From Polynucleobacter sp. 86C-FISCH (lineage in GTDB: Bacteria; Pseudomonadota; Gammaproteobacteria; Burkholderiales; Burkholderiaceae), in contig NZ_JACVOL010000001.1 of assembly GCF_018882415.1 (NCBI RefSeq), positions 706,253 to 770,252 on the forward strand: a stretch of 64,000 nt of DNA, given 5' to 3'. Position 1 is the stretch's first letter. Every line of letters starts with the position of its first letter. Positions 1-64,000 of this stretch are shown here, piece after piece. The translations under genes were made by a program, and so were the position numbers. The notes beneath the pieces were generated by a model. The model saw only the letters and a list, made by a program, of their open reading frames with translations. It was not told the DNA's origin and did no database searches.

Positions 1-189
1 AAACGCTAACAAAGCGAAAATGAAGGCAGAGCCAGCATCTAAGCCTGAGAAGAACTGCTTGGCGATAACGGCAGCCAAAGAACCGTAAAGATAAAAGTCG
101 TACCACTCAAAGACTGTACCTAATGAGGATGCAAAAATAACTTTGCGCTCTTCAGGGGTCATTGGGGCTGCTTTAGTTGATGTTGACAT
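1..189 (-). CDS. MFS transporter, MHS (metabolite:H+ symporter) family, N-terminal fragment
   Basis: Only the first 63 codons lie in the window; the gene continues past base 1. The start is the ATG at 189, preceded by an AGGAG ribosome-binding site. Residues 24-39 (GTVFEWYDFYLYGSLA) match the first membrane segment of MHS-type symporters of the ProP/KgtP/ShiA group, which import organic acids, osmolytes or aromatic compounds with protons across the inner membrane. The substrate cannot be told from this fragment. It is divergent from the gamma-glutamyltransferase-family gene. Confidence 0.85.
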   Translation of the reverse strand, partial: MSTSTKAAPMTPEERKVIFASSLGTVFEWYDFYLYGSLAAVIAKQFFSGLDAGSAFIFALLAF

Positions 190-333
190 CAGTAGCTCCT
201 AACTATTTTTATTAAATAAAAAAACAACGGGTCGATTATGCTTTGAAAAAATTCAAAGAAATCCACTAGTTAGGGTAATTCCCCATCAAATAGGATCGGG
301 GTTTTCCCGAGAAATCAGGAAACTAGAGGCAAT

Positions 334-363
334 TTCACAACATGTACTAGCCTAGCGTCTAAT
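334..363 (+). promoter_or_regulatory. Predicted sigma70 promoter of the ggt-family gene
   Basis: TTCACA at 334-339 and TCTAAT at 358-363 each match the sigma70 consensus at 5 of 6 positions and are 18 bp apart. Transcription would start near 370 and give a ~32-nt leader carrying GGAGACAC before the ATG at 402. Assigned by inspection only. Confidence 0.5.
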
Positions 364-401
364 GCAAAGGCAGAAGTTTATATATTGGAGACACAATAAC
401 C

Positions 402-2000
402 ATGCAACAAAAATGGGGAATTCGAGGAATGGCGGTAGCGCCACATTCCCTTGCATCTGAATCAGCTTTAGCAGTCCTTCGGGAAGGCGGCAACGCACTA
501 GAAGCCATGGTGGCTGCAGCCGCAACGATTGCAGTTGTCTATCCCCATATGAACTCAATAGGTGGCGACTCATTTTGGGTCGTTCACTCACCTGGCAAGG
601 CTATGGGTGGCATCGATGCTTGCGGTGCTGCAGCTGGTTTAGCTACCAAGCAATGGTATGCGGAGCGAGGTATTACTAAAGCCATTCCTTTTAGAGGGCC
701 CGTTGCTGCAAATACGGTTGCCGGAACTATCTCTGGCTGGGGTGCTGCTCACAAACTCTCCAAACAAGGATTGGGCGGGAAGATTCCCCTGTCTCGCTTA
801 TTGGCTGATGCCATTCATTACGCAGAAGCAGGTGTACCCGTTACTTATAGTCAATCAAGCTTGACTGCAAAGAAGCGGGAAGAACTCAGTTCCATTCCTG
901 GGTTTGCTAAAACTTTCTTAGTAGATGGCAAAGCACCAGCAGTTGGCAGCATCTTTAAACAAGAACGTCTAGCTAAAACCTTGCGTCAAATTGCCACTAA
1001 GGGAACGGACGATTATTACCGCGGTGATCTTGCTGAACTTCTTGCAAAAGAGTTAACCGACGTTGGCAGTCCATTGCGTCTCGATGACTTGCATCGTCAT
1101 CACGCCAAACTCATTGATCCCCTTGAACTCAAACATAGCCTGGGCAAGGTGTACAACATGATTCCACCTACTCAAGGTGTTGTGTCATTAATGATCATCG
1201 GGATCTTGGATCAGCTGAACTTAAAACGCTTTAAGGTCGACAGTGCTGAGTATGTGCATCACTGTGTTGAGGCTACTAAACAGGCGTTTAAGATTCGCGA
1301 TCAATTTGTCACTGATCCTGCGTACATGACAAAAAATGCACAGTCTTTCTTATCGCCTGCATTCTTAAAAAAACTTGCTAAGAATATTGATCCCAACAAA
1401 GCTTTACCTTGGGGCCAAGGCAAAGGACCGGCCGATACGATTTGGATGGGCGTGATTGATGGTGATGGCAATTGCGTCTCATTCATTCAAAGCATTTATC
1501 ACGAGTTTGGCGCAGGCATTGTGCTACCTAAATCTGGTGTGAACTGGCAAAACCGTGGCTGCAGTTTTTCGCTTGATCCCAATACACTGAATCACCTTGA
1601 GCCCTACAGAAAACCTTTCCATACTTTGAACCCGGCGATGGCTTTATTCAAAGATGGTCGTTCGATGGTTTATGGAACGATGGGTGGTGATGGTCAACCG
1701 CAAACTCAATGCGCAGTCTTTACTCGCACTGCCACTTACGGCTTAGACCCACAAGATGCCATTAGTCGTCCACGCTGGTTGCTTGGTCGCACTTGGGGCC
1801 AAACGAGCGATAGCTTAAAACTCGAGTCTCGCTTTAGTCCTTGGGTTGCAAAAGAACTGCATGCCCTAGGTCATGAGATAGAAATGCTCGATGCGTTTGA
1901 TGAAACCGTGGGGCATGCGGGTTGCATTATTCGTGACCCATCAGGTACTTTGCGAGGGGGATGGGATCCTCGCAGCGATGGTGCGGTTAGCGCGTTTTAG
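402..2000 (+). CDS. Gamma-glutamyltransferase family protein (Ntn hydrolase)
   Basis: The 532-residue protein has the whole gamma-glutamyltransferase fold: an N-terminal motif RGMAVAPHSLAS followed by LREGGNALEAMVAAAA, then the junction where such proenzymes self-cleave. Thr346 in GPADTIWMGVIDGDGN is the expected catalytic N-terminal nucleophile of the small subunit, and YGTMGGDGQPQTQ is the glycine-rich C-terminal motif. It would cleave gamma-glutamyl bonds (glutathione or related amides). There is no signal peptide, so it is probably cytoplasmic and closer to the YwrD-like branch than to periplasmic Ggt. GGAG lies 11 bases before the ATG. The last 14 bases overlap the convergent TRIC-family gene. 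Confidence 0.85.
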   Translation: MQQKWGIRGMAVAPHSLASESALAVLREGGNALEAMVAAAATIAVVYPHMNSIGGDSFWVVHSPGKAMGGIDACGAAAGLATKQWYAERGITKAIPFRGPVAANTVAGTISGWGAAHKLSKQGLGGKIPLSRLLADAIHYAEAGVPVTYSQSSLTAKKREELSSIPGFAKTFLVDGKAPAVGSIFKQERLAKTLRQIATKGTDDYYRGDLAELLAKELTDVGSPLRLDDLHRHHAKLIDPLELKHSLGKVYNMIPPTQGVVSLMIIGILDQLNLKRFKVDSAEYVHHCVEATKQAFKIRDQFVTDPAYMTKNAQSFLSPAFLKKLAKNIDPNKALPWGQGKGPADTIWMGVIDGDGNCVSFIQSIYHEFGAGIVLPKSGVNWQNRGCSFSLDPNTLNHLEPYRKPFHTLNPAMALFKDGRSMVYGTMGGDGQPQTQCAVFTRTATYGLDPQDAISRPRWLLGRTWGQTSDSLKLESRFSPWVAKELHALGHEIEMLDAFDETVGHAGCIIRDPSGTLRGGWDPRSDGAVSAF

Positions 2001-2616
2001 TAATAAACATTTTAGGCACGCGCAGATCCCAATAAATAGCGGCTGCGCGTAGCCCAAAAATTCCGAGCATACAAATCACAGAACCTTCAACCACATACTG
2101 TGGCAAGAAGTTCAGCACCAAAACATAAGCAACGCAACCCAAGGTCACCGGAATTGCATAAAGCTCATGCGACATGATTAGCGTTTTTCTGCCGGCAAGC
2201 ACATCACGCAATAGGCCACCACCGATCGCGGTGATTACCCCTAAGATGACAGGCGCAACTGGCAAACCAAAATTCATATTCCACGCTTTATCCGCACCCT
2301 GAATTGCAAATAGCGCGGCACCAAAACCATCGATGTACAACATCCAACGATAAATTTGCGGTTGGGTAAAAAACGATTCTGCGAAAAATGTCAGTACGCT
2401 TGCGCCTAAGGCAAGCCATACATATATTTGATTGTCCGACCAGAAAGTGGGAACTTCCAAAATAATGTCGCGAATAGTGCCTCCACCGATGGCAGTAATT
2501 AAACCCAACACTAATACACCAAAGAGGTCGACACCACGATCTGCAATGGCCAAAACCCCCGTGACCGCAAAGGCCATGGTTGCAATAATGCCGATCCAGA
2601 AATTAATCTCTTCCAT
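1987..2616 (-). CDS. TRIC-type cation channel family membrane protein (UPF0126, YicG-like)
   Basis: This hydrophobic 209-residue protein carries the duplicated UPF0126 glycine-rich motif: TAIGGGTIRD near residues 41-50 and TAIGGGLLRD near 126-136. It looks like a seven-helix inner-membrane protein of the prokaryotic TRIC cation-channel family. The ATG at 2616 (MEEINFW) is chosen over an upstream in-frame ATG at 2685, because homologues begin just before the first helix and the longer form would run into the maiA promoter region. Its 3' end overlaps the convergent ggt-family gene. Confidence 0.85.
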   Translation of the reverse strand: MEEINFWIGIIATMAFAVTGVLAIADRGVDLFGVLVLGLITAIGGGTIRDIILEVPTFWSDNQIYVWLALGASVLTFFAESFFTQPQIYRWMLYIDGFGAALFAIQGADKAWNMNFGLPVAPVILGVITAIGGGLLRDVLAGRKTLIMSHELYAIPVTLGCVAYVLVLNFLPQYVVEGSVICMLGIFGLRAAAIYWDLRVPKMFITKTR

Positions 2617-2706
2617 AACAAAGAGTCTAAAGCACTTTGCTTGCGCGCTAACTTGAATGACCTTTCTGAATATACTGTTAGCCATGAACTCCGATAAGGC
2701 ATCGAT

Positions 2707-3387
2707 ATGACCCCCAAGCTATACAGCTTTTGGCGTAGCTCTGCAGCCTATCGGGTACGTATCGCCCTCAATCTTAAGGGTATGGACTACGAAATTATTC
2801 CAATCCACCTCAGTAAAAATGGTGGCGAGCAAATGGGGGAGGTATATAGCAGCAAAAATCCCAATCGCTTAGTACCTTTATTTGAAGATGGGCAGAAAAG
2901 TATTCACCAATCCTTAGCAATTATTGAGTACCTTGAAGAAGTTCAGCCTGAGCCAACTCTTCTCCCCAAACTTGCTATTGATCGAGCTTGGGTGCGATCT
3001 ATTGCAATGGATATCACCAGCGATATTCACCCAATTAATAACGTTCGCGTACTCCGCTACCTCATCAAAAAACTCGGCATTAATAATGAAGCTAAAGATG
3101 AGTGGTACCAGCACTGGGTCAAAGTTGGGCTAGAGAGCATTGAAAAACAATTGAGCAATGACTCTAGGGTTGGAAGGTTTGCCTACGGCGATAATCCGGG
3201 CTTAATTGATATCTGCTTAGTGCCTCAGCTATTTAATGCACTCAGTGCAAAAGTAGATGTGGAACCCTACCCCACACTCATGAGGATTTTTCATGAGTGT
3301 ATGAAGTTGCCCGCTTTTATTGATGCATCCTGGGAAAAGCAAATCGATGCTGAAGGGTCAAACCCCGTTGCTCCACCACAGAAATAA
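2707..3387 (+). CDS. maiA: Maleylacetoacetate isomerase (zeta-class glutathione S-transferase)
   Basis: The 226-residue protein has the zeta-GST signature SSAAYRVRIAL at residues 11-21, which holds the catalytic serine and the glutathione-binding residues. A thioredoxin-like N-terminal half is followed by an all-helical C-terminal half. It would isomerise maleylacetoacetate to fumarylacetoacetate in tyrosine/homogentisate breakdown; some homologues act on maleylpyruvate instead. No other aromatic-degradation gene is adjacent, so the substrate is inferred from family only. The final 30 bases overlap the convergent AEC transporter gene. Confidence 0.85.
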   Translation: MTPKLYSFWRSSAAYRVRIALNLKGMDYEIIPIHLSKNGGEQMGEVYSSKNPNRLVPLFEDGQKSIHQSLAIIEYLEEVQPEPTLLPKLAIDRAWVRSIAMDITSDIHPINNVRVLRYLIKKLGINNEAKDEWYQHWVKVGLESIEKQLSNDSRVGRFAYGDNPGLIDICLVPQLFNALSAKVDVEPYPTLMRIFHECMKLPAFIDASWEKQIDAEGSNPVAPPQK

Positions 3388-4287
3388 TGAGAGCGTCAGC
3401 AAAGAGCTCACCGTAGTAATCAATACCACTCTAGAAATAATGCTGCCATCAGCTTTGTAATACTGAGCCAACATAAAAGGCCCGGTGCCAGTGGGCAAGG
3501 CGCTCAAAATCACAATTGCGCTTGCCCATAAATCAGGCAAGCCCAAAATCGGACTCGCAATAGTCCACGCAATTAAGGGTTGCAGAATTAACTTTGCCAA
3601 ACTAATACCCCATGCTCTTCCTCGAGCAGCAGTACTTTTTTGGATGAGAAACAAACCAATTGAAACTAAAGCGCATGGCGTAGAAGCGGCAGCTAAAAAT
3701 GAAATCACTTGGGCAACCGGATCATACAAAGTCCATTCACTAGAAGCCCATATCAAACCGGCGACTGGAGCTATAAGTAATGGATTGGTGCACAAGGATT
3801 TAATAACGCTTAAGACAATCTCATGCGACTTCTTATGTGACAAGATGCCAACCTCAATCAATACTGTTGCCAGGGCAAACATCACGAACACAATAAAAGT
3901 TGAAATAATGGCCGGAGCCAGCCCATCTTGACCAAGAGCAAGTGCGCACAATGGAATGCCCATGTATCCAGTATTTGAATAAGAAGCACTGAGCCCATCA
4001 AAGCTGGCGGCAGCTAAGTCTCGATGACGTATCCAGCTCACTAAAAGCACTAAGGCAAAAACAATTAAGCAACTCAGGAAAAATGCAGTGATAAAGCCAG
4101 GCTGCCACAGTGTTTGCCATCCGCTATTGGCGGCGAAGTTAAAGAGTTGCGCAGGCAAAGCCAGCCAAACAACAAACCGGTTTAACTCAGTAGAGGCATT
4201 GATGCCTAACTTACCAGCGCGCCCACCAACATACCCAATCAGTATGAGTAAGAAAACAGGTAGAACTACATTAAATACGTAGAGCAA
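3358..4287 (-). CDS. AEC (auxin efflux carrier) family transporter
   Basis: The 309-residue protein has about ten hydrophobic segments in two halves, beginning VVLPVFLLILIGYVGG, typical of AEC/MleP/YfdV-type carriers. Family members move organic acids such as malate or malonate across the inner membrane; the substrate here is unknown. It follows the gamma carbonic anhydrase gene by 15 bases on the same strand and is probably cotranscribed with it. The 3' end overlaps maiA by 30 bases. Confidence 0.85.
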   Translation of the reverse strand: MLYVFNVVLPVFLLILIGYVGGRAGKLGINASTELNRFVVWLALPAQLFNFAANSGWQTLWQPGFITAFFLSCLIVFALVLLVSWIRHRDLAAASFDGLSASYSNTGYMGIPLCALALGQDGLAPAIISTFIVFVMFALATVLIEVGILSHKKSHEIVLSVIKSLCTNPLLIAPVAGLIWASSEWTLYDPVAQVISFLAAASTPCALVSIGLFLIQKSTAARGRAWGISLAKLILQPLIAWTIASPILGLPDLWASAIVILSALPTGTGPFMLAQYYKADGSIISRVVLITTVSSLLTLSLFLWWSNGV

Positions 4288-4302
4288 AATTTATTGAGGG
4301 GG

Positions 4303-4827
4303 TTAGGCAATCTTTTTCAGCGTCTTGATATAACGCTGTGCATTTTTCACGTAACGTCCAGCGATGTCGTGAATCCCCGCTATTTGCTCCGTAGTTAGCT
4401 CTCTCACCGCTTTTGCTGGCGTTCCTAAAATCATAGAGCCATCCGGAAATTCTTTTCCTTCGGTAACGAGAGCACCAGCACCCACTAAGCAATTTTTACC
4501 AATCTTGGCGCCATTCAAAATTACTGCGCCAATGCCAATCAAACTGCCGTCGCCAATCTGACAACCGTGCAGCATCACTTGATGTCCAACGGTGACACCC
4601 TTACCAATAATGAGTGGATAGCCAGGATCGGTATGCAATACAGATGCGTCTTGCACATTACTACCTGCGCCAATTTGAATGAGGTCGTTATCGCCTCGGA
4701 TCACGACTTTGGGCCAGATGCTTGCATCTTGATGAAGCTCTACTTTGCCGATCACTTCTGCACTCTCAGCAACCCAAGCGCCCTCAGCTAAATGAGGGGC
4801 ATTTCCGTCTAGTTCAAATATAGCCAT
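4303..4827 (-). CDS. Gamma carbonic anhydrase family protein (left-handed beta-helix hexapeptide repeats)
   Basis: The 174-residue protein is built of hexapeptide repeats (for example [15 protein letters not shown]) and carries the three metal-ligand histidines His65, His82 and His87 (HTDPGY and VGHQVMLHG). It belongs to the YrdA/PaaY/CaiE group of trimeric gamma carbonic anhydrase-like proteins. Presence of all three ligands suggests metal binding, but carbonic anhydrase activity is not certain in this subgroup. It lies 56 bases downstream of amtB and 15 bases upstream of the AEC gene, all on the minus strand. Confidence 0.85.
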
Positions 4828-4883
4828 GACTCATTATAGGTATGAATCAGGCTATAGATGAACAGCCTTGCACTAAAAATCAA

Positions 4884-6086
4884 TTACCAGTTAGGTTCAC
4901 GATCTGGTGATGAAGAAATGCGATGCACACTTAAATCAGCACCTTCAAATTCCTCTTCTTGAGACATGCGAATACCTAAGGTCGCCTTCAGGGCTCCGTA
5001 CACAACAAAACCACCGATCAGAGCGATACCTACACCTAAGGCGCTACCAATCAGCTGCCCGGTAAAAGTGATACCGCCGAGACCACCAAAAGCTTTGGTA
5101 CCAAAAATACCTGCGGCTAGACCTCCCCACAAACCGCACAAGCCGTGTAATGGCCAAACACCGAGAACATCATCCAACTTCCAGCGGTTTTGTACCAAGG
5201 TAAACATATATACAAACAGTCCACCAGCAACCAAACCAACAAATAAAGCGCCAAGGGGATGCATTAAATCTGAGCCTGCACAAACTGCTACCAAGCCAGC
5301 GAGAGGACCGTTATAGGTAAAGCCTGGATCATTACGACCAACTACCCAAGCGGCCAATGTGCCACCAACCATCGCCATTAAGGAGTTCATTGCAACCAAG
5401 CCACTGATCTTGTCGATTGTTTGCGCGCTCATCACGTTAAAGCCAAACCAACCTACCGCCAAAATCCAAGCGCCTAAAGCCAAGAAAGGAATGCTTGATG
5501 GGGGATGAGCAGAAATTTGACCTTCTTTTGTATAGCGGCCACGGCGAGCGCCTAAAAGAATAACGGCTGGTAAAGCAATCCAACCACCAACGGCATGCAC
5601 TACAACTGAACCAGCAAAGTCATGGAACTCTTCACCTGTTAAACCTTTAATCCAAGCCTGAATACCGTAATGTTGATTCCAGGCAATACCTTCGAAGAAG
5701 GGGTAAATAAAACCCACCAAGACAAAAGTAGCAATCAGCTGAGGATTAAATTTAGCGCGCTCTGCAATACCACCTGAAATGATTGCTGGAATAGCTGCAG
5801 CAAAGGTAAGCAAGAAGAAAAACTTCACTAACTCATAACCATTCTTCTCAGCGAGCAACTCTGCACCAGAGAAAAAGTTCACACCATAAGCGATGCTGTA
5901 ACCAATGAAGAAATACGCGATGGTTGAGACTGCAAAGTCCACCAAGATTTTGACCAAAGCATTTACCTGGTTCTTCTTGCGTACGGTTCCCAGCTCTAAG
6001 AATGCAAAGCCTGCATGCATGGCAAGAACCATGATTGCACCAAGCAAGATGAATAAAGCATCACTACCTGTTTTCAAAGTTTCCAT
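4884..6086 (-). CDS. amtB: Ammonium transporter
   Basis: The 400-residue Amt/Mep/Rh channel has eleven predicted membrane helices. The twin pore histidines are present as His164 (VVVHAVGG) and His314 (WPLHGLCG), corresponding to His168/His318 of E. coli AmtB. It imports ammonium through the inner membrane. The ATG at 6086 is chosen because a GAGGGGAA ribosome-binding site precedes it; an in-frame alternative start further upstream adds 17 residues unlike the family. There is no signal peptide. No glnK (PII) gene is adjacent, unlike the usual glnK-amtB pair. A palindrome resembling an NtrC site lies 64-80 bases upstream. Confidence 0.95.
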   Translation of the reverse strand: METLKTGSDALFILLGAIMVLAMHAGFAFLELGTVRKKNQVNALVKILVDFAVSTIAYFFIGYSIAYGVNFFSGAELLAEKNGYELVKFFFLLTFAAAIPAIISGGIAERAKFNPQLIATFVLVGFIYPFFEGIAWNQHYGIQAWIKGLTGEEFHDFAGSVVVHAVGGWIALPAVILLGARRGRYTKEGQISAHPPSSIPFLALGAWILAVGWFGFNVMSAQTIDKISGLVAMNSLMAMVGGTLAAWVVGRNDPGFTYNGPLAGLVAVCAGSDLMHPLGALFVGLVAGGLFVYMFTLVQNRWKLDDVLGVWPLHGLCGLWGGLAAGIFGTKAFGGLGGITFTGQLIGSALGVGIALIGGFVVYGALKATLGIRMSQEEEFEGADLSVHRISSSPDREPNW

Positions 6087-6149
6087 GAAATTTCCCCTCT
6101 TATTTTTTGCATCATTATGGGGAATAAAAAAGTCCAAAGAAGTGCGAGT

Positions 6150-6166
6150 TGCACCCTATTAGTGCA
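6150..6166 (-). promoter_or_regulatory. Candidate NtrC-binding site upstream of amtB
   Basis: On the minus strand the sequence is TGCACTAATAGGGTGCA, one mismatch from the NtrC pattern TGCACC-N5-GGTGCA. It sits upstream of the nitrogen-regulated type of gene amtB, which is the expected context. A convincing -24/-12 sigma54 element (GG-N10-GC) was not found between the site and the amtB start, which limits confidence. Confidence 0.5.
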
Positions 6167-6222
6167 TGAATTGCGGTATTTATGGTTTATTATCGTTTTT
6201 ACATACACCTAAGGGAGAACCC

Positions 6223-6585
6223 ATGAAGAAATTCCTCATTGCATTGGCTGCTTTAGCCTCTTTTTCAGGCTTTGCACAAGCACAAGAAACCATCAAAGTT
6301 TTAAGCACACAAGAACTCGCTAATGTTTGCAAACTCCCTGCAAGCCCAGAATCACGTAGTTTTTGCATTGGCTTCACAACTTCTGTTTATGAAACCTATT
6401 TAGCCACTCGTCATCCACAACGTGCAAAGCCATTTATTTGCGTTAAGCAACCAGCTCCAGCACGCGATGAAGTGATTGGTGATTTTGTAAAGTTTGCACA
6501 AAGCAACCCGCAAGTTGGCGACAAACCAGCAGCAGGTGTTTTCTTAGGCTTCTTAGCTTCACGCTTCCCTTGCGCCAGAAAATAA
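6223..6585 (+). CDS. Small exported protein, Rap1a/Tai-like family
   Basis: The 120-residue protein has a clean signal peptide (residues 1-20, ending SGFAQA). The mature part has four cysteines (NVCKLP, SFCIGF, FICVK, FPCAR), consistent with two disulfides in the periplasm. The pattern resembles Rap1a/Tai domain proteins. Some members are immunity proteins for type VI amidase effectors, but no effector gene is nearby, so that role is not supported here. The start at 6223 is preceded by AAGGGAG. It is divergent from amtB and followed 47 bases later by a lipoprotein gene. Confidence 0.65.
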   Translation: MKKFLIALAALASFSGFAQAQETIKVLSTQELANVCKLPASPESRSFCIGFTTSVYETYLATRHPQRAKPFICVKQPAPARDEVIGDFVKFAQSNPQVGDKPAAGVFLGFLASRFPCARK

Positions 6586-6632
6586 TTCCAGCGACTTAGC
6601 CAAACTAATACATTTTTAAAGGATCAGTTGAG

Positions 6633-6920
6633 ATGAAAAAAATTATCGCAATTACCGCAGCAACTTTAGCAATCGTTGGTTGCTCAAACATGAGCAATAC
6701 TGAACAACGCACACTCTCAGGCGCAGGCATTGGCGCAGCAGCTGGCGCTGTTGGCACTGCAATCTTCCACGGCAACCCTATCTGGGGCGCAGTTGGTGGT
6801 GCAGCTGTTGGCGCAGCTTCTGGTTATGTATACGACGCTTACAAGAAAGATCAAGCAGCTGAATACAACTCTGGCTATAACGCTGGAAAAAATAACCAGC
6901 CAGCTAAGGCGCCTAATTAA
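6633..6920 (+). CDS. Glycine-zipper outer-membrane-type lipoprotein
   Basis: The 95-residue protein starts with a lipoprotein signal (MKKIIAITAATLAIVGC) with the lipidation cysteine at position 17. A glycine-zipper segment at about residues 30-66 (GAGIGAAAGAVG, then GAVGGAAVGAASG) resembles the 2TM glycine-zipper domains of SlyB/Pcp-like and YMGG-type proteins. The charged tail is rich in Lys, Asn and Tyr. It is probably a small envelope lipoprotein of unknown function. An AAGGA ribosome-binding site precedes the ATG, and an intrinsic terminator follows at 6975-7009. Confidence 0.75.
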   Translation: MKKIIAITAATLAIVGCSNMSNTEQRTLSGAGIGAAAGAVGTAIFHGNPIWGAVGGAAVGAASGYVYDAYKKDQAAEYNSGYNAGKNNQPAKAPN

Positions 6921-6974
6921 GTCGTCCAACTAAGCTTTATATCCAGAGCCGTTGCGGCCTGGATGCAGCAAAAC

Positions 6975-7009
6975 AACCCAGCTTGTATTAATTTACTAGC
7001 TGGGTTTTT
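6975..7009 (+). terminator. Rho-independent terminator of the glycine-zipper lipoprotein gene
   Basis: AACCCAGCT (6975-6983) pairs with AGCTGGGTT (6998-7006) over a 14-base loop, with a T-run through 7009. The hairpin overlaps the last codons of the convergent osmC-like gene, which ends at 6988. Confidence 0.7.
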
Positions 7010-7377
7010 ATTTGGATCTGCCCAGCCAGCGCTTTATGAATTGGGCACTTATCAGCGATCTCTAGCAAGCGCTCTTTTTCTTCTGGACTTAAATTTCCCT
7101 GCAATTGAATTTCGCGAGAAAAGATTTCAACATCATCTATTCGCTCGATATCTACAGTCACAATGGCGTTCTCTAAATTCATTGCTTTGCGACCGGAATA
7201 CATTTTCAAAGTCATTGATGTGCAAGCAGCCAATGCAGCACCAAGATACTCATGAGGACTAGGTCCAGTTCCCTCGCCACCTTTAGAGACTTCCGCATCT
7301 GATAAGAAATGTAAATCACCAGCAGTCAATTTTTGCTGAAGTGGACCATCGCCAAACTGTGACACGACTTTTCTCAT
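6988..7377 (-). CDS. OsmC family peroxiredoxin-like protein
   Basis: The 129-residue protein has the two conserved cysteines of OsmC/Ohr proteins, Cys52 (LAACTSMTL) and Cys111 (DKCPIHK), which reduce organic hydroperoxides as a thiol pair. Homodimeric cytoplasmic OsmC-like enzymes protect against peroxide stress. It follows the rhodanese gene by 48 bases on the same strand, with AGGA before its ATG, so the two sulfur- or redox-linked proteins may be cotranscribed. A second, different OsmC-family gene lies at 38610. Confidence 0.85.
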   Translation of the reverse strand: MRKVVSQFGDGPLQQKLTAGDLHFLSDAEVSKGGEGTGPSPHEYLGAALAACTSMTLKMYSGRKAMNLENAIVTVDIERIDDVEIFSREIQLQGNLSPEEKERLLEIADKCPIHKALAGQIQIKTQLVN

Positions 7378-7425
7378 AAATATCCTAAAAAAATAATTGA
7401 TACCTGAACACGATTAAAGATGACT

Positions 7426-7839
7426 TTAACCGGAATGGGGTTTGCTTGCTTTTTCCACCGTTGGTAATTGTGCTTTCTTCCACGCACTAAAACCGCCCTC
7501 CAAATGACAAATATTTGGCACGCCCATTCTCTTTAGCGTTTGAGTGGATAGAGCTGAACGCCAAGCGGAGGCGCAGTACAAAACAAGCTGCTTACCTTCA
7601 CCGAAAATTGGCTTGTAATAAGGGCTATCGGGATCAACCCAGAACTCCAACATTCCTCTGGGGGCATGAAAAGCATTAGGAATCATGCCTTCTCGCTCCA
7701 ATTCACGAACATCACGAATATCCACAAACACCACATTGGGGTCTGTTAATAGTTGCTGCGCTTTTTCCAGAGGCAGAGTCTCGATTTCAGTCATCGCACT
7801 CTGAATGAGCTCTTGATATCCAATCTTTAATTTCACCAA
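7426..7839 (-). CDS. Rhodanese-like domain protein
   Basis: This single-domain 137-residue rhodanese has the segment VVFVDIRDVRELEREG and the active-site loop CASAWR with Cys89 as the persulfide-carrying residue. The ending HLEGGFSAWKKAQLP is typical of the family. It would transfer sulfane sulfur to an unidentified acceptor. It is divergent from the Na+/H+ antiporter gene and upstream of osmC on the same strand. Confidence 0.85.
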   Translation of the reverse strand: MVKLKIGYQELIQSAMTEIETLPLEKAQQLLTDPNVVFVDIRDVRELEREGMIPNAFHAPRGMLEFWVDPDSPYYKPIFGEGKQLVLYCASAWRSALSTQTLKRMGVPNICHLEGGFSAWKKAQLPTVEKASKPHSG

Positions 7840-7894
7840 AATCTCCTAAATTAACAATGCCTCATTTTTATTAAGTACCTGCTACCATTCTGCT

Positions 7895-9157
7895 ATGAAC
7901 TTTACCCCGACAGAACTTGGCGCAAGCATTATTTTTACAATTGCAGTTTTGCATACTTTTTGTACTGGTTATTTTGAATCTATCGCCAAAAAATCTCCGC
8001 GGCACGCAGGGCTTTGGCACCTTCTTGGTGAAGTAGAAATCGTTTTTGGCTTTTGGGCCGCCATCTTGGTTATCTTTATCTCTTTGAATGATGGTCTAGC
8101 TACTGCTAAAGAGTTTTTAAACAAACGTAATTTCACTGAACCACTCTTTGTATTTGCCATCATGATTGTCGCTGGCACAAAACCTATTTTGTATTTTGCG
8201 ACGAAAATTTTGCATACTTTAGCTACGGCATTGCAATATCTCTTACGCATCAGAAGTGCTCCCGCTTTATATTTTCTAACTCTGGCGATTACCCCTCTTC
8301 TAGGCTCAGTCATCACCGAGCCAGCCGCGATGACCCTGGCAGCCTTTCTGCTGCGTGATTTGGTCTATCGCCATAAATGCTCAACAGCCCTCCTGTTTGG
8401 AACGCTTGGAGTTCTCTTCGTCAACATCTCCATCGGTGGGACACTCACCAACTTTGCTGCGCCACCAGTACTGATGGTGGCCTCAACTTGGGGGTGGAGC
8501 TCAGCATTTATGTTTGCCAACTTTGGCATTGAGTCCTGTATAGCCATTTTTATTAACGCTCTAGCAGTCACGCTTTTATTTCATCGCCAACTGATTGAGC
8601 CAGATGCAGATAAGAAAGAAGTCAAAATTCCATTGGCCGTAATTTTGATGCACCTACTCTTCTTGTGTGGTGTGGTGATATTTGCACATGACCCGATTAT
8701 TTTTACTTGGATTCTGTTGTTCTTTATCGGCTACACCACTGCTTATCCAAAACATCAAAGCCCATTAATTCTGAAAGAAGCTTTGCTGGTCGGCTTCTTC
8801 TTGGGCGGCTTAGTCGTGCTAGGCTCACTACAAGGCTGGTGGCTACAACCCATTCTTGAAATGATGAGCCCTACTGCGGTGTTCTATGGCAGCCTAGTTC
8901 TCACTGCCTTTACTGATAATGCAGCGCTCACCTATTTAGGCTCATTGGTCACCGGAACATCGCCAGAATTCAAGCTTGCTTTGGTAGGAGGTGCAGTGGC
9001 GGGTGGAGGTCTAACCGTAATTGCCAATGCACCCAACCCAGCCGGCATTGCTATCCTGCGACAGCACTTCCCAAATGGCGCGGTTTCGGCGCTCTATTTG
9101 TTGATCGCCGCCATTCCACCCACAATTGTGGCCATCTTGGCTTATCGACTCATCTGA
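7895..9157 (+). CDS. Putative Na+/H+ antiporter (Na_H_antiport_3-like family)
   Basis: The 420-residue, very hydrophobic protein has about eleven predicted membrane helices. Conserved polar stretches inside the membrane are PLLGSVITEPAAMTLAAF and FTDNAALTYLGSLVTG; the acidic and threonine residues in such stretches resemble ion-binding segments of ion-transporter-superfamily antiporters. It is best matched to the putative Na+/H+ antiporter family common in proteobacteria. The transported ions are inferred from family only. The gene stands alone, 66 bases before miaB. Confidence 0.75.
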   Translation: MNFTPTELGASIIFTIAVLHTFCTGYFESIAKKSPRHAGLWHLLGEVEIVFGFWAAILVIFISLNDGLATAKEFLNKRNFTEPLFVFAIMIVAGTKPILYFATKILHTLATALQYLLRIRSAPALYFLTLAITPLLGSVITEPAAMTLAAFLLRDLVYRHKCSTALLFGTLGVLFVNISIGGTLTNFAAPPVLMVASTWGWSSAFMFANFGIESCIAIFINALAVTLLFHRQLIEPDADKKEVKIPLAVILMHLLFLCGVVIFAHDPIIFTWILLFFIGYTTAYPKHQSPLILKEALLVGFFLGGLVVLGSLQGWWLQPILEMMSPTAVFYGSLVLTAFTDNAALTYLGSLVTGTSPEFKLALVGGAVAGGGLTVIANAPNPAGIAILRQHFPNGAVSALYLLIAAIPPTIVAILAYRLI

Positions 9158-9223
9158 GGCCTCGACAAGACTTAGGCAGTAAAATCTGAGCTTCGCCCCC
9201 AGCTATAAACCTGAGAACGGCAT

Positions 9224-10570
9224 ATGAAAAAGCTCTACATCAAAACCTTCGGCTGTCAAATGAACGAGTATGACTCGGGCAAGATGGCCGACCTATTGCA
9301 TGCCGATGAAGGCATGGTCATGACAGATCGGCCGGAAGATGCCGATGTTTTCCTACTCAATACTTGTTCTATTCGAGAAAAAGCTGAAGACAAAGTCTTT
9401 TCGGACTTAGGCCGACTTCGCGAACTTAAGAAAACAAAACCCAATCTATTGATTGGTGTTGGTGGCTGCGTAGCAAGTCAAGAAGGTCAGCAAATTGTCA
9501 GTCGCGCACCATATGTTGACGTGGTCTTTGGCCCGCAAACATTGCATCGCTTATCTGATCTCATTGCAGAAAGACGTAAAACAGGTATCTCTCAAGTAGA
9601 TATTTCATTTCCAGAAATTGAAAAGTTTGATCATCTTCCGGCATCACGACAAACTCGTGGCTCAGCCTATGTATCCATCATGGAAGGCTGCTCTAAATAC
9701 TGCAGTTATTGCGTTGTACCTTACACACGCGGCGAAGAAGTTTCTAGGCCTTTTGACGATGTACTCACGGAAGTAGCGGGTCTTGCCAGTAAGGGCGTGA
9801 AAGAAATCGTCCTGCTAGGTCAAAATGTGAATGCCTATTTAGGCAAGATGGGTGATACCGAAGAGATCGCTGACTTTGCTCTTCTCATAGAATACATCGC
9901 TGAAATTCCCGGGGTTGAACGAATTCGATTTACTACTAGCCACCCTAAAGAATTTACACAGCGTCTTATTGACGTCTACGCAAAAGTTCCTAAGCTTGTA
10001 AGCCACTTACACCTCCCTGTCCAACATGGATCTGATGCTATGTTGTCAGCCATGAAACGTGGCTACACAGCATTAGAGTTCAAAAGCATCATTCGCAAAA
10101 TGCGTGCAGTTCGTCCTGACCTCACTCTATCGAGTGACTTCATTGTGGGCTTTCCGGGTGAGACTGAAGCGGACTTTGAGAAGTTACTCAAGATGGTCAA
10201 AGAATTAAATTTTGATAATAGTTTTTGTTTTATCTTCAGCCCGCGTCCAGGCACACCAGCCGCGAATTTACACGATGACACGCCTTACGAAGTCAAGCTG
10301 AAGCGCCTTCAAACATTATTAGCTCTTGTTGAAGGTCAGGCAAATCAAATTAGCCAAAAAATGTTGGGTAATACTGAGCGAGTGCTGATCGAAGGTCTTG
10401 CCAAAGACGGTATTAACTTACAAGGACGTGCCGAAAATAATCGTGTCATTCATTTCGCAGCACCAGATCAAGATATTGAGAGCCTCATTGGTCAGATCGT
10501 AGACATACGCATCACCGAAGTCCTTAACTACACCCTTAGGGGCGAATTGGTAGAAGTAAATGTCAGCTAA
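9224..10570 (+). CDS. miaB: tRNA-2-methylthio-N6-dimethylallyladenosine synthase
   Basis: The 448-residue radical-SAM methylthiotransferase adds a 2-methylthio group to i6A37 in tRNAs reading UNN codons. The N-terminal domain holds cluster cysteines Cys11, Cys48 and Cys82. The radical-SAM motif CSKYCSYC supplies Cys156, Cys160 and Cys163. A C-terminal TRAM domain ends the protein. It is the first gene of a processing and envelope operon, and its last 11 bases overlap ybeY. The phoH gene usually found between miaB and ybeY is absent. Confidence 0.97.
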
Positions 10571-11033
10571 GAACATAGTCAATCCGCCAAAGCTGAAAAT
10601 TGACTTGCAATACGCTAGTACTGCAATTGAATCTACTCTTAGCAAAATCGCTTCGCCCGCTTTAATAAAAAAATGGGTTAAAAGTGCAACGCCTCTTGGC
10701 GGCCTGATGACACTTCGATTTGTCAATGCCACTGAAGGCAAAAAGTTAAACCTAGCTTATCGCCAAAAAGATTACGCAACCAATGTGCTCACTTTTCCTT
10801 ACGAGCTTTCAAAAAATGAATTGGTAGCAGATATCATTTTCTGTCTCCCCGTATTACAGAAGGAAGCAAAAGAGCAAGATAAATTACTGAAGGCCCATTT
10901 GGCGCATTTAATTGTGCACGGCTGCCTTCATGCCCAAGGCTACGATCACGAGGCCGCAAAAGATGCTAAGAAAATGGAAACGCTGGAAATCCAGACTCTC
11001 CAAAAAATGGGCTTTGCCAACCCTTATCAGTAA
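10560..11033 (+). CDS. ybeY: Endoribonuclease YbeY (16S rRNA 3'-end maturation and ribosome quality control)
   Basis: The 157-residue protein has the zinc-binding motif [11 protein letters not shown] with ligand histidines His120, His124 and His130. YbeY acts in 16S rRNA 3'-end processing and quality control of 70S ribosomes. Length is normal for the family. The ATG at 10560 lies inside the end of miaB (11-base overlap), which suggests translational coupling. Confidence 0.95.
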
Positions 11034-11063
11034 TTTGACTTATTTCTACGCTATTCTTGCTAT

Positions 11064-11903
11064 ATGCCTGACCCCAATAAATCCCTTTTAGATCGTTTAG
11101 CTGATTTTTTAACCCCTCAGCCAACGGAGCCTGGCGAACGCCGTCAAGAACTGATTGAAACCCTTCGCGAGGCACAAGCTGAGGGCCTAATAGATGCAGA
11201 CGCCCTCTCAATGATTGAAGGCGTCTTTCAAGTAGGTCAATTATCCGCACGCGACATTCTTGTACCGCGCGCCCAGATTGATTGGATCGATATCGGTCAG
11301 GCGCTTCCTGAGATTATTAAGAATGTGATCGAAGCAGCACACTCCCGCTTTCCAGTATTTGAAGGTAGTCGAGATAATGTCATCGGCATTTTGCTAGCTA
11401 AAGATTTATTGCGTCACGCCACAGAAAAAGATTTTCAAGTGCGAGACTGGTTGCGTCCCGCTGTCTTTATTCCAGAATCAAAACGTCTTAGCGTTTTATT
11501 GCGCGACTTTAAAGATAATCGCAATCACTTAGCGATTGTGGTTGATGAATATAGCGGCGTAGCAGGAATTATTACGATCGAGGACGTCCTTGAGCAAATC
11601 GTCGGTGATATTGAAGATGAGCATGATGTTGATGAAGAGGCAGATAATCTCATCGCCCTAGATAACGGCGACATTCGCGTCAAAGGCATTACGGAGCTTG
11701 AGCAATTTAATAAAGCACTAGGCACCCACTTCGAGCTTGAAGATATCGAGACAGTGGCTGGTTTAGTTATTCAACATCTTGGCCGCGTACCTAAGATGGG
11801 CGAGCTTATTGAAATCGACGGTATTGAATTTGAGGTGCAGCGAGCCGACCCAAGACAAATTCATATCCTGCTTGCGCGACAAACCAATAAAAAATCTGAC
11901 TGA
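11064..11903 (+). CDS. corC: CBS-domain protein of the HlyC/CorC family (YbeX)
   Basis: The 279-residue cytoplasmic protein has two CBS domains (about residues 60-185) followed by a CorC/HlyC C-terminal domain. The linker IEDVLEQIVGDIEDEHD is the family hallmark. Members are implicated in Mg2+/Co2+ export or ribosome-related homeostasis; neighbours ybeY and lnt are the conserved context. It is 30 bases downstream of ybeY and 8 bases upstream of lnt. Confidence 0.92.
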   Translation: MPDPNKSLLDRLADFLTPQPTEPGERRQELIETLREAQAEGLIDADALSMIEGVFQVGQLSARDILVPRAQIDWIDIGQALPEIIKNVIEAAHSRFPVFEGSRDNVIGILLAKDLLRHATEKDFQVRDWLRPAVFIPESKRLSVLLRDFKDNRNHLAIVVDEYSGVAGIITIEDVLEQIVGDIEDEHDVDEEADNLIALDNGDIRVKGITELEQFNKALGTHFELEDIETVAGLVIQHLGRVPKMGELIEIDGIEFEVQRADPRQIHILLARQTNKKSD

Positions 11904-11911
11904 GATTTACC

Positions 11912-13444
11912 TTGTTTGATCAGCGCCCCTATCAGCAGCACAAGAGCGTCACAATATTTTCAGTGTTTATCTTCCTGTTATTGGGGGCAGCACTTGCACT
12001 AGCTGCGGAGCTCCCTTACGGCGGCTGGATTCAGATTCCTCTTTTAAGTATTCTCTGGTGGCGCTTTGATTCCCACCCTTCACCCTCAGTCAAAAAACAA
12101 TTTGCATTAGGTCTCACATTTGGCATTGGCTATTTTGTCGTAGGTCTATGGTGGCTATACATTAGCTTGCATGACGTTGGTGGCATGAATGCACTACTTG
12201 CTTGCATGGGAGTATTTTTACTCTCGGCTTACGTTGCCATCTACTTCTCGATAGCCACACTAGCAATTCCTTTATTTAAAAAGAATCGATTCATCGGCTT
12301 GTTTCTAGCGGCAAGCTGGGTTGTTGCAGAATTTTTGCGTGGCTATATCTTCACGGGATTTCCTTGGATGGGTTTTGCTGAAACCCAATTTACTGGACCA
12401 TTCGCCCTCATTGCACCCTTCTTTGGTGGGCTGGCTTGCACCTTCCTGGCAGTCTGGGCCTCCTGGGAACTTTATCAAGCTCGCAAACACCCCACTTCCA
12501 GTGTGCTCCTGATTGTTGGAGCCATTAGTCTGGCTCAATTTGCCGGCCTATTTACTTTTACCAAGCCCATTGGAGAACCTATTAGCGTTCGACTCATTCA
12601 GGGCAACTTTGAACAAAGTCTGAAATTTAATCCTCAAGCGATTGGTCAACAGATTGATTTTTATGCCGGTGAAATTACCAAGCAAGCGGCCAATCTCATC
12701 ATCATTCCTGAGACCGCATTCCCATGGCCTATTCCGAATTTACCAATCAGCCTACTAAATTACCTACAAGATTTCTCTAACGGCAGTGATAGCAATGTTC
12801 TTGTCGGTTTAATTGGCGAAGTACCTGGAGAGCTTGGCATGCAGTATTCCAATCGCGCTACTGGACTCTCGCCAAATGCACTAGCTTATCAATACGATAA
12901 AGCGCACCTCGTTCCTTTCGGAGAATTTATTCCGCCCGGATTCCAATGGTTCGTCAAAGCATTTCACGTACCAATGAGTGACTTTGCTAGAGGAAAATTA
13001 GATCAACCTCCGTTTGCGATTGTGCGCAAGGGTCAAGCAGATATTCATGCGGCTATCACGATTTGCTATGAGGATGTCTTTGGTGGTGAGTTGGCTTCTC
13101 GGATTCGGCACAGCGCCCAGCCAGTGAATTTACTTATCAATATGACCAATCTTGCATGGTTTGGTGAATCTCAGGCCTCTACCCAACAACTCAGACTGTC
13201 TCAGCTACGCTCTTTAGAAACTGGGCTGCCTGCTTTGCGCGCCACCAACACAGGCATTACAGCCGTCTTAGGCCCTGATGGCAAAGTATTACAAGCCCTT
13301 CCTGAATTTACCCAAGGCACCCTGAGCACCCAAGTCCAAGCCTATTCTGGAAAAACACCTTATGTCATTTGGGGCAATTTACCGATTCTGGGCCTTTCTT
13401 GCCTTCTCTTGCTCTGGGGTCTCATTCGCCATAGACGTTTTTAG
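11912..13444 (+). CDS. lnt: Apolipoprotein N-acyltransferase
   Basis: The 510-residue inner-membrane enzyme adds the third acyl chain to the N-terminal cysteine of lipoproteins. An N-terminal block of membrane helices is followed by a periplasmic nitrilase domain. The catalytic triad can be placed at Glu in IIPETAFPWP, at a conserved lysine after the strand GLIGEV, and at Cys in AITICYEDVF; the essential PFGEFIP loop is present. The start is TTG at 11912, the first available start after corC; no ATG lies upstream in frame. A C-terminal membrane helix ends the protein. Confidence 0.95.
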   Translation: MFDQRPYQQHKSVTIFSVFIFLLLGAALALAAELPYGGWIQIPLLSILWWRFDSHPSPSVKKQFALGLTFGIGYFVVGLWWLYISLHDVGGMNALLACMGVFLLSAYVAIYFSIATLAIPLFKKNRFIGLFLAASWVVAEFLRGYIFTGFPWMGFAETQFTGPFALIAPFFGGLACTFLAVWASWELYQARKHPTSSVLLIVGAISLAQFAGLFTFTKPIGEPISVRLIQGNFEQSLKFNPQAIGQQIDFYAGEITKQAANLIIIPETAFPWPIPNLPISLLNYLQDFSNGSDSNVLVGLIGEVPGELGMQYSNRATGLSPNALAYQYDKAHLVPFGEFIPPGFQWFVKAFHVPMSDFARGKLDQPPFAIVRKGQADIHAAITICYEDVFGGELASRIRHSAQPVNLLINMTNLAWFGESQASTQQLRLSQLRSLETGLPALRATNTGITAVLGPDGKVLQALPEFTQGTLSTQVQAYSGKTPYVIWGNLPILGLSCLLLLWGLIRHRRF

Positions 13445-13504
13445 GCATTTTTTAACTCTTGGGTGCCCTAGCCATGTAAAATCAATGGCTTAGCCAGGTT
13501 AATC

Positions 13505-14395
13505 ATGCTTACTTTTCAGCAAATCATTCTCAAACTTCAAGATTATTGGGACCAACAAGGTTGTGCCCTATTGCAACCTATCGACCTCGAGGTAGGCGCC
13601 GGTACATCTCATACCGCCACCTTCTTACGCGCCATTGGCCCAGAGCCTTGGAAAGCTGCCTACGTTCAGCCATCGCGTAGACCAAAAGATGGTCGTTATG
13701 GTGAAAACCCAAATCGCTTACAGCACTACTATCAATACCAGGTAGTACTTAAGCCAGCTCCAGAAAATATTCTCGATCTTTATCTAGGATCTCTTGCTGC
13801 ACTAGGCTTAGACCTTAAAGAAAATGATGTCCGCTTCGTGGAAGACGACTGGGAAAACCCAACGCTTGGCGCTTGGGGTCTCGGCTGGGAAGTTTGGCTT
13901 AACGGGATGGAAGTGACACAGTTCACCTACTTCCAACAAGTTGGTGGCTTAGATTGCAAGCCTGTACTTGGCGAAATTACTTACGGCATCGAACGTTTGG
14001 CAATGTACATCCAAAACTGCTCTAACGTATATGACTTAGTTTGGGCAGATGGCATCTCCTATGGTGATGTGTATCACCAAAATGAAGTTGAACAATCTTG
14101 CTACAACTTTGAACACTCCAATACTGATTTACTCTTTGCCAACTTCACAAACTATGAAAGTGAAGCAAAGCGTTTGATGGAAGTTCCATTAGCACTGCCT
14201 GCTTACGAAATGGTTTTAAAAGCAGCGCATACATTTAACTTGCTGGATGCTCGTGGCGCCATCTCTGTTACTGAGCGCGCGGCCTATATTGGACGCATCC
14301 GCAATCTCTCTCGTGCTGTTGCCCAGGCTTACTTTGAGTCCAGAGAAAAGCTAGGCTTCCCAATGTGTCAACGTCAAGCTAAAGCTCAGGCTTAA
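13505..14395 (+). CDS. glyQ: Glycyl-tRNA synthetase alpha subunit
   Basis: The 296-residue class II synthetase alpha subunit begins with [19 protein letters not shown] and contains [19 protein letters not shown] and [12 protein letters not shown], typical of the bacterial alpha2beta2 enzyme. It carries the aminoacylation core and pairs with GlyS, encoded 27 bases downstream. Both are needed to charge tRNA-Gly. Confidence 0.98.
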
Positions 14396-14422
14396 GCGCA
14401 TCGAGATTTCTGCATTCCATCT

Positions 14423-16561
14423 ATGAGCACATCTAATTCAAAACCACAATCAGCCACTTTATTGATTGAGGTATTTACCGAAGAACTACCTCCAAAGTCA
14501 TTACGTCGTCTAGGTGACGCTTTTAGTGAAGGCATTTTCACAGCACTCAAGTCTGCTGGCCTTGCAACAGAAGGCTCAAAAGTTACTGGCTTTGCAACAC
14601 CCCGTCGCTTAGCGGTTCAAATTACGGATGTTTTAGATCAAGCGCCGGACTATCCCGTACGTGAAAAATTACTGCCCACAAGCATTGCATTTGATGCTGA
14701 AGGTAAAGCAACTCCACCCTTACTTAAAAAATTAGGCGCTCTTGGATATGCGGATATTGATCTCGCCACTTTAGAAAAAGCTGGTGAAGGTAAAAATGAA
14801 GCTCTCTACCTTAATGTCATTGCCAAAGGCGCTGCACTTGAGCAAACGGCTCAAACCGCTCTTGAGCAAACATTAAATAAGCTACCCATTGCAAAAATGA
14901 TGCACTACCAAGTGCTGCAGAAAAATGGTCAATTAGCTGATGTGCAATTTGCTCGTCCTGCCCATCGCATCATTGCCCTCCACGGCAACACCATTCTCAA
15001 TATCAGCGCTTTAGGTATTGACGCCGCCAATCAAACCGAAGGGCATCGCTTCTTGGCGCCTGGCAATGTAACGGTTTCTAGCGCAGATCAATACGAAACT
15101 GATTTGCAATCTAAAGCAAAGATTATTCCTAGCTTTAACCAGCGTCGAACACAAATTGAAGCTGCACTTTTAAAGGCAGCTGGCGATGATTTAGTTTTGA
15201 TGCCAGATAGCCTTTTGGATGAAGTAACTGCCCTCGTCGAATGGCCAGCTATCTATGAGTGCCACTTCGATCAAGAGTTCTTGGAAGTTCCACAAGAATG
15301 CTTGATTTTGACAATGCAAACCAATCAAAAGTACTTTGCATTAACCGATAAGCAAGGCAAGTTACGCAATCGCTTCCTCATTGTTTCCAATATTGAAACG
15401 AATAACCCTCATGCGATTATTTCTGGTAACGAACGTGTTGTGCGTCCTCGTTTATCAGATGCCCGCTTCTTCTTTCAGCAAGATCAAAAACGCCCGCTAG
15501 CTTCACGTGTAGTCGATCTTGGCAAAGTGGTTTATCACAATCAATTAGGCAACCAGTTAGACCGCACCAAGCGCGTTCAAGGCCTTGCTGTAGGCATCGC
15601 CAAAAAACTGAATGCCGATGAAAAACTTGCTTCACGTGCTGCTGAAATTGCTAAAACAGACTTATTGACCGATATGGTTGGCGAGTTTCCAGAGCTTCAA
15701 GGCATCATGGGTCGCTACTACGCCAATCATGATGGTGAGAATGCTGATGTTGCTAGCGCCTGCAGCGAACACTATATGCCACGCTTTGCGGGCGATGCAT
15801 TGCCGCAAACCCAAACTGGAACCATTCTGGCAATTGCCGACAAATTAGAAACTCTCGTTGGTATTTGGGGTGTAGGCCTTGCTCCAACGGGTGATAAAGA
15901 CCCATATGCATTGCGCCGTCATGCTCTCGGTATTTGCCGTTTGCTCTTAGAAAAAAATCTTTCACTCAATTTGCCTGAACTCATTGAATTGGCTCGCGCG
16001 CAGTTTCCACAGACTGATGTGCAAGAAAAGGCAAAGGCTGCCGATATCTACGCTTTCATCATCGATCGCTTACGCGCCTATCTACGCGACCAATCTGTTG
16101 CTGGCAAAGCATTTACTAGCGCAGAAATTGATGCTGTTTTAAGTCAAGATCCAGCCCAAATTAATGATCTGATCGAACGCTTAACTGCATTGCGTGAATT
16201 TAACGCCCTTGCAGAAGCTGCTCAGCTTGCAGCCGCCAATAAGCGCATTAGCAACATCCTAAAGAAAACGACTACCGCTATCCCTGCGACTTGTTCAGCA
16301 AAATTACTGCAAATTCCAGCAGAAGCTTCATTACATCAAGCATTGGAAGCGGTTACACCCGCAATCAATGCGGCTTATGAAAAACGTCAATTTGTAGAGC
16401 TATTGAGATCTCTTGTAGCCTTAAGCGGTCCAATTGATCAATTCTTTGCTGATGTGATGGTCATGGACCCGAATCCTGAGCTGCGCGATAACCGCTTAGC
16501 CCTTCTGCAACAACTTCACCAGAAAATGAATCTCGTTGCCGATCTCGGCAAATTAGCATGA
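14423..16561 (+). CDS. glyS: Glycyl-tRNA synthetase beta subunit
   Basis: The 712-residue beta subunit starts LLIEVFTEELPPKSLRRLG, as in other GlyS proteins, and contains GVGLAPTGDKDPYALRR and a C-terminal anticodon-binding helical region. It supplies tRNA recognition to the GlyQ catalytic subunit. The stop overlaps the gmhB start by four bases (ATGA), indicating coupling. Confidence 0.98.
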   Translation: MSTSNSKPQSATLLIEVFTEELPPKSLRRLGDAFSEGIFTALKSAGLATEGSKVTGFATPRRLAVQITDVLDQAPDYPVREKLLPTSIAFDAEGKATPPLLKKLGALGYADIDLATLEKAGEGKNEALYLNVIAKGAALEQTAQTALEQTLNKLPIAKMMHYQVLQKNGQLADVQFARPAHRIIALHGNTILNISALGIDAANQTEGHRFLAPGNVTVSSADQYETDLQSKAKIIPSFNQRRTQIEAALLKAAGDDLVLMPDSLLDEVTALVEWPAIYECHFDQEFLEVPQECLILTMQTNQKYFALTDKQGKLRNRFLIVSNIETNNPHAIISGNERVVRPRLSDARFFFQQDQKRPLASRVVDLGKVVYHNQLGNQLDRTKRVQGLAVGIAKKLNADEKLASRAAEIAKTDLLTDMVGEFPELQGIMGRYYANHDGENADVASACSEHYMPRFAGDALPQTQTGTILAIADKLETLVGIWGVGLAPTGDKDPYALRRHALGICRLLLEKNLSLNLPELIELARAQFPQTDVQEKAKAADIYAFIIDRLRAYLRDQSVAGKAFTSAEIDAVLSQDPAQINDLIERLTALREFNALAEAAQLAAANKRISNILKKTTTAIPATCSAKLLQIPAEASLHQALEAVTPAINAAYEKRQFVELLRSLVALSGPIDQFFADVMVMDPNPELRDNRLALLQQLHQKMNLVADLGKLA

Positions 16562-17130
16562 GCACCGGCTCTTCTAAACTTATCATTCTCGATCGCGATG
16601 GCGTGATCAATGAAGACAGTGATGATTACGTCAAGTCGGTGGATGAGTGGATTCCACTCCCAGGCAGTCTTGAAGCAATTGCCCTGCTAAATCAAGCAGG
16701 CTACCAAATTGCAATAGCAACAAATCAATCAGGCCTCTCCAGAGGCTACTTCACTATTAATGATTTGCATGCAATGCATAGCAAGATGGATAGCTTACTT
16801 AAGCCATTGGGTGGTCGTATCGATAGCATCTTCTTTTGCCCCCATCAGGATGCGCATCAATGTGATTGTCGTAAGCCTGCGCCTGGCCTGATGAAAGAAA
16901 TTGCTTTGCGCTATAAAAAAACTGACAGCATCAAGCCGCTTACCGGCACCCCTATTGTGGGTGACTCTTTGCGCGATCTTCAAGCAGGAGTTGCTTTAGG
17001 GGCAACGCCCCACTTGGTTCTTACCGGCAAGGGCGAAAAGACGCTGGCTAAAGGCAACCTACCGGATGGCACCCAAATACATGCCGATCTCTTGGCTTTT
17101 GCTAATGCACTTTTAGAAGATAAGGCCTAA
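16558..17130 (+). CDS. gmhB: D-glycero-beta-D-manno-heptose-1,7-bisphosphate 7-phosphatase
   Basis: The 190-residue HAD phosphatase has the nucleophile motif LDRDGVINED (Asp12/Asp14). The zinc-binding insert CPHQDAHQCDCRKP is diagnostic of GmhB and the related histidinol-phosphatase branch. It removes the 7-phosphate in ADP-heptose synthesis for lipopolysaccharide core. It overlaps glyS by four bases and is followed 8 bases later by plsC. Confidence 0.93.
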   Translation: MSTGSSKLIILDRDGVINEDSDDYVKSVDEWIPLPGSLEAIALLNQAGYQIAIATNQSGLSRGYFTINDLHAMHSKMDSLLKPLGGRIDSIFFCPHQDAHQCDCRKPAPGLMKEIALRYKKTDSIKPLTGTPIVGDSLRDLQAGVALGATPHLVLTGKGEKTLAKGNLPDGTQIHADLLAFANALLEDKA

Positions 17131-17137
17131 ATTCATC

Positions 17138-17872
17138 ATGCAATTCATTCGCTCGATTCTCTTTGCCTTATTTTTAGTCGTGTTCACACCCATTTGGTCT
17201 GTGTTGTGCATGTTGGCATTTCCTTTCTTAAGCCCCGAAAATCGCTATACCTTTATTGGGCTCTGGAACAAAATCGTTATTGCACTACTGAAGCCGCTAT
17301 GCGGAATTCATTATGAAATCCGCGGCATGGAAAACATGCAAGCGGTGCTCAATGAGCGTGTCATCATCCTTAGCAAACACCAGTCTGCTTACGAGACAAT
17401 CGCTTATATTGCCTTGCTACCAAAACAGCTTTGTTTTGTGTTTAAGCGTGAGCTACTCTGGATTCCTTTTTTTGGTTGGGCATTAGCCTTGCTCAAAATG
17501 ATTCACATTAATCGCTCTAACAAACAGACTGCAGCCCATTCTGTAGCCACTCAAGGGCGCAAACGCTTAAGTGAAGGCAAATGGATCATGCTCTTTCCGG
17601 AGGGCACCAGAACAGCTACCGGCTCAACCAAGCCCTACCGCAAAGGCGGCGCACGCCTAGCCAGCGCTACCGATGCACTTGTTATCCCAATTGCACACAA
17701 CGCTGGGCGTTGCTGGCCAAAAAATAGCTTTATCAAGAGTCCAGGCACAGTCATTTTTTCAATAGGGCCTGCGATCAGCTCAGCCAACAAGTCAGCAGAA
17801 CAGCTTCAGAAAGAAGTTGAAGGTTGGATTGAATCTGAAATGCGCGTTATTGATCCAAGCGCGTACAAATAG
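17138..17872 (+). CDS. plsC: 1-acyl-sn-glycerol-3-phosphate acyltransferase
   Basis: The 244-residue membrane-bound acyltransferase has an N-terminal hydrophobic segment. The acyltransferase box is KHQSAYET (His81 to Glu86) and the phosphate-binding motif FPEGTRT lies near residue 155. It acylates lysophosphatidic acid to phosphatidic acid. It ends the plus-strand operon that begins at miaB and is convergent with ksgA. Confidence 0.92.
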   Translation: MQFIRSILFALFLVVFTPIWSVLCMLAFPFLSPENRYTFIGLWNKIVIALLKPLCGIHYEIRGMENMQAVLNERVIILSKHQSAYETIAYIALLPKQLCFVFKRELLWIPFFGWALALLKMIHINRSNKQTAAHSVATQGRKRLSEGKWIMLFPEGTRTATGSTKPYRKGGARLASATDALVIPIAHNAGRCWPKNSFIKSPGTVIFSIGPAISSANKSAEQLQKEVEGWIESEMRVIDPSAYK

Positions 17873-17894
17873 AATTGTTTCTAAACGATTAGTA

Positions 17895-17918
17895 CGTCAG
17901 TCACCCCTGGTGCTGACT
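17895..17918. terminator. Hairpin between convergent plsC and ksgA
   Basis: GTCAG (17896-17900) plus CACC (17902-17905) pair with GGTG plus CTGAC (17909-17917) around a 3-base loop with one bulge. It fills the short convergent gap, but no long T-run follows on either strand. It may be a bidirectional or Rho-assisted end. Confidence 0.4.
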
Positions 17919-18694
17919 TAAGAAGCTAAAACCTTAGCCCACTCAATATAACGATCTACTGAAATATCTTGTGCTCTTGCTTTGAGCTCAATTTCAGTTA
18001 GATTAAGCCTATCAGCAAATGCTTGTAAATTGGTTCGAAGCATTTTTCTTCTTTGGGAAAAGGCTGCAGCAACTACTTTTTCCAAAGCGCTCCACTGGAT
18101 ATCACTCAAGGTGAAATCTCTTCTGGGGATCATTCGCACTACAGCTGAATTCACCTTAGGCTGCGGATCAAAAGCCTCAGGCGGAACTTCCAGTACCAAG
18201 TCCATATCGTAACGAGCTTGCAGCATGACGGAAAGACGACTGAAATCTGAACTTCCTTCCTTGGCAACCATTCGCTCCACAACCTCTGCTTGCAACATAA
18301 AGACTTGTTCATCAATTGAATTTGCAGCAGTCACCAAATGAAATAGAAGTGGCGAAGAGATGTTGTAAGGCAGATTGCCAACCACCTTACATAAACCTTT
18401 CTTACCAGCGCGATTCTGCGCCCATGCCAAGAAATCAAACTTCAGGGCATCTCCCTCAATTACTGTTAAGCCTTTGAGATTTTTCTCATTCCAGAAAGCG
18501 ACCAAATCACGATCAATCTCTAAAAGATCCAAATGATCAAGATTCTCTAATAAAGGGAGTGTTAGCGCCCCGAGACCAGGACCAATCTCAATCACATGCG
18601 CATCAGCACCGGGATTAATGAGGGCAACAATGGAATAAATAATTCCGTTGTCCTGTAAAAAGTTCTGACCAAATCGTTTACGTGCACGATGCAT
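17918..18694 (-). CDS. rsmA: 16S rRNA (adenine1518-N6/adenine1519-N6)-dimethyltransferase
   Basis: The 258-residue KsgA/RsmA has the start RKRFGQNFLQD, the SAM-binding loop EIGPGLGALTLPL and the catalytic motif GNLPYNISSPLLF. It dimethylates two adjacent adenines in the 3' loop of 16S rRNA. It is the last gene of the minus-strand lptD-surA-pdxA-ksgA group and starts 3 bases after pdxA. Confidence 0.97.
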   Translation of the reverse strand: MHRARKRFGQNFLQDNGIIYSIVALINPGADAHVIEIGPGLGALTLPLLENLDHLDLLEIDRDLVAFWNEKNLKGLTVIEGDALKFDFLAWAQNRAGKKGLCKVVGNLPYNISSPLLFHLVTAANSIDEQVFMLQAEVVERMVAKEGSSDFSRLSVMLQARYDMDLVLEVPPEAFDPQPKVNSAVVRMIPRRDFTLSDIQWSALEKVVAAAFSQRRKMLRTNLQAFADRLNLTEIELKARAQDISVDRYIEWAKVLAS

Positions 18695-18697
18695 GTA

Positions 18698-19708
18698 TTA
18701 GGGTTGCTTTCTTTTGTTTATGGCCAATTGATAAGCCAAGCGTAAAGCTTCAAGCATGCTGCCGGAATCGGCAAGACCCTTGCCAGCAATATCCAATGCG
18801 GTGCCATGATCTACTGAGGTACGGATAATTGGCAATCCCAAGGTTACATTTACACCATTGCCAAAAGTGACAAACTTAAAAGGCGCCAAACCTTGGTCGT
18901 GATACATCGCTATAAAGGCATCTACTGTTGCAACTGATTCAGGATCAAACATTGTGTCACCTGGATAAGGTCCAGATACCTGAATACCCATTACCTTAGC
19001 TGCTTCAATTGCAGGTGCAATGATTTCAATTTCCTCGTGCCCCAAGTAGCCAGACTCCCCAGCATGAGGATTTAAACCAGCCATGCGAATAACTGGGTTT
19101 GCTATGCCAAATTTTTTCTGCAAATCTCGATTAACAATTTGAATTGTTTCTAATATCAAGTCATAACTGAGAGCCTGTGGCACATCTTTCAACGGTACAT
19201 GGGTGGTCACTAGGGCCACTCTTAAATCTCTAGGGGATTGAAGCCCCAAAAATCCAGCAGGCAACGGCGCGCACAACATCATGACCACATGAGAAATATT
19301 GCATCGCTGTGCAAGGTGTTCGGTATGCCCCGTAAAAAAATTGCCGGCATCGTTAATGATGCTTTTTTGAAGTGGTGCAGTTACCATCGCATCAAAACGA
19401 CCCTGCTGACAACCATTGATTGCTTCATCTAATAGGGCGATGACATATCGAGCATTTTGGGGATTCAAGACGCCTGAAACAACAGGCGCCTCAAGCTTAA
19501 TGGACTCAACCTGCAATCGACTAGCTAATGCTGGATCAATATTTTTTGGCAGCGTTAGTAACTGGTCATCACCCAGCAAGGTAATAGCAACATTACTCTG
19601 TTCACGCAAGAAATTGAGAGCGGCAGCAAGAGACACCTCAGGTCCAATACCGGCTGGCTCGCCGGTAGTCACAACCAAATTAACGTGAGGGGCTACTTGC
19701 TTCATCAT
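18698..19708 (-). CDS. pdxA: 4-hydroxythreonine-4-phosphate dehydrogenase
   Basis: The 336-residue PdxA begins with VVTTGEPAGIGPEVSLA. It has the metal-ligand histidine motifs GHTEHLAQR, NPHAGESGYLGHEE and MYHDQGLAPFK. It acts in the DXP-dependent pyridoxal-phosphate pathway. Two adjacent ATG codons are possible at 19708 and 19705. Its start lies inside the end of surA (29-base overlap). Confidence 0.97.
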   Translation of the reverse strand: MMKQVAPHVNLVVTTGEPAGIGPEVSLAAALNFLREQSNVAITLLGDDQLLTLPKNIDPALASRLQVESIKLEAPVVSGVLNPQNARYVIALLDEAINGCQQGRFDAMVTAPLQKSIINDAGNFFTGHTEHLAQRCNISHVVMMLCAPLPAGFLGLQSPRDLRVALVTTHVPLKDVPQALSYDLILETIQIVNRDLQKKFGIANPVIRMAGLNPHAGESGYLGHEEIEIIAPAIEAAKVMGIQVSGPYPGDTMFDPESVATVDAFIAMYHDQGLAPFKFVTFGNGVNVTLGLPIIRTSVDHGTALDIAGKGLADSGSMLEALRLAYQLAINKRKQP

Positions 19709-21134
19709 TCACGTTCAGAATTTTGACAGTAGCGTTATCACGTAATTCGCGCATCCACTCTTGATAGGCTTGATCAAACTTTCTTTCACGGATAGCTGCG
19801 CGCGCAAATTGACGTTGTTTCTCAACAGTCAGCTGACCTTCACGACGATCCATCACTTGAATCAAATGCCAACCGAATTCAGATTTAACTGGATTGCTGA
19901 CTTCACCAATTTGCAAACGATTCATGGCCTGTTCAAACTCTGGAACTAAGTCGCCAGGACTCATCCACCCTAGATCGCCACCGTTTGGCGCTGAACCATC
20001 TTCAGAGTATTTTTTTGCCAGCTCAGCAAAATCTGCCGTTTTAGCGCGCACCTGATCGCGATATCCCTGCAAACGTCTCTCAGCATCTTGGTCGCTTAAA
20101 CCAGGACGATTGCGCAGCAAAATATGACGAGAAAGGGTTTGTGTAATGGGGATATTTTGTGGAGTGGTTGAGCCAGCATCTGGGGGAGCTACTTGCTGGG
20201 TAGGGGCACTCGCTCCTGCTGCCCGGCGATCCAAAACCTTAAGAACGTGGTAACCGGCAGGACTCTTTACAACTGTATTTGCCAATTGCCCCCCACCAGT
20301 ATTTCGAATAGCCTCATAAAACAATTGCGGTAAACGATCGGGGGTACGGTAACCTAAATCCTGAAACTTAATCTTGGGATTCTCTTTTGCAGCCATAGCA
20401 CCCAACTGCAAGAAATCAACATCACCGCGTGCATCCCGCAATAGTGCATCAGCTTTCTTTTTGGCCTCAGCCTGAGCTCCAGCTCCAGCACCAGCATCCA
20501 CAGGAATAAAGATTTGAGCAACGTCAATTTCTTCTGGCTCACCCTTAGCAGCTGGCGCTGATCGCTGCGCCCCACCAGAGGTCATTGCCCTGGTCCGCTC
20601 GGCAATAAAGTTATCGATTTCAGCATCAGATATTTTGAGCTTAGCCTCAACTTCACGCTCTCGGTACCTTGTGATCATGACATCTTCACGCAACAATTGT
20701 TTATAACGCTCAAAGGTTGTTCCTGAAGCGGTCACCTTTGCTTTAAATTCCGCAACTGTTAATTTATTTTTTGCTGCTATATCGCCAATGATTTTATCCA
20801 GCTCTTTATTACTGACCGATACACCCTCTTGCTCAGCATTTTGCAATTGAATTTTTTCAAGAATAAGACGATCCAAAATTGTTTTTCGCAAAGACCCGTC
20901 TTCAGGCAGTTTCACGCCCTGCTTTTTAAGCGCTGCAATTCGATCATCAATTTCTTTGCGAGTGACAAAACCCGTATTGACTACGGCAGCCACACCATCA
21001 ATATTACGAATCTTGCTCTCAGCAACAGCATTTGATTTTGCTGCATCCTGAGCAAATGTGACATTCGCAAACAATGCCAAGCCAATAAACATGGCGTGAA
21101 CGCTAATCTTTTTAAAACGATTCATACAAAGCAT
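19680..21134 (-). CDS. surA: Periplasmic chaperone and peptidyl-prolyl isomerase SurA
   Basis: The 484-residue protein has a signal peptide ending near FANVTFAQ, a SurA N-terminal chaperone domain and two parvulin (PPIC) domains; the second is clear as SRHILLRNRPGLSDQDAERR through DLGWMSPGDLVPEFEQAM. It escorts outer-membrane proteins, including LptD, through the periplasm. The ATG at 21134 overlaps the lptD stop (TAATG), suggesting coupling; a second ATG at 21125 (MNRFKK) is also plausible. A low-complexity Ala/Gly/Pro linker separates the two isomerase domains. Confidence 0.95.
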   Translation of the reverse strand: MLCMNRFKKISVHAMFIGLALFANVTFAQDAAKSNAVAESKIRNIDGVAAVVNTGFVTRKEIDDRIAALKKQGVKLPEDGSLRKTILDRLILEKIQLQNAEQEGVSVSNKELDKIIGDIAAKNKLTVAEFKAKVTASGTTFERYKQLLREDVMITRYREREVEAKLKISDAEIDNFIAERTRAMTSGGAQRSAPAAKGEPEEIDVAQIFIPVDAGAGAGAQAEAKKKADALLRDARGDVDFLQLGAMAAKENPKIKFQDLGYRTPDRLPQLFYEAIRNTGGGQLANTVVKSPAGYHVLKVLDRRAAGASAPTQQVAPPDAGSTTPQNIPITQTLSRHILLRNRPGLSDQDAERRLQGYRDQVRAKTADFAELAKKYSEDGSAPNGGDLGWMSPGDLVPEFEQAMNRLQIGEVSNPVKSEFGWHLIQVMDRREGQLTVEKQRQFARAAIRERKFDQAYQEWMRELRDNATVKILNVNDEASSPSR

Positions 21135-23653
21135 TATTGATAGTTCTCGTATGTTGAAGGTGGTATAGGCTTAGAGGTAGGCATATATCCAGGAACATTT
21201 AACCTCATGATATCAACTGGATTGCTGCCGGCGCTACCAAAGCCCCTAAATTCGATTTGAAATAGCACCTGAGTGGTGGTTATTTGGGAGGTATTCAAAA
21301 CTTGAGAGTAGGCGCCGCGGAAAGTCCAGCAATCTCTACTCCACTCTAGAGCTAATAGGCTATTTAACGTCTTAGTAGTCAACGCGTCATAACCCCAGCG
21401 ACCTAAGACAGACACTTCCCTAGTGATAGGCCATTGCCCGGAGATGTTGTATTGATCTGTAGTAGTTGATGCGGGCACAAACGATTGGTTATTCTGAATG
21501 GATGCCTGCACTGGTGGAGACCAAACATTACGGTACCCAAAATTTAAACTTCTACCTTGAGTCGGGCGCCAGCTACCGCCGACCGTAGTTTGTACAAAGC
21601 GGTTTAATTGGGTGTTGTATTGCCCAAACAAGTCCGCACTGAAATTGCCTAATAATCGAACTGAACCAGAGCCTAATGTATCGGAATAAGTTGTGGGATT
21701 AGCGATATTGCCATTCAAGCCAACTTTCTGACCTGTAAATTGTTGCTTTTGAGCTAATGTGACATTGGCACGCTCTGCTCCAGTATTTGCTTCAATCATG
21801 CGACTCGTGAGACCAAGAGTAGCCGCATTGTTATCAGCTATACGGTCATTACCAATAAAAGTATTTTCACTAAAAATTTGGGATACCCCAAAGCCAGCAT
21901 CGGCGGTATCAAATAAAGGCGTCTGTGCTTGACTTTGATATGGCGTGTATACATACAAAGCACGAGGCTCCATAGTCAACAACATATCGCGCCCATAAAA
22001 ACCTTTTAATTCCGCAGCATCTCTTTCAAAAGCCAATCCAGAATCTAAGCTAAAGGTTGGAATCGTGAAGCCTTGGGCTACTGGCGCGCCCGTTGTTGTA
22101 AACGGTGTGGCGTTATACATGTTTGACTGAAAACTCACTTTTGGAGTGATGTAGTAGCCTGGTGTTATTTGTGGCAGAGCCATAGCACCCTTGATTACCG
22201 TTCTATCTGCCTGACTATAAACACCTGGCGCAGTAGCTGCTAAGTTGCCACCGATGTTGTAAGAGAAGCGTGTGTAGTCAGTAGAAAAAGTAGTTGCTGG
22301 TCCAGTCGGCAAAGTTACATACTTCCCGCTTGTATCCGCTACTGCAGGAGTTAGTCGATTGTTGTAAGCCGCAGTAATGTTTGGCAGTACGTTGTAAGGC
22401 GCCTGAATTGGGGTTGGATCTGGTTGTAAAGTTTGGAAGGTTAATGCTCTTGCCGACACATTCCAGTTACTCAGGCTGCCCGTTAATCCTTTGGTCGTCC
22501 CCACCTCTTGGCGGAACTGACTAGTCACTGCTCCAGCAATGCTTTGAGAAAAATCAGTTGGATAAAAGTTATCTGAAACACGCGACATATTGGCGTAACC
22601 GGTCCATGAGCCTGGGAGAGGTACACCGCCTGGAGCGAGACCGCCACTAAATACCTGTCGCTGCTGCCAGTCATAACGCCAGCGATCTGTTCCTGTTTTA
22701 TTGTCATGCGCCAAGTAATCACCAGCCAAAGTGCCGCTGTACTTGGTATCTAGAAAACGATAATTTGCGCCTATCTGCAAACCACGCTCACTCATATAAC
22801 GCGGCAGAATCAACAAATCTCTATTTGGCGCAATATTGACGTAGTACGGCTGGGTGGCGTCAAAACCATTATTAGAGTTATAGCCAACAACCGGAGCCAG
22901 AATGCCGGTGCGTCTCTGATTAGATGTAGGCGCAGTGAAATACGGAACATATGCAATTGGCACATCGAAGAAGCGCATCACACCATGTGTGCCAACCATT
23001 TCTTTTTGTTCGTTATCAATCTCTAAAGTACTAGCCGAAAAATACCAATCCATATTTTGCGGCGTACATGTGGTGTAAGTGGCTTTATCAAAAACAAAAA
23101 TATCTGAGTTTTCAATCGTCAGTTTTTTAGCGGAGCCGTTACCGCGGGTGTCGCGCAGCTCATATGTAGGTGTCTCCATCTCACCTTCGCGCGCATCCAC
23201 TTTAAATTGAGCTGTTGGGCCCTTAAAAGTAGTGTTGCCTTTTATTAACTCTGCATTTCCTACCAAATCTGCGATATCAGTATCAGGGTCATAAATAATT
23301 TCATCGGCTTTAATGACTCCGCCGTTACGACGCATTTGTGCGCGACCTTTGAGTTTCATCTTGCGGTCAACGACACCTTCAATGACATCGCTGGATGTAA
23401 ACGTAAGCGCTTGACTATCGTCTATTGGTACACCGGTACGTAACTGATCATCCAACTTTAAAACGGTGACATTTCCACGATCAGGCAATAAAACAGTGTT
23501 CGAGTTAGCCTGTGCATTTGCGGGTAAAGGAGCAGGAGCCTGAGCATATCCCTGGAGCGTAAATTGCAGCAATACCACCCCGGTCATTACGCGCAGGGTT
23601 ACATGCAAAAAAAGAGGGGCGCGAAGGCCGGCGCGAAGGCGATAATGACTCAT
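21134..23653 (-). CDS. lptD: LPS-assembly protein LptD (outer-membrane translocon)
   Basis: The 839-residue protein has a signal region, an OstA-like periplasmic domain (about residues 95-230) and a C-terminal beta-barrel. With LptE it inserts lipopolysaccharide in the outer leaflet. Only two cysteines are seen, TTCTPQ in the N-terminal domain and SRDCWTF near the C-terminus, against four in E. coli LptD. The ATG at 23653 is chosen; a longer reading frame from 23698 would run into the divergent amgK start. The first gene of the lptD-surA-pdxA-ksgA operon. Confidence 0.95.
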   Translation of the reverse strand: MSHYRLRAGLRAPLFLHVTLRVMTGVVLLQFTLQGYAQAPAPLPANAQANSNTVLLPDRGNVTVLKLDDQLRTGVPIDDSQALTFTSSDVIEGVVDRKMKLKGRAQMRRNGGVIKADEIIYDPDTDIADLVGNAELIKGNTTFKGPTAQFKVDAREGEMETPTYELRDTRGNGSAKKLTIENSDIFVFDKATYTTCTPQNMDWYFSASTLEIDNEQKEMVGTHGVMRFFDVPIAYVPYFTAPTSNQRRTGILAPVVGYNSNNGFDATQPYYVNIAPNRDLLILPRYMSERGLQIGANYRFLDTKYSGTLAGDYLAHDNKTGTDRWRYDWQQRQVFSGGLAPGGVPLPGSWTGYANMSRVSDNFYPTDFSQSIAGAVTSQFRQEVGTTKGLTGSLSNWNVSARALTFQTLQPDPTPIQAPYNVLPNITAAYNNRLTPAVADTSGKYVTLPTGPATTFSTDYTRFSYNIGGNLAATAPGVYSQADRTVIKGAMALPQITPGYYITPKVSFQSNMYNATPFTTTGAPVAQGFTIPTFSLDSGLAFERDAAELKGFYGRDMLLTMEPRALYVYTPYQSQAQTPLFDTADAGFGVSQIFSENTFIGNDRIADNNAATLGLTSRMIEANTGAERANVTLAQKQQFTGQKVGLNGNIANPTTYSDTLGSGSVRLLGNFSADLFGQYNTQLNRFVQTTVGGSWRPTQGRSLNFGYRNVWSPPVQASIQNNQSFVPASTTTDQYNISGQWPITREVSVLGRWGYDALTTKTLNSLLALEWSRDCWTFRGAYSQVLNTSQITTTQVLFQIEFRGFGSAGSNPVDIMRLNVPGYMPTSKPIPPSTYENYQ

Positions 23654-23685
23654 AGATCCAGACCGCCTTATTATACGAATCGACC

Positions 23686-24687
23686 ATGACTGACGCACGC
23701 TTAAACACCCTCCGCAACTGGCTAAAAGCCCTAGAAGCTAGCTGGCAATTAGATCTTGACTCTTTAGCGCCAGCCTCGGCTGATGCCAGCTTTAGACGCT
23801 ATTTCCGAATTACCTCTAAAAACCCCAATTTTGCGACTTTGATCGTAATGGATGCCCCTCCCCAACATGAGCCTTTGGATGACTTTATTAAGGTCGATTT
23901 ATTGCTTGCTGAAGCTGGTTTAAACGTACCAAAAATCCTCGAGCAAAATCTTGCTGAAGGCTTCTTGCTATTAAATGATTTAGGAACAAAAACTTTCCTT
24001 GCTGAGCTGAATACCGAAACAGCTGACCATCTCTATAAAGATGCAACGCATGCGCTAGTTTTAATGCAATTGGCTAGCAAGCCTAACGTATTGCCAAATT
24101 ATGATGAAGCACTTTTGCAGCGTGAGCTAGATTTATTTCCGGAATGGTATTTAAAGAAACATCTTAATATTGAGTTGAATGAACAACAAACAGAACAATT
24201 AAAAAAATCTTTTGAGCTCATTATTGAAAATAATTTAGCGCAAGCTAAAGTCTACGTTCATCGCGATTACCATTCACGAAATTTGATGTTGACTGAAAAA
24301 AATAATCCTGGAGTAATTGACTTTCAGGATGCGGTTTATGGCCCCATCACTTATGACGCTGCCTCTCTTTGGCGCGATGCCTATATCGCATGGCCAGAAG
24401 AGAGGGTGATTGATTGGGTTATTAAATTCTGGGAGGCAGGCCGTAAGGCGGGGTTGCCAATGCCAGATGATTTTGGTCACTTCTATCGTGATTTTGAATG
24501 GATGGGTTTGCAACGTCACCTTAAGGTACTTGGTATCTTTGCAAGGCTATATCACCGGGATGGCAAGGACGGTTATCTCAAAGATATTCCTCTTGTACTT
24601 GAATATGCCATTGCAACAGCCAATCGTTATATTGAATTAAAGCCTTTGGCTCGCATTCTGGAATCGACTCGCACTCATAAAGACTAG
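23686..24687 (+). CDS. amgK: N-acetylmuramate/N-acetylglucosamine kinase (aminoglycoside phosphotransferase fold)
   Basis: The 333-residue APH-fold kinase has the catalytic loop VHRDYHSRN (about residues 190-198) and the metal motif IDFQDAVYGP (about 211-220). Immediate linkage to a MurU-like nucleotidyltransferase (10-base gap) and to lptD matches the AmgK-MurU cell-wall recycling pair, so it is expected to make MurNAc-1-phosphate or GlcNAc-1-phosphate. Family membership is clear; the substrate follows from context. Only 32 bases separate its ATG from the divergent lptD start. Confidence 0.88.
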   Translation: MTDARLNTLRNWLKALEASWQLDLDSLAPASADASFRRYFRITSKNPNFATLIVMDAPPQHEPLDDFIKVDLLLAEAGLNVPKILEQNLAEGFLLLNDLGTKTFLAELNTETADHLYKDATHALVLMQLASKPNVLPNYDEALLQRELDLFPEWYLKKHLNIELNEQQTEQLKKSFELIIENNLAQAKVYVHRDYHSRNLMLTEKNNPGVIDFQDAVYGPITYDAASLWRDAYIAWPEERVIDWVIKFWEAGRKAGLPMPDDFGHFYRDFEWMGLQRHLKVLGIFARLYHRDGKDGYLKDIPLVLEYAIATANRYIELKPLARILESTRTHKD

Positions 24688-24697
24688 TTAGATATAC

Positions 24698-25417
24698 ATG
24701 ATGAATAAGAGCAATCTCATTCCTTGTTTTTTACTGGCTGCCGGCAGAGGTGAGCGTATGCGCCCTCTCACAGACGTCTTACCCAAACCCTTATTAACCA
24801 TTCAGAACAAATCTTTACTAGCTTGGCATTTAGAAGCTTTAGCTAAGGCAGGAATTCAGCATGTCGTCATTAACCATGCTTGGTTGGGTGAAAAAATTGA
24901 GGCAGCTCTCGGGAACGGTCAGCAATTTGGTCTCAACATCCACTACTCCCCTGAAGGTAGCGCTCTAGAGACCGCGGGCGGTATTTGTAAGGCATTACCC
25001 ATCATTGCACCCGATGATTACTTTCTAGTCATCAATGGAGATGTATTTAGCCCGAACTTACCTGTAGGTAGGCTATTGGAAACAGCCTCCAGAATGCGCA
25101 CTGACCCTAGTAAGCCATTAGCCCACTTATTCATGGTTCCCAACCCAGTGCAGCACCCTGAAGGGGATTTTTACCTGCAAGGTTCCACTGTAGGAGACAC
25201 TGAATCCGTAGAGAGCGAAAAGCTAACCTTCTCAGGGATTGGGATTTATCACAAAGACCTCTTTAAGGACCTGGAATTCGGATCGCCTGCCAAGCTAGCC
25301 CCCTTGCTGAGAACCGCGATGGAGCAAAATAAAGTGTCCGGTGAAAAATATACCGGTCCATGGCACGATGTAGGTACGCCACAACGCTTACAAGAGCTTA
25401 ATGCAGCATATGAATAA
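24698..25417 (+). CDS. murU: N-acetylmuramate-1-phosphate uridylyltransferase
   Basis: The 239-residue nucleotidyltransferase has the signature LAAGRGERMRPLTDVLPKP at the N-terminus (residues 13-31) and INGDVFSP for metal binding. Next to amgK it is expected to convert MurNAc-1-phosphate and UTP to UDP-MurNAc, bypassing MurA/MurB and thus fosfomycin-sensitive synthesis. Two tandem ATG codons (24698, 24701) are possible. The end overlaps pepP by 17 bases. Confidence 0.88.
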   Translation: MMNKSNLIPCFLLAAGRGERMRPLTDVLPKPLLTIQNKSLLAWHLEALAKAGIQHVVINHAWLGEKIEAALGNGQQFGLNIHYSPEGSALETAGGICKALPIIAPDDYFLVINGDVFSPNLPVGRLLETASRMRTDPSKPLAHLFMVPNPVQHPEGDFYLQGSTVGDTESVESEKLTFSGIGIYHKDLFKDLEFGSPAKLAPLLRTAMEQNKVSGEKYTGPWHDVGTPQRLQELNAAYE

Positions 25418-26777
25418 ACCAGATATTTATCAGCTTCGTCGAAATGAATTAGCAAAACAAATATTTGCTAAGACTGGTGGCGGAATTGCAGTCGTTTCTA
25501 CAGCACCTGAAATTGCCCGCAATCGCGATAGTGAATTTCCATATCGTCACGACAGCGACTTTTACTATTTGACGGGATTTGAAGAGCCGGGCTCAACCCT
25601 TGTGATGAAAATTGATGGTGATGGAAAAAACTTTCAACTTCAATCCCATTTATTTTGTAGACCCAAAGATCCCGAGAGAGAAATTTGGGATGGTATTCGT
25701 CTTGGCCCTGAAGCAGCGCCTGAAGTTTTGGGTGTTGAATATGCGCATAGCAACCAGGATCTCGATCGAAAACTAGGTGAGCTATTAGCAGATCAAGACG
25801 CAGTCTATATTCGCCTTGCGGAAAGCGCTGAGTCTGATAGACGCTTGCGTCATTGGATGAAGCAAGTTCGCGGGCAAGCTCGCTCAGGCGTGAATCCGCC
25901 ATCAGAGTTTCATGATATCGAGGCACTTATTCATGAAATGCGTCTATTTAAAGATGCGCATGAAATTGACATCATGCGCCGTGCTGCCGCCATCTCTGCT
26001 CGCGCACATATCCGCGCCATGCAAATCTGCAAGCCTGGTGTGCGTGAATATCAACTCGAAGCTGAATTGCTTCATGAGTTCCGCAATAGCGGTGCGCAAA
26101 GTGTTGCCTATAACAGTATTGTTGCTGGTGGCGCTAACTCTTGCATCCTGCACTATCGCGCAGGCTCAACTGAATTACGTAGCGGCGAGCTTTGCTTAAT
26201 TGATGCTGGTTGCGAACTAGATGGTTATGCATCCGATATCACTCGGACATTTCCAGTAAATGGAAAATTTACTGGCCCGCAACGTGCTCTATACGACATT
26301 ACATTAGCAGCGCAAGAAGCCGCAATTGCCATGACTAAACCGGGCAATACTTTTATGCAGCCACATGAAGCGGCACTGAAAGTACTAACCCAGGGCTTAC
26401 TTGATGAGAAGTTACTCAAGCTTACCGATCTAGGCTCACTTGAAAATGCCATAGAAACAGGCGCTTATCGCCGCTTCTACATGCACCGCACCTCACATTG
26501 GTTAGGCATGGATGTTCATGACGTAGGCTCCTATCGCGAAGCCTGCCATGATTCATCTAGTGAAGATAAGCCATGGCGCGTCCTTAAGAGCGGCATGGTC
26601 ATTACGATTGAGCCTGGCCTCTATGTCAGACCAGCCGATGATGTGGATGAGAAATTTTGGAATATTGGTATTCGCATTGAAGATGATGCCGTCCTTAACA
26701 ACTCTGGATGTGAATTGATTTCTCGTGGTGTACCCGTCAAAGCAGATGAGATTGAAGCTCTCATGAAAAACTCTTGA
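25401..26777 (+). CDS. pepP: Xaa-Pro aminopeptidase (aminopeptidase P)
   Basis: The 458-residue M24B metallopeptidase has an aminopeptidase-P N-terminal domain (RHDSDFYYLTGFEEPGS) and a pita-bread catalytic domain. All five metal ligands are visible: Asp in LIDAGCELDG, Asp in ASDITRTFP, His in HRTSHWLGMDVHD, Glu in ITIEPGLY and Glu in IRIEDD. It removes N-terminal residues before proline. The ATG at 25401 overlaps murU; an ATG at 25410 (MNKPDIY) is an alternative start. pepP next to a ubiH-type gene is also the E. coli arrangement. Confidence 0.95.
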   Translation: MQHMNKPDIYQLRRNELAKQIFAKTGGGIAVVSTAPEIARNRDSEFPYRHDSDFYYLTGFEEPGSTLVMKIDGDGKNFQLQSHLFCRPKDPEREIWDGIRLGPEAAPEVLGVEYAHSNQDLDRKLGELLADQDAVYIRLAESAESDRRLRHWMKQVRGQARSGVNPPSEFHDIEALIHEMRLFKDAHEIDIMRRAAAISARAHIRAMQICKPGVREYQLEAELLHEFRNSGAQSVAYNSIVAGGANSCILHYRAGSTELRSGELCLIDAGCELDGYASDITRTFPVNGKFTGPQRALYDITLAAQEAAIAMTKPGNTFMQPHEAALKVLTQGLLDEKLLKLTDLGSLENAIETGAYRRFYMHRTSHWLGMDVHDVGSYREACHDSSSEDKPWRVLKSGMVITIEPGLYVRPADDVDEKFWNIGIRIEDDAVLNNSGCELISRGVPVKADEIEALMKNS

Positions 26778-26793
26778 ACACATTTCATTGCCA

Positions 26794-27951
26794 ATGAGCT
26801 CATCTAATTGCGATATTTTGATTCAAGGCGGTGGCCCGGTTGGACTTGCTTGTGCCGCGTGGACCCTGCAGAAATTTCCAGATGCAAAAATCACACTACT
26901 AGATCGCAATCCAATTAATGATGACGATTTAGCGAATGCCGATAGTCGCGGCATTGCGCTATCACATGGCAGCAAGCTATTACTAGATACGATCAACGCT
27001 TGGCCAAAGGAATCCGCACAAATTCATCGCGTACATGTTTCACAAGCTGGACGCTTTGGCAGAGCCCTGATGACCCGCGAAGAACTCAATCAAGATGCGC
27101 TAGGGCACATCATTCGCTATCGCGATATCCACATCACACTTCGCCAGGCATTGAGGACTCTTCAAGTAAAGTGCCCCAACTTTGTTTGGCGACATATCGA
27201 TAAAGATGCTGAAGAAAATAATATCCACGCCAAATGTATCGTGCATGCTGAAGGCGGCTTATTTAAAAAACAAGATTGGGTTGAATCTGGTCGCGACTAT
27301 GGTCAATCAGCCTTGGTAGGGTTGGTTGAGGTAGAAAATGCGGCACCCCATCATGCTTGGGAACGTTTTACTGCTGAAGGTCCATTAGCTGTTTTGCCAA
27401 GTCATTACGGTCCCAATATTTTGAATCTGGTTTGGTGTGGTTCACCAGAGTCGTCAGGACATCGCCTGCAACTCAGTGATGCCGATTTCTTAAACGAACT
27501 AGAAAAAGAATTTGGTTCACGCATTGGTCGCTTTCTGAAAATTCAGGATCGTCGTTTATATGAACTTGGTTTGAACTATCGCAAAGAAATTACCAAACAC
27601 AATGAAGTGTGGATTGGTAACGCCGCTCAAACTTTGCACCCGGTAGCGGGCCAAGGTTTAAATCTAGGCTTAAGAGATGCCTTCTTGTTGGCGGAAAAAT
27701 TAGTTGGCGTATTTTCTGGGTCAGCAGAAGATCAATCTCCAGCAGATATCCAAAACGCACTCCAAAGCTATGCTCAAAGCCGCAAAATTGACAGAACAAC
27801 TACGATTGGCCTAACGGACTTTATGGCCAGGGTATTTACCTCCAATCTTGCCCCAGTAGTGGTAGCCAGAGGACTGGCTTTAAGCGCCCTTCAGTGGCTT
27901 CCACCAGTAAAGACAGCCTTAGCCCGCCAGATGATGTTTGGTAGGCGCTAA
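26794..27951 (+). CDS. FAD-dependent ubiquinone-biosynthesis hydroxylase (UbiH/UbiF/UbiI family)
   Basis: The 385-residue flavoprotein monooxygenase has the dinucleotide motif IQGGGPVGLACAAW at the N-terminus and the second FAD motif GNAAQTLHPVAGQGLNLGLR. It would hydroxylate one position of the ubiquinone ring. Which of UbiH, UbiF, UbiI or UbiM it is cannot be settled from sequence alone; linkage to pepP favours UbiH. An in-frame TTG at 26788 would add two residues. It is 16 bases downstream of pepP. Confidence 0.88.
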   Translation: MSSSNCDILIQGGGPVGLACAAWTLQKFPDAKITLLDRNPINDDDLANADSRGIALSHGSKLLLDTINAWPKESAQIHRVHVSQAGRFGRALMTREELNQDALGHIIRYRDIHITLRQALRTLQVKCPNFVWRHIDKDAEENNIHAKCIVHAEGGLFKKQDWVESGRDYGQSALVGLVEVENAAPHHAWERFTAEGPLAVLPSHYGPNILNLVWCGSPESSGHRLQLSDADFLNELEKEFGSRIGRFLKIQDRRLYELGLNYRKEITKHNEVWIGNAAQTLHPVAGQGLNLGLRDAFLLAEKLVGVFSGSAEDQSPADIQNALQSYAQSRKIDRTTTIGLTDFMARVFTSNLAPVVVARGLALSALQWLPPVKTALARQMMFGRR

Positions 27952-28004
27952 AGGGCTTAAATCGCCCCTAAATATAAGTATTCCTGATTTGATCTGTAAC
28001 AAGC

Positions 28005-28029
28005 AATCTGCCTAAAAAATAGGCAGATT
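28005..28029. terminator. Hairpin between ubiH-type gene and dusB
   Basis: AATCTGCCTA (28005-28014) pairs perfectly with TAGGCAGATT (28020-28029) over an AAAAA loop. The plus-strand T-tract after it is short (a single extra T before GGGG), so termination may be partial. It lies in the 129-bp gap that must also contain the dusB promoter. Confidence 0.5.
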
Positions 28030-28080
28030 TGGGGTCAACTGTGCTAAAGTGTCATGCTTTCCGCCCAAGCCCCCTTTTAG

Positions 28081-29097
28081 ATGAACATTGGCCCTCACAC
28101 CCTCGCAAATAAGCTATTTGTAGCCCCTATGGCTGGGGTAACGGATCGCCCGTTTAGACAGCTTTGCAAGAAATTGGGTGCAGGTTATGCGGTTTCTGAA
28201 ATGGTGGCATCAAATGCCTTGCTCTGGAAAAGCGAGAAAACACAACGTCGCGCCAATCATGTCGGTGAATTCAAACCCATCGCGGTGCAAATCGCTGGGG
28301 CCGATCCAGCAATGATGGCAGCTGCGGCAAAAATTAACGTAGATCATGGCGCTCAAATTATTGATCTCAATATGGGCTGCCCTGCGAAGAAGGTTTGCAA
28401 CGTTGCTGCTGGCTCTGCACTATTGCGCGATGAGCCTTTAGTGCAGCAAATTTTAGAAGCTGTTGTGAATGCTGTCGGTGTTGGACCAGATGCAGTGCCA
28501 GTTACCTTAAAGATACGTACTGGTTGGGATCGCGAACATAAAAATGCAATCGAGATTGCGCGTCTCGCAGAAAAGTCTGGCATCTCCATGTTGACAGTTC
28601 ATGGTCGCACTAGAGCTGACCTATATCACGGTGAAGCAGAGTACGAAACTATTACTGCAGTCAAAAGTAACGTAGGCATTCCGGTGGTTGCAAATGGTGA
28701 CATTACTAGCCCCGAGAAAGCAGAGCAAGTTTTAAAGATCACTGGGGCTGATGCCATCATGATCGGACGTGCGGCACAAGGTCGCCCTTGGATCTTCCGC
28801 GAGATCAATCATTACCTTGAAACTGGCGGTAAGTTACCAACCCCTGAGATCAATGAGATTCAGGCGATTATGAATACCCACCTCTTAGATCACTATGAGT
28901 TCTATGGCGAACATATCGGCCTTCGCACAGCTCGCAAGCATATCGGTTGGTATTGCAAAGGTTTACGAGACTCACATGCATTCCGTCAGCGCATGAATAC
29001 TGCTGATGATTGCAAAACCCAATTGCAAATGGTGAATGATTATTTTGATGAGATGAAATTGCATTCTGAACGCTTACTATTTTTAGAGGCAGCTTAA
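28081..29097 (+). CDS. dusB: tRNA-dihydrouridine synthase B
   Basis: The 338-residue FMN enzyme starts APMAGVTDRPFRQLCKKLG, has the catalytic cysteine in NMGCPAKKVCN, and ends its barrel with MIGRAAQGRPWIF, all typical of DusB. It reduces specific uridines in the tRNA D-loop. It is directly upstream of fis, the conserved dusB-fis arrangement. A T-rich stretch without a hairpin separates the two genes. Confidence 0.96.
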   Translation: MNIGPHTLANKLFVAPMAGVTDRPFRQLCKKLGAGYAVSEMVASNALLWKSEKTQRRANHVGEFKPIAVQIAGADPAMMAAAAKINVDHGAQIIDLNMGCPAKKVCNVAAGSALLRDEPLVQQILEAVVNAVGVGPDAVPVTLKIRTGWDREHKNAIEIARLAEKSGISMLTVHGRTRADLYHGEAEYETITAVKSNVGIPVVANGDITSPEKAEQVLKITGADAIMIGRAAQGRPWIFREINHYLETGGKLPTPEINEIQAIMNTHLLDHYEFYGEHIGLRTARKHIGWYCKGLRDSHAFRQRMNTADDCKTQLQMVNDYFDEMKLHSERLLFLEAA

Positions 29098-29157
29098 TTC
29101 CTGCCCAATCCCTGCTGTATTTTTTTATTTTCTTGTTTTTTGTATTGATAGACTGTT

Positions 29158-29397
29158 ATGACCAATAAGCACCCAATTACCGAATGTATTGAAACCCAAT
29201 TACAGGGTTACCTAAATGACCTCAAAGGAACAGCACCAACTGATATCTATCAAATGGTCTTGGCTGTTGTAGAAAAGCCTATGCTGGAATTAGTTATGCA
29301 GCACGCTAAACAAAATCAATCACTGGCAGCACAATATCTTGGTATTAACCGCAACACACTTCATAAGAAGCTCGTTGAACATCAGCTGCTGAAGTAA
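29158..29397 (+). CDS. fis: DNA-binding protein Fis
   Basis: The 79-residue protein carries the Fis C-terminal helix-turn-helix NQSLAAQYLGINRNTLHKKL. It is shorter than E. coli Fis (98 residues) and lacks most of the N-terminal beta-hairpin arms, as is usual for betaproteobacterial Fis. It is a nucleoid protein affecting chromosome architecture and stable-RNA transcription. It follows dusB by 60 bases. No clear Shine-Dalgarno sequence precedes the ATG. Confidence 0.95.
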   Translation: MTNKHPITECIETQLQGYLNDLKGTAPTDIYQMVLAVVEKPMLELVMQHAKQNQSLAAQYLGINRNTLHKKLVEHQLLK

Positions 29398-29443
29398 ACA
29401 TTCATCACAAAGTCATTTCTTTTAATTAAACCCTCCGAAAACT

Positions 29444-31024
29444 ATGATCCGTACAGCCCTTCTCTCCGTATCCGATAAAAATGGCATCGTGCCTTTTGCT
29501 AAAGCCCTCCATGAGCAAGGTATTAAGCTTATTTCTACTGGCGGCACCGCAAAACTTCTAGCTGAAAATAATCTCCCAGTGGTTGAAGTTTCTTCCTTAA
29601 CTAAATTCCCAGAGATGCTCGATGGTCGCGTAAAAACCCTTCACCCTATGGTGCACGGCGGCTTGTTAGCTCGTAGAGACTTCCCAGAACATATGGCCGC
29701 CTTAAAAGAGCATGGAATCGACACCATCGATATGCTCGTCATTAACCTATACCCATTTAATGAGACAGTAGCTAAAGACAGCTGTTCATTTGAGGATGCT
29801 GTAGAGAATATTGATATTGGCGGTCCTGCTATGTTGCGAGCTGCTGCAAAGAACCATCAAGACGTTACCGTCTTAATCTCACCAGAAGATTACGCCCCAG
29901 TATTGGCAGAAATGAAGGCTAACAAGAATACCGTTTCTTATAAGACAAATTTAGCTTTAGCCAAAAAAGTATTTGCGCATACTGCTCAGTATGACGGCGC
30001 TATTGCCAATTACCTCTCTGCTTTGGGCGATGACTTGGATCACAAAGCGCGTTCTGCTTACCCAGAAACTTTGCATCTTGCTTTTGAAAAAGTACAAGAG
30101 ATGCGTTACGGTGAGAACCCACACCAATCTGCCGCCTTTTATAAAGATATTTACCCTGTTGATGGCGCGCTAGCCAATTACAAACAACTTCAAGGCAAAG
30201 AGCTTTCGTACAACAACATTGCGGATGCTGACTCTGCCTGGGAATGCGTGAAGAGCTTTACCGGCAACGCTGGTGGCGCGGCTGCTTGCGTCATTATCAA
30301 ACACGCCAATCCTTGTGGCGTAGCTGTTGGAGCTAGCGCTCTTGAAGCCTATCAAAAAGCATTTAAGACCGATCCAAGCTCAGCCTTTGGCGGCATCATT
30401 GCTTTTAACGTTCCTTGTGATGGTGCAGCGGCAGAAGCGATCTCCAAGCAATTCGTAGAAGTATTAATTGCCCCTAGCTTTAGCGATGAAGCAAAGGCAA
30501 TCTTTGCTGCAAAACAAAATGTGCGTCTTTTAGAGATTCCATTGGGCACTGCATTTAATACGTTTGATTTCAAACGCGTTGGTGGTGGCTTGCTCGTGCA
30601 ATCGCCTGATGCCAAAAACGTTCTCGAAAATGAAATGCGTGTTGTTAGCAAACGTCTGCCAACTCCAAGCGAAATGCACGACATGATGTTTGCATGGCGC
30701 GTTGCTAAATTTGTGAAGTCCAATGCCATCGTCTATTGCGCAAATGGTATGACTCTCGGTATTGGTGCAGGCCAAATGAGTCGTGTTGACTCTGCACGTA
30801 TGGCCAGCATTAAAGCTGAGAACGCTGGCTTAAGCCTTAAAGGTTCTGCTGTTGCAAGCGATGCCTTCTTCCCGTTCCGTGATGGCTTGGATGTAGTCGT
30901 CAATGGCGGTGCAAGTTGCGCCATTCAGCCGGGTGGCAGTATGCGTGACGATGAAATCATTGCAGCTGCAAATGAACATGGTATTGCCATGATCTTTACT
31001 GGCACACGTCACTTCCGTCATTAA
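29444..31024 (+). CDS. purH: Bifunctional AICAR formyltransferase / IMP cyclohydrolase
   Basis: The 526-residue PurH has an N-terminal MGS-like IMP cyclohydrolase domain (about residues 1-150, with [10 protein letters not shown] and DGRVKTLHP) and a C-terminal AICAR transformylase domain containing [13 protein letters not shown] with its catalytic lysine and histidine. It performs the last two steps of de novo purine synthesis. It sits 46 bases after fis and 26 before ruvC. Confidence 0.98.
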
Positions 31025-31050
31025 GAAAATAGGAAGCACGAAACTAACTT

Positions 31051-31578
31051 ATGCGCTGGATAGGAATTGACCCAGGTTTACGGACTACCGGTTTTGGTGT
31101 CATTGATGTCGACGGCCAAAAACTGACCTACGTAGCCTCTGGGACGATCGAAAGTGGTGATCCAGCCAAAGGCTTGCCGGAACGGCTGGGCGCTCTCTAT
31201 GCGGGTCTTAAAGAAGTTTTAGAAACCTACCAACCTGAGTCTGCTGCGATTGAAGAGGTTTTCTTAAATGTGAATCCTCGTTCAACGCTGATGCTAGGTC
31301 AAGCAAGGGGTGCCGTGATCGCTGCCCTCGTATCTGAAAAGCTTCCTGTAGCTGAGTACAGCGCTCTACGCGTGAAGCAAGCTATTGTTGGCACGGGTCG
31401 TGCAGCCAAGCCGCAAGTGCAGGAGATGGTTAAGCGCCTTTTAAGACTAAATCGTGCCCCAGGTACTGACGCATCTGATGCATTGGGTGTTGCTATCTGC
31501 GCCGCTCATCATGCGCAAATACCAAAAGCCATAACTGCAGCTACCGCCGCATTAGCGCCTAAGAAACGTAGCAAGTAA
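31051..31578 (+). CDS. ruvC: Holliday junction resolvase RuvC
   Basis: The 175-residue RNase H-fold nuclease has the four acidic catalytic residues at Asp7 ([13 protein letters not shown]), Glu68 (AIEEVF), Asp140 and Asp143 ([10 protein letters not shown]). It cleaves Holliday junctions held by RuvAB. First of the contiguous ruvC-ruvA-ruvB set. No LexA-type box is seen upstream. Confidence 0.97.
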
Positions 31579-31607
31579 AAATACACATCACAGGTTAAGA
31601 TCTCTAC

Positions 31608-32189
31608 ATGATTGGTCGCATTCAAGGTACTCTCGTTTCAGTTCATCCACCCCGCCTCTTGGTAGATTGCCAAGGCATTGGTTATGAGGTTGATGTACCT
31701 ATGAGCACCCTGTATCAGCTTCCCCAGGCAGGTCAAAAAATTACGCTTCTTACGCACTTTCAAGTTCGAGAAGATGCGCAGCAACTTTTTGGCTTTGCCA
31801 CTGAGACAGAGCGTGAAGCATTTAGACAGCTGATTAAGATTAGTGGCGTTGGCTCCCGTACCGCACTAGCAGTTCTCTCTGGCATGAGTGTCAATGAGTT
31901 AGCCCAAGCAATTGCTCTTCAAGAAGCCGGACGCCTCACTCAAGTACCAGGCATTGGCAAGAAAACTGCCGAACGTCTTTGCCTAGAACTCAAAGGAAAG
32001 TTAGCCCCAGACCTGGGTATTACAGGCGGCAAACCACAGGCGATTGAAGCTAGCAGCGAAGTCTTGCAAGCACTCTTGGCATTAGGCTACTCAGAAAAAG
32101 AAGCACTTTTAGCGCTCAAGCAAATCCCACCAGAGACAAATGTTTCAGATGGCATCCGTATGGGCTTGAAGTATTTATCCAAAGCCTAG
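31608..32189 (+). CDS. ruvA: Holliday junction branch-migration protein RuvA
   Basis: The 193-residue protein has the OB-fold start [11 protein letters not shown], two helix-hairpin-helix motifs ([15 protein letters not shown] and [18 protein letters not shown]) and a C-terminal RuvB-contacting domain after a flexible linker. It binds Holliday junctions as a tetramer. It lies 29 bases after ruvC and 25 before ruvB. Confidence 0.97.
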
Positions 32190-32214
32190 TGCCAAACGGA
32201 ACTAAACTCTAAAC

Positions 32215-33285
32215 ATGGCAATTCATACAGACGACCTCAGCTCAATTCCCGAAGATTTACCGGAAGGAAATGACCGCATTGTCAGCGGCTCAGCCGGCAA
32301 TGCTGAAGCCGTCTTTGAGAGAGCGCTACGCCCAAAACAACTCGATGAGTATGTTGGTCAAACTAAAGCACGCGCCCAATTAGAGATTTTCATCAGCGCC
32401 ACAAGAGCACGTCAAGAAGCTTTAGATCACGTCCTCTTATTCGGACCTCCTGGCCTTGGTAAAACCACATTGGCCCACATCATTGCCAGGGAGCTTGGCG
32501 TTAACTTGCGCCAAACCAGCGGCCCCGTACTAGATAGGCCCGGTGATCTTGCTGCCCTACTAACCAATCTAGAAGAAAACGATGTTCTCTTTATTGATGA
32601 GATTCATCGCCTCTCTCCTGTGGTTGAAGAAATCCTGTACCCAGCACTAGAAGATTACAGTCTTGACATCATGATTGGTGAAGGTCCTGCAGCACGCAGT
32701 GTGAAGATTGATCTCAAGCCATTCACATTGATTGGTGCAACTACCCGTGCCGGCATGCTGACCAATCCATTACGTGATCGCTTTGGCATTGTGGCAAGAC
32801 TTGAGTTCTACACCACCGAAGAACTGACCAAAATTATTAATCGCTCAGCCAGTCTGCTCAAGGCTGACATAGATCCAGAAGGATCGGTAGAAATTGCTAA
32901 GCGTGCACGCGGCACTCCACGTATTGCAAACCGATTGCTACGTCGTGTACGTGACTACGCAGAAGTCAAAGGCACAGGCACGATTACTAAAGCTATGGCC
33001 GATGCAGCGCTCAAGATGCTTGATGTTGATCCGAGTGGCTTTGATGTAATGGATAGAAAATTACTAGAAGCCATTTTGCACAAGTTTGATGGTGGCCCAG
33101 TGGGTATTGATAACTTGGCAGCAGCTATTGGCGAAGAACGCGACACGATTGAAGATGTGCTTGAGCCATATTTGATTCAGCAAGGTTACTTACAGAGAAC
33201 CTCACGTGGCCGAGTAGCAACGCGCCAGGCCTATGAGCACTTTGGATTAACGCCGCCTAGCGGCAGCGCTAGTCTAGATATTTAA
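32215..33285 (+). CDS. ruvB: Holliday junction branch-migration helicase RuvB
   Basis: The 356-residue AAA+ motor has Walker [13 protein letters not shown], Walker [11 protein letters not shown], sensor 1 GATTRAGML with the arginine finger in LRDRFGI, and a C-terminal winged-helix domain. It drives branch migration with RuvA. Its stop codon overlaps the convergent tyrS end by four bases. Confidence 0.98.
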
Positions 33286-34514
33286 GCTAGCGTCACTTTC
33301 GCAAATTTACGTTTGCCTACTTGCACAACATAAGTTCCCGCTTCAACTTTTAGCTGCTTATCAGCAATCGTTGCGCCATCAATCTTCACACCGTTTTGCT
33401 CGATATTGCGATTGGCCTCTGATGTTGATGGGGCTAAACCAGCAGCCTTCAACAGATTGGCGATTTGCATTGGGGCGCCAGAGAGATTGACCTCTGGAAT
33501 GTCATCCGGTACACCACCTTTAGCGCGGTGATTAAAGTCTTCTAGCGCTTTTTCTGCAGCGGCTTGCGAATGAAAACGTGCAACGATTTCTTGTGCTAGC
33601 AGCACTTTGCAGTCTTTCGGATTTCGACCGGCAGCAACTTCTTGCTTCATCAAATCAATTTCAGCCATTGGGCGGAAAGAAAGCAATGTGAAGTAATCCC
33701 ACATCAATTCATCGGAGATGCTCAACAGCTTGCCAAACATCTCGCCCGCAGGCTCGCTAATGCCGATGTAATTGCCTTTGGACTTACTCATCTTGTCCGC
33801 GCCATCCAAACCAACCAGGAGTGGCATTGTCAAAATACATTGTGGCTCTTGGCCATACTCACGTTGAAGCTCGCGCCCAACCAGGAGATTAAATTTCTGA
33901 TCTGTACCACCGAGCTCTAAGTCGCTCTTCAAGGCAACAGAGTCGTAGCCTTGCATCAATGGATACAGGAACTCATGTACAGAGATAGGTACGCCACTAC
34001 GGTAGCGCTTTGTAAAGTCATCGCGCTCTAACATCTGTGCAACGGTATATCGCGCTGCTAACTGAATCATGCCACGCGCACCCAATGGATCACACCATTC
34101 GCTGTTGTAACGTACTTCAGTTTTAGCTGGATCGAGCACCATGCTCGCTTGACGATAGTAAGTCTCGGCATTAACCGCAATTTCTTCTGCGGTTAATGGT
34201 GGACGAGTGGCGTTACGTCCAGATGGGTCACCAATCATGCTGGTGAAGTCACCAATCAAGAAAATAACGGTATGGCCCAGGTCTTGCAGTTGACGTAATT
34301 TGTTTAAAACAACCGTATGCCCCAAATGAATATCAGGCGCCGTTGGATCTAAGCCTAATTTGATTCTGAGCGGAGTCTTGGTAGCCTGACTGCGCGCCAG
34401 CTTCTGAACCCAATCAGCCTCAACCAATAACTCATCACAGCCACGCTTAGTGACTTCGAGTGCTGCGAAGACTTCAGGAGTCAAAGGGTATTTTTGTTCT
34501 GGTTTAGCCGTCAT
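33282..34514 (-). CDS. tyrS: Tyrosyl-tRNA synthetase
   Basis: The 410-residue class I synthetase has the HIGH motif as HLGH (His63-His66, after [10 protein letters not shown]) and the KMSKS motif in DKMSKSKGN near residues 240-245. A C-terminal S4 RNA-binding domain carries [13 protein letters not shown]. It charges tRNA-Tyr. The ATG at 34514 ([10 protein letters not shown]) is chosen; a longer frame would cover the divergent anmK promoter region. Confidence 0.97.
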
Positions 34515-34556
34515 GCTGATTCGGATTGCTGATTCAGTTAAATTAGTAGTTAAATT
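34515..34556. repeat. Two tandem direct-repeat pairs in the tyrS-anmK divergent region
   Basis: GCTGATTC occurs at 34515-34522 and 34528-34535 (13-bp period). AGTTAAATT occurs at 34536-34544 and 34548-34556 (12-bp period). Both pairs lie in the 76-bp gap between divergent start codons, near where the promoters must be. Their role is unknown. Confidence 0.6.
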
Positions 34557-34590
34557 GCTAAAGCATAATTGTCGCATTCCTGAGAGCACT

Positions 34591-35718
34591 ATGAACAAAC
34601 CCCATTCCCTCTATATCGGACTAATGTCTGGCACCAGCCTGGATGGGATAGATGCCGTCCTGGCAAAGATTGGGTCCAACGGGGAAGCAAGTGCCCTAGA
34701 TGCGGTGAGCACCTCCTTTAGCCCTGAACTACGCAAAGCCCTATTTGAGCTTCAAAGCCCTGGGCCTAATGAGCTGCACCGGGAGAAACAGGCTGGAAAT
34801 GCCCTGGCCTTAGCTTACGCAGAAGCAGTGAATCAATTGCTTCAAAAGACAAATTTGCAGGCCTCAGATATCACTGCTATTGGCTCTCATGGGCAGACCA
34901 TTCGTCACCAACCGCATCTTGGCGATATGGCATATACCCACCAAACACTCAATCCTGCCCTCTTGGCAGAAAAAACAGGCATCGATGTCATTGCTGATTT
35001 TAGAAGCCGAGATTTAGCTGCTGGTGGGCATGGCGCCCCTTTAGTCCCTGCGTTTCATGCGCAGCAATTTGTAGAAGATAAAAATTTAGCAATCCTCAAT
35101 ATTGGCGGCATTGCTAACTTCACGCTACTTCCTAAGGATGGGCAAGTGACCGGTTTTGATTGCGGTCCAGGAAATATGTTGATGGATGCCTGGATACATG
35201 AACATCAAGGCAATGCATTTGATGAGAATGGCAACTGGGCACTGCAAGGCAAGGTTAATGAAGCATTGCTTGCAAAGATGTTGGTAGATCCATTTTTTAC
35301 AAAAGCGCCGCCTAAGAGTACAGGCAGAGATGACTTTCATCTCGATTGGTTACAAGAAAAATTGGATGGTGAAAATTTTCTTTGCGAAGACGTGCAAGCA
35401 ACCTTGCTTCATCTAACAGCTCACTCAGCCCTAGAGGCTCTAGCGCGTTATGCCCCGCAGACCCAGAAGCTGATTATCTGCGGAGGTGGCGCCAGAAATC
35501 ATGCGCTGATGAATTTATTCAAAGTGAAGTCGCAACATTTCTTTAAACAACCCTTAGAGATTACAACTAGCGATTCTGCCGGAATCGATCCGCAACTAGT
35601 TGAAGGTCTTGCATTTGCATGGCTCGCCTGGGCCTATAAAGAAAAACGGCCAGCAAATTTGCCAGCCGTTACGGGAGCGAAGGGTCCTAGAATTCTAGGT
35701 GCTTGCTACCCTGCTTAA
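34591..35718 (+). CDS. anmK: Anhydro-N-acetylmuramic acid kinase
   Basis: The 375-residue sugar kinase starts [17 protein letters not shown], contains [17 protein letters not shown] and [10 protein letters not shown], and ends with the family pattern [10 protein letters not shown] and CGGGARN. It phosphorylates and hydrolyses 1,6-anhydroMurNAc to MurNAc-6-phosphate during peptidoglycan recycling. The ATG at 34591 directly precedes the conserved motif; longer in-frame versions reach into tyrS. Together with AmgK and MurU in this window it supports a recycling bypass. Confidence 0.95.
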
Positions 35719-35743
35719 ATAATTAAACTTTTTTCTTAAGCAG
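35711..35743. repeat. Inverted repeat covering the convergent stop codons of anmK and erpA
   Basis: CTGCTTAA (35711-35718) and TTAAGCAG (35736-35743) are a perfect 8-bp inverted repeat containing both stop codons, with a 17-base loop that includes six Ts. It arises because both genes end in an Ala codon followed by TAA. It could serve as a weak bidirectional terminator or be coincidence. Confidence 0.35.
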
Positions 35744-36110
35744 AGAAAGAAGATCCGCAGCCACAAGTTGTTTGCGCATTTGGATTCTTAATCACAAACT
35801 GTGATCCGTTGATGTCTTCTTTGTAGTCGATCTCAGCACCAACCAAATATTGGAAGCTCATTGAATCCACCAACAAAGTAACGCCATTCTTTTCAAAGAG
35901 TGTGTCGTCTTCGTTCACAGCATCATCAAATGTGAAGCCATACTGAAAGCCTGAGCAACCACCACCTTGTACGAATACGCGGAGCTTCAGCTCTGGATTG
36001 CCTTCTTCTGCAATCAAGTCAGCCACTTTTGCAGCGGCGCTATCCGTGAACACCAAAGGGGTTGGTGGTTCAGCTAAATCTTGTGCAGTTTGCGTAGCTA
36101 ATTCGGTCAT
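35736..36110 (-). CDS. erpA: Iron-sulfur cluster insertion protein ErpA
   Basis: The 124-residue A-type carrier has the three conserved cysteines Cys52 ([10 protein letters not shown]), Cys116 and Cys118 (TTCGCGSS). An N-terminal extension of about 18 residues precedes the fold. It delivers Fe-S clusters to apoproteins; clients in this window could include MiaB and the large Fe-S dehydrogenase. An AGGAG ribosome-binding site precedes the ATG. It is read in the direction argC to erpA, 68 bases after argC. Confidence 0.93.
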
Positions 36111-36178
36111 GATTCACTCCTAATTCAAAAGGGTATGTCCTATTTTAGGCTTTTAATGCCCAGCTTGCTGAAGGGTCA

Positions 36179-37237
36179 TTACGGGGATACAGCTATCTGG
36201 GTGAGCCCCGTAGTCTCTGGCAAGCCAAACATGAGGTTTAAACACTGAACCCCTTGTCCTGAGGCCCCTTTTACTAAATTGTCCTCAACCACCAAAATGA
36301 CCAAAGTATCACCGCCGCCTGGACGATGGATTGCAATCCGAATGCCATTGCTGCCACGTACCGAACGTGTTTCTGGATGACTTCCTGCAGGCATCACATC
36401 AACAAATGGCTCGTCTTTATAGAAAGTCTCATACAGTTTTTGATAATCGACATCTTTACCAGCATCAGTCAAACGTACATATAGCGTTGAATGAATACCT
36501 CTAATCATCGGGGTTAAATGTGGCACAAAGGTCAGACCAATTTGATCGTGACCAGCAATCGCTTTTAAGCCTTGCTCAATTTCCGGCAAATGACGATGCC
36601 CTTTAACGCTATACGCCTTAAAGTTATCGCTTGCCTCAGACAATAAAGTGCCGATCTCTGCTTTACGGCCAGCGCCAGAGGTGCCTGACTTGGAATCCGA
36701 GATGATGTGCGTACCATCGATCAAGTGCTTACCGCCAGTCGATTTTGGTGACAGGAGAGGCGCAAGGCCAAGCTGGACAGATGTTGGGTAGCAACCTGCC
36801 AAACCCACTACGCGCGCTTTTTTAATTGCTTCGCGATTAATCTCTGGCAAACCATAAACAGCCTCTGCCAAAATTTCTGGGCAGCCATGCTCCATGCCGT
36901 ACCACTTAGAAAATTCTTTAACGTCCTTTAAACGGAAGTCTGCAGCAAGATCCAAAACCTTGACATTGTTGGCAAGTAATTCTTTTGCCTGTGCCATCGC
37001 AACACCATGTGGAGTTGCAAAGAACACTGCATCGCATTCGTTTAATTTAGCTTCATCAGGTGTTGTGAATTTCAGATCAACACGGCCACGTAAAGATGGG
37101 AACATCTCAGATACAGGCATGCCCGCTTCTGTACGAGAAGTAATTGCAGTAAGTTGTACCTCAGGATGCTGCGCCAATAAACGCAACAACTCCACTCCGG
37201 TATAACCAGTGCCACCTACGATGCCAACTTTAATCAT
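36179..37237 (-). CDS. argC: N-acetyl-gamma-glutamyl-phosphate reductase
   Basis: The 352-residue enzyme has the NADP motif [17 protein letters not shown] and active-site Cys149 in [14 protein letters not shown]. It catalyses the third step of arginine synthesis. The ATG at 37237 is preceded by GGAG at good spacing; an in-frame TTG at 37249 is less likely. It lies downstream of rplM-rpsI on the same strand, behind a terminator. Confidence 0.97.
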
Positions 37238-37298
37238 GCCATTCTCCAAAATACCGACTGATGAATTTTATTTCTTTAATACCTAGATTGTAGAAACA

Positions 37299-37323
37299 AA
37301 AAGGGCCGCTTGCGCGACCCTTT
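37299..37323 (-). terminator. Intrinsic terminator after rplM-rpsI
   Basis: On the minus strand AAAGGGTCGC pairs with GCGGCCCTTT around GCAA with one internal mismatch, followed by TTGTTT. It lies between the rpsI stop and argC and would end the ribosomal-protein transcript. Confidence 0.75.
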
Positions 37324-37349
37324 CGATAAAACTTGAGCGACTGAAAGAA

Positions 37350-37751
37350 TTAGCGCTTGCTGAACTGCTTACGACGACGCGCGCCGTGCAGACCAACTTT
37401 TTTACGCTCAACTTCACGAGCATCGCGAGTTACCAAACCTGCTTTAGACAGAGTTGGCTTCAAAGCGTTGTCGTAGTCGATCAATGCACGAGTAACACCG
37501 TGACGAACTGCACCAGCTTGGCCAGTTTCACCGCCACCAGAAACGTTTACTTTGATATCAAAGGTCGTTAAGTGAGCTGTGAGAGCCAAAGGCTGACGAG
37601 CGATCATGCGTGATGTTTCACGAGCAAAATATGCATCGATAGGCTTACCATTAACAATGATGTCGCCTTTGCCAGATTTAATGAATACGCGCGCAACAGA
37701 ACTCTTGCGGCGACCAGTACCGTAATTCCAATTTCCGTAATTAATAGCCAT
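37350..37751 (-). CDS. rpsI: 30S ribosomal protein S9
   Basis: The 133-residue S9 begins with [15 protein letters not shown] and ends with the conserved basic tail [10 protein letters not shown], whose C-terminal Lys-Arg reaches the P-site tRNA. It follows rplM by 9 bases in the universal L13-S9 operon. Confidence 0.99.
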
Positions 37752-37760
37752 TTGGTTTCC

Positions 37761-38189
37761 TTAAATCTCTAACGCTTTTGGCTGTTGAGCCGCATGCGGA
37801 TGATTGGCGTCGCCGTAGACTTTTAATTTCTTGATCATGGCATAGCCTAGTGGGCCTTTTGGCAACATACCCTTCACAGCCTTCTCCAAAGCGCGACCTG
37901 GGAAACGGTCTTGCATCTTGTCGAAGTTAGTCGAGCTAATACCACCTGGGTATCCGCTGTGACGGTAATAAATTTTGTTCAAGCCTTTTGTGCCTGTGAC
38001 ACGGAGCTTAGAAGAATTGATAACGACAATAAAGTCGCCAGTATCAACGTGTGGGGTGTATTCAGGCTTGTGCTTGCCGCGTAGACGGAGTGCCACTTCA
38101 CTGGCGACACGACCGAGGACTTTGTCCGTAGCGTCAATCACGAACCATTCATGCACTACCTCATGGGATTTTGCAGAAAAAGTTTTCAT
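37761..38189 (-). CDS. rplM: 50S ribosomal protein L13
   Basis: The 142-residue L13 starts [20 protein letters not shown] and contains [18 protein letters not shown] and GMLPKGPLG. It is the first gene of rplM-rpsI. In E. coli the operon is autoregulated through its leader; here an inverted repeat in the leader (38300-38325) is a candidate for such control. Confidence 0.99.
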
Positions 38190-38299
38190 GATTTCTCAAA
38201 TTGTTATGGTCAAAAAAAATTACCCCAACCAAACTACGTCCACCTTGGCCCTGCTTATGTTTGCAAGCTCGCAGATTCTGCAATTTAACTGGTACAACA

Positions 38300-38325
38300 A
38301 ATTACCGCTGACCGGCTCGGTAATT
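38300..38325 (-). promoter_or_regulatory. Inverted repeat upstream of rplM
   Basis: AATTACCG (38300-38307) and CGGTAATT (38318-38325) form a perfect 8-bp stem with a 10-base loop, about 110 bases upstream of the rplM ATG. No T-run follows on either strand, so it is not an intrinsic terminator. It may be a leader element or operator. Confidence 0.35.
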
Positions 38326-38349
38326 CAGTAAAGCCTTGAATTGTAACCT

Positions 38350-38451
38350 AAAAAAAACCCAGGAACGAGTCCTGGGTTGGAATCCACCTATGTTTGGGTG
38401 GAGGAGACACTGGGAGGTAAGTCGCAGTCTTATACAAGACTGACTACCAAT
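38350..38451 (-). ncRNA. Predicted intergenic small RNA with exposed anti-Shine-Dalgarno stretch
   Basis: The minus strand holds every part of a free-standing ~102-nt RNA. The start is fixed by a promoter at 38458-38487. Stem-loop 1 is built on CAGTCTT/AAGACTG (38425-38442) and extended by GGTAGTC pairing with GACTTACC. An unpaired stretch TCCCAGTGTCTCC follows. Stem-loop 2 is TCCACC/GGTGGA (about 38382-38402). The terminator is AACCCAGGA/TCCTGGGTT (38356-38378) followed by Ts to 38350. No ORF with a ribosome-binding site is seen. The unpaired CTCC runs are complementary to Shine-Dalgarno sequences. The layout recalls the betaproteobacterial toxic small RNA family, from memory and unchecked. 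Confidence 0.65.
38356..38378 (-). terminator. Intrinsic terminator of the predicted small RNA
   Basis: A perfect 9-bp stem AACCCAGGA/TCCTGGGTT with loop CTCGT is followed on the minus strand by six further Ts. There is no T-run on the plus strand, so it serves a minus-strand transcript. No minus-strand coding gene lies immediately upstream. Confidence 0.85.
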
Positions 38452-38457
38452 ATGGTT

Positions 38458-38487
38458 ATTCTACACAAACAATATGGTGCAATGCAA
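38458..38487 (-). promoter_or_regulatory. Predicted sigma70 promoter of the small RNA
   Basis: On the minus strand TTGCAT (38482-38487) and TAGAAT (38458-38463) are separated by 18 bp. The -10 matches the consensus at 5 of 6 positions, and the -35 keeps the TTG core. Expected start is about 38451. Confidence 0.6.
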
Positions 38488-38609
38488 GAATATTGACCAA
38501 AATCAAGTTTTTGATGGTTTTTGGCTATTTTCGCTGGAAAACAGCATGCCTTAAAAATTGGTAAACTATTGATAATATTGATTAATTTAGTAAGTTAGGG
38601 GTCACTACG

Positions 38610-39032
38610 ATGGATTGTCGAGTATCTTGGTTGGGTAATGGCGGTATGGCTTTTTCAGCCGAAACTGGCAGTGGCCACCTCGTCAACATGGATGGAGCCC
38701 CTGAAGCAGGCGGCAGAAACCTAGCCCCAAGGCCAATGGAGCTCCTTTTGGCTGGTGCGGGCGGCTGCTCTGCATTTGATGTGGTTTTAATCCTACAAAG
38801 GGCCCGTCAGGCCATTAGTGGCTGTGAAGTGAACCTCCAAGCAGAACGCGCCACAGAAGACCCCAAAGTCTTTACCAAGATCAACCTGCACTTTACGGTC
38901 AAAGGAAAAGATCTGGATCAGGCTAAAGTGGAACGCGCCGTAAAACTTTCTCACGAGAAGTACTGCTCTGCAACCACCATGTTGGCTAAAACTGCAGAAC
39001 TAACTTACAGCGTGGAAATCGTTTCAGAATAA
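38610..39032 (+). CDS. OsmC family protein (YhfA-like)
   Basis: The 140-residue OsmC/Ohr-fold protein has conserved cysteines in AGAGGCSAFDVV and HEKYCSATTML. It is closer to the YhfA branch than to the protein at 6988-7377. A peroxide- or thiol-related role is inferred from family. It begins about 150 bases beyond the divergent small-RNA promoter, and its stop lies 5 bases from the 3' end of the convergent RNase P RNA. The gap 38488-38609 is AT-rich and should hold its promoter; no strong match is seen. Confidence 0.85.
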   Translation: MDCRVSWLGNGGMAFSAETGSGHLVNMDGAPEAGGRNLAPRPMELLLAGAGGCSAFDVVLILQRARQAISGCEVNLQAERATEDPKVFTKINLHFTVKGKDLDQAKVERAVKLSHEKYCSATTMLAKTAELTYSVEIVSE

Positions 39033-39037
39033 TAAGT

Positions 39038-39344
39038 GCAGAGTCAATCGATAAGCCGGATTCTGTCGCCTAGATTCGCATCTAGGGGCAATCATTCCTC
39101 TAGGCCGTTAGTTACCTAACGGCTCAAGCTCCCTACCCGCAGACTCAGCGGGACGCCTCATCGCCTGCTTACTTGGGATTGCTCCAGGTGGAGGTTACCG
39201 CGTTTCACCGTAACTAAATACGCTCGTCTCTGTGGCCCTATTCCTCACGTCGCCGTGGATGGCCGTTAGCCATCACCCTTCCCTATGGAGTCCGGACTTT
39301 CCTCCCCCTCAATAAAGAGGCGGCGATTGCCCAATTGACTCTGC
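39038..39344 (-). ncRNA. rnpB: RNase P RNA, bacterial class A
   Basis: The minus strand contains the universal RNase P core: GAGGAAAGTCCGGACTCC near the 5' end and GACAGAATCCGGCTTAT near the 3' end. The P1 helix is formed by GCAGAGTCAAT (from 39344) and ATTGACTCTGC (ending 39038). This catalytic RNA removes tRNA 5' leaders. The length of about 307 nt is a little short for class A. No intrinsic terminator follows, so the 3' end probably arises by processing of a transcript running into the convergent osmC-like gene. Confidence 0.95.
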
Positions 39345-39350
39345 GCCTGC

Positions 39351-39356
39351 AGTCTA
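39351..39356 (-). promoter_or_regulatory. Candidate -10 box of rnpB
   Basis: TAGACT on the minus strand is placed exactly 7 bases before the predicted 5' end of RNase P RNA at 39344. A weak -35 (TTAGCC) lies 18 bp further upstream. The match to sigma70 is modest; the support is positional. Confidence 0.4.
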
Positions 39357-39401
39357 ACGCAGTCAGAGCAATTTGGCTAAGAAACTAATGATTTGAGTTT
39401 T

Positions 39402-40460
39402 TTAAACGAGTGACCAAGCAATCGTTTCGCCGGCGCGCAGCGGAACGATGGTGGCATCACCCAAAGGCAATTCCATAGGAATACTTTGCGCTTGTTTTGC
39501 CAAGGTAATTTTTTTACTATTGCGCGGCAAAGAATAAAAATCAGGGCCAAAGAAACTAGCAAAGCCTTCTAATTTATCCAGCTTACCAACACTCTCAAAT
39601 GCTTCGGCATATAAACCTAGTGCGTTAAATGTGCTGTAGCATCCCGCACAACCACAGGCCGCCTCCTTAGCACCCTTGGCATGCGGCGCACTATCAGTTC
39701 CCAAGAAGAAGCGAGAGTTACCACTTGTAGCAGCCTCCAAAAGCGCAACTCGATGCTCTTCACGCTTCAGAACCGGCAAGCAATAATTGTGTGGACGAAT
39801 CCCACCGGCAAAAATCGCATTACGATTCATAAGCAAATGCTGAGGGGTAATGGTTGCTGCAATCGTATTTTTTCCACCAGTCACTGCATCACGAACATAG
39901 TGAGCGGCTTGCTTGGTAGTGATGTGTTCAAACACAATCTTGAGCTCAGGTAATTTTTTGCGTAAAGGCTCTAATACCGTATCAATAAATACCGCCTCAC
40001 GATCAAAGATATCAATATCTGCATGCGTTACTTCGCCGTGCACAAGCAAGGGCATGCCAACAGCCTGCATTGCCTCTAAAGCAGCATGGCAATGTTTAAG
40101 GTCACTCACACCAGCGTCGCTATTGGTGGTTGCTCCTGCGGGATACAACTTGAATGCAGCAATACCTGCATCCTTAGCCTTGCGAACTTCATCTGCAGAA
40201 GTGTTATCAGTAAGATAAAGGGTCATCAAAGGCGTAAATTCAGTGACGCCCAGTAATTTCAAATTCGATTCAATACGTGACTGATAAGCTTTTGCCAAAT
40301 CCACAGTGGTGACTGGTGGCTTTAAGTTCGGCATGATAATGGCACGTGCAAATTGACGCGCAGTATCTGCCAATACATCTTTCATTACTTCGCCATCGCG
40401 AATATGCAAATGCCAATCGTCCGGCTGAGTTAATTCAATTTTTGTAGGGCTATTGGACAT
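39402..40460 (-). CDS. pyrC: Dihydroorotase (class II, PyrC type)
   Basis: The 352-residue enzyme has metal-ligand histidines His17 and His19 in [10 protein letters not shown], the carbamylated-lysine region [18 protein letters not shown], and further ligands in LVHGEVTH and FEHITTK. It closes carbamoyl aspartate to dihydroorotate in pyrimidine synthesis. The ATG at 40460 lies 2 bases before the end of the glycerate kinase gene; longer frames would overlap that gene. The two are cotranscribed on the minus strand, with rnpB downstream. Confidence 0.97.
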
Positions 40461-40461
40461 A

Positions 40462-41814
40462 TTATTTATTAAGCAAGATGATGCGGAAGTCATTCACATT
40501 CGTAAGTGTAGGGCCAGTTTCCACTAAAGCATCCATTTCTGCAAAGAAGCCGTAGCAATCATGTGCAGCTAAGAACTTTTCTGGCGCAAGGCTTGAGATC
40601 AGGCTAGTTTGACGAATGCCGGCATCAAACCATGCTCCAGCATTCTTCTCGCTACCATCAATCCCATCAGTATCAGCAGCCAAGGCAGCCAATTGAGGTA
40701 AATCGCTTGATGCCGCAAAGAGTGAGAGCAAATACTCGCTGCAACGACCACCACGGCCTTTGACTCCAGCTGGGATAGTCACAGTGCATTCACCGCCAGA
40801 AATAAGAGCCATTGGTTTATCAAACCCCTTGGACACATAGTCGCGTACTAAAGCGGCCTGCTCTAAACCAACCACCTGTGCCTCGCCGGTAATTGTGTCA
40901 CCCAAAATAATTGGCTCATAGCCTTGGTGACGAACATACTCAGCAGCAGCTTCCAGGCTTTTATAGGCAGTTGCAATGACATGATTCGAAACTTGGCTAT
41001 CAACCAAATCAATATCTTTTAAGGTCTCAGGGATCTCTCCTGCTAAACCTCGCTTGAGATGATCAAGAACAGATGCCGGAACAGCAGGTGTAACTAAATC
41101 GTATTTTTGCAAAATATTGAGCGCATCTAAATACGTAGAGTAATCAGCGGCACAAGGACCACTAGCAATATCTGCAGGTGAGTCACCTGTGACGTCAGAA
41201 ATCAATAAAGCTTCCACTCTTGCACAACGTGCAATCGCAACTCTGGCTAAGTTACCACCCAAAATTGCAGATAGGTGTTTGCGCACCACATTCATTTCTT
41301 CAATGGGGGCGCCACTTCGCAATAGCGCTTCTGTGGTCTTGCGCATGTCATCAATAGAAATGCCTTCTTGAGGCAAAGTCAGAAGGCTTGAGCCTCCACC
41401 AGATACCAAAGCGATCAATACATCACCTTGCTCCAATTGCTTTGCTAATGCCAATACTTCCTTGGCCCCATCCATGCCAGCTTGGTCAGGTACCGGATGC
41501 CCAGCCTCAATAATCTTAATATGGCTTGTTGGTGAGTTATGCCCATAACGCGTCAGCACAACGCCTTCTAATTTCGCCTGCGGCCAATTCGCTTTTGCGT
41601 AAGCTTCAAATGCGCTAGCCATAGATGCACTAGCCTTACCGGCACCCACAACTAAACAGCGCCCTTTAGGTTCTTGACCCTTTGGAAATATCTGCGCTAA
41701 ATACTGCGGAACAATCACTTGTGGATCAGCCACTGCCACAGCAGCAGCAAATGCATTTTTTAAGACTGCTTCGGTGCTTTTGGCGATTGGTGTCGAAGAT
41801 TTGTTTTGAGTCAT
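40462..41814 (-). CDS. Glycerate 2-kinase (MOFRL/DUF4147 family)
   Basis: The 450-residue protein contains [16 protein letters not shown], the nucleotide-binding motif [16 protein letters not shown] and the C-terminal MOFRL part with [17 protein letters not shown]. It would phosphorylate glycerate to 2-phosphoglycerate, linking glyoxylate, tartrate or glycerate use to glycolysis. No glyoxylate carboligase or tartronate reductase gene is nearby. Last codons abut pyrC. Confidence 0.88.
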
Positions 41815-41823
41815 AAAGCTATT

Positions 41824-43647
41824 CTAATCAAGAGTGGCGCGCTCTTGCATCTGCCACATCTCAGCATATTTACCTTTTACTGCAAGCAACTCCTCATGGG
41901 TGCCATACTCCACAATTTGTCCATGATCCATTACCAAAATTTGATCTGCATGAATGATGGTTGAAAGGCGATGGGCAATGATGAGTGTTGTTCGGTTCTT
42001 GGCTAAGCTGAGAAGCTCTTCTTGAAACGCACGTTCGGTTTTAGAGTCAAGCGCTGAAGTAGCTTCATCAAATATGAGCATGGCAGGTTTCTTAAGGAGT
42101 GTTCTAGCAATAGCAACCCTTTGCTTCTCACCCCCCGATAACTTGAGACCCCGCTCGCCAACTTGAGTGTCATAACCCTCGGGCAAACGCTTAATAAAGC
42201 CATCAATTTGCGCAGCTCTGGCCGCCTCTTGCACCTCTTCTATAGTTGCAGAGGGATTGCCATAGGCTATGTTGTATCCAATCGTGTCATTAAATAAGAC
42301 TGTATCTTGCGGCACGATACCAATAGCTTTGCGCAAACTAGCCTGAGTGACATCCTGAATATTTTGACCATCAATCAAAATCTTTCCTGATTGAACATCA
42401 TAAAAACGGAACAACAATCTTGCGAGGGTACTTTTACCAGCGCCACTTTGACCAACCACCGCTGTAATCGTCCCAGCAGGAATATTGAAGCTCACATCGC
42501 GGAGAATTTCACGCTTAGCATCATAGTGAAACGATACGTGCTCAAACCGCACGTCTGGGCCACGATCATGATTTTCAATTTGGAGTGTCTTAGCATCCGG
42601 TGAATCCGCTATCTCTTTATCAGTATTGAGTAAAGAAAACATGCGATCCATGTCAGTCAATGATTGCTTAATCTCTCGATAAATCACACCCAAGAAATTC
42701 AAGGGAATATAGAGCTGAATCATTAAGGTATTAACCAAGACCAAATCGCCCAAAGTCATGGTGCCATTGACCACGCCAACCGTAGCGCGCCAAAGAATCA
42801 GCATTAAGCCAACTGCAATAATGATTTGCTGACCTAGATTCAATACGGCCAAAGTCTTTTGTGACTTCACCGCAGCCGATTGATAGCGCAGAAGATTCTC
42901 ATCGTAACGACTGGCTTCAAAGGCCTCGTTACCAAAGTACTTCACTGTCTCGAAATTTAATAAGGAATCAATCGCCTTTTGATTGGCTTTCGAATCCATA
43001 TCATTCATGGTACGGCGGAAATGCGTGCGCCACTCAGTAACTACGACTGTGAAAACGATGTAAAGAACTAAGGCAACTAAAGTGATCGCAGCAAACCAAA
43101 TATCGTAGGAGTAAGCAAGGTAGCCTAAGACCAAACAAAATTCGATCAGTGTGGGCAGAATGCTATAGAGAGAATAAGAAATCAGTGACTGTATGCCACG
43201 TGTGCCGCGCTCAATATCTCGACTTACGCCGCCAGTCTGACGGGCAAGATGAAAGCTCAGCGCTAAGGAGTGCAAGTGCTCAAAAACTTGAAGTGCTACT
43301 TTACGAACTGCGTTCTGGGTGACCTTAGCAAACAATGCTTCGCGAAGTTCTGTAAATACGGATGCACAAATTCTTAAAAGGCCATAGGCAACAATAATTC
43401 CCAAGGGAACGACCAAAAGTGCTTGCGGTGAATTGACATTGATATTTAAAGAATCAATTAAGTCTTTCAACACAATTGGTATACCAAGATTGGTAACCTT
43501 GGCGGCAATCAAACAGCTAAGGGCAATCAAGACCCTAAAGCGATACTCCAAAAGATAAGGGAGTAGGTCGCGAATAACGCGCCAGTCACCGCGCCCCGCT
43601 GTTTTTGAATCTGCGCTACCGTGATGATGTCCCGATGAATGTCTCAT
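41824..43647 (-). CDS. ABC transporter of the Atm1/HMT1 type (fused permease-ATPase)
   Basis: The 607-residue half-transporter has a six-helix membrane domain (about residues 40-330) followed by an ATPase domain with Walker A VGQSGAGKSTLARLL, signature LSGGEKQRVAIART and Walker B MLIFDEATSALDS. It most resembles bacterial relatives of mitochondrial Atm1, which export glutathione-bound metal or sulfur species. The substrate is inferred from family. It lies between nudB and the glycerate kinase gene, 9 bases before the latter. Confidence 0.88.
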   Translation of the reverse strand: MRHSSGHHHGSADSKTAGRGDWRVIRDLLPYLLEYRFRVLIALSCLIAAKVTNLGIPIVLKDLIDSLNINVNSPQALLVVPLGIIVAYGLLRICASVFTELREALFAKVTQNAVRKVALQVFEHLHSLALSFHLARQTGGVSRDIERGTRGIQSLISYSLYSILPTLIEFCLVLGYLAYSYDIWFAAITLVALVLYIVFTVVVTEWRTHFRRTMNDMDSKANQKAIDSLLNFETVKYFGNEAFEASRYDENLLRYQSAAVKSQKTLAVLNLGQQIIIAVGLMLILWRATVGVVNGTMTLGDLVLVNTLMIQLYIPLNFLGVIYREIKQSLTDMDRMFSLLNTDKEIADSPDAKTLQIENHDRGPDVRFEHVSFHYDAKREILRDVSFNIPAGTITAVVGQSGAGKSTLARLLFRFYDVQSGKILIDGQNIQDVTQASLRKAIGIVPQDTVLFNDTIGYNIAYGNPSATIEEVQEAARAAQIDGFIKRLPEGYDTQVGERGLKLSGGEKQRVAIARTLLKKPAMLIFDEATSALDSKTERAFQEELLSLAKNRTTLIIAHRLSTIIHADQILVMDHGQIVEYGTHEELLAVKGKYAEMWQMQERATLD

Positions 43648-43663
43648 CGCTCTATCTTATTCC

Positions 43664-44122
43664 TTATTCAGGATGGCTTTGGGCTGCTGAAAATAATTTG
43701 AGGATGGCCTCTCCATTGCTAGGAGAAAAACATTTTTTAGCGGCCTCTTGGTATGGGAGCCATTCATAGGCCACATGCTCCCTAGGCGCTAGCGTAATAG
43801 GGGTGTTATTGGGAACTTCTAATGAGAACCAGTGCTCAGTATTGCGAGTGACGCCAGGCGCATAACGAGAACGCCATTCAGGATAGATTTCATATTCGAT
43901 CTGGTGGTGCATATTTTGCAAGGCATCTTTTGGCAACCCCTCTACCGCAATACCCGTCTCTTCAAATACTTCACGGGCTGCTGCTAAAGCAAGATCCTCA
44001 TCAATAGCATCAAGGCTACCAGTGACGGACTGCCAAAAGCTCGCGCGATCTGCACGCTCTATCAATAAAACATCCCTATTCGATTTATAGATAACTACTA
44101 AAACCGAAATAGGGATTTTCAA
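43664..44122 (-). CDS. nudB: Dihydroneopterin triphosphate diphosphatase
   Basis: The 152-residue Nudix hydrolase has its Nudix box from Gly35 to Gly57, with REVFEETG carrying the metal-binding glutamates. It begins with ISVLVVIYKSN, as NudB proteins do. It removes pyrophosphate from dihydroneopterin triphosphate in folate synthesis. The start is TTG at 44122, since an in-frame stop lies just upstream and no ATG precedes the conserved strand. It follows aspS by 29 bases, as in other Burkholderiales. Confidence 0.9.
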   Translation of the reverse strand: MKIPISVLVVIYKSNRDVLLIERADRASFWQSVTGSLDAIDEDLALAAAREVFEETGIAVEGLPKDALQNMHHQIEYEIYPEWRSRYAPGVTRNTEHWFSLEVPNNTPITLAPREHVAYEWLPYQEAAKKCFSPSNGEAILKLFSAAQSHPE

Positions 44123-44151
44123 GGTGGATCTAAAACGCTACTTAAGTTGTT

Positions 44152-45951
44152 TTAAGCAGCAGGTGCAGCTTGACGCAAACGAATGTGTAACTCACGCAAC
44201 TGACGCTCATCAACCGGACTAGGAGCCTGAGTTAATAAGCACTGTGCACGTTGTGTTTTAGGGAAGGCAATAACGTCACGGATTGACTCAGCACCAGTCA
44301 TCATCGTCACGATACGATCCAAACCAAACGCAATACCACCGTGTGGAGGCGCGCCATATTGGAGTGCATCTAACAAGAATCCAAACTTGGCTTGCGCCTC
44401 TTCCGCATCAATCTTCAATGCACGGAATACTTGGCTTTGAACTGCTTCTTGGTGAATACGTACAGAACCACCACCAATTTCACTGCCGTTCAACACCATG
44501 TCATAAGCCTTAGCTAAACACTTGCCTGGATCAGACTCCAAGTACTTCATATGCTCATCTTTAGGGCTGGTGAACGGATGATGGCAAGCAACCCAGCGCG
44601 CTTCACCTTCATCGTAATCAAACATTGGGAAGTCAACTACCCACAATGGCTTCCAGCCTTCTGTAAACAGTCCATGCTCTTTACCCCAAGCAGACTGACC
44701 AATACGCAGACGTAAATTTCCGATTGCGTCGTTCACTACTTTTTCTTTATCAGCACCAAAGAAAATGATGTCGCCATCTTTTGCGCCAGTGCGCTTCAAG
44801 ATGCCTTCAATCGCAGCGTCATGCAAATTCTTCACGATTGGTGACTGCAAACCATTGCGGCCTTCAGCCACAGAGTTGACCTTAATCCACGCCAAACCTT
44901 TAGCGCCATAGATGCTCACGAACTGGGTGTAGTCATCGATTTCGCTACGGCTAATTTCAGCACCACCAGGCACACACAAGCCCACTACGCGGCCGCCAAC
45001 CTGGTTCGCTGCGCCTGAGAACACTTTGAAATCAACGTCTTTCATCAAATCCGTCAATTCAGTGAACTCAAAGTTCACACGCAAATCTGGCTTATCAGAG
45101 CCAAAACGCGCCATACCTTCTGAGTAAGGCATTGTTGGGAATGGGTTTGGCAACTCCACATTCATAGTTTTCTTGAAAATATGACGAATCATGTTTTCAA
45201 ATAAATCACGAATTTCCAACTCGCTCAAGAAAGCAGTTTCACAGTCGATCTGCGTAAATTCAGGCTGACGATCTGCGCGTAAGTCTTCATCACGGAAGCA
45301 CTTTGTAATTTGATAGTAACGATCAAAGCCAGCCACCATTAACAACTGCTTAAACAATTGAGGAGACTGTGGCAATGCAAAGAACTGACCATCATGTACA
45401 CGTGATGGAACTAAATAATCACGCGCGCCTTCTGGTGTGCTCTTAGTGAGCATTGGTGTTTCGATATCGATAAATCCTGCGTCATCCAAATAACGACGGC
45501 ACTCCATCGCAACGTTGTAACGCAAGCGCAAATTCTTTTGCATTTGTGGACGACGCAAATCTAATACGCGATGAGTCAAACGAGTAGTCTCGGATAAATT
45601 CTCATCGTCGATTTGGAATGGTGGTGTTACAGATGCATTCAAGATCACCAAGCTATGGCAAAGAATTTCTACTTTTCCACTAACTAAATCTACATTCTCA
45701 GTACCAGCAGGACGCGCACGCACGAGACCTTTAATCTGTATGCAGAACTCACTACGCACTTGCTCAGCAAGGGCGAACATCTCTGGGCGATCTGGATCGC
45801 AAACTACTTGCACGAAACCTTCGCGGTCACGCAAGTCAATAAAGATAACGCCTCCGTGGTCACGGCGACGATTCACCCAACCAGAAAGAGTGACTTCTTG
45901 ACCAATCAGTGAATCGGTTACCTGGCCGCAGGTATGGCTTCGCATCGACAT
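44152..45951 (-). CDS. aspS: Aspartyl-tRNA synthetase
   Basis: The 599-residue bacterial-type AspRS has an N-terminal OB-fold ([20 protein letters not shown]), class II motif 2 in [19 protein letters not shown], a GAD insertion domain, and motif 3 in [13 protein letters not shown]. It charges tRNA-Asp and, if no AsnRS is present in the genome, possibly tRNA-Asn as well. AGGA precedes the ATG. It follows the DUF502 gene by 16 bases. Confidence 0.98.
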
Positions 45952-45967
45952 AACAATTTCCTATAAA

Positions 45968-46621
45968 TCAAAAATGGTGTGGTAACTGCGTTGCAGTTAT
46001 GCCACTAGAACTATTGGGAGGAACAGAACCCATGGAAACAATATGTTTCAAAGCCTCTTCCACACTCATCTCTAATTCAATCGTTTGTGCACGGGGCACA
46101 ATCATGAAAAAACCAGAGGTAGGGTTTGGGGTTGTTGGTAAAAATACGTTAACGTAATCTTCACCTAATTTGGCAGTCACTTCTTTTGCAGGGGTGCCTG
46201 TTTGAAATGCAATCACCCATGAGTCAGCATGGGGATAACGAATTAAGAGCGCCTTACTAAAGGCTTGGCCACTTCCGGAAAATAAAGTGGAAGAAACCTG
46301 CTGAACACTTGAATAAATAGAGCGAACGATTGGAATACGATTGATCTGCTTATTCCACATCCGGATCCACCACTGACCAGCAAAACTGATTGCTAACAAA
46401 CCAGTGGCCATGATCACGCCGATCACAATCAAAATGCCAACGCCAGGCAATTCACGGAAATGCTGCAAATCTCCGGCAAATTGACGTGGGAAGACTGTAA
46501 TGATGGCGTGCATTACAGAACCGAATACGCCATCGAGCAGACCCAAGCCCCAGGCAATCACCCAGATGGTGATCGACAATGGTGCCCATACGAGGATGCC
46601 AGCGATAAAGTATTTTTTCAT
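45968..46621 (-). CDS. DUF502 family inner-membrane protein
   Basis: The 217-residue protein has two hydrophobic segments near residues 5-30 and 60-85, then a soluble domain with MWNKQINRIPIVRSIYSSVQQ, the DUF502 hallmark. The function is unknown. Its place between ubiB and aspS is common in betaproteobacteria. The C-terminal tail is rich in Ser, Pro and Thr. A strong hairpin lies between it and ubiB. Confidence 0.85.
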   Translation of the reverse strand: MKKYFIAGILVWAPLSITIWVIAWGLGLLDGVFGSVMHAIITVFPRQFAGDLQHFRELPGVGILIVIGVIMATGLLAISFAGQWWIRMWNKQINRIPIVRSIYSSVQQVSSTLFSGSGQAFSKALLIRYPHADSWVIAFQTGTPAKEVTAKLGEDYVNVFLPTTPNPTSGFFMIVPRAQTIELEMSVEEALKHIVSMGSVPPNSSSGITATQLPHHF

Positions 46622-46630
46622 GTGTTCTGC

Positions 46631-46655
46631 CTAACCCGCTATTTTAGCGGGTTAG
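46631..46655. repeat. Perfect 11-bp intercistronic hairpin between ubiB and the DUF502 gene
   Basis: CTAACCCGCTA (46631-46641) pairs with TAGCGGGTTAG (46645-46655) over TTT. No T-run follows on the minus strand (it reads GCAGAAC), so it is more likely a processing or mRNA-stability element than an intrinsic terminator. Confidence 0.55.
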
Positions 46656-46673
46656 CAGCCAATCAGGGAGAGA

Positions 46674-48260
46674 CTAATAAAAGCCCAGGCTGATGATCAA
46701 AATTCCCGCCAAAAACCCGCCTGCAAAGAGCAAAGCGCCGGCCAGTAGGCGGTGAGTACGTCTTTCTTCGAGCAAAAGGGCCTTTAGGACCTCAATTTCG
46801 CCGTTTTGGTCTTTTACGGGATTTCTGCCTTTAGCCAAGCTATCCGCTATCAAACGAGGCAATGTGGGCAGAATCTTGGCCCAAGTAGGCGCCTCTTCCT
46901 TTAAGCCATCTAATAATCCACGCCATCCTAATTGCTTACTTACCCATCTCTCCAAAATCGGCTTGGCTGTTTTCCAAAGATCCAGATCGGGATCAAGTTG
47001 ACGGGCCAGACCCTCTACATTCAAGAGAGTTTTTTGCAATAAGGTCAGTTGTGGCTGAATTTCTACTTTAAAGCGGCGTGATGTCTGGAATAAACGCATC
47101 AACACGATACCCAGAGAAATTTCTTTTAGCGGGCGATCAAAGTAGGGTTCACAAACAGAGCGTACTGCACCCTCCAATTCTTCAACACGAGTATTGGCAG
47201 GCACCCAGCCTGACTCGATATGCAACTCAGCAACGCGTCGGTAATCACGATTAAAGAATGCCAAGAAATTCAGTGCTAAATAGTTTTTATCAGTCTCACT
47301 TAATGCGCCAACGATTCCAAAATCAAGCGAAATGAAGCGGCCAAATGTTTCTGGCTCTAAGCTAATCATGATGTTGCCAGGATGCATATCTGCATGGAAG
47401 AACCCATACTCAAATACTTGAGTAAAGAATATCTCTACGCCATCAGCAGCCAGCTTTTTAAAGTCAACTCCAGCCTCTCGTAGTGCATCAGTTTTTCCAA
47501 TTGAGATGCCATACATTCTCTCCATCACAATCACATTGGTATGACAAAGATCCCAATACATTTCCGGAATCATGAGTTTCTCGGAGTCCGCAAACTGCCT
47601 ACGTAATTGGCTTGCATTAGCAGCCTCGCGCATGAGATCCAACTCATCATGCAAATACGTATCAAACTCTGCTACGTTCTCACGCGGCTTTAAACGTCGA
47701 CCATCTTCGGAACTTTTTTCAATCACCTTGGCAAGGTCATACATCAATGCCAGATCACCATTAATCACCGGCAAAATACCGGGGCGTAGAACTTTGATAG
47801 CTACTGCACGACCTTCCCACTCAGGACGTTTATCTGTTCCACGCAATACACCAAAGTGCACCTGCGCCACTGAGGCGCTAGCAACTGGAGTTGCATCAAA
47901 GCTAATAAACACTTCCTCAATTGGTTGCCCTAGATCTTTCTCAATTAAGCGACGAGATTCTTCATTTGAGAATGGTGGTACTTGATCCTGCAGCTTAGCC
48001 AACTCATTGGCGATGTCTTCTGGCAATAAGTCGCGACGGGTAGAAAGAACCTGTCCAAACTTTACAAATATCGGGCCTAGCGCTTCTAGTGTTAATCGAA
48101 TGCGTTCACCTCTAGGCAAATGTGTGCCAGGAGAAACCCAACAAAGCATCGTTAAGAAACCACGGCGAATGCCTGGTCTTAAAAGATCGCGAAGCAAAGG
48201 CAATAAGCCATAACGCCAAGCAGTAAAAAAGATGAAGTAAAGACGAGCAATGCGACGCAC
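46674..48260 (-). CDS. ubiB: Ubiquinone biosynthesis regulatory kinase-like protein UbiB
   Basis: The 528-residue atypical kinase-like protein has the KxGQ motif in [19 protein letters not shown], the ATP-site lysine in [10 protein letters not shown], catalytic-type motifs [10 protein letters not shown] and DFGIVG, and two C-terminal membrane helices. It supports ubiquinone synthesis, probably by ATP-dependent handling of lipid intermediates. The start codon is GTG at 48260, 2 bases after the ubiJ stop. Confidence 0.96.
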
Positions 48261-48262
48261 GA

Positions 48263-48883
48263 TTATTTAGCCTTTTGCTCTAGAAGTTGAATGCGCTTTT
48301 CCATGCGATCTACCGATTCGCGCAATTCGCTTAATTCAGATTTACGAATCATAAAATCTCGTTTATTTAAAAGCACTTTTCTCTCTTCGCTGACATACTC
48401 CACTACATTGTCCAGCAAATCACCAGCAGCAGAGCGAGTGGCGGAGACAAACTTTTTCCCTTGTCTTACCGCAAAGTTTGCTGGTGCATCACCCACTAAA
48501 CGTGCTAAATCTTCCTCGTACTCCCAACGCAGCTGTCCAGCAAGACGACCCAATAGTTGAGCCAAATCTGCATCACCAGTAATTTTTACCGCCTTGAAGG
48601 CTTGCTCGCGCAATGAACCAGTGCTGCCAGCCAAATCACTTAGCGCTTTTGAAGAAACCTCTAAAGTAAGTGCAGGAGCCTCGATCTCTTTTAGGCTAGC
48701 CAATAAACCATCGGGCTTTATCTCAAAGCACAGGTCGCCCAGCGGAAGCTGTAACAAAATGGTTTTATTAGCATGGCGAGCCAACTCAGTACATGCCCAT
48801 GGCTCACTAGCTAAAACATGGTTGATCCCCCGGCAGGCAGCGCTGGAGGCAATCGTATGGGTGGTTGAGAAATGTGTGTTCAT
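48263..48883 (-). CDS. ubiJ: Ubiquinone biosynthesis accessory factor UbiJ (SCP2-like)
   Basis: The 206-residue protein has an SCP2-type lipid-binding domain and a C-terminal coiled coil ([20 protein letters not shown]), as in UbiJ, which helps hold the soluble ubiquinone-synthesis complex. Assignment rests on this architecture and on ubiE and ubiB nearby. The ATG at 48883 has no Shine-Dalgarno sequence because a terminator T-run abuts it. An in-frame TTG at 48925, 12 bases after the tim44 stop, would add 14 residues encoded by the hairpin. Confidence 0.82.
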
Positions 48884-48890
48884 AAGTGTA

Positions 48891-48915
48891 AAAAACCCGC
48901 ACAAGTGCGGGTTTT
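48891..48915 (-). terminator. Terminator hairpin between the Tim44-like gene and ubiJ
   Basis: AAAACCCGCAC (48892-48902) and GTGCGGGTTTT (48905-48915) form an 11-bp stem around AA; on the minus strand a T-run follows directly. It is a textbook intrinsic terminator, but it ends only about 8 bases before the ubiJ ATG, so read-through or another promoter is needed for ubiJ-ubiB. Confidence 0.8.
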
Positions 48916-48936
48916 CCGACGGCAAGTACCTAAAGC

Positions 48937-49848
48937 TTAAACCAACTGGGTGATACCCGCCAGTACCCAGCCGCCAGGGCCCTCTACTGGCTTACTTAGA
49001 TTCCAAATTTCTGAGAAGTCGCTCGCTGGTGCGCCCTGTTGCTCACGAATCATGCCGCTGAACTGAACGCTACAGAAATAATGACCATCAGCCGTCTCAA
49101 TTCCCAAGAGTTGAGCATTGATAGTGACAACATCGGTTTGATTGCTTGCATCAGTACGACCGGCTAGATCCTGTTGGATTGTGGCAAACATTTCTGGAGT
49201 TGTAAATTCTCGCAAAGAAGCAAGATCACCCTGATCCCATGCTTTTTGCAAGGTTGCAAAATATTGTTTTGCATTCTCAAGGAATGTCTGCTGATCAAAA
49301 CCAGGAGGCAAGGTTGATTGAAATGGCTCAGGCTCTGCACTGACTCCGCCAAATGCGTTTGCAGCAGGAGTAAAAGCCGGCTCCTGTCTTGGTGTCTGAT
49401 CCAAGCCAGTGCGCTGCATTCCATTTGAGGAAAGATTAGGGCTTTGACCTGCACTAGACATTTTTGGCATGAGCTTGCGCATTACAAACATAATCGCAAA
49501 GCCTGCCAAAACAGCAATCAACAAACCAGTGATCAAAGAAGAGGCTGCCTCACCCAAACCAAAATGGGACAAGAGGTAACCAATACCCAAGCCTGCAGCT
49601 AAGCCACCCAAAATGCCACCCATGCCGCCAAAACGACTAGGCGCAGGAGCTTGTGGAGCTGGAGCAGGTGCAGCAGGCTGTGCTTGCTGTGCAGGTTTTT
49701 GTACTGGCGCAGCTTGCTTTTGAATTGGCGCACTTGGGGCTCTGCCTACGCTCTTACCACCACCTAAACGAGCGGCATCAACATGACCCACTGTTGCAAA
49801 AATTAAAGTAAGACTCAAGAGTGTTGCTTTAAAAAAATGTTTATTCAT
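48937..49848 (-). CDS. Tim44-like domain protein, exported or membrane-anchored
   Basis: The 303-residue protein starts with a signal peptide or anchor (MNKHFFKATLLSLTLIFATV...VDAA), then an Ala/Pro/Gln low-complexity stretch, a glycine-rich membrane segment near residues 85-140, and a C-terminal Tim44-like domain (about 190-303). Bacterial Tim44-like proteins are poorly understood. The ATG at 49848 is preceded by AGG. It sits between ubiE and ubiJ, breaking the E. coli order ubiE-ubiJ-ubiB. Confidence 0.8.
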   Translation of the reverse strand: MNKHFFKATLLSLTLIFATVGHVDAARLGGGKSVGRAPSAPIQKQAAPVQKPAQQAQPAAPAPAPQAPAPSRFGGMGGILGGLAAGLGIGYLLSHFGLGEAASSLITGLLIAVLAGFAIMFVMRKLMPKMSSAGQSPNLSSNGMQRTGLDQTPRQEPAFTPAANAFGGVSAEPEPFQSTLPPGFDQQTFLENAKQYFATLQKAWDQGDLASLREFTTPEMFATIQQDLAGRTDASNQTDVVTINAQLLGIETADGHYFCSVQFSGMIREQQGAPASDFSEIWNLSKPVEGPGGWVLAGITQLV

Positions 49849-49884
49849 AAACCTGTACCCCTTCTTATAACTGCTCAATTTCTT

Positions 49885-49908
49885 TAGTTTTTAAGACTTT
49901 AAAAACTA
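49885..49908. repeat. AT-rich inverted repeat between ubiE and the Tim44-like gene
   Basis: TAGTTTTTAA (49885-49894) and TTAAAAACTA (49899-49908) are perfectly complementary around GACT. It has no GC-rich stem or clean T-tail, so a terminator is unlikely. It lies in the upstream region of the tim44-like gene and could be a regulator site. Confidence 0.4.
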
Positions 49909-49916
49909 TACAACTA

Positions 49917-50660
49917 TCAGTATTTAATACCAATATGTAGGGCAACGATACCCCCAGTCATCCTATGGGTTTCCACTTCATCAAAACCCACTCCTAACAT
50001 CATTTCTTTGAGGGTTTGTGCATCTGGATGCATACGAATGGATTCCGCCAAATAGCGATAGCTCTCTGAATCTTGAGCAATCTTCTCACCCAACCATGGC
50101 AAAACCTTAAAAGAATAGGTGTCATATACCGGCTGCAAAAAGGCATCTGGCTTCGAAAACTCCAATACCAATACACGGCCACCCGGCTTTATTACCCGAC
50201 GCATTTCACCTAAAGCTAGCTCTTTGTGCGTCATATTGCGCAAACCAAAGGCAACCGTAACTACGTCAAAATGATTATTAGGAAATGGAATCTTTTCTGC
50301 ATCAAACTGCACACAAGGCAAAGCCATTCCGCGATCTAAGAGTCGATCACGACCAACTCCCAGCATAGAGGCATTAATGTCGCTTAGCCAAACTTGAGCG
50401 TCGGGGTTGCGACCCCAGTCGGCTGCTTTTGCAAATGCTGCAGCTAAGTCGCCAGTTCCACCGGCAATATCTAAAACCTTTTGACCTGGGCGAACATTTG
50501 CGCGCGCAATCGTAATTTTTTTCCAAACACGGTGTAAACCAAATGACATAAGGTCATTCATCACGTCATATTTACTAGCTACCGAGTGAAATACTTCAGC
50601 AACCTTACCGGCCTTCTCGGCCTCATCAACGCTTTGATAACCAAAGTGCGTTTTACTCAT
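49917..50660 (-). CDS. ubiE: Ubiquinone/menaquinone C-methyltransferase UbiE
   Basis: The 247-residue SAM methyltransferase has the family start [24 protein letters not shown] motif [11 protein letters not shown] and the second signature [10 protein letters not shown]. It C-methylates the demethoxy-quinone ring. The ATG at 50660 overlaps the DUF971 stop (TAATG), chosen over an in-frame start 15 bases upstream. Confidence 0.97.
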
Positions 50661-51058
50661 TAGTGACTTCCACAAGAATGACCGCCCGACTGTCCTGGCT
50701 GCGCCATAGGCGCATCACGATCAAGACCAGCAGCAGCCAATTTATCTAAATGCTCTTTCCATAACTGCTCTTGGTTTTCGCACAAGAAATATAAAAAATC
50801 CCAAGAGTACAAACCTGAATCGTGTCCATCAGAAAAACTTGGCTTGAGGGCATAGTGGCCAACAGGCTCAATGTTTGCGATCAAGACATCGCGCTTACCA
50901 GTTTGCAATGTTTCTTGTCCAGGTCCATGACCTTGAACTTCCGCAGAGGGAGATAGAACTCTTAAAAACTCAAAGGGCAATTTATAAGTCTGGCCATTCT
51001 CGTATGAGAGCTCTAGAACCTTGGACTGTTGATGCACAACGATGTTGCTTGGAATCAT
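50660..51058 (-). CDS. DUF971 (gamma-butyrobetaine hydroxylase-like N-terminal domain) protein
   Basis: The 132-residue protein has the DUF971 pattern [20 protein letters not shown] and [17 protein letters not shown], seen as a separate protein or as the N-terminal zinc-binding domain of carnitine-synthesis hydroxylases. The C-terminus is His/Gly/Ser-rich. Some relatives are linked to Fe-S cluster assembly. Start and stop codons overlap those of both neighbours (TAATG each), so it is translationally coupled between the large dehydrogenase and ubiE. Confidence 0.85.
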
Positions 51059-54000
51059 TAAACGAGAACCCTCTCAATACCGCCTTGGTTTGCTTTAGCA
51101 ACGTAGTCCTGCATCCAGTCTTTGCCTAACAACTTCTGCGCCATCTCCACCACAATGTAATCCGCTGTCGTATCGCTATCAGCATCAAAACGTGTCAGAC
51201 CCTGTAAGCAGGATGGGCAGCTAGTCAGCACTTTGACATCGCCAGTGAAATCACCTTGACGCAATTCATTGGCAGCTTTTTCCATTTCAATCTGCTTACG
51301 GAAACGAACTTGCGTAGAGATATCAGGACGAGTTACAGCCAGAGTTCCAGACTCGCCACAACAACGATCATTTTTAGTAATGGCTTTGCCATCTTCGAGT
51401 TGAATTAACTCATTGACCGTCTTCAAGGGATCCTGCAACTTCATTGGTGAGTGACAAGGATCGTGATACATATATTTCACGCCAGTGACGCCAGAGAGCT
51501 TCACACCCTTTTCAGCCAAGAACTCATGAATATCAATAATTCGGCAACCAGGGAAAATCTGCTCAAACTGATAGCCGGCCAACTGGTCATAACAAGTGCC
51601 ACATGAAACTACGACGGTCTTGATATCCAAGTAATTCAGAGTATTGGCAACACGGTGGAATAAGACACGGTTATCCGTGATCATCTTCTCAGCTTTATCA
51701 AAGTCGCCATTACCGCGCTGTGGATAGCCACAGCAAAGGTAGCCTGGAGGTAATACCGTTTGCACACCTACATTCCACAACATAGCCTGAGTAGCTAAGC
51801 CTACCTGTGAGAACAAACGCTCAGAGCCACAGCCCGGGAAATAAAACACTGCTTCAGTATCAGCAGAAGTCGTTTTAGGGTCCCGAATAATTGGTACATA
51901 GTTAGCGTCTTCAATATCCAATAAAGCGCGAGCGGTTTTCTTAGGTAAATTGCCTGGCATCTTCTTGTTAACAAAGAAGATCACCTGCTCTTTAACGCTC
52001 GGCTTACCCACAGTTGCAGGAGGGTGGGCTGTTTGTTGTTTGGCAAACTTGCGCAGAACATCATTACCCAAGCGCTGTAGCTTGTAACCCCAACCAATCA
52101 TCGTCTTGCGGGCAAGATGGATGCTTTCTGGGCTAGTCGCATTAAGGAAGAACATTGACGCAGCAGTACCAGGATTAAAACGTTGCTGACCCATCTTACG
52201 CAATAAATTACGCATGTTCATAGTGACGTCACCAAAGTCGATCTTGACAGGACAAGGCGTCAAACACTTGTGACATACGGTGCAATGTGCGGCTACATCG
52301 TCAAACATTTCCCAATGACGAATCGAAACGCCACGACGTGTCTGCTCTTCGTACAAGAAGGCTTCAATCAATAATGAGGTTGCCAGAATCTTATCGCGTG
52401 GGCTGTAAAGCAAGTTTGCACGTGGCACGTGTGTAGAACACACTGGCTTACATTTACCGCAACGCAAGCAATCTTTCACGCTATCAGCAATCGCGCCAAT
52501 ATCACTTTGCTGCATGATGATTGACTCATGACCCATCAAGCCAAAGCTTGGTGTGTAAGCCATACTCAGATCTGCATGCGGCATTAATTTGCCTTTGTTA
52601 AAGCGGCCTTCTGGATCAACGCGATTCTTATAACTACGGAAGTCTTTTAACTCGGCTTCAGTTAAATACTCTAACTTGGTGATGCCAATACCATGCTCAC
52701 CAGAGATTACTCCGTCTAATGAGCGCGCTAACTTCATGATGCGATCTACGGCACGATGGGCATCTTGCAACATCTCATAGTCATCAGAGTTGACAGGGAT
52801 ATTAGTGTGAACGTTACCGTCACCCGCATGCATATGCAAAGCCACGAACACACGCTTACGCAAAATATTTTTATGAATGGCTTCCAACTCAGTGAGAATA
52901 GGCTCAAACGCTAGACCACCAAAGATGATGCGCAACTCTGAACGTACTTCCTCTTTCCAGGAAGCGCGCAAGCTGTAATCCTGCAGACGGGGGAAATAAG
53001 AGTCCATCTCAGTAAGCCACTCAGCCCACTTTCCGCGAACCTTAGCAATTAAATCTAGCGCTTGCTGAACACGATCGCCCAAGATTTCTGCTGTTGGAAT
53101 CTCATACTCAGCATCACTCTTACCAAGCGGTAAAGCACTCTTCTTCAAGAAAGCTTCTAGACCATCGAGCACTTGCAGCTTATTTTTGAGAGAAAGCTCA
53201 ATATTGATACGATCAATGCCATCGGTGTACTCGCCCATACGTGGCAAAGGAATTACGACGTCTTCATTGATCTTAAATGCGTTGGTATGACGGGCAATCG
53301 CAGCTGTACGAGCGCGATCTAGCCAAAACTTCTTACGCGCTTCCGCGCTAACGGCAACAAAACCTTCGCCAACCCGTAAGTTGGCCATACGCACTACTTC
53401 ACTAGTTGCAGCGGCAACGGCCTCTTCATCATCACCTGCAATATCGCCAATCAACACCATCTTAGGCAAGCTATTGCGCTTAGATTTTGTTGAGTAACCA
53501 ACCGCTCTTAAGTAACGATCATCTAAATGCTCAAGGCCTGCCAAGATTGGGCCGCCTTGCTTACTTAATCCGTCTAGGTAAGCCTTGATTTCTACAATGC
53601 TCGGAATAGCTTCGCGTGCTTGACCAAAAAACTCCAAACAAACTGTGCGCATGAATTTAGGCATCCGATGCAAAACCCAAGTTGCACTGGTAATCAAACC
53701 ATCGCAACCTTCTTTTTGCACACCAGGTAATCCCGATAAAAACTTATCAGTAACGTCTTTTCCTAAACCTTCTTTACGGAAACGCTTGCCTTCGACTTCT
53801 AATAATTCTGTTTTGAGAATGCGCTGACCAGGTTCACTATTTCCATCAGACCAAGTTAACTGAAAACGTACCATTGCCACATCATGAATCTTGCCCATGT
53901 TGTGATCAAGACGTTCAACATCCAACCAATTACCTTCTGGATCAACCATGCGCCAGCTAGCGAGGTTGTCTAAAGCTGTTCCCCAAAGAACCGCTTTTTT

Positions 54001-54897
54001 ACCACCTGCATTCATCGCAATATTGCCGCCAATACAGCTGGCATCAGCAGAGGTCGGATCAACTGCAAACACAAGTCCAGCATGCTCCGCAGCATCTGAT
54101 ACGCAGCGAGTCACAACACCGGCGCCCGTGAAGATAGTTGACACTTCGCGGTCCAGGCCAGGAAGTTTTTTAGCTTTAACACCACCAATATCTTGCAACT
54201 TCTCAGTGTTAATAACTGCAGACATTGCATAGAGCGGAATTGCACCACCGGTATAACCAGTACCGCCTCCACGAGGAATAATGGTCAAACCTAATTCAAC
54301 ACAAGCTTTAACTAAACCCGGAATCTCAGATTCATAGTCAGGCTTGAGAACGACGAGTGGAAACTCAACACGCCAGTCTGTTGCATCAGTAACGTGCGCA
54401 GCACGAGACACACCATCAAAACAAATATTGTCAGAAGCGGTATGACGGCCCAACTCTTTTTTGGCGCGCTTACGAATGACTTCAACTTCTTTAAATCCAT
54501 TTTCAAAATTTTCAATTGCGCGATAGGCAGCGCTTAATAAAATTTCGACTTGATCTGCAGAGTCGCCGCTATTACGCTTCTTGACTTCGCCCAAGCGATG
54601 CCAGAGAGCATCGATTAATTGCTTGCGACGATTTGGACTATCGAGCAAGTCATCTTGCAAGAATGGGTTACGCTGAACAACCCAGATATCACCGAGAATC
54701 TCAAACAACATCCGCGCAGAACGGCCAGTACGGCGAACGCCACGTAAGTTATTTAAAACGCGCCATGACTCCTCACCCAATAGGCGAATAACAATCTCTC
54801 GATCGGAAAAGGAGGTGTAGTTGTAGGGAATTTCACGCAGACGGGGGGAACCCGCCTCAGCGTCCAACAACTGGTTCAAAGCTAGTGGGGCGTTCAT
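51058..54897 (-). CDS. Large FAD-linked oxidase / Fe-S / CCG-domain dehydrogenase (DUF3683 protein)
   Basis: The 1279-residue protein has an N-terminal DUF3683-like part (about 1-170), a FAD-binding PCMH-type domain with [16 protein letters not shown] near 205-222, and an FAD-oxidase C-terminal domain (about 450-770). Two 4Fe-4S motifs, [11 protein letters not shown] and [11 protein letters not shown], lie near 808 and 870. Two cysteine-rich CCG domains have [11 protein letters not shown] near 1020 and DPCHSPMKL near 1146. It fuses GlcD-like and GlpC/GlcF-like functions of 2-hydroxyacid (D-lactate, glycolate or 2-hydroxyglutarate) dehydrogenases. The substrate is unknown. Confidence 0.85.
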
Positions 54898-55010
54898 AGC
54901 GACATATTTGATAAATAAGCATTTTAATAGAGCAATCTTGATACTGGCAGTATTCCGAGAAAGCTGCTCCCAAAATAGATAAACCCTTGCAAATCTAAGG
55001 GCTTAGGAGC

Positions 55011-55034
55011 CATCCGTGGTACGCTCATCGGATG
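55011..55034 (+). promoter_or_regulatory. Inverted repeat enclosing the ilvA start codon
   Basis: CATCCG (55011-55016) and CGGATG (55029-55034) form a 6-bp stem whose 3' arm contains the ilvA ATG. AGGAG (55005-55009) lies just outside the hairpin, 22 bases before the ATG, too far for normal use. The same AGGAG is ideally spaced for a GTG at 55016 that opens a 20-codon frame ending inside ilvA. Confidence 0.35.
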
Positions 55035-56552
55035 GCAACGAACTATTTAAAGAAAATTTTATCGGCTCGCGTCTATGACGTAGCCAGGGAAACCGAGCTT
55101 CAGCCCGCCCCCGAGCTGACAAAGCGTTTGGGCAACCAGGTTCTCCTAAAAAGGGAAGATAACCAGCCGGTTTTCTCCTTCAAACTGCGTGGCGCCTATA
55201 ACAAAATGGCCCATTTACCCCCGGAAGCCTTAAAACGCGGGGTTATTGCAGCCTCCGCCGGCAATCATGCCCAAGGCGTTGCCCTATCGGCAGCCAAAAT
55301 GAAGTGCAAAGCCGTAATCGTGATGCCGGTAACCACTCCTAGCGTCAAAATTGATGCAGTTAAGGCTCGAGGCGGATCTTGGGTCGAAATCATCCTTCAT
55401 GGCGAATCCTATAGTGATGCCTTCAAGCATTCTGAAGTTTTAGGCAAAAAACGGGGCCTCACTTTTGTTCATCCATTCGACGATCCGGATGTCATTGCAG
55501 GCCAGGGAACTATCGCCCATGAAATTTTTACCCAATATGAAAAACCAATCGATGCAGTATTTGTAGCTATTGGTGGCGGTGGCCTAATTGCAGGTATTGG
55601 CGAATACATCAAAGCAGTTAGTCCAAAGACAAAAGTAATTGGCGTTCAAGCGTCAGACTCAGATGCCATGAATCAATCACTCAAGGCGAATAAGCGCATT
55701 GAGATGAAAGATGTTGGCTTGTTCTCAGACGGCACTGCTGTGAAACTCGTCGGCAAAGAAACATTCCGCATTTGCAAAAAAGTAGTCGACGAAATTATCA
55801 CCGTCGATACAGATGAAATCTGTGCAGCGATTAATGATGTCTTCACTGATACTCGCAGCATTCTTGAGCCCGCTGGCGCACTTGCCATTGCTGGGATGAA
55901 GAAGTACGTCGAGAAAAAGCGGATCAAGAAAAAAACCTTAGTGGCTGTGGCTTGCGGGGCTAATATGAACTTTAGCCGCCTGCGCTTTGTAGCTGAACGC
56001 GCAGATGTTGGCGAGTTCCGCGAAGCAGTATTTGCAGTGACAATTCCTGAGGAGCGCGGCTCCTTCAAACGCTTCTGCGAATTGCTTGGCAAACGCAATG
56101 TAACTGAATTTAACTATCGCATTGGTGATCAAAGCGAAGCCCATATTTTTGTAGGCATCAGCACACAAAAATCGGGGGATAGCGAAGCTATTGCAAAGCA
56201 TTTCCGCAAAGCCAAATTTGCAACGATTGACCTCACTCACGATGAATTAGCGAAATCACATTTACGCCACATGGTAGGCGGACATTCTGCTCTCGCTAAA
56301 GATGAATTGCTCTATCGCTTTGAATTTCCAGAACGTCCAGGCGCTCTGATGAAGTTTCTCACCAGCATGGCGCCAAACTGGAACATCAGCTTGTTCCACT
56401 ATCGCAATCATGGCGCTGACTATGGACGTATTTTGGTAGGCTTACAGGTCCCCAAGAATGAGCAGAAGAAATTCCAAAGCTTTTTGGCTGGCTTAGGCTA
56501 CCCACACTGGGACGAGAGCAATAACCCTGCTTATCGCTTGTTTCTTAAATAA
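55032..56552 (+). CDS. ilvA: Threonine ammonia-lyase, biosynthetic
   Basis: The 506-residue PLP enzyme has the cofactor lysine Lys51 in PVFSFKLRGAYNKM and the glycine-rich phosphate loop IGGGGLIAGIGEYI. Two C-terminal ACT-like regulatory domains (about 325-500) mark the isoleucine-inhibited biosynthetic form. It deaminates threonine to 2-oxobutanoate for isoleucine synthesis. The ATG at 55032 is the only in-frame start after a stop at 54996 and fits the E. coli N-terminus, though it lacks a nearby Shine-Dalgarno sequence. Confidence 0.97.
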   Translation: MATNYLKKILSARVYDVARETELQPAPELTKRLGNQVLLKREDNQPVFSFKLRGAYNKMAHLPPEALKRGVIAASAGNHAQGVALSAAKMKCKAVIVMPVTTPSVKIDAVKARGGSWVEIILHGESYSDAFKHSEVLGKKRGLTFVHPFDDPDVIAGQGTIAHEIFTQYEKPIDAVFVAIGGGGLIAGIGEYIKAVSPKTKVIGVQASDSDAMNQSLKANKRIEMKDVGLFSDGTAVKLVGKETFRICKKVVDEIITVDTDEICAAINDVFTDTRSILEPAGALAIAGMKKYVEKKRIKKKTLVAVACGANMNFSRLRFVAERADVGEFREAVFAVTIPEERGSFKRFCELLGKRNVTEFNYRIGDQSEAHIFVGISTQKSGDSEAIAKHFRKAKFATIDLTHDELAKSHLRHMVGGHSALAKDELLYRFEFPERPGALMKFLTSMAPNWNISLFHYRNHGADYGRILVGLQVPKNEQKKFQSFLAGLGYPHWDESNNPAYRLFLK

Positions 56553-57460
56553 TGTCATACACGCTCACCGGAAAACTCGTCGTCGCGATCTCCTCGCGCG
56601 CCCTGTTTGATTTCGAAGAAGAAAACCGCATCTTCGAATCAACCGATGACAGTGCGTATATGAAATTGCAGCTTGAACGTTTGAGTGAAGCAGCGCAAAA
56701 AGGGGTGGCCTTTCCATTGGTCAAGAAACTACTCGCCTTTAATGAAGAGGGTGAGCAGCGCGTTGAAGTGGTAATTCTTTCTCGCAACGATCCGGTAAGC
56801 GGCCTGCGAGTCTTCCGCTCTGCAGAGCATCACGGCTTGCATCTTGAGCGTGGCGTATTCACAAGAGGTCGCCCACCGTACCATTACCTACGCTCACTGC
56901 ATGCCAACCTCTTCTTATCTGCAAATGAAGATGATGTACGTGCAACGATTGATGCTGGATTTCCTGCGGCGCGTGTCTTTCCGGAATCTAGCAAAACAGC
57001 GGAGTCTCACCCGAATGAAATCCGCATTGCCTTTGACGGTGACGCGGTCCTCTTTTCAGATGAAGCTGAACAAGTGTTTCAGAAAAAAGGGCTTGAGGCC
57101 TTTGTTGATCATGAGAGCAAAAAGGTGGATATTCCCTTGCCTCCAGGCCCATTTAAGCCCTTGCTCGAAGCGCTCCACAGACTACAGCGTTCCACTAGTG
57201 AAAATGGTATGCGTATTCGTACCGCACTAGTGACAGCGCGTTCTGCGCCTGCACACGAGCGTGCCATTCGCACTTTGATGGCATGGGGCATTGATGTTGA
57301 TGAAGCAATGTTCTTAGGTGGCCTCTCGAAGAGTGAGTTCTTAAGAGAGTTTGAGCCGGACTTCTTCTTTGACGATCAAACTGGTCACTGCCAATCCGCT
57401 GCATCTGTTGCGCCAACAGGGCATGTAGTATCAGGCGTATCTAACAAGCCTAAGAAATAA
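56552..57460 (+). CDS. 5'-nucleotidase (cytosolic cN-I-like family)
   Basis: The 302-residue protein matches the 5'-nucleotidase family related to animal cN-I: AISSRALFDFEEENRIFE at the start, ILSRNDPVSGLRVF, and the HAD-type motifs IAFDGDAVLFSDE and DFFFDDQTGHC. It likely dephosphorylates nucleoside monophosphates in the cytoplasm. Its ATG overlaps the ilvA stop (TAATG), and queF starts 8 bases downstream, forming a three-gene operon. Confidence 0.85.
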   Translation: MSYTLTGKLVVAISSRALFDFEEENRIFESTDDSAYMKLQLERLSEAAQKGVAFPLVKKLLAFNEEGEQRVEVVILSRNDPVSGLRVFRSAEHHGLHLERGVFTRGRPPYHYLRSLHANLFLSANEDDVRATIDAGFPAARVFPESSKTAESHPNEIRIAFDGDAVLFSDEAEQVFQKKGLEAFVDHESKKVDIPLPPGPFKPLLEALHRLQRSTSENGMRIRTALVTARSAPAHERAIRTLMAWGIDVDEAMFLGGLSKSEFLREFEPDFFFDDQTGHCQSAASVAPTGHVVSGVSNKPKK

Positions 57461-57468
57461 AACAATTC

Positions 57469-58296
57469 ATGGCAACACTTCCACTCGGACAATCCACGCA
57501 ATATCCAGATCAATACGATCCAAGCTTGTTATTTCCCATTCCAAGAATAGAAAATCGCAAGAAACTTGGCATCAAAGAAAATCAGGCGCTGCCGTTTGTT
57601 GGGGTGGATATTTGGAATGCCTTTGAGCTGAGCTGGCTCAACAAAAAAGGAAAGCCGCAAATTGCCTTGGCGGAGTTTCAAATTCCGGCTGATTCACCCA
57701 ACATGATTGAGTCCAAATCCTTTAAGTTGTATCTCAACAGCCTCAACAGCGCACGCTTTGAAGATGAGAGTGAAGTTAAAGACAGATTGATTACCGACCT
57801 ATCAGCAGTTGCTGGCAGCAAAATTACTACGCGCATCAACCCTACGGAAGCTATCTCTAAAAAAGGGATGCAAGAAATGGGTGGCATCTTGATGGATCGC
57901 CTCGATATTGAAATTGATCCAAATCTACCCGCAGACCCATGCCTGCTGGGCGTGAATGAGTCCTTTGGCCCAATTGAGCAGTGTCTAGTTTCCCATTTAC
58001 TCAAATCTAACTGCCCCGTGACGGGTCAACCAGATTGGGCAAGCGTACAAATTCGCTATCAAGGCAGACCAATTCTGGAAGAAGGTTTATTACGCTATCT
58101 CATTGGCTTTAGGCAATTGGGTGAGTTCCATGAGCATTGCGTAGAAACTATCTTTACGGATATCAAGCGCCAATGTAAACCAGAGAAGTTGTCTGTGTAT
58201 GCGCGTTACACACGACGCGGCGGCTTAGATATCAATCCTTTCCGCACCGACCACAACTCTCCGTGGCCTGAAAATATTCGTCACGCAAGACAGTAG
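57469..58296 (+). CDS. queF: NADPH-dependent 7-cyano-7-deazaguanine reductase
   Basis: The 275-residue protein is the long, bimodular (E. coli-type) QueF. It has QYPDQYDPSLLFPIPR near the N-terminus and the catalytic cysteine in SNCPVTGQPDWAS, followed by RYQGRPILEEGLL. It reduces preQ0 to preQ1 in queuosine synthesis for tRNA. It ends the ilvA operon before a strong terminator. Confidence 0.96.
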   Translation: MATLPLGQSTQYPDQYDPSLLFPIPRIENRKKLGIKENQALPFVGVDIWNAFELSWLNKKGKPQIALAEFQIPADSPNMIESKSFKLYLNSLNSARFEDESEVKDRLITDLSAVAGSKITTRINPTEAISKKGMQEMGGILMDRLDIEIDPNLPADPCLLGVNESFGPIEQCLVSHLLKSNCPVTGQPDWASVQIRYQGRPILEEGLLRYLIGFRQLGEFHEHCVETIFTDIKRQCKPEKLSVYARYTRRGGLDINPFRTDHNSPWPENIRHARQ

Positions 58297-58302
58297 ATAA
58301 AT

Positions 58303-58339
58303 AAAAACCCCTTGTAGGAAATCCTAGAAGGGGTTTTTT
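58303..58339 (+). terminator. Intrinsic terminator after queF
   Basis: AAACCCCTT pairs with AAGGGGTTT and the inner arms TAGGA/TCCTA extend the stem around an AA loop; six Ts end at 58339. It lies 7 bases after the queF stop and before the convergent ssb end. Confidence 0.9.
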
Positions 58340-58374
58340 GCTATTGCGGCATTCACCGCATTAGTTGATGTTGC

Positions 58375-58830
58375 TTAAAACGGAATATCGTCGTCCATTG
58401 CGCCTAATGATGCAGCATTTGAAGCTGCTGGAGCAGACTGCTCAGCCGGCTTTGAGCGGCTGTAGCTTTCGCCACCATCACCACTGCCACCAACTGGCTT
58501 GCCACCGAGCATTTGCATTGTTTCTGCAACGATCTCTGTGGAATACTTTTCTTGTCCACTTGCGTCAGTCCACTTGCGAGTACGCAAACGACCTTCAACA
58601 TAAACCTGTGAACCTTTTTTGAGGTACTGACCAGCGATTTCTGCAAGCTTACCGAAGAATGCAACACGGTGCCATTCTGTGGTTTCTTTCATTTCGCCAG
58701 TTTGTTTGTCTTTGTAGCGATCAGATGTTGCTACTGAAATGTTTGTAACGGCGTCGCCGCTTGGCATGTAACGAGTTTCTGGATCGCGTCCTACGTTACC
58801 TACGATGATGACCTTATTTACCGAAGCCAT
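58375..58830 (-). CDS. ssb: Single-stranded DNA-binding protein
   Basis: The 151-residue SSB has the OB-fold start [15 protein letters not shown], a flexible Gly/Ser/Pro linker and the canonical acidic partner-binding tip MDDDIPF. It coats single-stranded DNA at forks and repair sites. GGGAGACAAC directly precedes the ATG. It follows the MFS gene on the same strand; no LexA-type box is seen. Confidence 0.98.
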
Positions 58831-58911
58831 GTTGTCTCCCGAAGAAAAATACTACTGTTATTACTGCTAAAAAATAAACTGCTCGCTTTAATTTAATTTA
58901 TGAAGCTGCGG

Positions 58912-60096
58912 TTATGTCTTTGTGGCTACATCCTTTGATTCTGTTGCTCTCGTTGGCATTTCACCCATCGACCAAGCAATTATAAGCCAGCAAACCAAGA
59001 GCGCAGCCCCCATGGCAAAGACCGATAAATCGCCATGGCTATCCATTAAATAACCCCCAATTACAGCTCCAGAGAACAGGCCGATCGATTGCGTAGTGTT
59101 GTAAACACCCAGGGCAGTGCCCTTAGATTCTTTTGCAAAACGTGACACTAAGGATGGCTGTAAAGCCTCCAGCAAATTAAAGCCAATAAAATAAATTAGT
59201 AGCGCAGTCGCGATAGACGTGACTGAATTAGCTTGGGTGAATACTGTTTCAGCAATCAATAACAAAACAATCGCTACTAACAATACCGTTCTTAATTTCT
59301 GCTTCTTCTCGCCATAAATAATTGCAGGCGCCATGAAGACAAATGAGAGCAGCACTACAGGAAGATAAATTTCCCAATGCGAAGAAAGTGGCAACCCTGC
59401 CTGCACTAGTAAACGGGGTACCACCAAGAACATGGCTACTTGAGTTGCATGCAATACAAATACGCCGAGGTTCAAACGCATCAACTCCGGGCGAAAGAAA
59501 ACTTCTTTCAATGAAGCTTGTTGAACTTTTGCTTCTGGTTTACTTGTTGGCAAGATGTAGTAAGTGACAAACATCGCAATGACACCCAACACCGCCAGAA
59601 CAATAAAAATTCCGCTGAGGCTAATCGCGCGATAAATCGGAGCAGCGATCACCAAAGAAAGGGCAAATGAGAGGGCAATACTGCCGCCAACCAAGGCCAT
59701 AGCTCGGGTGCGAACTTGCTCACGAGTTAAATCAGCCACCCAGGCTGAAATAGCAGCTGAAACCGCTCCGGCACCCATAATTCCGCGGCCAATCGCAATC
59801 CACAACAAATCATCTTTGGCGGCACAAATTAGCGCACCAGCAACAAATAAGGACAGCCCCCATAAAACGACTGGTTTACGCCCAATTCGATCCGATAAAC
59901 GACCTAAAGGGATATAAAAACAGGCCTGAACAATATTGAATATCCCAAGCGTCAAACCCACCCAAAGGGCATGCTCACCACCCGGCAAGCCTCGTGCATG
60001 AATGCTGAAGATGGGCAATAGCAGAAATAAGCCCAACATGCGGAGGCCAAAGATGCCTGCTAAGGCCAGAGTGGAGCGAAGTTCAGAAGAATTCAT
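58912..60096 (-). CDS. MFS transporter (YajR-like drug/proton antiporter family)
   Basis: The 394-residue protein has twelve predicted membrane helices, the motif-A loop LGRLSDRIGRKPVVLWG and motif-C-like GAGAVSAAISAWVADLTRE. It is typical of the MFS gene found between ssb and uvrA in Burkholderiales. It probably exports small compounds; the substrate is unknown. Only 37 bases separate its ATG from the divergent uvrA start. Confidence 0.9.
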   Translation of the reverse strand: MNSSELRSTLALAGIFGLRMLGLFLLLPIFSIHARGLPGGEHALWVGLTLGIFNIVQACFYIPLGRLSDRIGRKPVVLWGLSLFVAGALICAAKDDLLWIAIGRGIMGAGAVSAAISAWVADLTREQVRTRAMALVGGSIALSFALSLVIAAPIYRAISLSGIFIVLAVLGVIAMFVTYYILPTSKPEAKVQQASLKEVFFRPELMRLNLGVFVLHATQVAMFLVVPRLLVQAGLPLSSHWEIYLPVVLLSFVFMAPAIIYGEKKQKLRTVLLVAIVLLLIAETVFTQANSVTSIATALLIYFIGFNLLEALQPSLVSRFAKESKGTALGVYNTTQSIGLFSGAVIGGYLMDSHGDLSVFAMGAALLVCWLIIAWSMGEMPTRATESKDVATKT

Positions 60097-60133
60097 GGGA
60101 AAGAGCTATATTAACAAGTTACGCTAAAAAATC

Positions 60134-63031
60134 ATGAATAACGAAATCAAGATCCGCGGTGCCCGCACCCACAACCTCAAAAACATCAATCTAGACATCC
60201 CTAGAGAGAAATTAGTCGTCCTCACTGGTTTATCCGGTTCAGGCAAAAGCTCATTGGCTTTCGACACCCTCTATGCAGAAGGCCAACGCCGATATGTTGA
60301 GTCCCTCTCTGCATACGCACGTCAGTTTTTACAACTCATGGAAAAGCCAGACGTTGACACGATTGAAGGGTTATCGCCAGCGATTTCGATTGAGCAAAAA
60401 GCAACTAGCCATAATCCACGTTCTACCGTTGGTACCGTTACTGAAATTCATGATTACTTGCGTTTGCTATTTGCACGTGCCGGAACGCCGCATTGTCCAG
60501 ATCACGATCTTCCATTAGAGGCGCAAAGCGTTTCTCAAATGGTCGACACCGTCTTGTCGATGCCCGAAGATACGAAGTTGATGATTTTGGCTCCTGTTGT
60601 AAGCGAGCGTAAAGGCGAATTCGTTGACCTCTTCCAAGACCTGCAGGCACAAGGCTTTGTGCGCTTCCGGGTACGCTCTGGCGGCGGCACAGCTAATGCT
60701 GCTAAGGCGGAGATCTTTGAAGTTGATCAACTACCAACACTAAAGAAAAACGATAAGCACTCGATCGAAGTGGTTGTCGATCGCATTAAAGTTCGACCTG
60801 ATATTCAGCAACGTTTAGCAGAATCTTTTGAGACTGCTTTGCGCCTCGCTGATGGCAAAGCCATGATCGTGGATATGGATACTGGCAAAGAGATGATCTT
60901 CTCAAGCAAGTTTGCTTTCCCAGTGTGCTCATACTCCTTACAAGAATTAGAGCCTCGTCTCTTCTCCTTCAATAATCCAATGGGCGCTTGCCCATCCTGT
61001 GATGGTCTAGGCCACCAGTCCTTCTTTGATCCAAAACGAATTGTTGCTCATCCAGATTTATCGCTGGCATCAGGAGCTATTAAAGGTTGGGATCGTCGTA
61101 ATCAGTTCTATTTCAAGTTACTGCAGACGTTGGCTAAGCATGGCGGTTTTGATGTGGAAAAGCCCTTTGAAACGCTCAATAAGAAACAGCAGGATCTGAT
61201 TCTATTGGGCTCTGGCGATGTCACTATTCCGTTTGAGTACATCAACGAGCGTGGCAAGAATAGTATTCGTGAGCATGCTTTTGAAGGCATTGTTGCAAAC
61301 TTTGAAAGACGCTATCGCGAAACTGACTCAATGACAGTGCGTGAAGAATTGTCGCGTTATCAAAACGTACAAACATGTCCTGAATGCAACGGCAGTCGTT
61401 TACGTAAAGAAGCTCGCTTTGTCAAAGTGGGTGAGAAAAAACAATCGCGCGCTATTTATGAAATCAGTGCCCTACCTCTAAAAGAGGCAAAAGAATATTT
61501 TGAAACGCTTGAGCTCAAAGGGGCTAAACGAGAAATCGCCGACAAGATCGTCAAAGAGATTGGTGCACGTCTACGCTTTTTAAATGACGTAGGCCTTGAT
61601 TACCTTTCTCTCGAGCGTAGTGCAGACACTCTTTCAGGTGGTGAAGCACAGCGCATCCGCCTGGCAAGCCAGATTGGCTCTGGTTTAACGGGCGTTATGT
61701 ACGTTCTTGATGAACCCTCAATTGGTCTACATCAGCGCGATAACGATCGGCTCATTGGCACGCTAAAACACTTACGTGATTTGGGTAATAGCGTTTTAGT
61801 CGTTGAGCATGATGAAGATATGATTCGCGCCTCTGACTGGGTGATTGATATTGGCCCTGGAGCAGGCGTGCATGGTGGTGAGGTGGTTGCTCAAGGCACC
61901 CCAGCAGAAGTAGAAGCCAATCCGAACTCTTTAACTGGCGCTTACCTTGCTGGACGCGAGGCGATCGCTGTTCCAGAAAATCGCATTCCAGTAAACGATC
62001 GTTTCTTAGAAATCATTGGTGCACGCGGCAATAATTTGCAATCAGTGCATGCCAAGATTCCAGTTGGATTGTTAACCTGCGTTACTGGCGTATCAGGCTC
62101 CGGTAAATCGACCCTAATTAACGATACCCTGCATCATGCTGTAGCCCAGCATTTATATGGCTCTAATGCAGAACCCGCAGCACATGATGCAATTAAAGGT
62201 TTAGAGCATTTTGACAAAGTCATTAGTGTTGACCAGTCACCGATTGGCAGAACACCACGCTCCAACCCAGCTACTTATACAGGGCTCTTTACTCCAATCA
62301 GAGAACTCTTTGCAGGTGTTCCTGCTTCACGCGAACGTGGCTATGAGGCGGGTCGCTTCTCCTTTAACGTTAAAGGCGGTCGCTGCGATTCTTGTGAAGG
62401 CGACGGCGTTCTCAAGGTAGAAATGCATTTCTTGCCAGACGTCTATGTTCCTTGCGATGTTTGTCACGGTAAACGCTATAACCGCGAGACTTTAGATATT
62501 CGTTACAAAGGTAAGAATATTCATGAAGTGCTATCGATGACCATCGAACAAGCCCATGAATTCTTTGAAGCAGTTCCTGTAGTAAAGCGCAAACTCAAAA
62601 CACTGCTTGATGTTGGCTTGGGTTATGTGAAGCTTGGACAAAGCGCAACCACTTTATCTGGCGGCGAAGCGCAACGCGTAAAACTCTCCTTAGAACTTTC
62701 CAAGCGCGACACCGGCAGAACCTTATACATCCTCGATGAACCCACTACTGGCTTACATTTCCATGACATTCAGTTGTTGCTGACAGTCATTCAGACACTC
62801 AAGAAGCAAGGCAACACGATTGTCATCATTGAGCACAATCTCGATGTCATTAAGACAGCGGATTGGATTATTGATCTAGGCCCTAAAGGCGGTGCTGGTG
62901 GCGGTCAAATCATTGCAACCGGTACACCAGAAGATGTAGCTAAGAATGAAGTGAGTTTTACAGGTCACTACTTAGCGCCATTACTAACTCGCAAAGCGCC
63001 GACCCCTGTAGCGAGCAAAAAGAAAAAGTAA
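60134..63031 (+). CDS. uvrA: Excinuclease ABC subunit A
   Basis: The 965-residue UvrA has two ABC ATPase modules with Walker [16 protein letters not shown] and [16 protein letters not shown] signatures TLSGGEAQR in both halves, and zinc-binding cysteines in CPECNGSR and CDSCEGDG...CDVCHGKR. It recognises DNA lesions in nucleotide excision repair. No SOS box is visible in the 37-bp gap upstream. The C-terminus is basic (ASKKKK). Confidence 0.98.
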
Positions 63032-63045
63032 GACGCTCTCAGATC

Positions 63046-64000
63046 TCAGAGTAATTTAGCTTCAGCCAAATCGGTTGCTTCTGAATTGCCTGAGATCACC
63101 AAAATATCGTTAGCTTCTAGCTGCAGGTCTGGAGTGGGGTCCAACTTCACATAATCAGCGTTACGACCCTTACGACGAACCGCCTGAACGTTGACGCCCT
63201 CTTTCTCTAGGTCAAGCTCAGCTAGCGTTTTACCAATTGCCTGTGAATTAGGTAAAAGCGTGATGGCATGCAAGCGCCAAGATTCATTGGAGCCAAAGTC
63301 ATCATCCGCAGATCCGCGGAAGTAACCCCTCAACAAGCTATAGCGCTCTTCCCGTGCAGTAGTAATGCGGCGGACCACCTTGCGCATCGGCACGCCCATA
63401 ATTAACAAAACGTGTGAGGCAATCATCAAACTGCCTTCGATTAGCTCAGGGACAACCTCGGTAGCACCCGCAGCCTGTAACTTCGCAATATCCGCATCAT
63501 CTCTGGTGCGAACTAATACAGTCATGCCTGGACGCAAATGCTCAACTTGACGGAGAACACGCATGCTTGCAGCGGTATCAGCATAGGTAATTACTACCGC
63601 CTTTGCCCTAGAGAGGCCGGCAGCAACTAAATAGTTTTCACGACTTGCATCGCCATAAACCACATGGTCACCTGCAGCCGCAGCTTCTTTGACGCGATCT
63701 GGATCTAAATCCAAGGCAATGTACGGAATTTTTTCTTGATCCAGCATGCGTGCCAAACTTTGGCCTGAACGACCAAAGCCACAAATGACGACATGGTTTT
63801 CATTGCGCACACTCTTGGCAGCAACACGTGTCAATGCAAGAGATTGCAATAGCCATTCATTGCTTGAGAAACGCATTGCAATACGATCGCTATATTCAAT
63901 TAGGAATGGTGCGCAGAACATGGAGATCAACATGGCTGCTAATACCGCTTGACTCAAAGTGGGATCAATCAAATCTAAACCATCAATCTGATTGAGCAAT
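63046..64000 (-). CDS. Potassium/proton antiporter with RCK domains (KefB/YbaL-like), C-terminal part
   Basis: The window holds the last 317 codons; the gene runs past base 64000. After the end of a membrane domain comes a TrkA-N (RCK_N) Rossmann domain with VICGFGRSGQSLARML and a TrkA-C domain near the C-terminus (LDLEKEGVNVQAVRRKG...ANDILVISG). It belongs to the CPA2 monovalent cation:proton antiporter family. The RCK domains bind nucleotide and gate K+ efflux. It converges with uvrA over a 14-base gap. Confidence 0.9.
   Translation of the reverse strand, partial: LLNQIDGLDLIDPTLSQAVLAAMLISMFCAPFLIEYSDRIAMRFSSNEWLLQSLALTRVAAKSVRNENHVVICGFGRSGQSLARMLDQEKIPYIALDLDPDRVKEAAAAGDHVVYGDASRENYLVAAGLSRAKAVVITYADTAASMRVLRQVEHLRPGMTVLVRTRDDADIAKLQAAGATEVVPELIEGSLMIASHVLLIMGVPMRKVVRRITTAREERYSLLRGYFRGSADDDFGSNESWRLHAITLLPNSQAIGKTLAELDLEKEGVNVQAVRRKGRNADYVKLDPTPDLQLEANDILVISGNSEATDLAEAKLL

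Follow-up and report, generated by a model that had tools for sequence, protein, structure and literature searches.

The window, a stretch of 64,000 nucleotides from Polynucleobacter sp. 86C-FISCH, contains what appears to be a genuine small regulatory RNA (sRNA) gene on its minus strand, set between the downstream gene rplM and a divergently oriented gene of the OsmC family (Table 1). On the far side of osmC, at 39036-39342 on the minus strand, is an RNase P RNA (RF00010, 242.8 bits), which also occurs in 12/28 rplM loci of other genera. No convincing open reading frame (ORF) was found on the minus strand of the sRNA region, the longest being 29 aa from a TTG start; a sequence-only reading of this DNA had likewise seen no coding gene there. 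The length of about 102 nt given in that reading agrees with the predicted transcript, which measures 102 nt from 38451 to the last T, and the ATTGG-like start of the predicted sRNA is seen again in other genera.

Table 1. Features of the sRNA locus in the window, with the basis for each
Feature	Position	Strand	Basis
rplM (ribosomal protein L13), downstream neighbour	37761..38189	-	TIGR01066
TANAAT element directly after the sRNA terminator	38340-38345	-	61/61 genus loci
RF02278 core, double hairpin	38349..38409	-	52.8 bits, gathering 50
Predicted full-length sRNA, 102 nt, rplM-linked long form	38350..38451	-	start 7 nt after -10; end of T run
Intrinsic terminator stem-loop and U run	38350..38378	-	fold, terminator scan (38378-38356 with T run), alignment
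Second stem-loop, UCCACC/GGUGGA	38383..38402	-	100% of cells paired, 24 sequences
Seed UGUCUCC within UCCCAGUGUCUCC	38409-38403	-	
Exposed anti-Shine-Dalgarno stretch UCCCAGUGUCUCC	38403..38415	-	unpaired probability 0.93-1.00; near-invariant core
5' stem-loop, outside the Rfam model	38416..38448	-	paired changes and shuffle test
-10 hexamer TAGAAT	38458..38463	-	sequence, genus alignment
Promoter motif TTGCATTGCACCA, including the -35 hexamer TTGCAT (38487-38482)	38475..38487	-	one exact occurrence in genome; common to RF02278 copies of other genera
Conserved dyad TTGAY-N4-RTCAA	38493..38506	-	strict form in 35/71 loci, near-fixed spacing to core
OsmC-family gene, divergent neighbour	38610..39032	+	NF008009

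Anatomy and family membership

The minus-strand RNA of 38350-38487 folds into three stem-loops, and the minimum free energy of the sRNA (-35.3 kcal/mol, z -4.15) was matched by 0/200 dinucleotide shuffles. The fold reproduces the arrangement recognized by eye from the letters, namely a first stem-loop, an unpaired stretch, a second stem-loop and a strong terminator. The stretch UCCCAGUGUCUCC, which had been singled out as an exposed anti-Shine-Dalgarno sequence, is indeed unpaired at each of its bases within the 102-nt RNA (Table 1), and its UGUCUCC remains unpaired in a 60-nt form too. The core would correspond to a processed form of about 60 nt if the RNA is cut before UGUCUCC as in its relatives (PMC5688073, PMC11722255).

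The window sRNA is a member of RF02278 (“Betaproteobacteria toxic sRNA”), an already described betaproteobacterial family that probably acts by blocking the ribosome-binding sites of genes for nutrient uptake and metabolism. The cmscan search against Rfam that had been proposed as a check returned this model at 52.8 bits, a margin of 2.8 bits over gathering, with model positions 1-64 covered completely. The architecture of the family, a UGUCUCC lead followed by two stem-loops of which the second is the terminator, is likewise found in the window sRNA, and the genome of Polynucleobacter sp. 86C-FISCH gave a single RF02278 match (E up to 0.001). Two identities had been left open by the earlier reading, a new family or a divergent member of a known one; the first is ruled out because RF02278 exceeds gathering, and the second is borne out by this score and by the orthology with ncS27 through synteny that is described below. 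Kimelman 2012 is reportedly the founding paper of the RF02278 toxic sRNA family. Anti-hemB RNA (RF02837) shares a CCUCCC stretch and a terminator with the window sRNA but scored 33.8 bits, under its gathering of 49.5. A suggested kinship with CcsR-type RNAs found no support: of the six families in a relaxed Rfam scan (E up to 10), the sole alphaproteobacterial one was ar14, a CU-rich RNA that we take to be linked to the CcsR type, at 17.7 bits against a gathering of 58.8. Among the titles listed by literature searches on RF02278, betaproteobacterial toxic small RNA, ncS27/bdhR1 and Polynucleobacter small RNA, none concerns the window copy.

Distribution, synteny and relation to ncS27

RF02278 is widespread, being found in 137/150 genomes of the bacterial family and in 20/25 genera, and most of the large genomes carry several copies; five of the 13 family genomes without it are 0.2-0.5 Mb in size. 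Within the genus it was detected in 128/151 genomes, above gathering in 94 and only below it in 34, and in 112/117 of the good-quality genomes. No RF02278 match was obtained in 14 control genomes.

The gene order around the sRNA is conserved as well. Seventy-one genus loci were examined, made up of the window, the 30 best-scoring matches and 40 chosen from the match list, and within this selection from the matches the sRNA has rplM on one side and osmC on the other in 59 loci; the other 12 are 10 divergent paralogue loci and two loci at contig ends. Among 28 rplM loci scanned in other genera (one genome, G005, contributed none), 15, from 13/23 genera, carry RF02278 above gathering and 13 do not. 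For named osmC loci, taken as the best 80 of 579, the core is divergent from osmC in 59 and rplM lies beyond the core in 58. The named loci with the core belong to Burkholderia, Paraburkholderia, Caballeronia, Trinickia, Pandoraea, Cupriavidus and Ralstonia, along with one Protistobacter locus in which the core lacks the second hairpin. The core is missing in the remaining 21/80, from Massilia, Rugamonas, Pseudoduganella, Janthinobacterium, Duganella and one unclassified Burkholderiaceae MAG.

Such a position, with rplM on one side and a divergent osmC-like gene on the other, recalls that of ncS27. In Burkholderia cenocepacia J2315, ncS27 is placed at complement(3666557..3666648), between BCAL3348a and BCAL3349 (PMC4603805), and BCAL3348 is counted among the ribosomal protein genes (PMC5688073). 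Locating the J2315 locus through these papers, we infer that BCAL3348 is L13 and that BCAL3349 is OsmC, so that ncS27 and the window sRNA would each have a ribosomal protein gene and a divergently oriented gene as neighbours, in the same strand layout. The predicted long form of the Bcc, including the 5' extension, is 91 nt (counted from ATTGG through the final T in five Burkholderia loci), as compared to a published length of 92 nt for ncS27 (PMC5688073). On the strength of the conserved rplM-sRNA-osmC order and of these two lengths, the window RNA is taken as an orthologue of ncS27, which it very probably is; ncS27 is in turn probably the bdhR1 of PMC11722255. Both RNAs have a CU-rich core, a double hairpin and a terminator, and a 5' hairpin is predicted in the Burkholderia loci also. 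They differ in the sequences of the 5' hairpin and of the hairpin-2 loop, and J2315 has four copies (PMC4603805) whereas the 2.0-Mb Polynucleobacter genome has one.

Other described members share part of these features. The S17 RNA of Bordetella pertussis has a related 5' core, reported to be 2 nt from bdhR1, its long form is cut to a short one, and it blocks Shine-Dalgarno sequences via its Site 1, with solute-binder genes among its targets; however, it sits between a glycosyltransferase gene and coq7, has a long form of 190 nt and is Bvg-enhanced (PMC11722255). Similarly, ncS03, ncS05 and ncS62 share the core and two hairpins with the window sRNA but are 57-67 nt long, have no 5' hairpin and occupy other loci (PMC5688073, PMC4603805). 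Short-form-like RF02278 copies of other genera carry the promoter motif of the window 35 nt before the core.

Conservation extends in part to the 5' hairpin that distinguishes the long form. An ATTGG-like start was present within range in 101/135 loci, the remaining 34 being excluded, and an outer stem of four or more pairs starting at +4 or +5 occurs in 52 of the 77 distinct 5' extensions of the 101 loci, whereas 200 base shuffles yielded such a stem in 9.4 on average and in 21 at most. In a covariation set of 24 distinct genus sequences with one extension length, the named structure has five pairs changed on both sides (equalled in 6/500 shuffles) and 15 double-sided change cells (4.3 by shuffling, with 0/500 shuffles reaching 15), and slid controls gave at most five such cells; the number of further pair types was not above shuffling (179/500). 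Within the 5' stem itself, double-sided changes affect 3/13 pairs and 88.1% of cells are paired, and three of the 13 pairs are unpaired in 7/24, 11/24 and 10/24 sequences, therefore only parts of this stem are supported. The 5' stem-loop is thus partly backed by compensatory changes. Alignment of the rplM-osmC gap across relatives, the comparison that the sequence-only reading had recommended, revealed a near-invariant CU core and a second stem that is paired in all cells of 24 sequences, while the 5' stem covaries only in part; the promoter motif, stem-loops and terminator are conserved.

Two types of divergent RF02278-like RNA were also encountered in the genus, neither with rplM or osmC in the fetched flanks. 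The first (L094, L097-L101; 28-31 bits, below gathering) has the core UGUCUCCUCGGUACC; its second hairpin is longer, and by eye the inner stem of this hairpin shows the paired changes UAGAU/AUCUA, CAGAU/AUCUG and CAGAG/CUCUG, and the shared promoter motif is absent from it; these RNAs possibly form an undescribed RF02278 subfamily. The second (L091, L092, L093 and L095; 31-37.5 bits, in four genus genomes) has the core AGUCUCCUCCAUA.

Candidate targets and mode of action

The seed UGUCUCC is complementary to GGAGACA, which has 42 placements before ATG in the genome (two of which share one site) compared with 10 for the reversed pattern. Expressed as a share of GGAG starts, this is 42/1318, only about twice the expected 1/64, and target lists based on the seed are therefore loose. 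The duplex with a generic AGGAGG Shine-Dalgarno sequence has an energy of -12.9 kcal/mol, versus -12.8 to -13.8 kcal/mol for five GGAGACA sites. The bare anti-Shine-Dalgarno seed was consequently rejected as a target predictor, being weak in view of the roughly twofold enrichment and of generic sequences pairing equally well. Twenty-two ORFs of 60 aa or more begin at GGAGACA sites, although some of these starts may be internal; the Pfam scan took in 20 of them, with two short ORFs excluded, and assigned five to solute receptors (TctC three times, DctP and NMT1_3). The genome has 14 TctC genes, three of which carry a GGAGACA site, and the chance expectation of TctC among 20 ORFs is estimated at 0.1-0.2, taking about 2000 genes. 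The string GGAGACAAGTAATG is identical in 4/4 genomes, a comparison at the string level only. Candidate targets thus appear to include carboxylate-type receptors, matching published work on RF02278: organic-acid transport is enriched among the predicted targets of ncS03 and ncS05 (PMC5688073), the Site 1 targets of S17 include solute binders, and BP2158 is directly repressed by S17S (PMC11722255).

Most likely, the RNA acts through pairing of UGUCUCC with Shine-Dalgarno regions that contain GGAGACA, which would block translation. In outline, the RNA would be transcribed at about 102 nt and probably trimmed by RNase E to about 60 nt; processing to a short form is reported for both ncS27 and S17 (PMC5688073, PMC11722255). 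Hfq-assisted base pairing of UGUCUCC(UCC) with Shine-Dalgarno regions of the GGAGACA type would occlude the ribosome, and under nutrient shortage the cell would take up and break down carboxylates, amino acids and other carbon sources to a lesser extent. In published work ncS27 is described as helping to balance the shutdown of metabolism when nutrients are withdrawn (PMC10987360). Overexpression of ncS27 slows growth, and antisense to its CU region has the opposite effect (PMC5688073). The earlier suggestion of a growth inhibitor stands as a published family effect on overexpression, probably a secondary consequence of blocking nutrient genes.

Taken together, we consider it highly probable that the window sRNA is an rplM-linked, long-form RF02278 member, orthologous to ncS27, that silences genes with GGAGACA-type Shine-Dalgarno sequences. 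The computed part of this explanation comprises the family membership, the rplM-sRNA-osmC order, the conserved promoter motif, the stem-loops, the terminator and the exposed UGUCUCC. An elaboration with two targeting sites appears unlikely; in it the 5' hairpin would show a second CU stretch (UCCC) beside UGUCUCC, cutting would turn dual-site into single-site targeting, and transcription in the main clade would be tied to a regulator that binds TTGAY-N4-RTCAA and either replaces or coexists with FNR. It seems decidedly unlikely that the RNA is a general translation competitor or growth inhibitor which mimics the 16S anti-Shine-Dalgarno sequence and has no specific targets. The parity of the duplex energies above would fit such a competitor, as would the toxicity on cloning in E. 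coli that gave the family its name (PMC4603805), but the conserved core UGUCUCC is distinct from and longer than a bare CCUCC, overexpression of S17S did not impair exponential growth of E. coli BL21, and deletion of S17S raised a set of 92 genes (PMC11722255).

Promoter and upstream region

The TTGCAT-18-TAGAAT promoter recognized in the sequence-only reading is present at that place, with its 18-nt spacer. A strict sigma-70 scan of the region called no promoter because TTGCAT/TAGAAT is outside its rule. The 13-mer promoter motif TTGCRTYGCACCA, allowing 0-2 mismatches, occurs in 46/60 rplM-linked genus loci compared with 2/1200 shuffled upstreams, and in 33 of those 46 it lies 77-78 nt before the core; this conservation supports a real promoter. 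The sRNA gene is well conserved, and its transcription in Polynucleobacter sp. 86C-FISCH is predicted.

The spacing between motif and core varies among relatives. In the best-scoring RF02278 copies of other genera, TTGCRTYGCACCA is found within two mismatches in 26/29, at 34-35 nt before the core (L029, in which the core is absent at the expected place, was excluded), and the RNAs of these copies should therefore start at the core. The motif fits 33/59 named rplM-linked loci, lying 63-68 nt from the core in 27, further upstream in two, and 35 nt before the core in four, all of them Caballeronia (4/6). The fit is poor (3-6 mismatches) in 26/59 named loci and in 10/15 rplM-linked loci of other genera, only 5/15 of the latter fitting, and Burkholderia in the strict sense and Cupriavidus deviate from the motif. 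Because the motif stands at differing distances from the core, a single promoter module appears to yield either a short RNA or a long RNA with the 5' hairpin. Four of the six Caballeronia copies (the rplM-linked L210, L213, L214 and L217) seem to have lost the 5' hairpin and turned into the short form, as judged from the motif, which in them precedes the core by 35 nt. PMC5688073 mentions an upstream motif that three copies share (its Fig. S3), perhaps the same as TTGCRTYGCACCA. One-mismatch sites of the motif number 27 in the genome (28 including the sRNA) versus six for the reversed pattern; a wider regulon was not supported, as none of the 19 of these 27 sites that were examined has a -10 of at least 5/6 at a spacing of 16-19.

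Beside the promoter lies the dyad TTGAY-N4-RTCAA, at 94-97 nt from the core in 34 loci and 124 in one, and at 91 to 106 from the osmC start in 34 loci and 198 in one. The dyad is absent from all 10 paralogue loci. Loci L040, L048, L049, L051-L054 and L057 also have no dyad, and share a GTCTTATATAA...TAGGGTAAACCCAAA block upstream of the promoter instead. Control by FNR, which would make the sRNA oxygen-responsive (FnrS-like) within the genus's main clade, was considered since the dyad is conserved but variable in its central bases. The dyad resembles an FNR site, 28 such dyads occur in the genome versus nine for the reversed pattern, and the genome encodes one HTH_Crp_2 protein, an FNR (NF008365, 234.5 bits, cut-off 228). 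However, among the genomes with a fetched rplM locus (G165 excluded), 11/15 dyad-bearing genomes have an FNR protein match and 4/15 have none, while 16/24 dyad-free genomes encode an FNR-like protein (identity 50% or higher); moreover, the dyad is centred near -48.5 from the predicted start, whereas the usual FNR site is centred at -41.5. The dyad does not track the presence of FNR, and FNR is therefore not established as its binder; as a sole explanation FNR control is unsupported, and we regard it as very unlikely.

Regulated L13 leaders exist in other bacteria, and the sRNA precedes rplM, shares its strand and ends in an intrinsic terminator, an arrangement that a terminated leader (attenuator) of rplM, not acting in trans, would also have. 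Such a leader is nevertheless extremely improbable: other genera hold several RF02278 copies per genome, published members are at other loci (ncS03, ncS05, ncS62 and S17; PMC4603805, PMC11722255), the core is anywhere between 246 and 1140 nt away from rplM in the named loci (best 80 of 579), a separate short 5'UTR is listed for BCAL3348 (PMC5688073), and the TANAAT that follows the terminator in every genus locus compared (Table 1) is probably the -10 of rplM, such that the promoter of rplM and the terminator of the sRNA would overlap.

The identification of the window sRNA as an rplM-linked RF02278 member is mostly a confirmation of known biology, in which a partly characterised Burkholderia regulator is extended by orthology to a small-genome relative. 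The present analysis adds the synteny-based orthology, the covariation in the hairpins, the divergent RNAs resembling RF02278 in related genomes, and a promoter module that appears to switch between a long and a short form. Concrete leads are the promoter motif, which long and short copies have in common, and the 5' hairpin, which covaries in part and falls outside the Rfam model. With its one RNA copy in a small genome, Polynucleobacter sp. 86C-FISCH may offer a simpler system for the function of the widespread RF02278 family.
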